From the NCBI GenBank assembly GCA_950295325.1, contig OX485803.1, forward strand, positions 55,877,554 through 55,941,553: a stretch of 64,000 nucleotides of DNA. The letters run 5' to 3'. Below are positions 1 through 64,000 of this stretch, piece by piece (within the stretch, counting starts at the first letter, position 1; the number at the start of each line of letters is the position of its first letter). The position numbers and the translations under genes were made by a program. The stretch is from Polytrichum commune. Lineage: Eukaryota; Streptophyta; Polytrichopsida; Polytrichales; Polytrichaceae. The notes beneath the pieces are model-generated. The model had not been told where the DNA came from and made no database searches. It saw only the letters and a program-made list of their open reading frames with translations.

Positions 1-724
1 GAAGATATTTTTGAGCATACTAATGCCAAGTGTCATTTGTGTACACTCTAGTCAACTTGTAGACCATTGTGTAACATAGGCATGCACCTCATACACATTG
101 TTGACCACACTCTTGCCAAGATATTAGTAAGCGCACTTGAACACCAAGTGTTATGAGGGGACACTAATGATGAATTTGTTGATCATCAATGTAACGGTCT
201 AGCATATGCCTCAAATATAGGGTAAGTGACACTATTAGGCATGTGACACTCAACACAACGAACGGTGTAATATGGTTTTCACTTGATTGGTGAAATGTAT
301 TATAGCAACTTATGAATTTAGCATAATAGACCCCAAAGCACATAGAGATGAGTTAAGGTATGAAATGGTTGCTTTCTTCAAGTAGCTCACTTCTCATAGG
401 ATACGAAACATACGATTAGTACAAGATGGTTAGCAAATTCAAATTGAGGTCGTAGCCACTTTCATCATAAAAGTTGGAGCTCGTATGATTACCTTGTTCA
501 TTATCAAAGTGAAGATAGTTGTGCTCACTAATTGGTCATATAAGTCCCCCCCACCACACAATCAACTCTTCTTTTTAACACATGTCTTTTCCATTCTTAA
601 AGCAACACTAAACCACATACCACTCCAATATTGTTTTCCTAGCAAGAAACATGTATAAAGGGGGTAAACAACCAAAAAACTACAAGTAAGGGTGTTCCAT
701 GGTGTAATTGTATGTACTAGGGCT
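1..724. other. Intergenic DNA with a dispersed repeat
   Basis: I see no gene here. Bases about 425-535 hold a diverged copy of a repeat also found at about 53293-53407, 53440-53556 (inverted), 60735-60800 (inverted) and 61585-61680. Its recognisable core is GGTTAGCAAATT followed by GTAGCCACTTTC and GGAGCTCGTATGA. The rest is anonymous AT-rich sequence. Confidence 0.5.
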
Positions 725-1150
725 CAGGGAGAACCGGCGCTTAGTTGCAGATGAACCGGTTGAGTTTGAGAAATAACTAGTTGAGGTCCGAGACGACCCT
801 AAACTACCGGATGATGGTGGAGAGATACCCAAATCTCAAGGATGAGGTTGGCGGTTCGATTCTAGGCTATGAAATCTCCTCTCTACTTGACGGAAAACTT
901 GTCAGGTGGTCAACCGCCTCCTGTACTTTGGTGCTTACCTATCGGCCTTCTGTCTCCAAAAAGAAAAAAAAACCCACCAATTGAAGTTTGAAACTTTGAA
1001 AAATTTACCGATCATTATAGAATGATCTATAAAAATATACCTCAAATGAATAAAGCAAAACCGGAAGATGTCAACATGTAACCGGTTGGGTTTAGAATCA
1101 CTAGCTAGGATCTTGACCAACTACATATGCCCAAGAACTTCCCAGGCACT
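725..1150 (+). mobile_element. MITE of the GATCGGGGAGA family, interrupted by a SINE
   Basis: This is a diverged member of the MITE seen intact at 3205-3423 and 17366-17583. The shared core includes ACCGGTTGAGTTTGAGAAATAA on the left, a TTTACCGATCATT block, and AACCGGAAGATGTCAACATGTAA. It is about 200 bp longer than the other copies because a SINE (795-980) sits inside it. The right end is degraded, ending near TATGCCCAAGAACTTCCCAG. Confidence 0.6.
795..980 (+). mobile_element. tRNA-derived SINE nested in a MITE
   Basis: The insertion is about 186 bp. It carries a Pol III box A-like motif TGGTGGAGAGA (815-825) and a box B-like motif GGTTCGATTCT (853-863), with starts 38 bp apart, the usual tRNA/SINE spacing. 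It ends in an A-rich tail (about 959-972). It is flanked by 14-bp direct repeats at 781-794 and 981-994 that differ at four positions, all transitions, as expected of an old target-site duplication. Comparison with uninterrupted MITE copies shows where the insertion begins and ends. The tRNA part is too degraded to name a parent tRNA. Confidence 0.6.
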
Positions 1151-3204
1151 TGTATGCGCAGGAACATCCTTGTTGGCCATAGCCTTGTTAGTAAGTGAAG
1201 TTGTGGGTCCATGAATTTGACCGAACCACGAAACAGGAAACAAACAAAGCCTCAACGTGGCTGTCAGCCTCACACATTGATGGATGGACATTCCCAGGCA
1301 CACAAGCACCAAATATTTGACAAGTGTTAGGCTCAGGAACGCTATAGAGTGGACCATTCCCAGCCGCTAAAAAATACAGCATCTGCCCACAAATCTTCCA
1401 CCAACAAGGTAGCTAGATAATACGGAAAACAGTGACAATAAGCTGATTCAACCGTAAAGAGTGGCTTGAAATTTGAGGGAGTAGAGGAAATCGTACTGCG
1501 GAATGCAAATTGTTTCATAATTTTATTTCATGTGAATGACTAGTTACATTGTCCCAAAAAAGGCAAGTAAATCAAATCCCCTGCTTGTATCGTAGACATG
1601 CTACTGACCGTGCATATTTGGCTTTCAAATGGTTTTCCACAAGGTGGGTTAAACCTTTTTTAAACTTTTTTTAAAATTTGTAATTAGTAAATGAGATGAG
1701 AGTATTGTGGTAAAATGAAATGACAATTGTATTTGAAAAGTTGTAACCTTTCTACAATCAAGTTCACAACTATATGCATCAATGTGTGATCAATGTGCCA
1801 TTCACTAACCATGCATGTTAGGTTTCACTAAAGGAGCTACAAATGTTGCCCTCTTCTTTGTAGGCATAGGAAATTGATGAGGTTTTGATATTGTCCTTTT
1901 GATTTGTGTAGCCATTTTCTTCTCAAGTTGTTGTTGAATTTTTGCTTCTTTTTTGGCCTTGGCAAGGTATGCTCTTTTCATCTTCATCAAATTGCTACAT
2001 CTACACCTTGCTATGTGATTTGACTGAAGGAAACTCCATGATGAGTGTGAGTTGACAGTGATGTTTTAGATCATTGGCGCGGTCATGATTGAGTTTGAGA
2101 GACATCGGACGGTTGAGATTGCATGTGATATAATTTTACGGCCGAGATTAAAAGTACACGGTAAGTGGCATGGTGGAGTATCGTGACATGCACGGTAAGT
2201 GGTGCTGCACGGTCAGTAGCATGTCTACAATATAGTAGAGTCTCCCTTACTTGAGCATCAAGATACCCTACTCTGCATACGAACACATATAAATCAGTTA
2301 ACAATATGACACCCAGAAGTGATTGCAATTGGTTGTGAGAGACAACACATATTCACCAATCCCTGCATGCCACCTATCATTACATCCTTTTGGGACCACC
2401 ACTTTTACAACTAACCATTTTGGGTCCACACAAAGAGTCGTTCTACCCCTAGTCTAGTGCACCATAGTGGCCTATCACCGCTTTCGGTTTCCCCTACCTT
2501 ATCACCCATTTCCTAGATCTGGCAGCATGGAGCTTACCAACCTACCCACCCGCTACCAGGGCGGGCGGGCGGGCGGTAGGTAGGTACCTCCTCAGCGTCC
2601 TCAAACGTTGGGAGAACAAGGTTGTACGTCTGCCGTACGACACCGCCTCATTCGTACCTGGCCCCTACTACCTACCCCAGGTGGACCTACACACCTACAC
2701 ACCTACCTACCTGCCTGCCTTAACTTCCTCATCCACTTTCGGATGGATGCGTGCCTGCCGACCCCCCTTCGAGCGGACGACATTCATCCCAGATGCGGTC
2801 CTGATCCTACGTAGCATTTCTAAAAGGAGGAAGCTCACTTGCTGCTTAGTGCCGCTTCATGTGGCGAGTGGTTCTGGGTCCCACAATGTGATACTTTACC
2901 GAGAATGGGCCCCACTCTGATATTTGTGGTGGACCCACGGTGTGACACTATCTCTTGGTGGTGGGTCCCACTGTGTGGAACTAAATATTAATAATAGGCC
3001 CCATCATGTGCCTACTACAGTAACCTGTGGGTCTTTTTTTTTTTTTGGGGGGGGGGGGATGTGTGTTTTGTTTAATGCGGATTATTCACCCGCCACCAGT
3101 TGCTTCTAAGCATGGAAGTTTTTCGCAAACTTCAATGCATGACCCATGTTGGTTGAGGTCGTCGAATTTGGCTCCGGGAAGACCCGAGGCTTGTGGGAAG
3201 CAAT
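1151..3204. other. Intergenic DNA with simple-sequence tracts
   Basis: No convincing gene. Bases 2560-2590 hold GGGC repeats running into GGTAGG repeats. Bases 2665-2725 hold CCTACC/CCTGCC repeats that are partly complementary to them, so the two could pair. A T-run followed by a G-run lies at about 3032-3058. Short open frames here have no recognisable motif. Confidence 0.5.
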
Positions 3205-3423
3205 GATCGGGGAGAACCGGTAGTTGGTTACAAATGAACCGGTTGAGTTTGAGAAATAACCGGTTGAAGTTCAAGACTGCAGGAAAATTACTGATCATTT
3301 TAGAGGAATTTATAGAATGTATCCCAAATTTAATAAAGGAAAACCGGAGGATGTCAACATGTAACCGGTTGGACTTGCCAACACTAGGATCTCAACCGAT
3401 TATGCCCAAACAATCTCCCGATC
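3205..3423 (+). mobile_element. MITE, GATCGGGGAGA family, intact copy
   Basis: This 219-bp element starts GATCGGGGAGA and ends TCTCCCGATC, giving short terminal inverted repeats. Inside are ACCGGTT-rich blocks also seen at 725-1150 and 17366-17917 and, reversed, at 53213-53290. It has no coding capacity. The superfamily is not clear from the ends. Confidence 0.7.
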
Positions 3424-3633
3424 ACTGGTGGGAAGGGAAATGGAAATGGCCACTGCTGTGTCTCTCTATTGTTTATCAGATTTTCAAGAGAGCCGAAATG
3501 GTGATAATCATTGGAGTGATGGAGCCACGTATGGATGATGTTTCATGTTTTCGTCGAGATGATATTTCTCATTCTTTGGCTGTAGTAGACATCTTATTTA
3601 GTGTGGCATAAAATTGGTGTGATAAGTTAGTTA

Positions 3634-4154
3634 TGCCCCCTTCCCACCTGACTTTACCAAATAATCAAAGTATTTCTTAAAAACCGGGTAAAGCTCCCTC
3701 GGTTATAGTGGAGGCATCCGGCTATCCCAATGCACCTACAAGAATTTGCTCCAAAGATTTTTAAGTGGGTTTTAGTTAAGCAACTTTCACACATGCTCAT
3801 TGTTTTATCTACCAAGCAATGAATGTTGGGTAGTTCTTGTCCCATCCCCAAATGCCTTACTGCTCACTTATCTTATCATCGGTTTTTGTTAATGGAGCTC
3901 CTCATGCCCTCATAGCTAAGACTAAAAAGCAACCAATCACAAGGGCGGGAGGCGACGCTTTTAAAGGTCCTATATTCTTGCCTCATGTTTAGGTACCAAT
4001 GGGAGGGTCGGTGCTTGAGGCTTAAAACCTTCACTTTTAAGCCATGCCACATCATTTGCCAACTAGGCTCAACACTAGATTATGTCGATGGTGTGAAGGC
4101 CGGGTTTTTACAACCAACTTTTAGTCTTAGCTAAAGTCAGGTGGGAAGGGGGCA
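3634..4154. mobile_element. PIF/Harbinger-like MITE with perfect 23-bp TIRs
   Basis: The element begins TGCCCCCTTCCCACCTGACT and ends with the exact inverse complement; the match covers 23 bp. It is flanked by TTA on both sides (3631-3633 and 4155-4157), the 3-bp target duplication typical of PIF/Harbinger transposons and Tourist-type MITEs. It is 521 bp and non-coding. The perfect ends suggest a fairly recent insertion. Confidence 0.8.
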
Positions 4155-4157
4155 TTA

Positions 4158-5883
4158 GAACGGTCGTCGTGATTTCTCATGTAACACAAGCAAGTGTCAT
4201 GTGACACCCTCTCTAGTTGCCACCCAATGATTGTAAGACAATCAATGTGGATCAATGATGAATAACGTGGGCCACACAAAATAAGATGTTTAGGGTAGTG
4301 GTCCCATATTGTTTTGTGTACGTTGTACATATGGTTAAGTGCGGCGTTTGAAACGAATGTGCCACGCTAATTGGGGTGGCCTCTAGGACTTGTTGTATAG
4401 TAGCTTATATTCCATGCCAAGTTCTTTGATTGCCACCGAGTGATTGCAAGATCATTTGTGTGGTAGATGATGCAACATATTGTGAGCCCCACGTAGGCAC
4501 ATGTATAGTGTAAGTGTATCTATTACACATCACTTCAATGGGATTTTCAGTGTTGAAGGGGTTGAAATCATGATATTTTAACCCTTAACTTCACAAGAGG
4601 CCATTGTTCGGCTTATGAATGACTCTTGAAGGTATAGATTTGGGTAGATATATTGAATAAGCAAAGGCTCGTGCATTCCTATTGAAATGAGTCAAGTGCC
4701 TATGGACATTGTAAATCCTTCAGAATTTGGACATTGTACTTTTCTCTTTCATTTGATAGTGAACAACTCTCAATTGTTTTCACGCTAAGACAAGCTAGTA
4801 CACTGAAAACGCCATTTAGTGTGGGTCAGCTAAAACACGTATATTCATGTATTGAGGGATTAATTGGACAACTGATACGCACTTGTAAACAACTTGTGTG
4901 GCACCCACACAATTTCTACTACAAAATTAGAGTGGTCCACACTAAATATGATAATTGTTGGACTCTTATTTTTTTCATGAAAGCACACAATGCTACACAT
5001 AACATATCGTATAGAAACCGAGTCATACGCCATCTCCCAAAAAACACACCGAGAATATATACATACTATATGGTGGGTCAAGTCATGTATGTTTACATCA
5101 ACCTTTGGATCAAGTACATTTAAGGCTGGCTCAACCGTTGATATAATGTCGCATGACACTTCTAATAATTTGATAACTACTCTAAGCATTTACACTTGTA
5201 GACCTTACAATGAAGCGTTCAAGTGATGCATAACATGCTTTGTCAGATTGTTTGTAATTTATTGGGTGTTGAACACATGAACCTCTACACTACTAGAAGA
5301 AACCTCGATTTTTGCAAATGTTTGGTACGATGCGTCCATTTATTTGGTATAAATAAACCTATTTGATTGCCAACCAGAGACCTTTTCAAGTCACATTTCA
5401 TTGGACAAGTTCAAGCCCTGGCTCAAAAGTTGATTTACTTGTACTAGACTTGCCAAATGGGAGTATCACATTAGAGGACTCATTATAACAGACAGTTTCA
5501 AAAGCAACGTTTCCTCTACTGTCGAATCATGGTGGTGATCTAATTTCAATCTAGAATTTGTTGGGAAGGCTTTCAGAACTTATGTGCCACTAAGATGGGA
5601 TAAGTTGCATTGTCATGAAGGTACAAAATTCTTGAAACTTATTTTAAAATATAGTGAATATTCCCTACGTTCATTGCACTCTTGCAGTGGCTCCCATACT
5701 GGCCTATGTAGAGTATTTAGTCGCTAAACTGACAACACAGCTCTACAATGAAGTTAGGCACAATTATTCTGATTAGTGGCCACACTTCTACCGAGGAGGT
5801 TGCGTAATGGAGGTGCCTATTTGCAGTGGTTTATCAGAAATTTCACAAGTTTTTAGTTGACATTGCCATTGCATAATTTTTTG
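4158..5883. other. Intergenic DNA
   Basis: No gene that I can support. A CACTA-type start (CACTACTAGAAGAAACC) lies at about 5288, but I found no matching inverted end. Short exon-like stretches with GT/AG neighbours at about 5570-5620 do not add up to a recognisable protein. Confidence 0.35.
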
Positions 5884-6127
5884 GGAGAGAGGGAATTAGC
5901 GTATACAAGCGTACCTCTCATCCATTCAACATAAAAACATGACCCTATAGGTTTCTGGCCGTTTCATCTCAAATGACTTGAGACTACCGGTAGACTAAGT
6001 CGGGGTCTTTAGAGCTAATTCTGGTGTCAAATGAACCAAAAATAGGAACCTCCGGGCCGCATACTATTCTAGGGCTTTTATGTTAGATGAATGAGAGGTA
6101 CACTTGTATGCAATAATTCCCTCTCTC
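5884..6127. mobile_element. Foldback MITE with about 50-bp inverted ends
   Basis: Bases 5884-5935 (starting GGGAGAGAGGGAATTA) are the inverse complement, with a few mismatches, of 6075-6127. The arms enclose about 140 bp of non-coding sequence. One more arm of the same family lies at about 7399-7455, without an obvious partner. Confidence 0.65.
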
Positions 6128-6211
6128 CAGTTTTTTCCTGAATCTCTGCAGTAACATAAACTGCAGATACACGTAAGAAAAGAAGCCTTGATTTCTAGAT
6201 CTTCCATGCAA

Positions 6212-6951
6212 TTTAATTCACCTCCCTGTGTCATTAGCAAATTAATAATTTCTGTCATTGATGGGGCTGTAAAATGGCCCGTTGTTTTCAACAATCACTT
6301 GAACCGCTCGAAATCGCATGATAACTAAACTTCTATCTTCTACAGGTGAAGCAAATTGAGCCACCAAGATCTGTACGTGGAAGTCAGATGAAGATCCGAG
6401 TTATTTCCACCGCTTGTAAGTAGTGGACATGTTCAGAGCATGTCAACGTCGGTTTTATTGGTATTCCTAAGAATGAGATCTGGTGTGTATTCTAAACAGA
6501 AAAAGGGATCATCTTCTGGAGGCATAGTAATTACAACATATATGTGTTATGTACCTCTGTTTTTATTACCTAAAATGTAAGTTTAATTCACCTCTCTGTG
6601 TCATTAGCAAATCAATAATTTCTGTCATTGACGGGGCTGTAAAATGGCCCATTGTTTTCAACAATCATTTGAACCGCTTGAAATCGCATGATTACTAAAC
6701 TTCTATCTTCTACAGGTGAAGCAAAGTGAGCCACCGAGATCTGTACGTGGAAGTCAGATGAAGATCCGAGTTATTTCCACCGCTTGTAAGTAGTGGAAAT
6801 GTTCAGAGCATGTCAACGTCGGTTTTATTGGTATTCCTGAGAATGAGATCTGGTGTGTATTCTAAACAGAAAAAGGCATCATCTTCTGGAGGCATGGTAA
6901 TTACAACATATGTGTGTTACGTACCTCTGTTTTTATTACCTAAAATGTAAG
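6212..6951 (+). repeat. 370-bp tandem duplication carrying an exon-like unit
   Basis: Two adjacent copies (6212-6581, 6582-6951) differ by only a few percent. Each contains a 70-bp stretch (6346-6415 and 6716-6785) preceded by a pyrimidine tract ending CTACAG and followed by GTAAGT, which is a good acceptor and a good donor. Read from the first base, both copies are open for 23 codons (VKQ-I/S-EPPRSVRG, then SQMKIRVISTA). This looks like a duplicated internal exon of an unrecognised or dead gene. I could not identify the protein or find convincing neighbouring exons. Confidence 0.5.
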
Positions 6952-9900
6952 TTTAGTTATATAATTTACTGTCGGTCAATCAATGCCAAAGTGGCTGTCT
7001 GAGACTGGATCTGTGAGTTTGGCACAAAGCCATGTAGAAGGATGTGAAGAAGTTCAAGAACTAGTGCTATGTCACAAAATTTAGAAACATAAAATGAATA
7101 TAAAATGACATCTGGCAGCACCGCGTCACATTATTTGGCACCCAATATAGGTGCCCATCACTCTGGTGTAGTAATCGTTTGAGAAGCTTCAACGTGGCAC
7201 AAGACATGAGCGACTTGATTGAAACAACTGAAAACATGGCAAGATTCAGATCTAGAATCACCACACGAATCGCATGCCGGTTCTTATCATTTGTTCTCGA
7301 TCACTAGATGGTTATATGACCTATGAAGCCACCTAAAAAATCACAAATCAATTACAGTGGTAGGTTTGCCAAATTTTAAATTATGTGAAACGGGTGTCTT
7401 GAGAGGAGAGAGGGAATTATCGAATACGAATGTACCCCTCATCCATCCAACTTAAGAAACTCGACCCAGTATAAGTTTGAGGCCAATTCATCGTATACAT
7501 TGTGGTGGTGAGCTCATAGATTATGATCCATGTCCATGGATTTCGAAGCCATCTCTTGGCCAATTAGAATGAGGGGGAAGACCACATCATCCGCATAGTG
7601 AGTAAGCCAAGTACAAAATTTCTCTGTACAACAAAGAATGTTGAATGGCAATGTACAGACTTATTGAAGGCTTCTTTACCTACCATGAGAACAATGATTT
7701 AGACCTAAGTTACTGTGGCCATTGCAAGGTGTTGGGAGTTGATAGTAAGAGCACCACAACTAATGACAAGTCACTTCAGATTCAGAAGGTCCGCACCCAA
7801 ATGGATGTCAAGCAATAATACGTGACGTTGCTGTGTAAAAGCTTAATCAAATCACATGATTTTCTGATCAAATCGTATGATTTCTCACAGACGTGGTCAG
7901 TTGATTGGCCATGAAGACTCGTAGCCTGTGTGTCAGCACACTATATTTTTGAAACCACTTCCACTTCCAGTGCAGTGTGGATAAAGTGACTTCTTCTTCT
8001 CATATCCTGCCTGACATTAGAAGAAAGTTCCGAGAGGAACATCCGCCTGCAAAAGTGTGCATGTACGAAAATTAGAACCGAGGTTTCTGCACTAGAAAGA
8101 AGCCAGGCTCAACCACCCAGGAGTCGCATCCACTCAAGAAGCATATAATAGTGTCTTCCTCACTGAATTTCTGCAGCGGGCCACTGCAATTTGTGACATT
8201 ATGTCCAGTAAAACATTCCACAGTGGTCATGTCCACATACATCAAACAAAACTTGAATAAGTGTGTTCCGGTTCATGCATTTAAGAATGTGAATGTCACC
8301 GCCAACTTTGGGCCAAACGTATGTGATGTGGAGCGGGATTTCACCTTGCACAACTTTTACAAAAATATGGTTTTACATAGATGTTTGGGGTTTTTTATTT
8401 TATTTCTATTTAAACTTTTTTGGGAGGCTCCCAAGCTCCCAAGTGGTAGAGGAATCCATTGACAAAGGTGCACACTCTCTTTGCCCCTCCCTCTTGCCCG
8501 ACTCGGTGGCCTCCGCCTTCCATGAGGTGCTGATGCACCCAATCTATAGAGAGAGTGGAACTTGGAGTTCATAGTCTTCCTCAAGGTCATTATCCCACGC
8601 CCTTTTGCGCGAGTTGTCAATCTATCTCTTGTCTGATTGTTGGGTTTGCCATTTCTTGCTGAAGGATCTTCCTCCTCCATCATATTTGTGAAGGTCAACT
8701 GCGAAGCTTGCAATGTTGATGCCGTTCCCTTCCTTTGCAACACATGGGGTGCAAACCCCAAGAGACTCTCCTCCATCGCGACGAGGAAATGGCAGGTCCG
8801 GCCACAACACAAACTTCATCAACTCCTCCAGATGATATGGAAAGTTCATTCGCCTACGATACATACAATTTGTCAATAAAAAAAAAAAGGCAACGTCGTC
8901 AATTAACTGGCAAGGACAATGTGGCCACGGCTGACTCTTGGTGGGCTTGGGCAATGACAAAAGATGCAATTCACTAAGACAACTGCCTATGACCTTCTAC
9001 TCTTGCACAACCGTTGCTCTTGCAATTCACATTGCGAATGCTGACATAATAGATGTTACACTCTCTGAATCAATTGGGCAAATTAAAGGGGTGGGACAGC
9101 TGTAGATGAACAACTATCCTAGAGCTAGTCATTGTATTCACGAGCCTACAGATGCAAGAAGGTGACTTTGCCTTGACACAACTTCGACTTTATAGGATGC
9201 AACCGTATGGGAATTCCAAGAGTTGCAATTTGATATATATATATTCCTCCCACCTTCTTCACAGTTCCTCTCAAGGTTTACAATTTTCTAACTTCTTTCA
9301 AACAATTTGAAGTGTTGCAATGAATGACTGCCAAAAATGTAGTTGAGATTGCATTCATGACTCGCCTCATTTGTGATGCCCATGTTGATTTCAATCAAAG
9401 GAGGTTGAGTTTCATGAGTGGAGGGAGAGCTTCCTGTAATGTGAGGCGGCAAATGTCACAACCTTTGCCACATGCAGATAAGAAAACTACGCCATCGAAT
9501 TATGTACAAACTTAGATATGGGCATCGTTGCCAAATTTGTTCTCAGAATGAGATCATGGTCAAAATGTTGGCACTTCAAGCGTGAGAGAGGTCCATTAGT
9601 AGTATATCATTATTAGAAATTTCCCAATTCCTTTGGCCATGCATATAAATTAGAAAGGTCATTGGTGTATTAGGTGACTGTACCTATGATTTTCTATGAC
9701 TTGGGTGCTATACCCAACATCAATCCTCAAAGATCACCACGGCAAGCATAATATGTATGTATTGATGTAAATTGTAGCCCCCCCCCAAAAAAAAAGATTG
9801 CAATCATAAGTATATGTTTTTCTAACTTGTTGGGTGATAGTATAGTCAAGCAAACATATTTAAACATGTTCAACTCATACAATTATGCAATACCTTCAAG

Positions 9901-10429
9901 GTAAGACAATTATATAAGGTGAGAACCACTTCAATTGTTCGCTACACTTAGGGCTTAGGGAATGATTGTCTCGATCTGTGGGCTTTGAAGGACAATATTT
10001 GCCAAAGATGGATCATAGTGACACCAAGGGTACAATACTATCCACTTAGGTACGTGAGAAGTACCAACATTCTAGGTGTCGAGGTCTTTGATTAGTTGAT
10101 AAACAAATTTGCACGAAGTAAGCCTAGGACAAGGAATCAAAGCCAACCAAGATGACCACCCCCTCCAAAATCTTTTAAGCATCCGGAGGGGAAGAGATTT
10201 GTGGGAGATTGCATGCGTAAGATCATACCGTTCTATGATTGGCTAAGGGTATCATCCATATAGTTCAAATCTAGCCCTTATATCTCATGATGACCCCAAG
10301 GTACGTCCTATGTGTCCCATGTCCTCATGTAGAATACCATGTATATTGCCCTCTCACGGTCATACTAGTAGCTTTTATTCATTAACTCAAGATGACCCTG
10401 ACTTTTTCTTTATGCCTTTCTTGCAATAA
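6952..10429. other. Intergenic DNA without a recognised gene
   Basis: Scattered open frames, for example 8151-8462 (103 codons), lack motifs I recognise. A foldback-MITE arm lies near 7399-7455. Purine runs and short homopolymers are present (8878-8888, 9780-9795). Confidence 0.4.
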
Positions 10430-11037
10430 GGGGGTGTTTACACCATGGACCATGAAGTCGTCCCAAGGCCCTATAAAATTTGTGATTGGTTGTTGAACTT
10501 GTTATAGGACCACTTCAGTTTACACTAAGGAAAAAATGTCAAAGTCATCATGGAGTTTGAGATCCCCAAAAGACATATTTTAAGGCCTATATTATCCAAT
10601 GACATGGTCTAACGGGTTTTGCAGAGGGAGAGGCAAAAGAGGTGCTCTAGTAGAAAAAAGGCAAGGGCCCATGGCATAGAAATGTTGTTAAACTATTTTT
10701 TAACAAATGTTTTTGGGGGGAAGAGAAGATGAAGACAAGAGAAGACAAGAGATTTTTTGTGTATATACTTTTTTATATATTTTTTGTGATTTATTTTCTT
10801 TTCGAAAGTGCTCTTTTTGGACATATATATAAAAAAAATCAACACATTCATTTTTTGGTACATGGTTATTCTTCTTGGTCCACATTCGGTTTACACCTAA
10901 TGAGAGGCCAAAAGCTTTGTAAATTGATTTTTTTTTTTAAAAAAAATTGAACCATGAAAGTTGAACTATCAAGTCAAACCATGGAAAAGGCCATCTTCCA
11001 TGGTCCAACTTCATGGTCCATCGTAAAATCTGGCCCC
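10430..11037. mobile_element. PIF/Harbinger-like MITE (diverged copy)
   Basis: The left end reads GGGGTGTTTACACCATGGACC after TAA. The right end carries the inverse, ACTTCATGGTCCATCGTAAA followed by ATCTGGCCCCAAG. It belongs to the family of the elements at 21444-22551 and 22928-23906 (GGGCCGGTTTACACT ends) and shares their internal blocks, including a GGCAAGGGCCCATGGCA segment. It has no coding capacity. Confidence 0.65.
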
Positions 11038-11204
11038 AAGATAAGTTTTAACCACCAGTAGAAAAGTACATGACAAAGAATGGATATACAGGCTTCACAA
11101 ACCTTTAGGGGTGGCGATATCTACTAATTGCATAAAATCAACTTCATATTGATGTCTCCAAATTCTAGAACTCTTGTGCCGGTTTCTAATTTGGCAAAAG
11201 ATGT

Positions 11205-11285
11205 GATAGATAATGCCCGAGAACGGGGAGCCCAAGGGGTAGACCTTTACTCATGCAACTCCATGGCTCTCGGGCATTATCGCAC
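11205..11285. repeat. Short inverted repeat
   Basis: ATAATGCCCGAGA (from about 11211) is repeated in inverse form as TCTCGGGCATTAT (ending about 11281), giving a potential hairpin with a 13-bp stem. It lies just left of the 11348-11937 MITE and may be the remnant of another element. Confidence 0.5.
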
Positions 11286-11347
11286 ATAAAACTCCAAGAG
11301 TTTTTTGGGTCATTAGATTGATATTGAACCCTATAATGCCCCCCTAA

Positions 11348-11937
11348 GGGCCACTTCACACATGAGCCAAGAGTCGTGACCTTGTAATGGTGAGGACCCT
11401 TGACTCTCATCCAAAGGCCGTACCATGGGTGTTGGGAAAGCCATTTTATGTAGTCTTGGGCCCTCAAGCATAGTGTGAAGTGAGAATGAACCATGTTGCG
11501 GGACCATTGCATATTTTGTTGGCGGAAAAAGAGGGGAGGATTTGGTTTAATATAATATGTCTCCAAGTTTATCAATTTAAGATAATTACTTGGTGGTGTT
11601 TGTCTGTCCTGGAATCTATCTTGGAATCTATTCTAGAATCTACCATGCAGTCTGTCCTGCTGGAAAAAATATTAAAAAAGTCATGGTCTCCCAGAATTTG
11701 CGTCAAGCCCACCTTTTGGAGGTGGGTTTGACGCAAATTCCGGTAGACCATGCACCCTTATCCACAACCAGCCATGTAGGACTCCATGTAGACTTTTCAT
11801 TCACGAACTTTTCTTTGGGCCTTTAGGCCTTCACCTCCTAGTGTGAAGTGAACTTGGACGGTCTCCGCCTTTTCGACCAATGAGAGCTCTTACATTGCCA
11901 TGGTCAAAGGCCTTCAGCCTTGTGTGTGAAGTGGCCC
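11348..11937. mobile_element. PIF/Harbinger-like MITE, GGGCCACTTCACACA ends
   Basis: The 590-bp element starts GGGCCACTTCACACA and ends TGTGTGAAGTGGCCC. TAA lies on both sides (11345-11347 and 11938-11940), consistent with a 3-bp target duplication. It is non-coding. A fragment with the same left end lies at about 17224-17360. Confidence 0.75.
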
Positions 11938-12937
11938 TAAATTTCATGGCGGGCTATTCGTTTTCAGGAAGAAACATGCCACGTGGCATCACGACATAGG
12001 TTCAGACCTACAGAATTCCTGTGGAATGAGAAATGAAGCTTAAGCTAATTACTTAGACATGAGGAAGTCTAAGTCCACACACTAAGAATTTCCAGCTTCT
12101 TCAATATAATGACCACTCTAGTATGGGTCTTGTCAAGGAGTGAATTAAAGAGCTGAATGAAGATTTCCATTATGATTTCATAGTACAATTATACTTGAGA
12201 GCATGTGCAGTTTCTTGAAAACGTCTCTCCTACTTCTCTAAGTAGTCACTTGGCATCATGATGATGGGTCACTGTTCCGTAATTTATCGTTATCCACATT
12301 GAGCGTCAAGTACTTAGGCGAGTGAATTAAACTCATATTCGTTGAATCTAAGGGTACATACATACTGGATTCTGAAAGAGAGGAAGTTTAACTCACATTC
12401 GCATGAATCCTCGTGGCTCTGGAAGAAAGGTTAGGTTACAGGTATGAAGGTCTTGAGTGAACTTGATTCAAGGGATCACATAAGTTAGTCCAGGATTCTG
12501 AAGGGAGATTTTATGTATGCACATTGTGGGGGGTTTTGGGTCGATGGATGTAGCTTCGGCGACTGCTGGAAATATCAGATTCAGCTTGGCGAAATTTACA
12601 TACTCCAGGCTTGCTTGTGAAAGAAGATTGTCTTGTGCACTTCATCCAAGGCATCACACTTCGTAATTTCGATGAATGTTAAAAGTTAAGCCTGATCATC
12701 CATGAACGCTGGGAAATAAATTCAGGTTTGTAAACTTCCGCATAACTTAGTCCAGGGTTCTCAAGGGAAATTTTGAATGTGTGCACGTGTGGGGTTTTAG
12801 GGTAACTCACATAACTCACTTTGAGAATTTCAGAATCTCCAGGCTTGTGAAAGAAAATTACCCGTGTGCGAATAATGTGAACATTATTAGGGTGAACTTC
12901 GGAAGTCTCAATTCATGCCATATCCACGGTTGAGGTA
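11938..12937. other. Region upstream of the + strand B3 gene
   Basis: No B3-coding exon could be read here, although the paralogue on the - strand has an additional B3 domain at the equivalent place. The open frame of the first exon extends upstream of 12938 to about 12875 without a stop, so the true exon boundary may lie slightly further left. Confidence 0.4.
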
Positions 12938-15280
12938 ATGGTGAGGTTACGGAGTGGTGGTGGTGTTGTTGATGACACCGAGACAGCAGAATTGAGTAGC
13001 GATGAGATTGTGAAAGAAGGGAAGAGAAAGAAAGAAAGAAAAAAAGATCTGAGCAGTGGTGAGATTGGGAGCAAAAGTCGAGATGAAGGATGCGAGGAAC
13101 CGGATCATGGCAGAAACAAAGGCACGGATGCCAGGCCAAGTTCCGTGGATCGGTCAAAAGTGAAGCAATTCAGGTCAACTTTCGAAGGAAGTGCTGAGGA
13201 GGGCCGTCTAGTGAGCTTCAAACCCTAAATTAAGAGATTGTACTTGATATGCAATCTTAGGCCCCCTTTACACTAGATGTGTTGAGAGCTCCAAGATTGA
13301 GAGCTTGAAGAAAGGAGCCTTTCTCATAATTTGGGGGAAACGAGCCCTCCTACACATGCTTGTTTGTTCAAGTCCAATTTACACTAGAGCCTAGTTCAAC
13401 TTGAGAGCTTCAAATTTATACTGAGATTACAACGCGTAGATGACATCTTGACGGATCCCATGTGGAATAAGTACGACAAGCTCTTGGTTGGTCATTTTTG
13501 ACAAGCTCTCAGTTGAAATCCTAAGCTACCTCATAGAGGTCGCTTCGCTTAGGAATGTCGAGAGTTTGAGCTCTCGTTTTGTGCACCCCAAGTCAAAAGA
13601 TGGGCTTTCAAGCATACTTTGTTGACTACCACTCCCCCCTTGATATGTATCTCACTTTGAGCATGGCCACAAACTTTACACTTGCTCAAACTATTCAGAG
13701 CTTCGAGATTGGTCAAGCTCTCAATAGTTGAACTTTGGATCAAAGCCCGAAAATCTGCAAGTATGAGCTCTCAACATGGGGAGCTTGAGTATAAAGGGGA
13801 CAGTTCTGTCATTTGGTCTTTGTGCTCATGAAATTGATGATTTATGTTGATATTATGCAGAGTATTGAAATTGGTTGAGTTTGTGCAATGCTATTGCACA
13901 AGCTTACAAGACATGGTCATTCTTTCGAACCTTCCAACCCTAAATTGGTCGTACTCGATACGCAGTCTTATGTCGTCTGGTGATTTTTCTCATGGAATTA
14001 ATCCTTTGTGGGCATATAATGCACAGAGTATCTCAATTGAGTTTGTGCAATGCCATTGCACAAGCTTACAAGACATGGTGATGCTTCGGGGGGAAAGTGG
14101 CCGCCGGTGGCCTGTGAAGTGCTCATTGGTAAGTGCACCTGCTGGTGCTTTTAGGGGGGCCTTCACAGAGGGGTGGAAGCTCTTCGTGGAAGACAATGAA
14201 CTCCAGGTTGGAGATACCCTAATCTTCAACCTTCTTGGCGAAGCTTCTTTCTTTATAGTGCGAATCCCTACAATTAGCCCTCAGAGTATTTCCCCTGAGC
14301 ATACACTTGCAGTACGTTGTGATGAATCAGAGCCACTGGCGTATACCGAGAACTCCCTGCTAGAAGATGAAATGGTTGAACCCCCCCACTTGGAGGCGCA
14401 ATATGCTCAATTTGCCATGACCCTCCCACTAACTTCATCCTTGTCCTCGCCATATCCATACCTGGTGAGTTCATGTTTATCCAGAGCTCAATTTTTGACA
14501 TGTTATGGAAGATTGATCTCGTGCAGTTCTTCCTAGACTACACTCAGCAGTTTCATTCAAAAGGCAACCGTTGATGCTTATAGATCCAAGAGGGCAAATA
14601 TGGGCCTAAAGATGTTGAGTGGAGGTGTTTAAGGTTACTTTATGTTGATAAATACTAAATGCTACCCATTGCTCAACCGTATTTGGTTCCCCGTCAGAAC
14701 ATAGGTATATATGTAAATAGAAAAACTAAGAGATGTAGGCTCATGTAGTTTAACTATATTGAAAAATGTATCACAGAGATCTTGTCACCATCCTTGTTAC
14801 ATATGACTCGATTTCACTTCCTCTTTGTTGGAGGTTGTGTTGAATATAGTTTCAATCTCACAGACCCAAGTACAATTAGACCTTGATACCTGTTGGGGGC
14901 TTGTAATTACTACTGCGTAAACCATAGAATGTTTACCATTGCCTTTTTCTTGTTCAAGATTCTTCAATTTTAATTTTTAATTTCCCTGATCTGCCTCCTT
15001 TTTTTAAGTTGATGATCTTGTCTTGTGATGATTCCCAAACCAGATGCTCCCCAGAGAATTTATCCACCAATATGGAAGAACTTTACCCAGACTTGTGCAT
15101 CTCCGAGGGCCCAGGTCTGGCAAGGTTTGGCCTGTGAAGTACACTGGAAGGCCAGCAAAGAACAGAGGATGCTTCACACGAGGGTGGAAGAATTTCGTGA
15201 CTGACAACTCGCTAAAAAAGGGAGATCATCTCACCTTCACTCTTACCAAAGCATCTCACTTTGCAGTCACCTACCATTGA
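12938..15280 (+). CDS. REM-like B3 domain transcription factor, three exons seen
   Basis: Plant B3 proteins bind DNA in the nucleus. Proposed exons are 12938-13210, 14027-14464 and 15044-15280, all joined in phase 0, giving 315 residues. Exon 1 encodes a charged linker (KRKKERKK) and the first strand of a B3 domain (VKQFRSTFEG). Exon 2 completes that domain, with signature GWKLFVEDNELQVGDTLIF, and starts another (FAMTLPL). Exon 3 completes the second domain (GWKNFVTDNSLKKGDHLTF) and ends at TGA. Donors are CTA|GTGAGC and CTG|GTGAGT; acceptors are GCACAG and AACCAG. The paralogue at 59054-61349 has the same intron sites plus one more upstream B3 domain, so this copy may be 5'-truncated or have a distant first exon. 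The start codon is uncertain. The target genes are unknown. Confidence 0.75.
13219..14085 (+). repeat. Tandem duplication of intron 1 end plus exon 2 start in the B3 gene
   Basis: A segment running from CCCTAAATT through the acceptor into exon 2 occurs twice: once as 13219-13260 plus 13804-13930 (split by a MITE) and once as 13934-14085. Both copies carry an acceptor ATGCAG or GCACAG and the coding block for EFVQC. The first copy has a TGA stop shortly after its acceptor, so it is a dead pseudo-exon and the second copy is the one that fits the reading frame. Confidence 0.65.
13261..13803. mobile_element. MITE inside B3 gene intron 1
   Basis: The left end is GGCCCCCTTTACACTAG and then GTTGAGAGCTC. 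The right end is GAGCTCTCAACAT and then AGTATAAAGGGGAC, the degenerate inverse. It interrupts the duplicated intron segment, so it inserted after (or into one copy of) the duplication. It is non-coding, about 540 bp, and rich in GAGCTT motifs. Confidence 0.6.
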
Positions 15281-17365
15281 GCACACAGGACGCTCCTACA
15301 TCTGGAGGATAATGATGATGTTCCGTCTTCTATGTGTACATAAAGCCTCGAGAATCCAACCACAGATGTTCCTCCTATGTGTATATAAGCCTTTAAATCC
15401 AATCACACAGCCTGCCAGTGGTAAGTAGAAGGTTTGGCTATACTTGTAACATATTGCACACACAGGTGTTACAACAATGTAGGTGCTGTGATCAAAGAGC
15501 AGGAATGATTGACCTGAAGAATGTGGATTGGTGCTTTGGGTTGTTGGATTAACTTGGAACAAACTGAAAACTCCACTACTTTTCATTTAGCAGACAGACC
15601 AGTGAACCTTTTCTAATTTTCGATGTAACCAATGTTCAAGTCGAGAATAAGATTGGCTGCACTGTCTTTGCAGGTTGGGAAGAAGTCCGGCAACTGAAGT
15701 TTGATTTGTGCAATTGTGTAACGTTCCAGACTGATCCATAGATGTTCCACTGTTTCATTCCATTCCTTAATATGAGTCCATTGGGAGGGTGAGAAGACGG
15801 AGAGACTCGAGTCTTAGAAGGATGGTCAATCTGTTAATGTAGACAAGCCTACTATGCTTATTTCCAGGAGGTTTGCCTCTTCTGATGTCTGATGTCCAAT
15901 ATATTCTGGGAAAATCCTCATTGGACTAGCATAGCAAATCTTGTACGAATCCAACTCCATAAGAGTAAGATCAAGGTGGCATATTGTGAATTTGTGGCTG
16001 GTTTGGCTAGAATATGTAGGTTACCACTTTGAAAGTTTGATGCTCCCCCGACCAGGTTGCTGGGATCTCAACCTTTGGTCACGAGCTTACTTCATTATGG
16101 ATGTAATAAGCAGAAGGTCATCATAGGTAACTGGCTGCAATGCGAGTCGCTTTGCAATCTGTCTAGACAAGGCCCGGGCTACCTCACACAATAGAAGAGT
16201 TTGTTACATTATGGTCGGGTACGATTCATGCCACTCAAGTATTCTCATTCACAAGAGCCTGTTTAATTGGGGTCCAATGAGAGAACTGATTTAAGACAAC
16301 CATTTTCGCTAGACTGAGGGCAGCCCTTGTCTAAAGGGTGTTAAAAACATTTTCTTTGAATGAATTTTGACCAAATTATATATATATGAATGATTTAGTT
16401 TAGGCCACAGTATTCATCATCGACCCATGCCAGTGAATATTTCTACTCATTATTGAGGGCCACATTGTTTTCTAGCAACACTAATTCTCACTGTTGTTTG
16501 TTGGTCAGTAATGACAAGTGCCATAGACAATTTAGCAGGTGCCACTAAGACATGATGATGCAGTAATTATCACAAAATAACACTTTCATTTTTTGAAGTT
16601 TGGATATGAATGTGGCACATTTATTTTGAATGTTACACTAGATCGCTTATATAGTGTAGTTGGCTCCCTAAGTCATTGACTTTGGGCCACTAAGTTGCTC
16701 ACTTAGTTGGACCACCTTCCTAGGTTGTCCTCAGTGTTCTTGCCCTCCCACTATAAGAATGGAGGCCAGGGCCGAAAATAACAAAACTGCTTTGAGGCAT
16801 GTTGTTTTCCACAAATGTAGTTTTGTTTCACCTTTACCTTACAGATTGAATATACACTTATGTTGTAAATTAAGCCCAATTCACTTCAACATTATGTAAA
16901 AAATTGTTACACAATTAGAAAAATGCATTGTAGACAAAACGACAAAAATAAAAAAATAAATACACCAATCTCATGTGGCCGAGGCATGTGTTGGCCCATT
17001 TAATAGCCATCTTATTTTCTAGAGCTATTCACAATGGCCTCGACTGAGAATCAGACTAAAAACCTCCTGGGTATTAGGTCTTGACACGCATATTCACTTT
17101 GTCACAAACACATCAGGATTGTAACATGCGCATATTGGGATTATATTTGTATAAGTATGAAAACTGAAAGGTTATGGAGCCCAACCTAGTAACTAACTTG
17201 TGATGAATAACAAATCTACACTAAGGGCCACTTCACACATGAGCCAAGAGCCGTGACCATGAATTTGTTCAAGCCCAAAAGAAATTGTCCAAAGGCTGTC
17301 CCAACACACCTCCAAAATCATGAAGTGTGGTCATGGACCCTCAGTGGGCCTATGTTCAGGGCTAT
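15281..17365. other. Spacer with a MITE fragment
   Basis: 3' flank of the B3 gene, then anonymous sequence. Bases about 17224-17360 match the left end of the 11348-11937 MITE (AAGGGCCACTTCACACATG) but lack the right end. I see nothing else I can support. Confidence 0.45.
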
Positions 17366-17583
17366 GATTGGGGAGAATTGGCAGTTAGTTACAAATGAAC
17401 CGGTTGAGTTTGAGAAATAACCGGTTGAAGTTCAAGATTGCAGGAAAATTACCGATCGTTTTGGAGGAATCTATAGAATATACCTCAATTTAATAAAGGA
17501 AAACCGGAGGATGTCAACCTGTAACCGGTTGCACTTGCAAACGCTAGGATCTCAGCCAGTTATGCCCAAAAATCTCCCCGATC
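17366..17583 (+). mobile_element. MITE, GATCGGGGAGA family
   Basis: This 218-bp element starts GATTGGGGAGA and ends TCTCCCCGATC. It is collinear with 3205-3423 over its whole length. It is non-coding. Confidence 0.7.
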
Positions 17584-17585
17584 AC

Positions 17586-17917
17586 TGGTTCGGGGAGAAT
17601 CGGCCGTTTGTACATATGACCTAGTTCAGTTTGAGAAATAACCTAAAGTTACAAAGACGAACTGGTTGATTTTGAGAAATGACCTGGTTCAAGTTCGAGA
17701 CTTCACGAGAATTTGGTACCTAAAGTTACGAAGACGAACAGGTTGATTTTGGGAAATGACCCGGTTGAACAAGACCTCACAAAACTTATCAAGCGTTCTA
17801 GAGCAATATAGAGAATATGCCTCAAATTAATAAAGAAAAAACCGAAAGTTCACGCAACATGTAACCAATAGGACTTGGAAAGAATAGAAATTTAACCGAT
17901 CATACCCAAAAAAATTC
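17586..17917 (+). mobile_element. Second, longer member of the GATCGGGGAGA MITE family
   Basis: It directly follows the previous copy and starts CGGGGAGAATCGG. It has the same block order (AACTGGTTGA, ATATGCCTCAAATTAATAAAG, CATGTAACCAATAGGACTTGG), with an internal block repeated twice (ACCTAAAGTTAC at about 17642 and 17717). It is degraded at the right end. Confidence 0.55.
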
Positions 17918-17934
17918 CATGGATAATTAGTCAA

Positions 17935-18172
17935 ATATGATATTTGGTGTGACTAACTATTTGGATTTACACGGTGCTATATCATTTTACTAATGAAATA
18001 AGCTTTTACCAAGTAAAGTTGTCAATGTTTTATAATGTCCAAACTACCAATTTAACATTTGTTTGTACAATATGAAATGTACAGTAAATAGATATAGCAT
18101 TGTGTAATTCCACATAGTAAGTTTTGCCTAAATGTCATATTCAATGTAGTTATAAAGAAATATGAATTCGTG
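17935..18172. mobile_element. MITE of the ATATTTAGTGTGA family (diverged)
   Basis: The left end, GATATTTGGTGTGACTAA, and an AACTACCAATTTAACATTTG-type interior match the element at 22555-22785. The right end has AGTAAGTTTTGCCTAAATGTC in place of the clean inverse. It is non-coding. Confidence 0.5.
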
Positions 18173-21100
18173 GCCTTTCTATAAACCCACTCATTGCGAA
18201 AGTGAAAACGTAGTGATTTATCTCGCTTGAAACTATCCAAAAGTGCGGAATTACCTCGCTCAAATTTATCTTCTCAAGATTATCATAAAGTACGAAATTA
18301 TCCAACATGTGAAATTACCGATCGCAGCAACGAACGAGCGAGTGGCAAGACCGATGCGACTAGTCGCTGCCACTGCTATGAAGTTAATATAAAGTGTGAC
18401 CCTGCTGGTGGGAGCCGGCGACTGGCCTCACCACCAGCAGGTGTGGGGAGGCTATTAGTGTAGCCAATGGGAGTCAAGTGTTAATGTACTCATGAGGTAA
18501 CCGATTTAGGCGATGTTCTGTATGGAAATGCGGAGTACCATGTTCGGTGTAGGGAGAATCTAGTGAACAAGTAGGGGGTTGGACAAACTTTCCACTTTGA
18601 AAATTATAGCATTTTTTGTATAGGGCAGAATAGATGCAAATCTGTGAGGAGATTGAGAGTCGGCATATTATAAAGAATTAGTGTGGAAATGACCATGGGG
18701 TTTTGAATGTGAAGTGCTCACCCTTTATTCCTTATTCTCGCCATTCTTTGTAATGGTGTAAGTAGTTCATTCCTCATTTAGTTTTGGTGGGATAGGCAAC
18801 TCTTCTCAGGTGTAGAATGTAGGAGGCATGAGAGTTGTATGTAAAGTCCCTCAAAGAGGGATGAAACTGTGGGTTTAATCATTTTTTAAGAAAATTTCTA
18901 TTAAGAGCTCATTAGTTTGTCATGTATTGGAGTCTATTTTGAAAGTTGGGTGTAATTTTTTGGACCTCCTCTTTCCACTTCTCGAACGTTGAAAGAATTT
19001 TAGATCTAAAATAGGGTATGCGCATGAGACGCAATGTTGTAAATTTGGGTTCAGCTAGCTTGGCCCACCCATCCTAGTAGGACAAGCTAGAAAGTTGATT
19101 CTGGATAGCCCAACACCACTCTTTGTGTATGATAATGTAAGCGTTAAGAAAAATTTTGGGTGACTTTGTGTTGATTCTCATAAACTCATGGTTTGGGACT
19201 AAACCCAAGGTTTCATATACTTTACTTTACAAATAACTCTATTGTCTTCCACTTTGTTTCTTTCTTTATGAATGTCGTCAACCACAATTACTTGGCTCTA
19301 TGGCGTCTGGTCATCCTATCATACTGGTAATATTCTATGATTGTGACCCCTTGCGTGCTTTGCTAAGATTCTTGATTTATCGCCGTTCTTAAGAAGAAAA
19401 AGAAGGAGCTACAAGTAACATATCCCTCTTTGTACCTTGCGAGTGTTTCCATTTTGTCACAATGTATAGAAGATCATAGACACATGAGAAGCAAACTTGT
19501 TCATTACAACCATCTATTGTAACTTGCCATCCATTGCAATTCATAGCAAGAATATGCATAAATCATCCAAAATTAGTTGCGAGCAGAGGGTTTTTGGTTG
19601 TCAATTCTTCAAAAATCGCAACCAAAAACCCCCGGTTGACAACCAAGATGAATTATTTATGCATCATTTTCTCGACATGAGTTGCAATGAACAAGTTGTG
19701 ACGGATGATTGGAATTAAAAAAAGTTTTCATAGTGACATCAAACGTAAGGGTTGAAATCTCCATTTTTTTTTTCTTTGCCAAAATGATTTTATGTGGAAT
19801 AAGTGTAGATATTGTTTTTATCACATGTTTAGCACCTCATTACTTTGGGGGTATACAAATTACAAGCACATAGTTCCTCGCTTCATTCCAAGCTTCAATT
19901 TCACCTAGATCTTGGAGGTTGCAAATTGACAAATTTATAAAGGTTTTCTGTACACAAGGCGTATTCTTAGGCACTAGGTTCATGAAACTTTTATTCCAAC
20001 ATAAGAGTTCTTGAGTTTGTTGCGTAATACTAACACAATTGATCGTATTACAATTTACGGTGTTGCAATTACTGTACCTTACCGAGTGATTTTTCATCCA
20101 AATGTCAATCATCCATGACAATATCTCATCAGAAGTTGCCGACAATAGAAGGTAGGGTTTTGGAAATGAATGAACTCAACCATCATCCATGACAATATTT
20201 GTCCACTTATTCATAAGAAGTGTCATCCAAAAAGTTATCATAGTGACATGAAATACCGTATGACACTGAATATCATATTTAGTGTAGTACTTTGATTGCA
20301 TGGTCAGTGGATGAAACTCCCACAAAGGCACGGGTTTCCTAGTAGGTATGGTGCATTGGTCAAAGTTTCGAATTGAAGGTTTGTTGGGATTTCACCTTCA
20401 ATATCATTGTTAGATGAAGGGAGGATGGACAAAGTCGAAATGTCTCCCAAACTTCATGGAATTGTGGGTGCAAGGTTGTTTTTGTAATAAATCTAAGGAT
20501 TCCAATGCACATAGTTTTCCTCCAAGATTAGGAGAGATTCAACCATCAATCATGTGGTTGGATATATTCAAATATCTCAAACTCACTAGTTTTGAAAATG
20601 TTTCCAGTAAGATGGTTCGAGGACATGTCAATGTAGGTCATAATTAGTGAAAGATAAGTGTATACCAATATAATTCCATCCTTTGTGAGGCTTACACTTT
20701 TGTAGAAAGAAAAAAACATCGATTAATTTACCGACATGAATTTGAGCCCATTGGCCTGACCTTGTTCAAGAGTCCCCTTTGGTACAAGAACATGTATGTT
20801 GTCTATCTTGCAATAAGCGGGGCCCTAGATGTAGGTACAGAGGTTGAGCGGGGGTGGGATCTTGTGGCGGGAGTACTAGCGTTTGTTTGTAATCTAGTTT
20901 CCTTCTGTTTAGGACAAGGTACATATGGAATTTAATGGTTATTAGGTGTATGTTTTGCATGATTTTTTGGTTTTTTTTTTATGGCATAGGTATGTGTAGG
21001 TTCTTAAGTTCATCAATGTTATTTGTGTGTATGGCATCTCTCACACCTATAGTTAAAAGAGCCTAAAGTGAAGATCACCTTACTCTTTATATGATCACAT

Positions 21101-21440
21101 AGGCCCTCCCAATTTGGTTGCAACGATGAACGTAGAATGGTGTCTATGTTTTGAGCATATAGTTCAGCTTCATTGTAACACATTTCTTCTGGTATCCATT
21201 CTCGACAACAAACCTTGCCAGAAGTTATAACTTACCACTGAAATATATAATGGTGGTTATGTATTGAGCACATGTCTTTTTGGTGTTTGTTCCTCAATAG
21301 AAGACTTGCTACATACCACTGGAAATGCGAAGGATGGTGTCATGGTGCCAAATGAAGATGATGTTGCAAAAAGATTTGTGCCCGGTTTCGGAAGACTGGA
21401 GGTGGCAACTGGTTTTCGGGCAAATAATGGTTTACTACAC
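18173..21440. other. Spacer with two hairpins, no supported gene
   Basis: A GC-rich hairpin (CTGCTGGTG against CACCAGCAG) lies at about 18402-18441. A longer one (GGGTTTTTGGTTG against CAACCAAAAACCC, 13-bp stem) lies at about 19587-19632. One solo end of the ATATTTAGTGT family is at about 20245-20285. Open frames at 19840-20145 (-) and 20414-20647 (+) show weak leucine spacing but nothing I can name. Confidence 0.4.
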
Positions 21441-21443
21441 TAA

Positions 21444-22551
21444 GGGCCGGTTTACACTATGGACCATGAAGTCGGACCATGGAAGATGGCCTTTGTCAAT
21501 GGTCCGAGTTCATGGTCCAACTTCATAAAAAATTAGTTTTAAGAGACTTGGGCCCCTCACTAGGTGTAAACCGAATGTGGACCAAGAAAAATGACCATAC
21601 ACCAAAATGTAAAGGTGCTAATTTTTTTAATACATCCCAAAAAGGGCAATTTTGAAAAAAATTCAAGTTTGACCATTCTCTTGTCTTTTCTTGGGCTGCA
21701 CTTGTCTTCACTTCTTGTTAAATGTGTCGAAGATGTGGCTTGCAAATCTTCTCACAACAATTTTTACCAAAAAATGAGCGATTTAATTTGTACATGTTCA
21801 TTGTAATTTACATGTGACATGTACCTTGTGTTGTCACTACACTAAATAAGATATTTAGTGTTTGATTATATTTAATGTTGCTACCACCATACCTTGCTCA
21901 ACACTAAAGTTTAATTCTTTGATTATTAGTGTTAGAAGATTTCCCATTGCAGTTCTTTTGACCACCCTGATCTACAGTCACTAAACAACTACAGATTTGT
22001 CTTTTCGTTTTTCAACTGTAATTTTACATTTTCTTATGGCATGTAATATACCGTTGGAAAGGTATTTTCAAGACCTTTCCAAAGGCATATTACAAGCCCA
22101 CAAATTTCAAACATTTCAGTTGGTAGAGCAAAAAAACAAATCGGCACTCAAATTCTTGAGTTTTAGATTTCCCACGTTGTTTGGTGAAACACGTGGGAGC
22201 CGGTTTAAGGGGTAGGGCAAGGTAGTAATGGTATGTCTCATGGGCTATGATATGACTAAGGCACATGGAGGGTAGATTCAATAAAAATTTACTAAAATGG
22301 CATTTCTTTGCCATGGGCCCTTGCCTATTCCTACCAGACCACTCTTGCCATTCTCACTGCAAAACCCGTTGGACCATGTCAGTGCATTTATTAGGCCTTA
22401 GAAATTATATTTTGGGGACCTCGACCTTCATGGTCCCTCTGACATTTTTTTCTTAGTGTAAACCGAAGTTGTCCCCGGACAACTTCAGCAGCCAATCAAC
22501 TGCCTTGCAGAGCCATGGTCCAACTTCATGGTCCATAGTGTAAACCGGCCC
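21444..22551. mobile_element. PIF/Harbinger-like element, GGGCCGGTTTACACT ends
   Basis: It begins GGGCCGGTTTACACTATGGA and ends with the inverse, TCCATAGTGTAAACCGGCCC. It is flanked by TAA on both sides (21441-21443, 22552-22554). A further inner inverted block carries ATGGTCCAACTTCATGGTCC. It is about 1.1 kb and has no transposase. A smaller element with CACTACACTAAATA appears inserted from about 21835. Its interior is the inverse of the interior of 22928-23906, so the two are members of one family in opposite orientation. Confidence 0.8.
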
Positions 22552-22554
22552 TAA

Positions 22555-22785
22555 ATACGATATTTAGTGTGACATATTGTTCGGAGTTACATGTTCCTAC
22601 ATATATTTATATATTTATAATTGATGTAATTTTTAACCAAGTAAAGATGTTAATGTGCTATAGTGTCCAAACAATCAATTCGACCATGGTTGGTAAAAAA
22701 TGAGATGCACAGTATATAGTTATAGTATTGCGTGATTCCAAATAGTAAGTCACACTAAATATCATATTTAGTGTATTGGCTTTGA
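22555..22785. mobile_element. MITE, ATATTTAGTGTGA family, intact copy
   Basis: The left end AAATACGATATTTAGTGTGAC is met at the right by GTCACACTAAATATCATATT, giving inverted ends of about 20 bp. The element is about 230 bp, AT-rich and non-coding. It abuts the preceding PIF-like element directly. Related copies or ends are at 17935-18172, about 20245-20285 and about 24285-24350. Confidence 0.65.
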
Positions 22786-22927
22786 CAGGGGTCTAGTGTG
22801 TATACAACTCAGACAACCATTGCACCGAGTTTGTCAGCTTCGTTCTTAGAGTGGATGTGGTGTTTGGCATCTGGTCTGGCATCTTTTCTTGCTCCCTTTC
22901 GCTCCAATCGATGGAATGCTTTTATAA

Positions 22928-23906
22928 GGGCCGGTTTGCAATATGGACCAGGAAGTCGTCCCAAGGCGATTTAAGAGCGTTGATTGGTTGTTGAACTTGT
23001 CCCGGGGCCACTTTAGTTTACACCAATGAAAAAATGTCAAAGTGACCATGGAGGTTGAGGTCCCCAAAATACATATTTGAAGGCCTAATTAATATACTGA
23101 CATGGTCCAATGGGTTTTGCGGTGAGAGAGGCAAGAGAGCTGGTTTGATAGGAAAAGGCAAGGGCCCATGGCAGAGAAATGCCATTATAAATTTTTTCTT
23201 AATGAAATATTTTGGGGGGGCTTTATATTCAACTTTTCCCACTAGGTAAGGCTCACAAGGCACATTTTTCAACATCCATATGATGTAATGAATTTTGATA
23301 AGCAAATCCACCCTCTATGTGCCTGGATCATATGATAGCCCATGAGACATATCATTTCTTCCATGCCCTACCCCTTAAACTTGCTCCCACATGTTTCATC
23401 AAACGATGTGTGACATCTAGAACTCAAGAATTTGAGTACACATGGTGGAGCAGGTTGCAAATAATGCTCAATGTACAACATACGGTACATGTCACATGTA
23501 AATTACATTGAACATGTACAAATCAAATCACCCATTTTTTTTTGTAAGAATTGTTGTGAGAAGATTTGCAAGCCACATCTTCGACACATCGAACAAGAAG
23601 TGAAGACAAGTAAAGCCCAAGAGAAGACATGAGAACGAACAAACTTAATTTTTTTTCTTTTCAAAAATGCGCTATTTGGGCATATATATATATATATATA
23701 TATATTTTATTTAAATCAACACATTCACTTTTTGGTGCATGGTCATTCTTCTTGGTCCACATTTGATTTACACCTAATGAGGGGCCCAAGACTTTCAAGA
23801 TTGATATTTTAAGAAGTCGGACCATAAAAATTGGACCATGAACTCATGCCATTGAAAAAGGCCCACTTCCGGGTCGCTCTTCATGATCCATAGTGTAAAC
23901 CGGCCC
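22928..23906. mobile_element. PIF/Harbinger-like element, second copy in opposite orientation
   Basis: It begins GGGCCGGTTTGCAATATGGA and ends ATAGTGTAAACCGGCCC. TAA lies on both sides (22925-22927, 23907-23909). It is 979 bp and carries an AT dinucleotide run at about 23681-23705. It has no coding region. Confidence 0.8.
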
Positions 23907-23909
23907 TAA

Positions 23910-26900
23910 GAACCTGAGACTTTCCAGACCTTCTCCACAACCCACAAATTCAGCTCATCAAATTTCTTTATGTAAGCCACAACTTCGGCTCATCAAGTTT
24001 CTCCAACCTCCTGAAAAGCAACTATATCACCTCGGCATCTATTAGAAGGCCGTGAACCATCAAGATGTTAGAAATTTCTTCTTCAGAATAATACTGAGAA
24101 CCAGGGTGGACGGGGGTGTAGGATCCGAAGCACAGGAGGCATGGCTATCTAGACCATCATAAAGTTGTCACATATTAACCTACAATGTATATTTTCTTCT
24201 GTCTAACTTAACTTGACAAATTTGCATCTTTAGGAGCCCAAAGTAGTAGACTATGTGCCGGCTGGCGAAATGCTTTCAGAAAACCCAGCGGTATAGCATT
24301 GCTTAATTCCAAATAGGAAGTGACACTAGATACAATATTTGTTGTAGTTGTATGTTATGGCAGCGACATAATGCTCTTGGGATGTCACGAGTGCATATAG
24401 TGATACATATATGTGTGTGGTGTGGGGGCCATCTGCACAATACGTGGTAGTGGGCTCATGTACACAGTTTTGTGGTCCTTGTCATTCAATAACATAAGTT
24501 TCCTTTGGTATCACAATCCATTTAGTTTCACAAATGTGGTGGATATAGGAAGCATGTTTGTGATTCATATCACCGGCTTTGTAGCATGATATACCACAAT
24601 ACTATCTACTGCCATATTCAATGCATATTTCATTGTTGTTAGGTTGTGATTTAGATATGAAACCAATGTAGCAAGTTCAAAGACTATTCAAACAAATCAT
24701 ATGAGGGTTTCATAAGATTTAAGGATATTTGAACATTACATACTATTATTTGGATTATGCATCTTTTTAGTTCTACATCCAATGCAGTACGCAACAGAAA
24801 TGGTTTATGAAATAAGATTGAAAAAGAATAATGGATTCATCTTCTAAAATCACATTTAATAAACTCTAACAAACTATGGTATAATCAAACTCCATATTTT
24901 TAACTTCATTAACTTCTATAGAAAAAAGAAAAAGAAAATTATTTTTTCTATATACATATGCTCTACCAAAGGTTTCTTCCTTTACACTGACACACCCTAG
25001 TCATGGGTGACTTATGCTAAGGATTTAGATGGATGTACAACTTAACTTTGCAAACTTTTTCTAAGACTAAATAATTCAATATGCAAATTTAGAATCTTTG
25101 ATATGACATATTTTTCAAGTTATGAATTTGATTTCACTAGATTCTACGATATTGTTAATTCTTCATATAGTGTCTTTATCTTAGGTTGTGCCCCACTTGA
25201 TGAAGGATGATTTGGCCCTAGAATTAATCATAGAGCAATAACAATTGTAGAATGCTCTGTGACATTATAGTTAGGTTTTTGCTATGACTTAAAACACCAA
25301 ACTCAGGGAACTAAGTCTCCAGGAAGACTGAGTTAGTGTCTGTAAGGGTTAATGTCACATTGGATTAAGGATTACAATAACAATCTAAGACTTTCCCTTG
25401 TTCATTCCTTCTTTATTATACTTATTCTCCACCCTTGTGGTTCATTTGTGATTTCTTTGTCGTGAGTGATTCCGTCTTATCTTTGGGAATTTTCTATCAC
25501 TCAAGGCCTTGACTTATTTCAATCCTGAAGCTCAAAAGCTTGGCGAATAGTCTTGTGTCCTCCCTTTCGGTCGCTATATTCTTGTAAATGCCATTTCTCT
25601 AATGCAATTAATTGTTATTGTCTCATGTGTGGGCTGGTTAATTTTAATTGTGTGTTGCTTCATAAAGAAATATAGACTATAATTAAGTTTACTTACAATT
25701 TAGCAAAAACATGTTCAAAAACTATAGCCACCATTTTCATACGAGGGTAAGTCTGGCACCGCAAGCCTGTAATCACCACTTTATAATATGTATATTTGTC
25801 TATGCAATCATATCATTCCTTACAATTCAATAGGCAATAAACACTTCCATATAGCCATACAACAAGGTCAAGGTGTTCTTACCTTGCTTGGCAATTAATC
25901 TCACACATTTCTCTCTTTTAATTATATTGCTCTCATTCGAATCTATTGCTTTCAAATAATCATGTTTCCACGCCTCTTGCAATACTCTGACATCTCTCTC
26001 CCTCGCCTAGATATTTCCCTCTTAGTTTACGGCTAATCTTACTAACTCATCCTATCAATTATCGAGAAGATAGCCCGTTTCTACTTGATTTTCTGCTATA
26101 ATCTTTACTCCTCATCTACAATCTCCATCTCAGTGGCAATTCTTCGCAATTGTTTTATATTTCAACTGCGACTCATTCACATGCTGCACAACCAGTTGGT
26201 AACTGATTGAAGTTTCTCCTAGCCCTGGATATAGCTAAAGTCATGCACAGTCATTAATTTTAGTCTTCCAAATATAGGCTATTTACTTATGTCATGTCTA
26301 ATTCCTTAGTATTGCTTAATCATTCCACTACTTTTTGAAATTCATCAACTCACAACCACTTTTGCTGATATTCCTCATAATTATAGCCTAGCCACTTACT
26401 TAACAATCATCATATTCTCAGTCACACTCATAATTATTACTTTGGCCATATCTTCAAAGATGTTTTTTTTTCGCTCGACATCGTCACATCATATTCACTC
26501 AAAACTCACAATTTGATTATTCATTACTCAACGTTTTAAACAAAGCTATCAAGTTATATCTTGCTTAGCCAACTATCCTTCTACACAAAACATTGTCTAT
26601 AGCCTATGCTCCTATCACACGTTTCCATCGCTACAACCTCCTTCTACTCTTGCGCCTAGCCTAAAGCATGCGCTATTTCCTAGCTCTCACAACTATGATC
26701 AGATTTTTTTATTTGAAAATGATTTGCCTTTCTCGTCAGAGAGAGAATCCTTATAGCCAGCCTCCTCGTGCAAGTGCCGGCAGCCTGACAACTATTGGTA
26801 ACTGCTTATAGCCTCTTATTCACATCGTATTTAGCCTTAAGATGTCTTTTCGAGTAATTTTACTAGTGATTAGCCTCCTGCCACTAGTAGGAACAACTAT

Positions 26901-29800
26901 AGCCAAAACATTCATACTACAAAGTTCATCTAAAGGAAATGAACAATCATATTTTCATCATTTAAATATTCATTAAATGATTTATATATTGTTAGAAGTT
27001 ATGAATCATTCAAACAAATTATAATATGTAAGCATTCTTTGGGTTTCCCATCCAAGGGTTGGTTTCTACTTACATTTTTTCACAAATAAACTATTCTAAA
27101 ATTCGGAAATTTTTGTGACTAAAAATGTAATAGTTATTCTTATGAAACATCTAATTAGTCCAATACAAACTTAGTTGACATAGAATGGGCAACTTAGATC
27201 CTTCTAGTATAATCTTTTTTTTATAATTTAATACAAGATGGCCTAAAACTAATATAACACTTTAAGATTCATAATTATTTAAAATAAAAAACAATATGAA
27301 AGGTTTTTGTGAACTACCTTACTGAAATGCTCATAACTTTTAGTTGAATTTTTATAAAGGAGTTAAATTAGAAAAATAAATTCAATATCTACATAAGAAT
27401 AAAAACATATTCCATAAAAAATCAATACTCTAACGATTTTAAAAAAATAAGACTTTAATAGTTATCCACATAATTAGAGATGTTACGACTTAGGAGCAAT
27501 ATGTAATCACCTTCTGAAGTTTGTTAGTAATTTTGGTAAAAAAATACTAACTAATTTGATATTTTATAAAAATTAATTATATTCACCAATAAACAAAAAC
27601 ATTAAAATGCAATCTTCACACATGCAAAATAAAATAAAATAAACTATAAGATTATATTTTTATTCAATGAAGACAACAACTTCACTTCCTCTTAAGCAGA
27701 ACTATAACTTAAAACGACAATACAAACTAAGGATTGAAGTTTGAATCAAGCGTGGGGTTGATTGAGGTTGATGCACCCCGTGGGTCGTTCCCTTGCAATT
27801 TAGCTCAAGAAGACTCACGGTGAGACATCACGTAAATTTATATTCGCTTGAGAACTACCGTGTCTCATTAATATGCTCGGTCTCAAATTAATAATCCCTC
27901 TCTTCTCCTTATGATATGAATATAATTATTGGAGTGAACACAATCTCATTATCTTAATTCTTACTCTCAATGTAAGGCATCATTGATAATAAGAACCATT
28001 AGATTTAAAGAAAGCTTCAAGAGGTGTAACAATATCCTCGATAATAATATAGTTTTCAATAAGTTATATGAATCCTTAAGGTTCGTAGTTCATAAACATC
28101 AATCACACAAATGATAGTAATCTTATAATGATGAAGAAGATCTAATATTCTTGAGTATTTCTTTTTAAGCTCAAGTGTTACTACTTATAATATTGTAACT
28201 TGACATGTATGCATATAGTAGTTATAATTTCATGAACACATCATTGATTGTTTTGCAATGTCACGTTTAACTTCAAAGTGTTTCTTGATGACGATAGTAA
28301 TTATAACTCTCTTGAGTTTTACTCAAGAGAGAGAACTTTTTTCTTTGATAGTTGATCATTTACTTGTAATGACATCCAACAACTCACAAAGAATCTTAAA
28401 GTAAGAAGCACTTTTACTACAAAGTGTTTCTTGATGACAAGAAGTAAACCTATCTCTCTTGAGTTTTGCTCAAGAGAGAGAGAGAGATCTTCTATTGAAT
28501 AGATAATCCTTCAAATTGTAATGACATCCATCAACTCACAAAGAAACTTTAAATAAAGAAGTTTCAATAACAATTGTAGTAAGTACATTATTTCATATCA
28601 ATATTACTTCATTCATATAGATTCAAACTTTGATGTAATTTTATGTCTTCATCATTCTTGTTAATCATAAAATAAGTTCGATACTCAACCATATGTTATA
28701 TATTATAATATGCATAATACTTGTAAGTCAATTATGTAATTTATGAAAATAAGTTCCTCCTCTTTTGAAGGAGTTTGTAATCGTTAAGAAGTTTCACTTT
28801 AATCATCCATAACATGCATATAATTCTTCAAACATACAATCACATGTATATTTATAATTCCCTTTTGAGGAGTTCAATGATAAGTTCCACTTTTGAGAGA
28901 TAATCTTGTTTCCTTCAATCAATTTGTTTTCTCGTAATAACTTCTCTCAAAGTTCCATTGATACTCCAACTATTCTTGAGCGCTTTGTTCTCACCCTCGC
29001 ACTAATGCTTTGAGTTCTTTCTCAAAACACATACTCTCCTCTTGTTTATCAATCACTTAAGTCACAAGTACCAATTGACAACTCGTAATTCAATTTGAGA
29101 AAGAGAGAGAGAAAGGTCACACACACACACATTTGTGGAAAAGATAGTGTATTGCAAAGGTGCTCCAAGAGGAGAGATACAAAAGAAACTCAAGTATTTT
29201 TGACACTCAAATTTAAGATAACTTCGTTGTGTAGAAAATGAGGTAAAGTCTCCTAAAATTTCTCTCTTTATATAGTCTTTTCTTCCTAATCCAAAATCTA
29301 TATTAAGAGTGGTTGTGATCTCCTCTTTCCTAAATAACTATCTATTTTCAATATACGTAGATGATATCTATCTTAAACGGTTATAACCGTTTCACTACCC
29401 TAATGTTCTTAATACCAAGATTTTACTATATTCCTCCTTGAGAGTTAATCAAATCTTCGTGCTTGATTGATTCTATTTCGGTATTTAGAATATACTCGTA
29501 AAATATACTCTAGCTTATATTCTCCTTAATGCCTCCATAATGTCTTCGTATCTTAATAACAAAAATTCTTATAAATCATAATCATGCTTCCTCAAAATCC
29601 TACATTCTAATATATTTCATAATTATGTTCCTTCGAATATTCATCCTCAAAATCCTATATTCTACTCTTCTCCATAATCATGTCTCTTCGGATATTCATA
29701 CATCCTCAACATTCTAATATTCCCCTATATACCCTTTATATATTCCTATTTATAAGTCCTTCATGCTTACTAAGTAGTTCCTATCTTTGAATTTAAAGTC
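23910..29800. other. Long AT-rich stretch without a recognised gene
   Basis: Composition changes here to strongly AT-rich with frequent short A or T runs and no long open frame. I see no RNA gene, transposase or LTR boundary. A tandem duplication lies at 28270-28551 (listed separately). A transposon end of the ATATTTAGTGT type lies near 24285-24350. Confidence 0.5.
28270..28551. repeat. Tandem duplication with a palindromic core
   Basis: Two units of about 135-148 bp (about 28270-28400 and 28418-28551) share CAAAGTGTTTCTTGATGAC, a palindrome CTCTCTTGAGTTTT plus CTCAAGAGAG, and TGTAATGACATCCAACAACT. They are non-coding. Confidence 0.65.
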
Positions 29801-29814
29801 CTCCTATACTAAGC

Positions 29815-30085
29815 CGCTGGAGACCCATTGCCGTGGGTTACAGTCCCCTATAACCGCGCGTAAGCCCCGTAAGACCGTAGAGAGGCCCCTAAGGCCGTGT
29901 CTAAACCTAATCCTCGTCCTCGGCTCCGTTACCCTTGGGACTTCAGTCTCTCCCTCTTCCGGTGCCTGGCTGCTCCTTTCCTCGGTGCTCCAGTAGCTTC
30001 CTTTCTCGGTTCTCCAGCTGCCCCTTCCCTCGGTGCTCCAGGAGCTCCCTCTCTTGGTGCTCCAGTTGCTCTCTTTCTTAATGCA
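29815..30085 (+). repeat. GC-rich island with a 24-27 bp minisatellite
   Basis: Inside an AT-rich region, bases about 29945-30075 hold five or so diverged units built on CGGTGCTCCAG followed by a variable TTCCTTTC-type tract. Read in one frame this encodes a repeated Leu-Gly-Ala-Pro motif (64-codon frame 29897-30091), but nothing else suggests a protein. The preceding 29815-29930 is unusually GC-rich for this region. Confidence 0.55.
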
Positions 30086-30090
30086 GCTTA

Positions 30091-31875
30091 GTGCCTTCTC
30101 TTTGCTTGTGTAACCTTTGCTCTAATTCCCGAGCTTTGCATTGAACCATTTGTGTCTTCAATTGTTGGTAAGGCTTTAGCTTTTGTACTCAACAGAGGTC
30201 GAGGCGATTGAAGATGGAAAAAAAAACTAGAGTTGAAAAAATTTGGACCTTCGAAGGTACAAGACCGAGAGGACGACCGAAATAGATGAATAAAAGATGC
30301 CTCCATAGAAATGCAACGATCCTTTAAAGTAAGGTTGTTTTACGTTGAGCAATGATCGAGTATTTTCATTCATTCTTGCTTCGCCACGTTTCATTTGCAT
30401 GACATCATTTTCTAAAAGACTTACTCATTGTTGATATTTTCATATAAATATTTTATTATTTATTTATTTATCAGCATCAAAGAACACTTCTAAAAATAGA
30501 TATTTGATTGTCGAGGCGAATCAGCTAATTCCAAAGATATTTTCGATACTCAATGTCGTTCATTCCACTCGTTTGATCATTTTAGCACGTAATCACTTCA
30601 ATATCTCAAAATATTCTAAGCTTATATTATTAACAACAACTTATTCATTGACTTTAGGTTAGTCAATCATAAAAAAATTATAATATATTATAATATAATT
30701 GATACTTATTTTTGAATTTTACTTATTAAATATATATCTAAATCTTATTTCTTTCAACCGATCTAATATTTTATTATGTACTTTATATTAATTATTAATA
30801 ATAGGTTAATAAGTAAATAATTTAAATATACCCTCCAAAATACATAATATATATAAAATATCCTTGCATATATTTGTTAAAAATAATGGAGTATATATGC
30901 AAGCAACCCATTCCATATCTAAATGATACACTAAATATTTTATTAAATTTTTAAAGAACCTCACATATATTATTTATCAAATATCCACATAATAATATGT
31001 CTTTCTTTTTGTTAGATTATTTTTTCGAATGATTAAGACAACTTATTATTACAAGATATATATACCATACGATAGAAGTTTGTGCTTCTTACACCATTTT
31101 CTATCATGAATAAAAATATTAATCTGAAATAAATAGGATTTATTAACATTTATAAGCGATTTTTTTTCTTAAAATTATATGAAGTGAAAATAAAAATTTC
31201 AAAAAATTTAATATTGATGATAATTAACCAAAGATGATCTAATGATATTAGTTTTTTTCATTTTATTTAGATTTACTCCTATGAAAGCATTAGGCTACCA
31301 TTCAATATTTGGATTTATGATTTTTTTCATTAATTACGTTCAACCAAACTGCCATATCTCATTTTTTATATTGCTTGTTATAATTCATATAACTTTAATA
31401 CTATTTAAAAATAAATCAACCTGTATGAGAAAAGATAAATGATATTGCCAAATTCAATAAAAAAATAATTTCATACTATAATTGAAAATCAAACCCAACC
31501 AAATGATACTAAAATATTTCTAAAATATATTAAGAACTTCATATTTATTTTATCCATATTAAAATCAAATGTTACATTGTACATCTTGGATCTACCATTT
31601 TCAGTTGAATAACATTACTATTATAGTTTGTGTTGTTTTTTATTTTATAAATCTATAATTTTTTTGATCTTCTAATTAGCATATGATTGTTATTTTTAGT
31701 CATGCAGATGCACTTCATAAGGATGATTGGGATGCGGCCCAAATTGAGATCACTAAAGTCCAAGCCCAAGATAAATTTTTTTATTACTAATCATATGTAC
31801 ATACAAACAAGTACCCATAAAAAAAACCATTTGTGGTTATTATTTAAGATGCGTTCATGACAAATTCCGGTTAAA
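30091..31875. other. AT-rich DNA, nothing recognised
   Basis: Very AT-rich sequence with many stops in all frames. The frame 31242-31442 encodes a hydrophobic 66-residue peptide, typical of chance frames in AT-rich DNA. No supported feature. Confidence 0.4.
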
Positions 31876-31879
31876 AATT

Positions 31880-32570
31880 TTCTGCTACCAACTCTTCAGT
31901 TTTGGATTCTACTTTCAAAACAAATCAATATGGATTACCGTTCTATGCGGTAACTATTCCGAATCAAGATGAAATAAAATTTCCGGTCTTTTATATGTTT
32001 TGTAGCAATGATATGAAACAAGGGTATGAGGGTATTGTTATAGAAATAGCTTTAATTCATATTTTCGAATCATTGGAAAAAAATTAGGCTTTCTGCCATT
32101 ATTGTTGATAAACACAAGACATCATTTAATGCAATTTAAAATGTTGTAAACAATGATGTTTATTGTTAGACTCATGAGGGGGTACAAAAATACAAATCGA
32201 TGGAATGATGTTTTGTGTAATTTTCATGTTATGAAAGCTTGGAGAACTTACTCACTTGAGTCCCTAACGAGGACAAATACCGAATATGCAGAGTCTTACA
32301 CGTCTTGATGCTTTATCCGAAAGAAACTCATTTTGATGAGAATTTGAGACGATTTTGTATTGAATTTCAAAACAATCTGACATTTGCTACATACATTAAT
32401 TCCGGATGAGCCGGAATTAATATGCATTGGAAAAGATTGTGTCCTCGTTTTGGAGGGTATTTTCATATGATCGCATGGATACAATGAACCATGTTGAACG
32501 ACAGATATTGCTCCTATTATCAGCCTTAGATGGGCATAGACATCGAACTATGAGTCTGGAATTATTTTTA
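31880..32570 (+). pseudogene. Decayed MULE-type transposase
   Basis: Mutator-like transposases catalyse cut-and-paste transposition with a DDE triad. Translated fragments in changing frames match the order of that domain. First comes LDSTFKTNQYGLPFYAV (about 31900-31950), with the first Asp in the family's LDxTxxTN context. Next is IVDKHKTSFNAI (about 32100-32140), with the second Asp. Then VLCNFHVMKAWRTY (about 32205-32250), the LCxFHxxxAW block. Last is DRMDTMNHVER (about 32475-32505), resembling the C-terminal TTNxxE block. Frameshifts and stops separate the pieces, so no active protein is possible. Flanking inverted ends were not found. Confidence 0.6.
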
Positions 32571-34143
32571 AATATTTTTCACTTTTATGTCTCTTCTTTT
32601 ATATTTTCTTTTACTTTCGTATTCTGAGAAATCTAAGAAAGGCTGGGAAAGAAGGAGAATTACTGCCTATCGGAGGATCTAGGATAGAATAAGTAGGAGG
32701 AATAATTATTGCCTTTAGGGTGACATAAGAAGGAATAAGTAAGGAGGAATAATTACTTATTAAAAACAAATGTTACATTCTATACAAGAAGTTTTTTGTA
32801 GGAAAAATCATACATATCGTATTTGATCAAAGGGAATTAAACGCCTAAAATAAAATGAATATTAGAAATATCTAATGTTTGTTGATTAAATAAAATAAAC
32901 CTTACCTCATATGGATATAATATGTTTTCTATTTTCTAACATATTTAAAATATGTTTTATCTTCAAATATTTATTAAATATCATATTTGTTTTTCTTTAA
33001 TGTCTATATTTATTTTTGATCCATTACTGTTCGTCTAAAATATGGAAAGAATTTGAATTTCCAAGCTAATTCTTATTAAATCCAAAATTTGATGTTTTGA
33101 AATATCGATAATTTGTATTGAACTTTATTCTTTCACAAATAGGCTCTCAATAATCTTATAATAGGATAAACAAATTGTTTTGGTATGAGTTACTGGATAG
33201 TATTTAATATTAATAACAATTATAACATTATATAATATGAAATGATTTTTGGAATAACATACGTATTTAAATAATACCAATTTTTATCATTAAACATACT
33301 ATTGTAAATTCTAAAAATATATATTCAAATATAGTAGATAGCATTCGTAAGCTACTGTTGGTAACATAATTTTGAAAAAAAATTGAAACAAGTTTCTAAA
33401 GTTTATAGAAACAAGTTTCTAAGCCTTCCATAAGTCTTATAAAACTTTCCTAATATTTGATTGTGATTTATTAGAAATTTTCTAACTCTAGTTTTGATAG
33501 AATTTGTGTTAAAAATTTAATAGTTTAAAATATATATATATAAGTTAAAATTATAAAAAAATTAGTCACAACGAACATCCTAGAAATCTAATGCACATTT
33601 CTTGATATTGTTCATATACTCGTCTTATTAATTTAAGTTAGTACTAGTTTACGTATTAAATTTTTTTAATGTTCATATTATTGATTCGTTATTTTCATAT
33701 CTCTGACAGATATATAAAATAACAACGTCCACATAAAAGAAACCATTAACAGGGTACGCGTTTAGCTCATTAGGTCAGTATCAGTCACGCGATGCGTACG
33801 AATAACGCATGCCTATGCATGTGCACCGCATTCCCACGTTATTTTATTCTCGCGATTTTTACAAATCACAATTGCTACAGTAAAGTAATTTGTCACAATC
33901 ATCATTTAGGGTCTCTAATACATAAAAAAATACAATGAGTTCCAAAAATTTATAATTTTTATTACTTGCGCTTGTGATATTCAATGAAGTTGGTTATGAT
34001 AAAAATATTGTTTTTTTTTATGATTTTTTTAAAATTTGTGTTTTAAAAAAAATACGTATGACATTTATATAAGATTTATTAAAGTCTAGTGTAAGAGCTC
34101 AATATTTTCGAATTATTATAATTCATTTTTACTACAATGTTTT
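32571..34143. other. AT-rich DNA, nothing recognised
   Basis: AT-rich, many stops. A short GC-richer patch lies at about 33750-33840 (GGGTACGCGTTTAGC onward). It contains no supported gene or RNA. Confidence 0.4.
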
Positions 34144-34592
34144 TATGAAGGTTGTGATGAATTAAATCGAACTAAAGTATTTATTACGAATTAGCAGATG
34201 ACAATGTATGAAATTATGACTTATTGAACTAAAAATATTGAAATATAATTATATAATGAATTTTATTAATTTGTGCATTAGGTTTCAAAGATTACATTAG
34301 TTTTACATCTTATTACTAATATATTTGAGAGATGATAATACTAGTTTATCTAATATGGTAGATGATATATATATGATACATGTTTTTATTTGTCCTCTAG
34401 ACCTTAAAGACATTAAAATCTTATATCTTATAATTTTTTCAGTAAAAAAAATCTATAGTGTGTAGTTATAAACAGTGTGTGATTAAAAAAATTCTTTAAT
34501 GTATGTACATGACATCATGATGTAGTATATAATATTTTATGTTTGTATAGTTTAAAAATTTTAAGTAGTTCATAAAATATGATATATTATCT
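34144..34592 (+). repeat. Direct repeat flanking the decayed ORF1 copy, left member
   Basis: About 450 bp starting TATGAAGGTTGTGATGAATT and ending ATGATATATTATCT. It is repeated in the same orientation at 36271-36726. The two enclose a decayed retrotransposon ORF1 on the - strand. The ends do not show TG...CA, so I do not call them LTRs. Confidence 0.7.
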
Positions 34593-35885
34593 CATGTCGG
34601 CTAGGGCCATGATAACATCATTGAAACCTATCCTTGTAAGTTTGAGGTTTGGATATTCCATCCAAACTCTTAAGGTGGGGAGAAAACTCTATATATTTAT
34701 TGCATTTTTTTGGTTTTCTTCACGAATTTCTTGTACGCCGCGGCACTCAAACACTGGATATTGCACACCCCCGTGAATTTGCCTTAGGCGTCATTTTTGA
34801 AATAAATGTTTACTACGTTCTTTTCTCTCATGCATGATCTTATTTCTGCCTCAATAATTTCTTTGGGTTTCAACCTATTTAGGTTTTTTGCAATAAGAAT
34901 AAACGCATTTTTTTTGCCGAATCATCACCGGTAGGCTTTCCCATTGAGACATCTATGTATTCATGGCCAAATACAATTTTGTTTTTACGAATATTTAGAA
35001 CTTACTCCAGACTAGTGGCAACAATCCATACATAGTTATAACCTTCGATGTTCCTTACATGTGTAATTTCAAAGTTATGTTCCCTTTTGAATCCTTCTAA
35101 TATTACTTTTCATATATTATAAACCAAGGTTCATCTTTTAGAGTATCACTAGTGATTTTGATGGACAACATTTCACTAGAGGCAATAGTATCATATGACT
35201 TGCAAACTTTCCTTTTGTATATCTTGTTATCCGATAATCGGATGATAAATGGGCGGAGGCCTTGGAGTAGTTTGACTCCATCTTCTTGTACATTTTTAAG
35301 ATGGATTTTCGTATGACCCGACCATTGTTTGTCTCCATATGTACACATTATAGCTATGGGGTTTTTTATTTCATCGCCAAGCAATATTTTCATATCATGT
35401 AGTCTTTTGGTGATTTTGTTCAAGGCTTCGTCTTTTGGTATGATCATTTCCTCTAGGTTGAAAAACAAAGTAATATGATAGTCCATGGCAAATCCACACA
35501 CACATCTATTTCCGAGGGGATTTGGGTATGATAAAAATTTTGTTCCCCAATATCATTCATATTTGGTCACATTTCTTGTGGATCATATGGGTAAGATGGT
35601 ACACAATCCTGACATTATAGGATTTATTTGTCACTCATTCTCATTCTCATAAGTTCACTCACATTTTTGTGGCCTACTACATCAAGTTCTTTGATTGCAT
35701 TTAAGGCGTTCATAGCCTTAAATCCAAGCCATAAGTGCATGTGTTTCTTTGGTGTATTGTGTTTAGTTTTAGTTTTTTCTACTATGTCTAGGCATGCATT
35801 GCTAGAATTGCGTTTTTTAGTTTGAGATTTTTCAATGTCCTTAACTCCATCAAAGGTTTTGTCCAAGCTTTGTGAGTATGCCACT
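34593..35885 (-). pseudogene. Decayed second copy of the retrotransposon ORF1
   Basis: Translated on the - strand, this region aligns in order with the ORF1 protein at 40735-42492. KKHMHLWLGFKAMNAL matches PREFWLGITAMEKL. DYHITLFF matches DYHIAVHF. HTKIHLKNVQEDG matches GTIKIHLKNPKVDG. LRPFIIRL matches IRPFILTI. VCKSYDTIASSEMLSIKI matches VCKCYDSVARNTLLSTKI. Near 34690, SPHLKSLDG-type residues match TPHPKSLQG. It is interrupted by stops and frame changes. As in the other copy, a splice-acceptor-like TTTTTTCTTTGCAG lies directly upstream (about 35886-35899, - strand). No RT accompanies it. Confidence 0.7.
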
Positions 35886-36270
35886 CTGCAAAGAAAAAAT
35901 ACTTGATAGTTATTTTGTGTGTTTGTTGGAGTTTTTGTTGTCCTAGACAAGTCCCCATTCCACTTATGAGCATATGGGGCTTGGAGGGGAGATGTTGCTA
36001 GGGAAATATTGAGTCTAATTTTTTCTTTTGTTTTGTTTATATTTGTAAGATAACATTCCGAATGCCAATCATGTGATGTGTATGAGTTTGCACAATGAGA
36101 GTTTTTCCAATATGGTAAGGCTATGAGCCAAAACACAACAATAATATAAGTTGAATAAGCAACCTTCATTTTTATCTAATCTAACTAATTTGTTTGACTA
36201 ATTCTATATTTTTTAGAAAATTGCAAATGCTATATGCCTACTTGTTCGTTTGTGTATGTGTTCGTTCGTT

Positions 36271-36726
36271 TATGGAGGTTGTGATGAATTGAATCGAACT
36301 AAAATATTTATTACGAATTAGCACATGACGATGTATGACATATTACTTTTGACTTATTGAATTAAAAATACTAAAATGTAATTATATAATGAATTTTATA
36401 CCATTTGAGCATTAGGTTTCAAAGATTATATTTTTTTACATCTTATTGCTAATATATTTGAGAGATGATAATACTAGTTTATTAAACGTGGTAGGTGATA
36501 TATATATATGATACGTGTTTTTATTTGTCCCCTAGGCCTTAAAGACATTTAAATCTTAAATCTTATAATTTTTTCAGTACAAAAATTCTATAGTCTATTT
36601 TCATAAACAGTGTGTGATTAAAAAATTCATTAATGTATGTGCATGACAACATGATGTAGTATATAATATTGTCCGTTTGTATAGTTTAAATTTTTTAAAT
36701 AGTTCAAAAAACATGATATATTATCT
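36271..36726 (+). repeat. Direct repeat flanking the decayed ORF1 copy, right member
   Basis: Partner of 34144-34592, with the same start (TATGGAGGTTGTGATGAATT) and end. Differences are scattered substitutions and small indels. Confidence 0.7.
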
Positions 36727-37523
36727 TAACCAATTAAGGAAATGTATAAAGTTACATTTCAATGATACTTACTTGCAATTTTTGTCTATGTTAGTTGTGT
36801 ATATCTACAAAACAATTTAAAGGCAAGTGTCAGTGATCCCAAATTTTTTGATAATGAAATATTTATTGAGCCTGTGAGTTCTAATAAGGTTATGATTGAA
36901 CATGTTTTTAATCAATATTTTTTAAGAAATTCAATATGACAATGAATAAAGTTGTTACACTTATTCTTCCATATAATCATCTTCATCATTTTTGTAAGAT
37001 TTACTTTGAGTTAATCTCATTGCCAAAGGATGTTGCTCAATGTCTTGATAATTTTCTTGAAATATGTAAAGATACAATGAGATTGTTTGCTTATGATCAT
37101 GTTATTACAACAACATAAAAAATTGGAAATAATAATTTTAAAGTTGTGGATAAAATTCCGACCATGTCGGCCATGCACAGAGAGGAATAAAGTGAGGATC
37201 TCTACATAAAGTTCGATGTGTCCTCACTCTCCTTGAAGATTTGCAAATATTTTTGCTACATAATACTAAATGTCAAGATTTTATGCATGTCAAATATTTT
37301 ATATATTTCTATTTCTATGGGTGCCACATAATAAATAAGTGTGTAGCTAGTAAAGTGAGTGCACCTATTATGGATACTATTTGGATTTCATCAAATGTGA
37401 GTAGAGGGTTGACAACAATATAAAGTTACATGTGTACATAAGCAAAATCTCTTACATGACATGTAATGGATTCCATTCATATATGGCTCGGGGGGTCACT
37501 GGCAAAAATCATAGAAACAACGT
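36727..37523. other. AT-rich DNA with short open frames
   Basis: Frames at 36936-37118 and 37241-37423 (+) lie one after the other and could be remnants of one coding region, but neither carries a motif I recognise. Nothing else supported. Confidence 0.35.
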
Positions 37524-38355
37524 GCGATACAAAATAGGGTCTAACATATTCATTGTTGATAATTTTTGTAAAATGTGTACATATAATATAGGGGGTTTCA
37601 AAATAATGAAAAATGTTTACATGTAAAATACCATCACATATAATGGCCTCTTTTATCTAATAAATACATGTAAAATAACGTGGAAACAATTACTAGGGGT
37701 AGTGGGTCTAGGGTAGGGTCTGTGCTAATGGATGAAAAAAGGTAATTTTATGTTGTAAGAAGAGAAATGTCCTTCATGAAAAAAAATGTCGCTTACAAAA
37801 CCAAATTAAAAAAGGTTGTAAGAAAAAGAATGGACAACAATTGGGCTCCAAGAAAGAAAGAAAATGGGATATAGTAGAAGAAAATTTGATTACTTGGGTA
37901 CAAGGAAAAAAATGTACTATAAGTAAAATAGGGTATTTTATACGATTCCCCCAAAATTATAATTACTTATAGGGTGTATTAAAATACAAGAATTTATATT
38001 TATTTTGAAAAGTACCATACCTTATAATCTTTTCTGCAAGGTAAATAGCCCCTAATAAATAAGTCCTAAGCGCACGTGTATGCAAAATATAAGAGGGAGT
38101 GAACCCTCCGATATATATGGACATTTCGTATTGGACATGTACATGAACGTTAATCACAATTTATGATAGGTGCACTCACCTTAATCAATGGTTTAGCACG
38201 TGGCATCAATACTTTAGCACCAAAAATTACTCGGTGCCAAATTTGCCATGGTATGATGATGGACAAAATGTCAAACATCCTTTGAAGAAAATTTTGTCTG
38301 TTGGGAAAGATGCTTACTAGATTGGAATTTAGGTACCATTTATATTTATGTTTAG
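37524..38355 (+). repeat. 832-bp direct repeat, left member, flanking the retrotransposon
   Basis: Starts GCGATACAAAATAGGG and ends TTTATGTTTAG. Bases 50552-51383 repeat it in the same orientation and at the same length, differing by only a few percent. The retrotransposon with RT lies between the two. Read on the - strand, the repeat encodes an open stretch (PNRQNFLQRMFDILSIII and on to RAKPLIK) followed by GTGAGT, so it may derive from a host or transposon exon. Confidence 0.75.
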
Positions 38356-38379
38356 CGCGAACATACCGCTTGAATATAC

Positions 38380-40090
38380 AATTGTCAACATTGGAGGACG
38401 GAGTTTGGGCGGAGAGGAGCGATGAGGAGGCCCTGAGCCCTGGGAGGTAGAGAGGAGGAGCTTCGGCAACGTATGTAGAGTCCACAGCTGAGGCGCTAAG
38501 GGTGACGCCGTTCCGCTACACAACAAGTGTAGATCGCTGGATGGTACTGGGGAGGATCGATCGCGGATAGGCCACAACCCACAGCAGAGGCGCACTGGGT
38601 GATTCTGACCCGCCGAAGGCCTAACCGGGGACAACACACCGACGGCATCACGCAACAGGCTTGACCAGGCGAAGCACGGATCGCAGATCACCAAGGTACG
38701 TATGCTCTCTGAGGAAGGGATTGGCTGTAGCAAACTCATGTATGTAACGTTTTTAGTGATCTTTGACTGCATCAGATAGATAGACAATAGATCTTGCTGT
38801 AGACGCGCACAACCCAGAAAAGAAACGAAAAACCGTAAAAAACCATGAAAACTTGTTAAACCAGCAGACATGTAACTTAGATGCTTGCGTAGGATCGTGG
38901 CTTGAGGCATAGGGTGATACCGATTCGCCATAGGCCAGATCGAGGGCAGATTGCCAAAAGGTAAACATACGAGTAGATATGTAGATACAGAGTATAAAGG
39001 CGACTCAAGGCATCCGAAATCACAACACCAGTGAAACGCCGAAGTGGATACATGTGCAATGTAGCAACCCGGGGACAAAATCCAGTAGATCTCTTCTAAG
39101 GTGCTAAGGGTGAGGCCGATCCGCCATAGACAGATCGAAGGCACTACATCCCGGAAAAGCAAGCATAGTCTTGCAGACCAAGGACTGCCCCACTGACACA
39201 AACAAAGTTCACACAACCGAGGTTAAGGCGTGAGAGGGTGATCCTGGACTGGTTCTTGATTGTTATCTTGATCTTGCCTTTATTTCTTTGTATTTGTTGA
39301 TCGCCGCCTGTAAGCGTACACGGGTAAAAAGTGAACAAAGATCGGGACGAAGGCGCTGGAGGTGAACTCTGTAAAACCGCAACCCAGATCGAAGGTAGCT
39401 ACGGCGTCGTGGGTGATCCCGACCCGCCGTAGCCTAATGAACGCGCTCACAACCCATAGATTGGAAGGAATTGCCTAAGATTCACCCTGTGTAGCCGCAA
39501 TCAACATACAGGTGCTACACCCACAGATCATAACTGCGGCGATTGTGGGTGATTCCGACCCACCATAGTCCGATCGGGAGAAACACATCGAACGCGGTAG
39601 CCCACGGAGTGAACAGACATCCAATGTCTCAAAGGTGAAACACTGGAGTATACCGAGGCTAAGATCACGCAGGGTAACGTGAGCGCTTAAAGCCCCTGGA
39701 CCGGAACTGAGATGCTTATGCTCAACTCTGCGCAACCGAATTCGGTAGCCACATAATTGTCTCATAGGTATACGCTGGACTACACCGAGGCCAAATTATG
39801 TAAGGTAACAAACGAGATTACAAACCATAGTCTAGAACTGCGACGTGTTTTTTTACTAACCCTGTGCAGCTATAACCAAGTTGTAAAAAACCACAGGTCG
39901 TAGCAACAACGTTTGTGGGTGACCCCGGCCCGCTGTAGCCCGACCAAAGGAAGCACTCCGTGTTAAGTAAGCACAGGTTAAAACTAACCGTCGCTGCCAC
40001 AACCCTACAGGTTAACGCCGAAGTAGGTCGAGGACATAACCTGCATAACAAAGTGAGCTCACAACTCACCGATTGATAAGATCACAGTGG
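38380..40090 (+). repeat. Repeated hairpin motifs upstream of retrotransposon ORF1
   Basis: The motif GGGTGAyyCCGAyCCGCC occurs at about 38499, 38597, 38909, 39108, 39410, 39546 and 39917, at irregular distances. Several copies fold: at 39398-39433, GCTACGGCG pairs with CGCCGTAGC around an inner GGGT/ACCC stem; at about 39546, GTGGGT pairs with ACCCAC. The region is GC-rich compared with both flanks. By position it would be the 5' UTR/promoter of the element, similar in layout to the monomer arrays of some LINEs. No long protein is supported here. Confidence 0.55.
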
Positions 40091-40372
40091 TTGTAGAACG
40101 ATTACAATACTAACCTCTCTGGAAACAGGAAACCCAACATCGATGTTTAGATAACTTGTATGCAGAAAACAGAGCATAGCACCGCAACCTCCCAACCCAG
40201 TACCATCAGCGACTACACCGAAGTTGACACTACGGACTCTCCACATATCGGAAGCCGAAGCTCCTCCAAACTCACCGCACAGGCACCAAACACATGCCAC
40301 TGCCCCTCTGCACCAAAACCCACATAGCAGAATCCGCAACAACGACACTCAACTCCGAAACCAGCAGAACAG

Positions 40373-40734
40373 GTAAGTATCCTAACCCACACCATCACTT
40401 CACTTCCATCAAACCAGCAGCTCGGAATGTTAACAAAACCATATTAACACAAAAATCTAACACACATATACACAAATCAAACCAGCAGACTCGAACTCTC
40501 TCGAAAATAATCATCATTATATGCAAACTCTACATACTCGGTGTACCTCACCAATGCATACCGCCAAAGAAACTAAGGCATACAACTAACCACATAAATT
40601 GTAATAACCCTAATCACACCCATAAAAGCTCTAGTCTCCTCTACAAAGCCCGATTGCACGCGCAAAAGGGAGGAGGAGACAAAAGCATCACCTTAAAAAA
40701 CCACCAAAGCTTTAGCAATTGTTATGTTTTACAG
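40373..40734 (+). other. Probable intron in the retrotransposon leader
   Basis: A near-consensus donor, ACAG|GTAAGTAT, at 40373 and a pyrimidine-rich acceptor, ATGTTTTACAG, ending at 40734 define a 362-bp intron. ORF1's ATG follows immediately. The homologous decayed ORF1 at 34593-35885 is also preceded by a strong acceptor, which supports real use. Confidence 0.55.
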
Positions 40735-42492
40735 ATGGTGAATAGAGGTAAAGCCGTACATGACGCAATTATGAGAAGCCCCACCGACACCAACATGGAC
40801 GACATTGAAGACACGATGGTGTTGGAGACAATCCCAACCAAGAGAGCACAAGATCCTAAGAGAGGAGGGAGCTCAAGCAAGTGTAAGAAGAACGTGGAAC
40901 TCTCGACCGGATTGAAGGAGACACCACGTGAATTTTGGCTTGGGATCACGGCTATGGAGAAGCTCACAACCGATGAAGGAGTCAAAGCCAAGGATTGTAG
41001 ACCACCTACAAAGAAAGAGGAACTCATTGAAATGGGCATGACGGAAGTGGAAGCAGAGGAAATGAACCAAATAGGTAAGATAGCATTTCCACATGTGAAG
41101 CAACTTCTCTACCCACTAGAGAGGCCGGACGGGAAAGGTGGACAACACTTTAACTTAACCCAACTACCCATCGAAACCGAAGTGGATCCAGGTACGGGAC
41201 TTTCTATTGACTATCACATTGCCGTCCATTTCGATAAACCATCCACGGATTACACCCATCATGAAATCCTCACTATGGCAACAATTAGGCTAGCACAAAT
41301 GGGCATTGAGTTAGGGATAGGATTGGCCGAGCCCATATACATCCCTTGCAAGGAAAAAGAAAGGAATAGCAAAATCAAATTTTGGACGGGTACCATCAAA
41401 ATACACCTCAAGAATCCCAAGGTAGATGGCATTGGAATGCTTAAGGGCATACGCCCTTTCATCTTGACAATAGACAATATCAATACCTTAGGAAAAGTGT
41501 GCAAATGTTATGATTCGGTAGCAAGGAACACTTTGTTATCCACAAAGATTGAAAATCCTAAACTACACCTCATTTCCTCTAGTGAGTTGCATAGAGACGT
41601 CTTGATGGAGAGCTTTAGACGAGGTTATGACTATGAAATAGCAAGCGTCCAAAAGGTGAGAGAGGAAACTTGGGGTTGGCTTATCTCAACCACGCCCACT
41701 CAAGCAAATAGAATTATTCAATACCTAGTGCCATACAAGCAAGAACTCATGCATGTCATCACGCCACAAGCGGCTAGAGCGGAGAGGAGGAGTCGCGGTG
41801 AAGGGCTTACCGAAGAAGAAATCAAAAAAAAGAACGCCACTATGCTATGCCTATATGGACTTCATAAAATGAAGAAGATTGAGGACACGAAAGAGTCTAT
41901 CAAAGCCGTCTTAGGAGGGTTGAACGTAGCATCATTTTACTTTCCAGGACAAGTGGGTGATCTCCATAAAGGCACGGCCAACGTGCAATGTCTTAATGCC
42001 ATTGTCTATAGACAATGGGTCGGCAAGACCGTAGAGATCTTTGGAAAACACGTAAGTTTTACGCCTCACCCAAAAAGCCTACAAGGTGCAATACCACCAA
42101 CCAAAGAGGAACAAGAAAAGCTCGGATTTTGCGACATATCCACCGCAATTGCAGATACACTCGAAGCTACCCTCAACGCCCCACAAATCAAAGGTAAAAA
42201 CTCCATACTCACACGAGATGACCTTGATGCATTGGTTGAAACGGCCATGGACAAAAGAAATGGACAACTCATATCCGAGCTCAAAACCGAACTCACGGCC
42301 GAAATACACAAAGAAATGAGCGAATTCAAAAAAGAGGTATCCTTGGAAGCCGATGTACGGGAATAAAGAATCACTCGCAACTTGACAACCCATGTCAAAA
42401 CCCAACTCGCGGAAATCCGCAAACAACTTGCATTAACCACACAAGCACTTGACTCCATTCTAGCACCGGCTCAACCACAATTGGAAAACTAG
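40735..42492 (+). pseudogene. Retrotransposon ORF1 protein, one in-frame stop
   Basis: The ATG at 40735 directly follows a splice acceptor. The reading frame is open further upstream, but that part is A/C-rich leader. Translation runs 543 codons to TAA (42364-42366). It then stays coding in the same frame (ITRNLTTHVKTQLAEIRKQL) to TAG at 42490-42492, so the TAA is probably a mutated CAA. The central part contains DYHIAVHF, IKIHLKN, IRPFIL and CKCYDSVARN, all conserved in the decayed copy at 34593-35885. The last about 110 residues are charged with heptad-like spacing, suggesting a coiled coil. No known RNA-binding fold was recognised. Its role, presumably RNP assembly, is inferred from position only. 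Confidence 0.6.
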
Positions 42493-44711
42493 ATTGGCAA
42501 AACAATCACATAGCCTACCTACAAAAAATGTGTAACCACACAAAAAAAGAAAAAAAGAAAAATTCAATAGCATTTGGAAATGCTAAAAGAACAAAAAACA
42601 TAATAAACAAAGCATTCCTCAATGCTCCCAAACCAAAACCAAAACAAATTATAACAACACAACAAAAAACAACAAACAAACACAAACAAACAAAAACAAA
42701 CAATACTCACCCTAAAACATACCAAACCAAAACAACATACAAACTCAACACAACAAAAAACATACCCACAAAAACATGTAAACCAACAAATACCAATCAC
42801 CAAAATAAATTACAAAAAACTTGGAAAAACTCACATAACATAAGATGGGCTCGGCCTACCGGCCTCGCCCACATACAAAGCAAAAACAAATACAACAAAA
42901 CAAATCACATAAAAACTTGCCATAACCAATACATGACACATCTACTACATATAATAAGTGTAAACACCAAGAATAAAACAAATACACACCGGCAAATCCT
43001 ACTAAAAACATACCATGAACAACCCAATACCCCTAAAAACAACAAAAAATTAACACCCCTTAAAACTCCCACACAAACAATACAAAAAATACAAACACAT
43101 AACCCCAAGCATCATAACAAAAACAACAATAACAAACTAACGTCTTCTACACAAACATACATAAAAAATAAGAACGCAAAAATACTGCTTAACACCCACT
43201 ATCAAATCAAACCAACACACAAAGCCACAAAAACACGCAAATCCATACCCAAACAATACCAAAAAACTAAACTAAATCACAAACATACAAGCCCAAACAA
43301 CAAAGCCAAATAAACCTCCCACAAGATAAACCTAAAACGGGCTCGGCCTACCGGCCTCGCACAAAAAGAAAGCAATCAAAATCATAACAACACAATAATA
43401 ACCCCAAAAAATAAAATAAAAATACAAACGCCAAACACAAACAACACAACACCCACGAAAAAACAAAACTCCAAAACTATAAAGAATACTAATAATAAAA
43501 CATACACCTCACATATACTAGGAAGGTATGCAATAAATCAAAACCTAAAACAAGCCCCTTCCAAAAACCCCCGAGATACCAAAAACAAATCCAAACTCAA
43601 TAAAAACCAATTAAAAGATCAAAACAAAGTCAAAATAACAAGACATTACAAAGCAACAATAAGACAACAAAAAACTAAAAAACACAAAACCAAAAAGACA
43701 TATACATACATAGTAAATACCAAACTGCCAAACAATAACTCAAATAAAAAAACATACAAACAAGCTAAAATCAAACATAATATACAAAATAACAATAAGC
43801 ACACAGAAAAACACATAACACACATAATTAGTACATATAAAGACAACACAAACGAACAAAAAACAACAACAACCAAATATATAACTAAACACACCAAACC
43901 AAACACCTCACCTCCCTATACCACACGTCAAACAAAGAACCAAAAATACAGAACAAAGAAAATCAATAAATATACCCGGCCTAACAACTTCATCCACAAC
44001 CAAACTACATACAAGAAAAAACCCAAAAATCACATAAACACACATAGCATAAAACCCTATAAAAAACACGCACAACACAAACAAACAAAACCCCATCCCA
44101 AAACATACTCAATGCACCCCCTACTTATAACATGCAAGCACATAGATAATAAAAATATCATTACCACAATAAAAACAAGAAAACCGCTAAAAACCCCCAC
44201 AATAAACCAAAAAAAATCCAAAATCCAAAACTCAAAACACACTAACAAACAACATATTCATCAAGCCACACAATAAACTCCCACTAAACAACCCAAAAAG
44301 GGCTCGGCCTATTGACCTCGCCCAAGAAAAACCAACAAAGGAAAACACACACCCTAAAACCAAAAAAGCCAAACACAACAAACATAACATTAAAACACAC
44401 ACACTACTACATAAAAATATGAACAAGTTTAAACTTGGGCCACCTGGGCTACCAAGGAACCCCGAGAAACCCGAGACTAAACTTGGGCTACTGGAGAACC
44501 CCAATGACCCCAACTTCAAAACAAATAAATACCAACAGACAAAAAAAATAAATCCAAATCATAATACAAAAATAGAACCTAATAGTAATAAAATAAAACA
44601 CAAAGTAAAAACCAATCACTTTAAAAACAAAATACTTCCCCTACATCTTCTAATACTATACTTTGCTAATAATGAAAAGCAATCACTATAAATACCCTCT
44701 TGGAAGTCTAA
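42493..44711 (+). other. A/C-only tract inside the retrotransposon
   Basis: About 2.2 kb of sequence in which A and C make up the large majority of bases and G and T are rare. The long frames here (for example 42528-43313) are products of this bias: with few T or G, stop codons are rare. A short GC-rich motif, GGGCTCGGCCTACCGGCCTCGC, recurs at about 42848 and 43331 and, altered, at about 44300; its GGCC-TACC-GGCC core can fold. The tract occupies the place where the endonuclease and first half of RT would be expected. Confidence 0.6.
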
Positions 44712-46862
44712 CACATTTCTTCATACCTCTTCCTAATATTCTTAGAACCACTACTACGTTGGCTACAACGAGGGAATAATGGATACACATTTGGTACGTC
44801 CAAACTAACAATTAGCTCAGCAGCATACGCAGACGACTTAGCAGCCATCACAAGCAATCTCCAATCAATACAGACCCAACTACACAAAGTAAACAAATAT
44901 TGCGACTGGGCCGGAATGGACCTGGGAGTGCCAAAATGCGCCATCACGGGATGCCCAAACAAATCAAAAACAAAACCTAAAATATTCAAAGCCAAAATCC
45001 AAGCCCAAAACATTAACTACAGAAACCAACCATTACCTGTCCTACACCAAAACGAACCATATGTATACTTAGGCATACAATTAGTACCATCATTAAAATG
45101 GAAACTCCAAACACACATTACCACAACCAAAATGGTAAACCAATGTAAACTACTAACAAAATGCCCAGCAACAATCAAGCAAAAAATAAGCATGGTAAAC
45201 ACACTCATCAGAGCCGGTATAGCCTATAGCTTCTATGTAGTCCCATACTCAATGCCAACCATCAAAAAGTTAGACAAAAAAATTATTGGAATCCAAAAAA
45301 TAATATGTGGGCTACCTAAGTGCACAACAAACATAATAACCCAACTACCACACGACTTATTTGGACTAGAAGCCTTCTCACTAAAGAATGCCTACCTAAG
45401 ATGTATTAGCGAACAACTCAGAAATGCACTTAATGACCCAGGCAGACTTGGCATAATCTATAAAGGACTTATACAACATATCCTTGCAAAATATGGAGGC
45501 GCGGAAGACATACATAGAATCAAATACCACGACTGTACAAGATCACCTACAACACGAACATTATTTCTTATGAAAAAAGAGGGAGGAACTCACCTCAAAA
45601 GCATAAAAACAAACTTCCAGCTACATGCAACTGAACTTGAAACAGAATGGAAATCACAGGCCACAGCAGTACTATCACAACTAAACAGCGATCTATCCCA
45701 CAAATTACTATATAAACTCCTCACACAAAACATACAAAGAATAAAACACATTTCATTTTCCAACGGCACACACTTGATGTCACCAACAGATTTTCAAACC
45801 TACTACAAAACCCCAACAAAACTAATAAAAAACGCACTACGCATAGCAGAACAACTCTTCTGCCAGCAAAGTTGTAATCAAAACTGCCCAAACCAATGCA
45901 ATAGACACCCACAAGCCCGCACATTCCAAGAAAAATATATATCAGACAATAGAAAATTACTACCCAGAATTTCGGACAATTCCTCACACCCACCACCACC
46001 ACAACAACCCCAACAACCAAATCCACCCCCCCCCCACATAAAGAATAACCCAATCAAATTCCCCATTTACAATATACTAAACCACAAATCAAATATAACG
46101 AAAAATAAATACAAAATAATAAAAAAACAATTTACATACCTATGCCAATGGTCACTCCATAACAATGCAACATACTACAAGTTGATGCCACAAAACGAAC
46201 TATTTTCACCAAACCATCCCTCAGTAATCGCACACAACATCAATCTACTAAAAGTATATTATACAAAACAACAACACAACCACTACAAGAAACGAATACA
46301 TACCCATATAACCCCCATACAAACCAAAGACCCAATATTCATACCACCACCTACAATAATACCACACACCCAAATATCAGTAATAGAATGCAACCTAGAA
46401 AAAGACATTAATACTACAAAACACACTATACAAACACAAAACGAAATAACACACATTTACGAAGACACAGGAAGACACCTCATAACCATTCCAACCACCA
46501 GACTAAATTGGCTATGGCAACAATACAACAAAGACACCTACAGGACATACGACCTAATACCACCTCCGCAACCATTTGAAACTGAGGTAGTCTGGTTATA
46601 CCAAAGATATAACTCTAAAATACCAAAAAAAGACTCACTCAAAACATCACAACACACCTTCCTACAAAACCTCCTTGACGCCATCACAAAAACATTTAAC
46701 ATATCACACTTATACTTCTCTTCACCAATAACATGCTCCACACACATTACAAAATACTTCTCACCATTCACAAGAGATAAAATATTTGGATCACACCAGA
46801 CACAAATTGATACCAAAACTACTCACCACACACAGGACCGTTCCCAGACTCACATGTCATAG
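44712..46862 (+). pseudogene. Reverse transcriptase, C-terminal half of palm and thumb
   Basis: The frame is open from 44712 (after TAA) to TAG at 46860. It begins inside RT with YLFLIFLEPLLRWLQRG, the block that precedes the catalytic motif. It continues to AYADDLA (YADD at 44826-44837, the catalytic Asp pair), then YLGIQLVPSLKWKLQTHI and MVNTLIRAGIAYSFYVVP, which fit the late palm and thumb of non-LTR RTs. The RT motifs before this point are missing, so the enzyme is truncated. Beyond about 45600 the protein is a low-complexity connector rich in Asn, Thr, His and Pro. Confidence 0.75.
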
Positions 46863-47449
46863 CCCATTTCGCTGCAGATACCATTACATACGACGTACCA
46901 ATAATCCCTCAAAACTATAATAAACCACGAACAGAACCATTAGCAACACACATCCTTTGCATCCACCATCAACACAATAACTTTGGCACTCCCAATCAGA
47001 TAGACACAATCAGAACAACATTAGAAAACTTACAAATCACACAATACCATATACAAAAGACCCCATGGCACGGAATCGGCTATGCCCACCCACACAACGA
47101 GGAAATGACCCAACAAACAATACACTGGGCAAGACTAGCAGCCAGAAACGATCCAAACACCGTCACACTAATAGTCACACCAGACACAAATTGCTACCAA
47201 AACTACTCACCACACACAGGACCGTTCCCAGACACACATGTCATAGCCCATTTCGCTGCAGATACCATTACATACGACGTACCAATAATCCCTCAAAACT
47301 CTAATAAACCACGAACATAACCATTAGCAACACACATCCTTTGCATCCACCATCAACACAATAACTTTGGCACTCCCAATCAGATAGACACAATCAGAAC
47401 AACATTAGAAAACTTACAAATCACACAATACCATATACAAAAGACCCCA
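46791..47449 (+). repeat. 384-bp in-frame tandem duplication in the pol region
   Basis: Bases 46791-47065 are repeated almost exactly at 47175-47449. The offset, 384 bp, is a multiple of three. The repeated part encodes HVIAHFAADTITYDVPIIPQ and then ATHILCIHHQ, a domain between RT and RNase H that I do not recognise. The first copy carries a frameshift relative to the RT frame, and the second a stop after KPRT. Confidence 0.7.
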
Positions 47450-47579
47450 CCCACACCAAACAATACACCAGTAAACAAGAACCCTAAATGGAATAAACTA
47501 TTCTACCCACCACATACTAACCCATCAAGTACACCCACACCACCAATATCAAACTACGAAACACAACCTACATTAAAAT

Positions 47580-48050
47580 TTCCACCACAATACAACTATT
47601 ACACCGACGGGTCGTTTATCCCACCCATGAAAGCTAATGACGGACACTGGAAAAAACAAAAAAGTTGGATATGAAATATATAACCCAACAAAAACAAATA
47701 TACGTATATCAAAAAAACTGCCCGGCCTACAAACTAGCTTTAGGGCCGAATTAATGGCTATACACAAAACACTCAAAATAATCACAACCAAATACCCGAA
47801 CGAACCTGCACACACATTTACAGACTGCCTAAACTGCCTATACGTAATCAACACACAAATAAAACATCCAACTCATCATAACAACCATGCAGACAAAACC
47901 ATACTAACATCTATGGTTGAAATGCTAAAAAACAGAACACAACCCACCACGATATATAAGGTAAAAACACACATAAACATTGAGGGAAACGAACAAGCTG
48001 ACCAACTCGCAAAGCAAGGCACAAAAAAAGATACAGATTTGCTGCCAAAA
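47580..48050 (+). pseudogene. RNase H domain of the retrotransposon
   Basis: RNase H removes the RNA strand after first-strand cDNA synthesis. All four catalytic acidic residues can be read: Asp in YYTDGSF (47606-47608), Glu in FRAELMAI (47758-47760), Asp in TFTDCLN (47823-47825) and Asp in GNEQADQLAK (48000-48002). VKTHINIEGNEQAD resembles the usual VxxHxxxxGNExAD block. One frameshift lies between the first and second motifs (about 47640). Confidence 0.75.
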
Positions 48051-48289
48051 CATATGAATTTGCACATACCACGCCATACTACTTCCAAAAATACACATGG
48101 CCGGGACCAAACAAAAGACTTGATAAAGGCCCAGTCCGATGTCTTGAAACATACCTCACTAAACATGATAGAGACAACAACCTTAAAAAATTGGCAATAC
48201 AATTCCCCAACATAAACAAATGGACAACAAACCCAGACATAGACAACAAAATATCTAACCACTTTTGGTCTAACCCCATAATAATAGAT

Positions 48290-49053
48290 TCATAAAAAAC
48301 TAGTCTCCTAAAATTCCGTACCGGACAATACATGGGTAACGCTAGAAAACAACTATTTTTTGGTAGAGAAAGATTCTCATTCATTACATGCCCAATTTGT
48401 AACTCACAAGAAGCAGACACATGGCTACACGTACTATTATAATGTAACCAACACTACATACACGCCCTCATAATCAAAAGACATAACAAAGCAGTATGGG
48501 AATTAAGAAAACTAATCTTATCATCACAAAAAACTCAAAATGCTACACCCTCATGAATGCAGGGACATTTAACAACAATCCACAAGAAAATACAGTCCCA
48601 ACATGGCTACTAACATGTACATGTGCACAACAAAGATGCCACTGCAACGCTAGACTCAAACCTGACCTCCTATGTATTAAAGAACTCCCACACCAAAGCA
48701 TCCCCCCACCACACCCAACCAACAACCTCACAGTACAATTCATTGAATTTACATACACTAATGATAGATTCTCACAAGATACAATCAACAACAAAATCCA
48801 AAAATATCAACCCTTAATCAACGACATCACCCAACAATGATAGAAAATAGATCCACTTATAGTCATTACAGCAGGGGCTAGAGGTACTACGCACATCCCA
48901 TCAATGAAACAACTTGAACAAACATTTAAAATCCCCGAAAACAATGTTAAAAATACATTCAAAGCAATAAACACTATTGCCATACAATTCGCTAGCTCAA
49001 TCCTCCAACACAAGAGACGTATGGAAAACAATCAAGCAATCCCCACAGAATAA
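48290..49053 (+). pseudogene. R2-like restriction-type endonuclease (REL) domain
   Basis: R2-type non-LTR elements cut their target with a PD-(D/E)XK endonuclease preceded by a CCHC zinc knuckle. Here the order is the same. It starts with C-x2-C-x9-H-x4-C beginning CPICN (48389), then KRHNKAVW (about 48475), the RHN block. KPDLLC (about 48657) holds the PD, QFIEFTYTND (about 48740) the second acidic residue, and NKIQKYQPLI the conserved Lys region. LIVITAGARGTTHIPS follows. A stop lies inside the knuckle (TAA at about 48439-48441) and TGATAG interrupts after DITQQ (48838-48843). Confidence 0.65.
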
Positions 49054-49085
49054 ATGAGCCAAGACAAAAAAAAACAAATAAAGAC

Positions 49086-49525
49086 ATAAATAGCGGTTTT
49101 TGTAAAAAAAATACTCAGAGGTAAAATGTTTTTACATAAATAACGGTTTTTGCAAAAAACATACTCAGAGGTAAAATATTTTTACATAGATAGCGGTTTT
49201 TGCAAAAAACATACTCAGAGGTAAAATGTTTTTACATAAATAGCAGTTTTTGCAAAAAACATAATCAGAGGTAAAATGTTTTTACATAAATAGTGGTTTT
49301 TGCAAAAAACATACTCAGAGGTAAAATGTTTTTACATAAATAGCAGTTTTTGCAAAAAAAACATACTTAGAGGTTAAATGTTTTTACATAAATAGCGGTT
49401 TTTACAAAAAAACATACTCAAAGGTAAAATGTTTTACATAAATAGCAGTTTTTGCAAAAAACATACTCAGAGGTAAAATGTTTTTACATAAATAGCGGTT
49501 TTTGCAAAAAACATACTTAGAGGTA
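49086..49525 (+). repeat. Terminal array of about nine 50-bp repeats
   Basis: Unit: ATAAATAGCGGTTTTTGCAA, then AAAACATACTCAGAGGTAAAATGTTTTTAC. About nine copies run head to tail with few changes. The array begins about 30 bp after the last codon of the endonuclease and marks the probable 3' end of the retrotransposon. Tandem 3' ends are known in several LINE families. Confidence 0.8.
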
Positions 49526-50551
49526 ATTTACAACAGATTACAAAAGAAAAAAACATTAATGGAGTAGATACAAGAGCAAAAGATGCGAAGGCGAATATCA
49601 CAATAATGAGGTTGAAGAGGCATGTTCCACCCAACCCTAGGGCTTACATATTACATACAACTATGAGTCAAGACTCCTTTCAACTGGTAGTTCCAAATAT
49701 CTTAACCATAGTGGTTTAAATTTGGTTTGCTAAAATATTTATTTAATTAAAATTATATTTAATTAATTAAAAGTTAAACGCAACATGCTCATAACTATAT
49801 ATAATTAAAATTTTCAATAATATAGCTCTCAAGCAACTTGGACATATTTTCTGCCTAATAATTAGTAATTAAAGTATAAAAAGAAGTTACGTAACCCAAA
49901 AAATAATAAATTTCAAAATTGGCTAGTGATTAAAGAAGTCATTTAAGAAACAAAGTTACTTGACTAGATACATATAATATATGTAATTATATATGTGTAA
50001 CTATAGTTAACATCCACATTAACTTCGAATGGATAACATCCACATTAAAATGGAATGGACCAAAAATTGAAAGGACCAAATAGACCAAGACCTAGTAATG
50101 TATAACTATAGTTAACATCCACATTAAAATAGAATAGAGCAAAAATAGAAAAGACCAAATAGACCAATAACTAGTAACTACAATTAACATCCACATTAAT
50201 ATAGAATGGACCAAAGATAGAACCAAATACACCCAAGAACTAGTAACGTTCAAGTGTGAACGCAAAGTGGTTAGGAAATTTGCTCTTGAAACAACGAACT
50301 TGATGCGTAGTCTCTGATAACATCCTCCCTCAACCAACTGAGGAAACATGACTTGGCAAACACCAACGCCACAAAATCACACCTTATAACACCAACAAAA
50401 CAACAGTAAACGGCTGCCAGCTGCAGCTAGCTTTCTTTATTCGGTTTCTGACTACTATAGTGTCCATCCTCGAAAGGGGAGAGTAGTATAGCCCCAATTT
50501 CCCTTTGTCCTGTGGGCATCGGGTTATTGGCATTACGAACGGTCTAACATG
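49526..50551. repeat. AT-rich spacer with three units of about 80 bp
   Basis: Between 49998 and 50248 a unit of about 80 bp (TAACATCCACATTAA, AATGGACCAAA, GACCAAATAGACCAA, AACTAGTAA) is present about three times with drift. The remainder, on both sides, shows nothing I can support. Confidence 0.6.
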
Positions 50552-51383
50552 GCGATACAAAATAGGGTCTAACATATTCATTGTTGATAATTTTTGTAAA
50601 ATGTGTACATATAATATAGGGGGTTTCAAAATAATGAAAAATGTTTACATGTAAAATACCATCACATATAATGGCCTCTTTTATCTAATAAATACATGTA
50701 AAATAACGTGGAAACAATTACAAGGGGTAGTGGGTCTAGGGTAGGGTATGTGCTAATGGATGGAAAGAGGTAATTTTATGTTGTAAGAAGAGAAATGTCC
50801 TTCATGAAAAAAAATGTCGCTTACAAAACCAAATTAAAAAAGGTTGTAAGGAAAAAAATGGACAACAATTGGGCTCCAAGAAAGAAAGAAAATGGGATAT
50901 AGTAGAAGAAAATTTGATTACTTGGGTACAAGGAAAAAAATGTACTATAAGTAAAATAGGATATTTTATATGATTCCCCCAAATTTATAATGACTTATAG
51001 GGTGTATTAAAATACAAGAATTTACCTTTATTTTGAAAAGTACCATACCTTATAATCTTTTCTGCAAGGTAAATAGCCCCTGATAAATAAGTCCTAAGCG
51101 CACGTGTATGCAAAATATAAGAGGGAGTGAACCCCCCGATATATACGGACATTTCGTATTGGACATGTACATGAACGCTAATCACAATTTATGATAGGTG
51201 CACTCACCTTAATCAATGGTTTAGCACGTGGCATCAATACCTTAGCACCAAAAATTACTCGGTGTCAAATTTGCCATGGTATGATGATGGACAAAATGTC
51301 AAACATCCTTTGAAGAAAATTTTGTCTATTGGGAAAGATGCTTGCTAGGTTGGAATTTAGCTACCATTTATATTTATGTTTAG
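50552..51383 (+). repeat. 832-bp direct repeat, right member
   Basis: Partner of 37524-38355, identical in length and a few percent diverged. After it, the - strand open frame continues into single-copy sequence (51393-51680), whereas after the left copy the GC-rich retrotransposon leader begins. Confidence 0.75.
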
Positions 51384-51392
51384 TGCTTCATA

Positions 51393-51860
51393 TTACCACT
51401 TCGTGTCACCTTTACGCTTCCCACTTGCCATGGAGATCCTTAAATTGAGGTTTCGTGAAATAGACATGTGCAAGTCTTGTAAGATTCTATTTTGATGTGT
51501 AGGGGAACGGTGCTCTAAAGTGTCATGTTGACGATTGAGGAGAAGACAAACACTCATGCCCATGGGTTTTGCCCTTTGGAAGTATGAAGTAGATGCACTT
51601 AGCAATCCTAACATCCCACGCCATACATACATTCTTGACAAATGATGTGCCATCATGTGCAATGTGAGAATACCCATCATACGATCGAGTCATTCAACTA
51701 TGGTCTCCATGCAAAATAGACATAAACAGTTCACAACCTCGCACGTATGTATAGTACCAATTAATTCAATCACAATCTACAGTATAATTCGATGTCCTTG
51801 TGGTCATCTTCAAACAAGAGTCTCACTCGTTGCCCCAACTTGTAACGTTCAACTTGCAAT
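51393..51860 (-). pseudogene. Unidentified coding remnant
   Basis: The - strand frame 51393-51680 (HRSPTHQNRILQDLHMSI, then RKGDTKW) looks protein-like in composition. It is preceded on the same strand by a fragment in another frame (about 51750-51850) reading QLQVERYKLGQRVRLLFEDD. Together with the frame in the adjoining 832-bp repeat, these could be exons or frameshifted parts of one gene. I do not recognise the protein, and stops separate the parts. Confidence 0.3.
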
Positions 51861-51918
51861 TGTGAGATCTTCCAATTGTGTTGGAGTGGAGAGAACCTTC
51901 TTCCCAAATTGTATGTAA

Positions 51919-52748
51919 TGTTCAACTTTGCTTATGTGTACAATAGGTGACTAAAATAAGTGTGGTCGATAATAGGCTCTAATGCCCTTGAAATCCAACA
52001 TGGCAATACCACAAGAGGCACGCCATCAGGTGATCCATATACTCCAATTCCGCCCCCTCCCTTCTGCGTACAATTCTAGCACATGTATGTTTTTTTTGTT
52101 TTTTTTCTTCTTTCCCCTCTATTGTGTTTTCCTCTTGTTTGAAAGCACACCCACTCACAATTATAATCACCAAACTTACAAATACTACTTGTTGTAGCTT
52201 TTTGATTTGGATACTACTAAGTTCGGCGACTTTAGGAAGGGGGGGATAATTCAAAGGCTCCAACACAATGTTTGTGCCTAATTTGTGAAGTAGGATGCTA
52301 GATTGGGCTCTGCTTGGAAGAGAATCTACCTAGTAAGTGTTGTGGTGAAGTTTCAACGATGTCTATTTAAATTTGAAAGATTGAGAGATAAATATATTTC
52401 CACTATAGATACGTATATTCAAAGGCGGGTTTACACTAGGATCTAAGCCCAAGAAACTCCAAAATCGAGAGATCCATAGAATAAGGTTGAGAACAAATAT
52501 TTTGGATCCAAGGAGTTTACATTAGGATCCAAGTCCAACGCATGAAGAAGTTAAGTGATGCTAATATGGCATCATTTTCCTACCAAATTACGGAGGTGTA
52601 CATTGAGGATTATACTCCTCCGAATCTAAGAAACCAATGTTTATGATTTTGCTGAGTTTTTTGAGTCCGAAAGTGAAGTCCAATTCAGGGGTGTTTTTGA
52701 ACCCCACGTTTCTTGGTCCCGCACCTTAATATCTTAAATAGGCACTCA
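51919..52748. other. Spacer, partial MITE-like end
   Basis: No gene supported. GGCGGGTTTACACTAGGATC at about 52433 resembles the left ends of the PIF-like MITEs in this window (GGTTTACACTA), but no right end was found. Confidence 0.4.
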
Positions 52749-54895
52749 GTGCACAACTGCGATCTGGGCCATGGAAGCGTCCCAACGATTGATGGATAGA
52801 GCGGGCAACTGTGGCCATTCCACCTCTGGACAGGGGTCACGGGACCCGACAAGTGCGTCAATTGGCGTCAGAGGTAGTCGGAGACACCAGGGACGTGGCT
52901 CTCCCTGGAGCTACTATTGGGTTGCGGGCGGGGCTAGGTCTTTTCTAGTTCCTAGTTCCCAACTGAAGGTGGGAAATGGGTCTGAAATGGTTACTAGCCT
53001 ACTTTGCCTAGGATTTGAAGCGTGGGATCACCACAAGATCGTTTGCAAATTTGGATGAAGATGCAATGTTTGGGGACATTTTTGGGGCATAATCAGTCAA
53101 AATCCAAGTGTTCCCAAGTTTGACCGGTTACACGATGTGATATGTTGGGTTTTAACATATTTATTTGAAGTATATTATTTTGATTCAATCAAGGGTATGG
53201 GTCCTTTTCCCGAGTCGTGAACTTCAACTGGTTATTTCTCAAACTCAACCATTTCATCTATAACTAGCGGTCGGTTCTCCCCGTTCATTGTCGAGAAGGT
53301 TAGCAAATTTGGATCAAAGGGTGTAGCATCTTCCCTATAATTTTCGGAGCTCGTATGAATATGTCATTCATTGTCAGAATGAAAATCCTCATGCTTATCC
53401 CTAGGCCCAATAGTCAACATAATCGAGGGGACTACATGACCATCTAATGAGCACGAGAAAGTTTACTTTAACAACGAATAAGATAATTCATATGATCTGC
53501 AAAAATTATGAGGGAAGTTGCTGGCCTTAAATTTAGATTTGCTAACCATCTTATGCTAATTGCATGTTTCATGATATGTAGATGCAACCGAGATGTAAAC
53601 CCAAAGTGGGTCTATGGAGCATGAATTCACACACCATGTATTCAATCAATTAGTTCTCATTGAATCTGTGGGGTGTCTTATTAGGAAAATCTTTGCCACT
53701 TCCTGAACTTTTGTCATTCATTATCTGTTGTAACAATGTGGATTCCATTAAGCACTTCTCTCTGTTCAAATCTACATGTATGGGAAAGTGTCAATGGGAC
53801 CTTAAATGTCCGTTTGAAATGTGTAGAGGCACTTGTTGCAGCTTGATTTATTGCCCCATAGCTTTGCGAAGAATGCTGGTATATAGGCACATTTTTGGGA
53901 GATACTCAAATGCAATGTGCATTTATTAAAGTGCAAAAAAAATAAAATGTATGGCACTTGAAAAACTTTGTGCTAGGTTAAGTAGTTCTGTAAGTACAGC
54001 TTCTTTACACATGATGGCTTTTAGGAAGCATTTCACCAAATTAGACTGCGACTTGAATTAAGATCATGCACCACAAGTTGTACTTTGTTTGTGGAACTTG
54101 CAGTTTCAGTTCGTAGTCCACTGAAGAATATTTGGAGCCAAATAGCAGTATTACTCATAGCATACACTCTGTCCTGCTAGACTTTGGGTAAAACTATGCA
54201 TATGGACGTGGTTGAAGGCAAATTAAACTGAAAGGCCCCTTAGCAATGGAACTACTTCAATCTGGAAATCTTCACACTCAATTGTATAGACATCTTGAAC
54301 GCAAGGTCTGGGCATTCAGAATGTTGATTGTGGGGTTTGTCTCTGCAAATTTACGAGGTTTATGCCTTTGAAGGATGTGCTCCTATTGTTTCTAGGCACA
54401 TCCGTAGGTTGGACAAATATCAATTGCTAACAAACATGAAATTGTCTATTTTATTAGGTTGGTTGATGACTCTTGTACAGTAGATGTCAAGTCCATTGGC
54501 GCATGTATGTGTAGGAACGGTTGAATGAATTTGAGTTAATTTATCCACTCTTTGATACGATTTCAAGTCTAAAATGTTGAAAGTGGTCTGGTATGCAAGG
54601 GTGTGTCTTGAGAACGCTTAATTGGTACTGTCCAGTTCCTTAGATTGTCAATTAACATAGTTCACACATTAATTTATCAGCCTTTGTGTACAAGCCTTAG
54701 CGAAGGACAAGCATGCTAGTTGGAAAATGTAACCCTTTGAGATCCATTTCCACCTTCAGTTGGGAACTAGAAAAGACATGACTCCGCCTGCAATCCAATG
54801 TTAGCTAGAGGGAGAACTTCATCTCCTCTCCATCAATGGTGGCGGGCGGTCATTGGGACGCTTCCATGGTCCATATTGCAGCTGCGCTTGGGCTC
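52749..54895. mobile_element. Element with long degenerate terminal inverted repeats
   Basis: The left arm (52749-52995) contains GGGCCATGGAAGCGTCCCAA and, further in, TTTTCTAGTTCC...CCCAACTGAAGGTGGGAAATG. The right arm (54735-54895) contains their inverse complements in the mirrored order. Long inverted ends around about 1.7 kb of non-transposase sequence fit a non-autonomous MULE-like element. Its interior holds a nested foldback repeat (53213-53560) and a 90-codon frame (53660-53929) that I do not recognise. Confidence 0.6.
53213..53560. repeat. Nested foldback repeat
   Basis: Bases 53213-53290 are an inverted fragment of the GATCGGGGAGA MITE family. Next, 53293-53407 (GGTTAGCAAATT ... 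GGAGCTCGTATGA) and 53440-53556 (its inverse) form a foldback with a short loop. The same half-unit is dispersed elsewhere in the window. Confidence 0.55.
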
Positions 54896-54903
54896 ATGAG
54901 GCG

Positions 54904-55254
54904 CACTACACTAAATAGGTAGATTAGTGTTGGAAACACTAATAGTCGACGGAAACGCTAAATGTAAATTGTCTCTATAGTGTTAGAACACTAAATGTCA
55001 ACTCTAACACTATTTGTATCAAGTAGTAACTTTAAATATTTACATGAGCGCATTTAGTGTTAGATGATATTTTGTAAATCTTGGAATGAAGAATTGAAGG
55101 AAGAAGAATATGAGAACCTCGTAAAAGGTATAATTTGTTCAAACCCTATTCAAACACTAATTGTAATATCAGTTGAAAATTAGTGTTTTAGGTAACTATT
55201 GCATCTAACACTAATCTTCATCTAACACTAATCTACCTATTTATTAGTGTAGTG
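54904..55254. mobile_element. MITE with CACTACACTAAATA ends
   Basis: It starts CACTACACTAAATAGGTAGA, continues TTAGTGTT, and ends with the near-perfect inverse (AACACTAATCTACCTATTTA, TTAGTGTAGTG). It is 351 bp with several internal ACACTAA palindromes and is non-coding. It lies about 320 bp upstream of the NOP10 start codon. Confidence 0.75.
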
Positions 55255-55574
55255 AGAGGGTGGTTTTGGCGAAAGAAAGGAAGGGAACCTAGGGTGGGAA
55301 CGCGGGAACTCCGAGGATCGTTCCGGTTAGACACCGGGGCGGGCACGGAAGCAAGGTCCCAGACCTAGGGCGACGCCGAACCTGCCCCGAACCAGGCACC
55401 GAGGAAGCCCTTCCTGCGGCGCCTTGTTGGAAGGTGCGGACTCCGGGACTCCATCTCCGCTCTATAACTGTCGGTCGCTCCTCTCCACTCACAAGCCATC
55501 GATCTGTGGCCTTCTTCGAGTCAGCGGGCGCTCCTGTGTTTCGCTTGGAGCGACGGGATTTCGGTTTTGCAGCG

Positions 55575-58374
55575 ATGTATCTCATGTATTACACAAACGA
55601 GAATGGCGACAAGGTGTACACTTTGAAGGTGAGGCGGCGATGTCGTGTCTTGATGTAGTTGTAGAGCGACGTGGGTTTGGAACAGAGACCAGAGGGCTCC
55701 GGGAAGCACCGATCTTATGTTTTTCATGTTGCACGGTGTTTTGCGTTTGGTTAGGGTTTGGAGAGTGCATTGGTGTGGCACGGGTTGGGGGCGATGTAAT
55801 TTTGCGGGAGAGTGAAACGGCGGGGGTTGGCACCCTTGGCGGGGTGTCGCCTTAGCAAGAAGGAGCGGCCATGCGCACAGTGTGTGTGCAGTGCGGTCCG
55901 TAGGATCCTTTGCTAACGTCGGAGATGAGTGGGTTTATGTGATGGCGCTCCTGTGCACTTGTGTAGAGGAGAGGGTCTCCATGAACTAAGGTGACATATT
56001 CCATTGCCCTGGGGAGCAGCGTCGCTGCCATTACCCTGTGGGACAGACCATGTCAGCTACATAATGGGAAGATTACATGGTGTGTGAATTAGGGTTGAGG
56101 AGTCTGTAGAGTAGAGAGCAGCGTTATCGGCGGAGGGCGTCGTCCTTGGCGGGGCGAGTCCTTAGCAAGGAGGAGCGGCCATGCACACACTTGTTGCGTG
56201 CAGTGCGGTCCGTAGAGTCGTATGCTAACGTCGGAGATTGGGTCGTTCATGCGACGGCGCTGTTATGTACTCGGGTGCATAGGAGACGTCCCCATGAATG
56301 AAAGCGCTATATTCCATAGCCCTGGGGAGCAGCGTCGCTGCTATTACCCCGTGGGACAGACCATGCCACTTACATCACTGAGAGACGTGGATTAGGCTTT
56401 GACATTTGGTGTTTAGGTCGTGGAAGTTTATAGGGTTTATGGTTTAGGAAGAGTGAGGGCGCGCTGGTAAGGACGGGGGTCGGCCCCCTGGGCGGGGTGC
56501 AACAAGGAGCGGCCATGTACATTTATGTGCGTTGCGGTGCGTAGGATCCTTCGCTAACGTCCGAGGGGAGTAGGTTCGTGTGATGGCGCTCTCGTGCCTC
56601 TGTACAGGAGATGTCTCCACGCACCGAGGTGACATATTCCATAGCTCTGGGGAGCAGCGTCGCTGCCATTACCATGTGGGACAGACCATGTCACTTTCAT
56701 GCCATTTCAAGGCTGCAGCATATTGTGTCCTAAGGTTTGGGGTTCATAGGATAAAGAGATGTGAACGACGGAGGGTGTCGTCCTTGGCGGGGCGGCCTCT
56801 GAGCAGTAAAGAGCGGCCAGAACACACTTGTGCGTTCAGTGCGGTCCGTAGAGTCGATTGCTAACGTCGGAGATTGGGTCGTTCATGTGACGGCGCTGTT
56901 ATGTGCTTGGGTGCATAGGAGACGCCTCCGTGAACGAAAGAGACATATTCCATAGCCCTGGGGAGCAGCGTCGTTGCCATTACCCTGTGGGACAGACCAT
57001 GCCACTTACATTACCAGAAATAAGTTTCATGATACGTAGGGTTGTAGGGTTACTGGACGTTTGATAATGTGTACCGACGGGGGTTGGCACCCTTGGCGGG
57101 GTGTGGCCCCGGCAATAAGGAGCGGCCATGTACACAGTAGCGTGTGCGATTCGGTCCGTAGGATCCTTTGCTAACGTCGCAGATGAATAGGTTCGTGTGA
57201 TGGCGCTGTTGCGCACTCGTGTGCAAGAGAGGTCTCCGTGAGCCAAGGTGACATATTCCATTGCCCTGGGGAGCAGCGTCGTTGCCATTACCCTGTGGGA
57301 CAGACCATGCCACTTATATAATCAGACGTAAATTTTGTTGAAACGTAGGGGTGTAGGGTTATTGTCTTTATTGGACGTTTGTTTTGTATATCGACGGGGG
57401 TTGGCACCCTTGGCGGGGTGTGGCCCCGGCAATAAGGAGCGGCCATGCACACAGTAGCGTGTGCGGTGCGGTCCGTAGGATCCTTTGCTAACGTCGCAGA
57501 TGAATTGGTTCGTGTGACGGCGCTGTTGCGCACTTGTGTGCAAGAGAGGTCTCCGTGAGCCAAGGTGACATATTCCATTGCCCTGGGGAGCAGCGTCGTT
57601 GCCATTACCCTGTGGGACAGACCATGCCACTTATATAATCAGACGTAAATTTTATCGAAACGTAGGGGTGTAGGGTTATTGTGTTAATTGGACAATTGAT
57701 AATGTATACCGACGGGGGTTGGCACCCTTGGCGGGGTGTGGCCCCGGCAATAAGGAGCGGCCATGTACACAGTAGTGTGTACGGTGCGGTCCGTAGAATC
57801 TTTCGCTAACGTCGCAGATGAATTGGTTTGTGTGATGGCGCTGTTGCGCACTTGTGTGCAAGAGAGGTCTCCGTGAGCCAAGTTGACATATTCCATTGCC
57901 CTGGGGAGCAGCGTCGTTGCCATTACCCTGTGGGACAGACCATGTCCGCTACACCTCGAAACAAGATATGCGAATCGTATTAGGAATTATAAAATGCATG
58001 TGAAGTTGAGTCTCTTAAGTAGAAGTGGTGACCTAAACCTTGCCTTATCTTCTGTTTCGCTGAAATGTCGGGTGTTGTCTGTGTAACAGAAGGAGACACC
58101 AACGGAAGCGCCTACGCTGTCGGCCCATCCAGGTACATTTCAGGAGTTGTTGCACGTTGACATATCGTCTGGTATTCATTTGAATGGATGTGAAATGTAA
58201 CGAACCCGTTCAAGAATGGTTTGATGTCGTGGATTTAATGCACAGCGCATGACTGATACGATGCCTGTGTTTGCAGCACGATTTTCACCTGACGACAAAT
58301 TCTCCAAGCATCGGATCATCTGCAAGAAGAGGTTCAACCTGCTGCCAACACAGCAACCACCTCACACCTATTGA
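55575..58374 (+). CDS. NOP10: NOP10, H/ACA ribonucleoprotein core subunit
   Basis: NOP10 is a small zinc-ribbon-derived protein. With dyskerin/CBF5, NHP2 and GAR1 it forms the core of H/ACA snoRNPs, which guide rRNA pseudouridylation and processing in the nucleolus and Cajal bodies. Exons are 55575-55628, 58090-58132 and 58277-58374; they encode 64 residues, the usual eukaryotic length. Exon 1 gives [18 protein letters not shown], exon 2 [14 protein letters not shown] and exon 3 [20 protein letters not shown] and [22 protein letters not shown] and KKRF...TQQP are hallmark NOP10 blocks. Splice sites are AAG|GTGAGG...AACAG|AAG and CAG|GTACAT...TTGCAG|CA. The frame extends upstream of 55575, but the family starts at MYL. 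Intron 1 is very long for so small a gene and carries seven snoRNA units. Confidence 0.92.
55826..56064 (+). ncRNA. U17/snR30-type H/ACA snoRNA, copy 1
   Basis: U17/snR30 is an H/ACA snoRNA needed for early 18S rRNA cleavages rather than pseudouridylation. This 239-nt unit has ATATTCC (55996-56002), matching m1, and AGACCAT (56045-56051), one base from m2 (AAACCAU). Between them lies a hairpin tip with GCAGC-GTC-GCTGC. TGACAT (55993-55998) pairs fully with ATGTCA (56050-56055) below the motifs. ACA is at 56059-56061, so the end is placed at 56064. The 5' end is inferred from TTGG (55827-55830) pairing with CTAA (55986-55989). No exact ANANNA H box is seen. Confidence 0.82.
56139..56377 (+). 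ncRNA. U17/snR30-type H/ACA snoRNA, copy 2
   Basis: 239 nt. m1 ATATTCC is at 56309-56315, m2 AGACCAT at 56358-56364 and ACA at 56372-56374. The 5' closing stem TCGTCC (56140-56145) pairs with GAATGA (56296-56301), with one mismatch and one G-U. The base changes relative to copies 5-7 occur on both sides of the stem. The loop is GCAGC-GTC-GCTGC. Confidence 0.82.
56479..56702 (+). ncRNA. U17/snR30-type H/ACA snoRNA, copy 3 (ACA box altered)
   Basis: 224 nt, shorter in the 5' domain. m1 ATATTCC is at 56634-56640 and m2 AGACCAT at 56683-56689. The closing stem TCGG (56480-56483) pairs with CCGA (56624-56627). The box reads TCA (56697-56699) instead of ACA, and CCATG replaces CCCTG in the 3' arm. 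It may be poorly processed or a pseudogene. Confidence 0.7.
56777..57013 (+). ncRNA. U17/snR30-type H/ACA snoRNA, copy 4
   Basis: 237 nt. m1 ATATTCC is at 56945-56951, m2 AGACCAT at 56994-57000 and ACA at 57008-57010. TCGTCC (56778-56783) pairs with GAACGA (56932-56937) with one mismatch. It is closest in sequence to copy 2. The tip is GCAGC-GTC-GTTGC, with a G-U pair in place of a Watson-Crick pair. Confidence 0.82.
57083..57321 (+). ncRNA. U17/snR30-type H/ACA snoRNA, copy 5 (AUA box)
   Basis: 239 nt. m1 ATATTCC is at 57253-57259 and m2 AGACCAT at 57302-57308. The box is ATA (57316-57318); AUA is a known variant of ACA. TTGGC (57084-57088) pairs perfectly with GCCAA (57242-57246). An inner 5' hairpin pairs ACAC with GTGT around AGTAGC. 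Confidence 0.8.
57400..57638 (+). ncRNA. U17/snR30-type H/ACA snoRNA, copy 6 (AUA box)
   Basis: 239 nt and nearly identical to copy 5, including the flanking spacer. m1 ATATTCC is at 57570-57576, m2 AGACCAT at 57619-57625 and ATA at 57633-57635. TTGGC (57401-57405) pairs with GCCAA (57558-57562). Confidence 0.8.
57718..57956 (+). ncRNA. U17/snR30-type H/ACA snoRNA, copy 7
   Basis: 239 nt, close to copies 5 and 6 but with a canonical ACA at 57951-57953. m1 ATATTCC is at 57888-57894 and m2 AGACCAT at 57937-57943. TTGGC (57719-57723) pairs with GCCAA (57877-57881). It ends 133 bp before the intron acceptor, so it is the copy nearest exon 2. Confidence 0.82.
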
Positions 58375-58976
58375 GAAATCTGGGGAAGATGGCAGCACAT
58401 CTTGCACAGTAGCCCTCGATTAGTTAGTGTTGTGGGTAGGAGAACAGTTGTACATAGTTAATTACGTCTGGACGCCGGCTCAAGGCTGAAGACAGGACCT
58501 GACATGTAGGAATGAAAGGCAGGCGGTTTTGTCCGCCTTAATGTAACTTACTTCACTCGTTTATGGAAAGCACGATAACCTCACGGAAGCAGTTTAAAAG
58601 ACGGTGATGCATGTTTGTCATCCTCTTTTGTGCAAATGATTGAGGGGGAGTCTTTTGGTTTGTGTGTGATGGCACATGGTCTGTGTGCGCCCCAACACTC
58701 GCATCCAGAGTTCGATGGCATCAAAATAGACTTATGTGAAACAATCATGTCATGTTGCAAACTCCTCCGTGATCATGTATGGGTTGAAAACATTCTTAAC
58801 TTCACTTGCGTAGAATACCGTCTTGATTACTTCACATATTGATTCGGTTTGAAGTTATATCCATAGTCATGCAAACCACAACATGGAGCACTGGAAATTG
58901 TCTCTCAGCTTGCATTCCTTTATCTTCGAAACTATTGTCTTGTGTAAAGAGAGTATGGAATAATATCCACTTCAAA
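58375..58976. other. NOP10 3' flank
   Basis: Presumed 3' UTR and spacer between the convergent NOP10 (+) and B3 (-) genes. The frame 58615-58842 is not recognised. No other gene is supported. Confidence 0.45.
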
Positions 58977-58998
58977 TTTAGGGTTTAGCGTTTAGGGT
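58977..58998 (+). repeat. Interstitial plant telomere-type repeat
   Basis: TTTAGGG, TTTAGCG and TTTAGGG stand head to tail. It is three units long, too short for a telomere. It may be a telo-box-like element or a repair scar. Confidence 0.7.
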
Positions 58999-59053
58999 TC
59001 ATAATGTTGTGGTTTTCTTATCAAGGCGTGATGATTTTCTTCATCATTAACTC

Positions 59054-61349
59054 TCACCTTTTAGTTACTGTAAAGCAGGATGGGCCAGTGAGAGTGAAGA
59101 GCATATCATCTCCTAAACGGAAATGGTTTGCAGTTATGAACTCCCTCCAACCTTTGGAGAAAGATCCTCTTCCTCTACTTGGTGCAGACGTGAACCTCAC
59201 TGACCGGGGCTCGGTATCCTTGGGCGCTCGCAGATGCACAAATGTCGCTAAGCTGCTTCCGTATTGCTGAACGAAGCTATTTGGGATATGCTGGTGACAT
59301 TAATTTCATCAAGGACAAGCGTTGAACTCATTATTTCTAGAGCCAAGATGAATATCTGCTGAAATCTCAGAAAAATTACTATTAATTTTCCTTCGTGCTT
59401 CCTTTGATCACTAATTACACTCTATTGCTTTACAAGGAGGATCTGGCATGTTCCCTTCGAGCATAGTCATAGGCAAGCATGCTTAGAGACAAAAGAAAAT
59501 CCAAACTTCAATACATTTGTCAGACGCCACTTAAGAAGGCTACACCGTTTATGGTATTTGGAGTTACGCAGGGCTATAATTTCTCATTATAGATTTCATT
59601 TGTTACCAACCAAAAGGTTGTATGAACAAAATACAACATAAATGACTTTGTAAAAAGTTGCATTCTTAGCAAAAACTTATAGCATACTGCGTAACTCCGG
59701 GTAGTAAGTGACCCCAAATACCATAACGGTGTAGTGATTTGACTAAGGTGTGTCTACCTTACTCAGCAATCACTGAAAACTTCTGGGCGACAGACACAAC
59801 ATAGATTCTTGAATGAAGTGCATCCCAGTTTCATAAATCATTGTGCACGTCCATGATTGGAGGGCAATTTTCACTCACCAAGAATGGATATGGTGCACCA
59901 AGCGAGGAAGAGCGCGTCATGGTCACAGAAAATTGCACAGCATGTAAGTTTTTGGATGGCCTCCTTGTACACTTGGTGGCTGCTCTTGCTGTTTCTGTTT
60001 GTTCTACTGGCTTATAATTTCCAGAGCATGAAGTTGGGGGTATTCGCACGACGAAAAATGAGTCTTGGGTTGAAAGGTTGAACAGCAATGTGTCTCCTTT
60101 GCGGAGCTCGTTGTCTTCCGCAAAGGATCTCCAGCCACCCGTGCACTCCACCCTCCCACCAACACCGGGAAGAATGGTTAAGGAGCATTTGACTGGCCTG
60201 TGATGGCCACTCTCTCCTCGAAGTGTGACCGTGTCTACTAAGCTTATGCCGTGGAATCGTACGAAGTCCAATGGAACAGTCTTTGCATCCACCACACCCG
60301 CCAAAACTGGACCCATTACCACTTGAATGTGAACTATTAAGGTAAACCAAGCCTAACTCAGTTACTTATCTTAATCGGACACCTATATTTGCACGGTGTG
60401 TGGTTAGGTATAAATCTACGAATGGGCATACAAAAAGAAACTTGTGCAAAAGAGATTGGACCTATGTGCTCAAAACTTGTTAACTATTATTCCAGGTTCT
60501 AGTATAAACATCTGGTTTAGTGCAGCCCGCACTATTCGTAATCGGCCCACATGAATTGTCTTCAAATCACGGGGTGGCAAGTAGAGAGGATGTCACTGAC
60601 ACTCGTGCCCCACGACAAGTCACAAATACCACTCTAGATTACAGTGAACACCAATTTCAATGCGACATAAAATCAGATGTTTAGCGTAGTCAGCATAATT
60701 GGGAGGGGGACCTCTATGATCATTGTAGAAGGTAGAGAATGTCCACTTTGATAATGTATAAGATATTCATACGAGCTCCAAATATTAAGAGGAAAATAGC
60801 GACAGATTTGCAGTGAAATGTATGGCTGAGGATCAATAGCAGGCACAGGTGAGTAATGCTTACCAAAACTGCCCGATCAGTGCTCCCTTCCAAAATACAC
60901 CTGAATTGCTTCACCCTCGACATCAACTTCTCTGTCAACTCTGGCTTTCTGGGAGGCGGAGGCACTTCGACGTCTCTGGCATTGAAAATTTCTGAACGTG
61001 ACCCTTCGCCGGAAATATTTGAAGAGATATTTCCTATGTTTTGAGTTTGGTGTCGCGAACATGTGACCCTGGAATTTCCTCTGTTGTCAAACATGTAGAC
61101 GTCGAATGTGGACATGCCAGTCAACACAAAGATCAGCCAGTCCCCCATTTGTAAACCACTTGAAGCCATGAATGACCTCCATGCCCCGTCCGACGAAATT
61201 TTGACCCTGTAACTCATTCCCGATTGCCAGTACACACAGAGGCGAATCTCCCATTGCTGACACTTCTCGCGCCCGGCTCCTCGAAGTTGAATATTTGTGA
61301 ATTCTTGTATGCTATCCGCATGCCTCTGCACGAAATGCGAAGGAATTTC
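59054..61349 (-). CDS. REM-like B3 transcription factor with three B3 domains (5' partial)
   Basis: Probable nuclear DNA-binding protein. Exons on the - strand, in transcript order: 61349-60864, 60280-59879 and 59290-59054 (stop), all phase 0, at least 374 residues. The first visible exon begins EIPSHFVQRH and completes B3 domain 1 (AWRSFMASSGLQMGDWLIF). After a linker (VPPPPRKPELTEK) it starts domain 2 (VKQFRCILEG). Exon 2 completes it (GWRSFAEDNELRKGDTLLF) and starts domain 3 (FSVTMTR). Exon 3 completes that (GWREFITANHFRLGDDMLF). Every intron falls just before the IPxxF-type strand. A further 5' exon should exist beyond 61349, because domain 1 lacks its first strand. The linker before VKQF in the + strand paralogue is shorter and more basic. 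Conserved GW...GD cores suggest an intact DNA-binding fold. Confidence 0.78.
59540..59734. mobile_element. MITE in intron 2 of the - strand B3 gene
   Basis: The left end, CTACACCGTTTATGGTATTTGG, is mirrored at the right by CCAAATACCATAACGGTGTAG. A second inverted pair is GTTACGCAG / CTGCGTAAC. The element is 195 bp and non-coding. Confidence 0.7.
60281..60863 (-). other. Intron 1 of the - strand B3 gene with a repeat fragment
   Basis: 583-bp intron. Bases 60735-60800 hold an inverted fragment of the GGTTAGCAAATT repeat (CACTTTGATAATG, ATTCATACGAGCTCC). The donor is TTG|GTAAGC; the acceptor is the weaker GCAAAG|ACT. Confidence 0.55.
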
Positions 61350-61749
61350 CTGGTCACAGTGGCGGCGGCAGCTGCTCTGTCAGTTGCATACCATGCTTGG
61401 GAGTCGCACACTACTAATCCTCACGTGATCAGCACACACAAAAAACACACACACATTTATCTGCACTCCAAAATCATGTCCAGCCTTCACAAAATATAAG
61501 GTAGATGGGATTCGACTAGTTATTTTTCCTGACTAGACCAGTTCTCCTAGGATATGGATATCAAACTCGCGATGATTTTGTATGAGATGGTTAGCGAATC
61601 CAAAGTAAGGCTGTAGCCACTTTCCTCATATTTGTTGGAGCTCATTCGAATATCTTATTCACTATCAAAGTGATAAGACTCGTGCTCATTTTTACAGTCT
61701 AGAATGGTCATCATATTTTGAGCACGCAGTCCAATCTCTTTTAAATACA
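61350..61749. other. Region upstream of the - strand B3 exons
   Basis: It includes a copy of the GGTTAGCAAATT repeat (about 61590-61680), directly adjoining the long inverted arm that begins at 61750. The missing first exon of the B3 gene was not found here. Confidence 0.4.
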
Positions 61750-64000
61750 TGGTTTTTTGGAATCCGTTCTTGGACCCACACCAAACCACATACCACTCGA
61801 ATATAGGTATTCGATTAAGATAAGTGACCGAATTGGGCAGGTCTACCTTAGAATTTGAAGGCCCAACTATAGCTTTAGCTTGAGCTGGGCTTGAGCTCAA
61901 GCTCAAGTTTTAAAGTTTGGTTTGCCGAAGTAAAAGAATCTGGACCCTTCCTTACATTTATTAACACACAACATATAGCCATCCCATTTATTTACATATT
62001 GTTGTATAAATTTTGAACTCATTGCAGCATCGGAGTGTGTGTTTGTTTGTTGTTTTGCAGGTAGGCAAGACGTGAAGATTGAATGTGGCTGCCGCATTGC
62101 ACTTCAAAATATAGATTTAGATGCCATATGACCACATGTTACATCAATTACTCACCACATGACTACTTAAACAACAGTTAGTTGCCATTTTACTAGGCAT
62201 GATTTTCTAGGAGTAGCCAAAATACCATAGTGCTCGGCAAATTGACGCCCGCTTTTAACTATATTTCAATAAAGACCATCGCCAACATTTTTCCACATAT
62301 TGTTTATGGTAGTAGCCAAATGTATGCAATTTTGTGAGCATTGTTGCCAAAAAATATAGCCCTAAACTCAACCTAATCGCCACTATTGAAAAATTTAATG
62401 CTTGTCCTATAGCCAGATGATCATGTTCCAAAAAAACAAAAAAAAAAGGGGCTGGCATGAACATGCGATCAGCTGACAGTACTTGATTGCAGATTAATTG
62501 AGGACAGCTCTAATGACGGCCCAATACTTCAACATGTCCCTTCAGACTAGTACTTACTAAAACTGTAATGAGTGAATTAAAAACTACAGTTGTACGGTTA
62601 ATCATGCAAATTTTCTTAGCAAATGCAATATCGCCACAAACTGGAGTACCTGTATTTAGTCCTGAGCATCAACAAAAGGCTTTTACAGAAGTTGGGAATA
62701 TATGAAATGATTCATTTTGTGACGCAAAGGGGATACACAATCGCAGACATTTGATGTGCCGATTCAAGTTTGCCCTAAATTCAATCAAAATCGATGCATG
62801 ATCTGTACCAGCAGTTTGTCAGATCAATGAAGGTTGTGAACTTTGAAGCAGATCATTAGGTCTATGAGCCGTGATGAACCTGTTGTAAATGTAAAATTCA
62901 TTTCTATGGAATCAGAGCTGGAGTGATTGGAGTAACGGTAGCGCAAAAAATTGTAATTTGTGGTCGATGGAGGAGGTGATTCGGGGCTTGGGCAGCACTC
63001 CATATTTCGAGAGGATGATGAATCTTCGAGACGTGTGGCCGCAGTGCCGTCAGCTGGTAACCTTTTACTCTTCACCACCATTAATGTCTTGTGCCTGATT
63101 TCTCAAGTTTCGCATGATTCATCAAAGGAAGCACAACTAGGAGGATCTATCTGTACAGATTAATTCTGTGAAGAAAGCACCACTGTGTAGGAGCACCCAT
63201 ATATTCTTCTCTGTTAAAGGTTATGTCAAAAGGAAATTGTACCTTCTGTTTCCTGTGGAAATTCGAGATCGTGCAAATCTAACATGCATTCTTTTGAGTC
63301 TGTTGTGAAAGCAGATAAGACTTAAGTTTCCCGTGGGACGGAATTCTGAATATCCCGAAGGAAATATTTTGAATTCTCCTTGTGATGCAATAGATTATAT
63401 TATTAGGGATCAGAGGAATCACAAGGAGGATCTGTACAGATGAATCCTGTGATGCAAGCGGCGCTAGCACCACCCGTGAAGTCTGCTTTGTGAAGGGGCA
63501 TGTCAATAAGGAAGTAATATTGTTCTTCCTGTGGAAATTCGAGAACGTGCAAATCTAACATTCGAATTTATGTGTTGATTTATTTTGAGTGTAAATTTGT
63601 CTCAGACTGAGGAATAAGACAACTGAAAAAATTATATCTCTGGCACAGGCTCTCCTTCTGCGTTGATTCCTGACTTTTCACAGGAAAAATGACCCCTGTT
63701 GCTCGAAGGAAGCACGCCAGATCCTCCTTGTAAAGCAATAGGGTGTATAATTAGTGATCAAAGGAAGCACAAGGAAGCACCATTTTAGGCTCTTGTAAGG
63801 AAGGGTCCAGATTCTTTTACTTCGGCAAACCAAACTTTAAAACTTGAGCTTGAGCTCAAGCCCAGCTCAAGCTAAAGCTATAGTTGGGCCTTCAAATTCT
63901 AAGGTAGACCTGCCCAATTCGGTCACTTATCTTAATCGAATACCTATATTCGAGTGGTATGTGGTTTGGTGTGGGTCCAAGAACGGATTCCAAAAAACCA
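61750..64000. mobile_element. Element with perfect 207-bp inverted arms, cut by the window edge
   Basis: Bases 61750-61956 and 63794-64000 are exact inverse complements. The arms contain the palindromic run GAGCTTGAGCTCAAGC-type repeats. The right arm reaches the last base of the window, so the element may be longer. Its interior, 1,837 bp, has no transposase. It contains a tandem duplication (63117-63630) and an 85-codon - strand frame (62824-63081) with a Ser/Pro-rich stretch. Identical arms imply recent origin or gene conversion. Long inverted ends suggest a MULE-like or foldback class. Confidence 0.7.
63117..63630 (+). repeat. Tandem duplication with exon-like blocks
   Basis: Two units, offset about 300 bp, share AGGAGGATCT...CTGTACAGAT, a stretch encoding VKGYVKRKLYL (or VKGHVNKEVIL) then FPVEIRDRANL (or PVEIRERANL), and GTGCAAATCTAACAT. 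A third fragment at about 63698-63780 repeats the block coding PCxAI...II.DQR.HKE. The PVEI.ANL part faintly resembles the start of a B3 domain. Frames are broken, and the identity is not established. Confidence 0.4.

Follow-up and report, generated by a model that had tools for sequence, protein, structure and literature searches.

Putative U17/snR30-like box H/ACA RNA genes arranged as a tandem array in the first intron of NOP10

The NOP10 locus and its intronic array

The window analysed here, a 64-kb stretch of Polytrichum commune DNA, contains a NOP10 gene whose first intron holds seven direct repeats, all on the + strand, which is the NOP10 sense strand (Table 1). The joined exons encode a protein of 64 amino acids that matches the Pfam family Nop10p with an E-value of 2.1e-22. 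Both introns have GT-AG borders, and the exon assembly shows that the interval 55629-58089 is exactly intron 1 of the gene. A B3-domain gene is also found in the window, together with a second B3 candidate that falls under the Pfam cut-off; the B3 gene is in keeping with a plant origin, as are the NOP10 sequence and rDNA pieces that look plant-like.

The core-to-core spacings of the repeats, from u1 to u7, are 313, 325, 311, 308, 317 and 318 bp. Together with the exon assembly, they bear out the preliminary description of seven tandem sense-strand units within NOP10 intron 1. Its figure of about 300-340 bp for the spacing likewise holds (308-325 bp), while its unit length of 224-239 nt had to be re-set to 233-251 nt, with gaps of 60-92 nt between units. 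Because the 5' border was cut by eye from an alignment, it is a matter of judgement, and the unit ends given here are therefore inferred ones. At E<=10, a custom model of the 3' hairpin (R1), built from the seven copies, matches nothing in the 64-kb window other than these copies.

Table 1. Coordinates of NOP10 and the intronic units in the window. R2 is a model built from the window units themselves, and its bit scores are not independent of them.
Feature	Position	Strand	Remarks
NOP10 exon 1 (coding)	55575..55628	+	followed by GTGAGG donor
NOP10 intron 1, host of the array	55629..58089	+	GT...AG borders
u1, U17/snR30-like H/ACA RNA (putative)	55817..56064	+	R2 263.3 bits; m1 55996-56004, m2 56045-56051; H box AGAUGA; ACA
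u2, U17/snR30-like H/ACA RNA (putative)	56127..56377	+	R2 247.7 bits; m1 56309-56317, m2 56358-56364; strict H box absent; ACA
u3, U17/snR30-like H/ACA RNA (putative)	56470..56702	+	R2 203.4 bits; m1 56634-56642, m2 56683-56689; strict H box absent; UCA replaces ACA
u4, U17/snR30-like H/ACA RNA (putative)	56765..57013	+	R2 252.2 bits; m1 56945-56953, m2 56994-57000; strict H box absent; ACA
u5, U17/snR30-like H/ACA RNA (putative)	57074..57321	+	R2 284.8 bits; m1 57253-57261, m2 57302-57308; H box AGAUGA; AUA
u6, U17/snR30-like H/ACA RNA (putative)	57391..57638	+	R2 289.5 bits; m1 57570-57578, m2 57619-57625; H box AGAUGA; AUA
u7, U17/snR30-like H/ACA RNA (putative)	57709..57956	+	R2 278.8 bits; m1 57888-57896, m2 57937-57943; H box AGAUGA; ACA
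NOP10 exon 2	58090..58132	+	exon assembly, Pfam Nop10p match
NOP10 exon 3 including stop	58277..58374	+	exon assembly, Pfam Nop10p match

Motifs and end boxes

Two strings, ATATTCCAT and AGACCAT, flank a hairpin tip in every unit, as had been described, and both are exact in all seven. At the RNA level, the first is the m1-like AUAUUCCAU on the 5' side of the pocket of the 3' hairpin, and the second is the m2-like AGACCAU on the 3' side of this pocket, 7 nt ahead of the ACA box. The first description also gave the tails as ACA or AUA with TCA in one unit, which agrees with the counts of four, two and one of the seven at the inferred 3' ends; AUA is named as an alternative to ACA in H/ACA RNAs (PMC12218528). 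The distance from the GGG that closes the upper stem to the tail box is 16 nt in all seven units, where the rule is 14-16 nt. A strict H box (ANANNA), in each case AGAUGA, is present in four of the seven.

Across the 408 Mb of the genome, ATATTCCAT-N25-50-AGACCATG matches 21 times. Of these matches, 18 fall in units of the array family and three are unrelated, compared with a single match for the reversed control pattern.

Secondary structure and compensatory changes

In the RNAalifold consensus of the seven units, two stems make up a closed 5' domain; a single-stranded hinge follows, then an internal hairpin and finally the 3' hairpin. Its energy is -141.6 kcal/mol in the sense orientation and -117.3 in the antisense orientation, which makes the sense strand better by 24 kcal/mol, and the z-score is -6.8 against 200 column shuffles that do not preserve dinucleotides. 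The consensus comprises 86 pairs, with 95.3% of the 591 cells paired. Two units, u1 and u5, adopt the consensus shape when folded as single sequences, and u2, u3, u4, u6 and u7 deviate from it in parts.

Compensatory changes, on both sides of a pair, are found in 12 pairs of the seven-unit alignment against 6.0+-1.8 after shuffling, with one of 500 shuffles as high. In the 29 family matches from the whole genome (21 distinct rows), the number rises to 46 of 82 pairs against 22.1+-3.0, with none of 500 shuffles as high and at most 27 such pairs in slid versions of the fold; having been fitted to the model, this alignment leans towards it, and kinship among the copies inflates the counts. The double-sided changes of the 29-match alignment affect helices in each of the three domains.

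In the consensus fold, part of the pocket is itself paired (CAU with AUG), and a version with an open pocket also fits, with 93.3% of cells paired. For the 3' hairpin alone with an open pocket, the covariation is not significant (55 of 500 shuffles), because this hairpin is too conserved; its lower stem is paired in 83% of cells.

The putative 18S rRNA target

Searches for the presumed rRNA partner with two patterns and a DNA probe did not find an intact plant 18S in the 408-Mb assembly, from which intact rDNA may be missing. They led instead to degenerate fragments and to a full 18S on contig C22 (L012), which we take to be nematode-like. The 5.8S search led to the same contig and to a decayed rDNA piece at C5 (L017). 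Three degenerate 18S-derived fragments, L013, L014 and L015, cover expansion segment 6 (ES6), and since they share their flanks, as judged by eye, they belong to one dispersed element and are not functional 18S.

L014 contains ATGGAATA and, 28 nt on, TGGTCT, which are exact complements to both motifs of the units; within its sequence GCATGGAATAAT...GTTGGTCTTC, the complements of UAUUCCAU and AGACCA follow one another in the order rm1 to rm2. A complement pair of this kind at a distance of 20-40 nt arose in 2 of 20,000 shuffles of L014. L015 has an exact TGGTCT with the rm1 part replaced, and L013 has one mismatch in each of the two complements. As both complement strings recur in the C22 18S, the match is not one that only plants show. 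Presumably, bryophyte 18S resembles L014 at the two sites and that of flowering plants differs. A green-plant 18S string was absent from a collection of prokaryotic contigs, and the unit core from a collection of viral contigs, neither of which is informative for a plant RNA.

In known taxa, rm1 and rm2 of the 18S rRNA change to match variation in m1 and m2, and the last base of m1 varies (UA, UG or UU), as given in PMC7601244 and its Table 1. The m2 sequence is AAACCAU in all 14 taxa of that table. The AGACCAU of the units is one base off every one of them and fits the UGGUCU of L014 and L015, not L013; as AAACCAU is shared by all 14, the A-to-G change facing UGGUCU fits a compensatory change.

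These observations bear on the possibility that the units are ordinary box H/ACA pseudouridylation guides, amplified within the intron, with a pocket that resembles m1 and m2 by chance. The H/ACA-like fold and the standard 14-16 nt spacing are what such guides would also have. The conserved pocket strands, on the other hand, correspond in sequence and position to m1 and, with one base changed, to m2; in L014 they are complementary to two 18S stretches separated by 28 nt, and the pairing of two separated 18S stretches is unlike a pseudouridylation pocket. Intronic H/ACA candidates have been described in flowering plants (PMC12218528), yet the extra hairpins of the units match vertebrate U17 as it is depicted in PMC7601244. 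A guide function is accordingly considered improbable.

Relatives elsewhere in the genome and motif constraint

A protein search of the 408-Mb genome with NOP10 returned two genes, both on contig C1. The second gene is an inverted copy in which the three coding exons and the splice dinucleotides are identical, whose intron holds eight units and whose surroundings are 97.7-99.5% identical to those in the window. The innermost inverted arms seen are 61750-61956 and 63794-64000, with 1837 nt between them. A unit query matches at least 29 places in the genome among the best candidates scored: 15 in the two NOP10 introns, four at C1:37.63 Mb, four at C2:16.80 Mb and three at C4:25.25 Mb. The remaining three, at C3 and C1, are core pieces of 41 nt.

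The units at C1:37.63 Mb are preceded by a diverged NOP10 exon 1 (90% over 60 nt) whose similarity stops at the exon border; it was not among the matches of the protein search. The 4.5 kb downstream of it showed neither exon 2 nor exon 3 of NOP10. Following AAG, the GTGAG of the window is replaced by GGAG in this copy, with a possible donor CAG|GTGATG 10 nt downstream. This third NOP10-linked locus may be truncated or a non-coding host. The C2 and C4 arrays are two decaying relatives outside NOP10; in the stretches examined around them, NOP10 matches do not get below E 0.2. An Rfam search of the six loci with relatives at E<=1 gave just two overlapping box C/D matches, SNORD33 and sn1502, both below their gathering scores.

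All 17 NOP10-linked units have retained both motifs unchanged (7 of 7 in the window, 8 of 8 in the second NOP10 gene and 2 of 2 at the third locus). At the third locus, 164 of 382 positions outside the 57-nt core differ from the window consensus (43%, gaps counted), against 0 of 32 in m1 and m2 (Fisher 5e-8); this p-value and the one for C4 below are descriptive because related copies are not independent. The core outside the motifs is changed at 8 of 82 positions there. The eight units of the second NOP10 gene were excluded from the mismatch counts since they are near copies.

In the C4 array, none of the six units with a 3' hairpin retains both motifs, with 16 of 96 motif positions changed. 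The non-motif rest of these units is changed more (428 of 1146; p 3e-5), from which the C4 array appears to have decayed after an earlier period of constraint. The C2 array has both motifs in two of three counted units, with 1 of 48 motif positions changed; the count excludes a cut-up C2 unit (L030:3335) with an R1 match, intact m1 and broken m2, the inclusion of which would give two of four. Three R2 matches lacking the 3' hairpin were also left out, namely L031:3878 (C4), L030:3770 and L030:2033 (both C2). Judged by the C2 and C4 counts, motif constraint is not confined to the NOP10-linked copies.

Decaying arrays at C2 and C4 and the 41-nt core pieces at C3 and C1 are also what a selfish or decayed tandem satellite of snoRNA origin, now without function, would leave behind. 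The preliminary description had named a satellite widespread outside NOP10 as a finding that would speak against it, and this is borne out in part: relatives outside NOP10 do exist, in the form of two decaying arrays and three 41-nt pieces. Such a satellite nevertheless has very little probability for the NOP10-linked units, where both motifs persist in 17 of 17 compared with 0 of 6 in C4, where the sense-strand fold is preferred and its pairs are compensated, and whose unit query reaches just those 29 places among the best candidates scored genome-wide. A structured cis element that regulates NOP10 splicing or expression and yields no separate RNA would explain the strong structure in intron 1 of two intact NOP10 copies, but is the least credible, as the most conserved sequence is a pocket of the rRNA-binding type, the units bear snoRNA-like end boxes, and they persist at the third locus, where the downstream exons were not seen in the 4.5 kb after exon 1.

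Comparison with known RNAs

The vertebrate RNA U17 (SNORA73, E1) corresponds, as we take it, to Rfam RF00045. The preliminary description had proposed that the U17/SNORA73 and snR30 models be run on the array and had named the lack of a covariance-model hit as speaking against it, which is partly the case: among 4227 Rfam families, there was no match at the gathering score in the 64-kb window and none even at E<=10 in 55400-58500. This weakens membership of the units in those models and not a U17/snR30-like way of working. RF01271 had no match genome-wide, but its control likewise matched nowhere, which makes the search uninformative, and the same applies to the UTP23 sensor domain, for which neither query nor control gave a match.

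The likeness to vertebrate U17 lies in the four-hairpin layout, the basal 3' pocket with m1- and m2-like strands, the ACA-type box together with an H box that is strict in four of the seven units, and the intron-encoded, multi-copy organisation, with Xenopus U17 residing in six introns of S8 (PMC7601244). In contrast, m2 is AGACCAU here instead of AAACCAU, m1 ends in AU instead of UA, and 7-8 copies share a single intron of a NOP10 host with no Rfam match. A non-coding host of U17 is described in human, U17HG (PMC7601244). Yeast snR30 (RF01271) is alike in having motifs of the m1 and m2 type, in their position and in the H/ACA class, whereas the S. cerevisiae RNA has 606 nt with a long 5' hairpin (PMC7601244) and its family has no match here.

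In plants, the Viridi-trans motif is described from 119 green-plant species; it forms a long hairpin in which a large bulge contains highly conserved elements, and ANANNA comes after the hairpin in half of the sequences (PMC12218528). The tails of the units (ACATAA, ACATCA, ACATTA, ATATAA) fit ANANNA as well, a comparison made with the published description of the motif. Unlike the units, many Viridi-trans copies lie near snoR21 and snoZ266 (PMC12218528). Viridi-trans may represent this RNA in other plants. As for the host, the Drosophila minifly/Nop60b gene also encodes an H/ACA core protein and hosts several snoRNA copies; there, however, the snoRNA is of the box C/D type, the pseudouridine synthase is the protein encoded, and the host introns are at the 3' UTRs (PMC1821038).

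Proposed pathway and significance

The identification as U17/snR30, put forward in the preliminary description, gains support from the compensatory pairing, from the U17 layout with its 16-nt spacing, from the constraint on m1 and m2 at a diverged locus and from the complementarity to L014. Very probably, the seven units are this plant's U17/snR30 genes, that is, genes carried in an intron of NOP10 for box H/ACA RNAs that would be released from it after excision and help in the maturation of the 18S rRNA. The units would be transcribed within the NOP10 pre-mRNA, and splicing would be followed by cuts between units and trimming to the H/ACA ends. Each RNA would then bind the H/ACA core proteins, including Nop10, and m1 UAUUCCAU and m2 AGACCA would pair with rm1 and rm2 of 18S expansion segment 6, the predicted sites in the plant's own 18S being rm1 AUGGAAUA and rm2 UGGUCU. 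This pairing between pocket and ES6 would permit the early pre-rRNA cleavages, with no guiding of pseudouridylation. From the position of the array, one transcript may couple the supply of NOP10 protein with that of an H/ACA RNA.

A 2021 study states that U17/snR30, which is required for ribosome production, has not been identified in Arabidopsis thaliana, and a term search of the main text of a plant snoRNA survey (PMC5122169) gave no mention of snR30, U17 or SNORA73. Among the matches listed for openly licensed literature, judged mostly by their listing, neither a land-plant snR30 nor an array hosted by NOP10 was noticed. A wider reading, which can be offered only tentatively, is that land plants kept U17/snR30 and that parallel drift of m2 and its 18S site prevented its recognition. 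In the present lineage, gene duplications would have tied it to NOP10 as a many-copy intron array, with the same pre-mRNA supplying protein and RNA, and Viridi-trans may be its 3' hairpin.

If the identification is correct, a plant U17/snR30 would fill a gap and show that this factor has been kept in plants, and the unit sequences would serve as a query for U17/snR30 in other plants. The matched change in m2 and rRNA would be a natural test of the pairing of m1 and m2 with rm1 and rm2, while the NOP10 host would represent a simple means of linking the quantities of a core protein and its RNA.

Inverted duplication around NOP10

The NOP10 gene, the array of U17/snR30-like units in its first intron and at least 7.7 kb of sequence are copied in inverted orientation at 97.7-99.5% identity, forming a large palindrome in which the second NOP10 copy carries eight units. 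At the third NOP10-linked locus, where a diverged exon 1 precedes the units, a SNORD33-like box C/D match was also seen, with a score of 35 bits that lies below the gathering score of 44.

Features in the window and at related loci
Feature	Location	Strand	Remark
Palindrome	window 54120-61956, then from 63794 on into C1 (L011), as far as C1:55949500		
B3 DNA-binding-domain reading frame	window 13844-14536	+	Pfam
B3 DNA-binding-domain reading frame	window 60720-61331	-	under Pfam cut-off
SNORD33-like match	L032 2922-2999 (C1:37.63 Mb)	-	directly past second unit of third NOP10-linked locus
Dispersed copy with hairpin piece	L033, C3:10.99 Mb		
Dispersed copy with hairpin piece	L034, C1:75.55 Mb		
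Dispersed copy with hairpin piece	L035, C1:0.94 Mb		

Dispersed rDNA and snoRNA fragments

A degenerate piece of 18S rRNA of about 500 nt is carried by a dispersed element family (L013 on C5, L014 on C1 and L015 on C6), with flanks that, judged by eye, are apparently common to all three. Contig C22 (stretch L012) holds a complete 18S and a 5.8S, both of which look nematode-like, and is possibly a contaminant of the assembly. A decayed piece surrounding 5.8S, with ITS-like flanks, was observed at C5:7.94 Mb (L017) within a presumably SART1-like gene.

A piece of the snoRNA 3' hairpin, 41 nt that lack the pocket motif m1, is contained in a dispersed sequence whose three copies are identical across the 88 nt aligned. 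This hairpin piece looks to have been captured by a mobile element.
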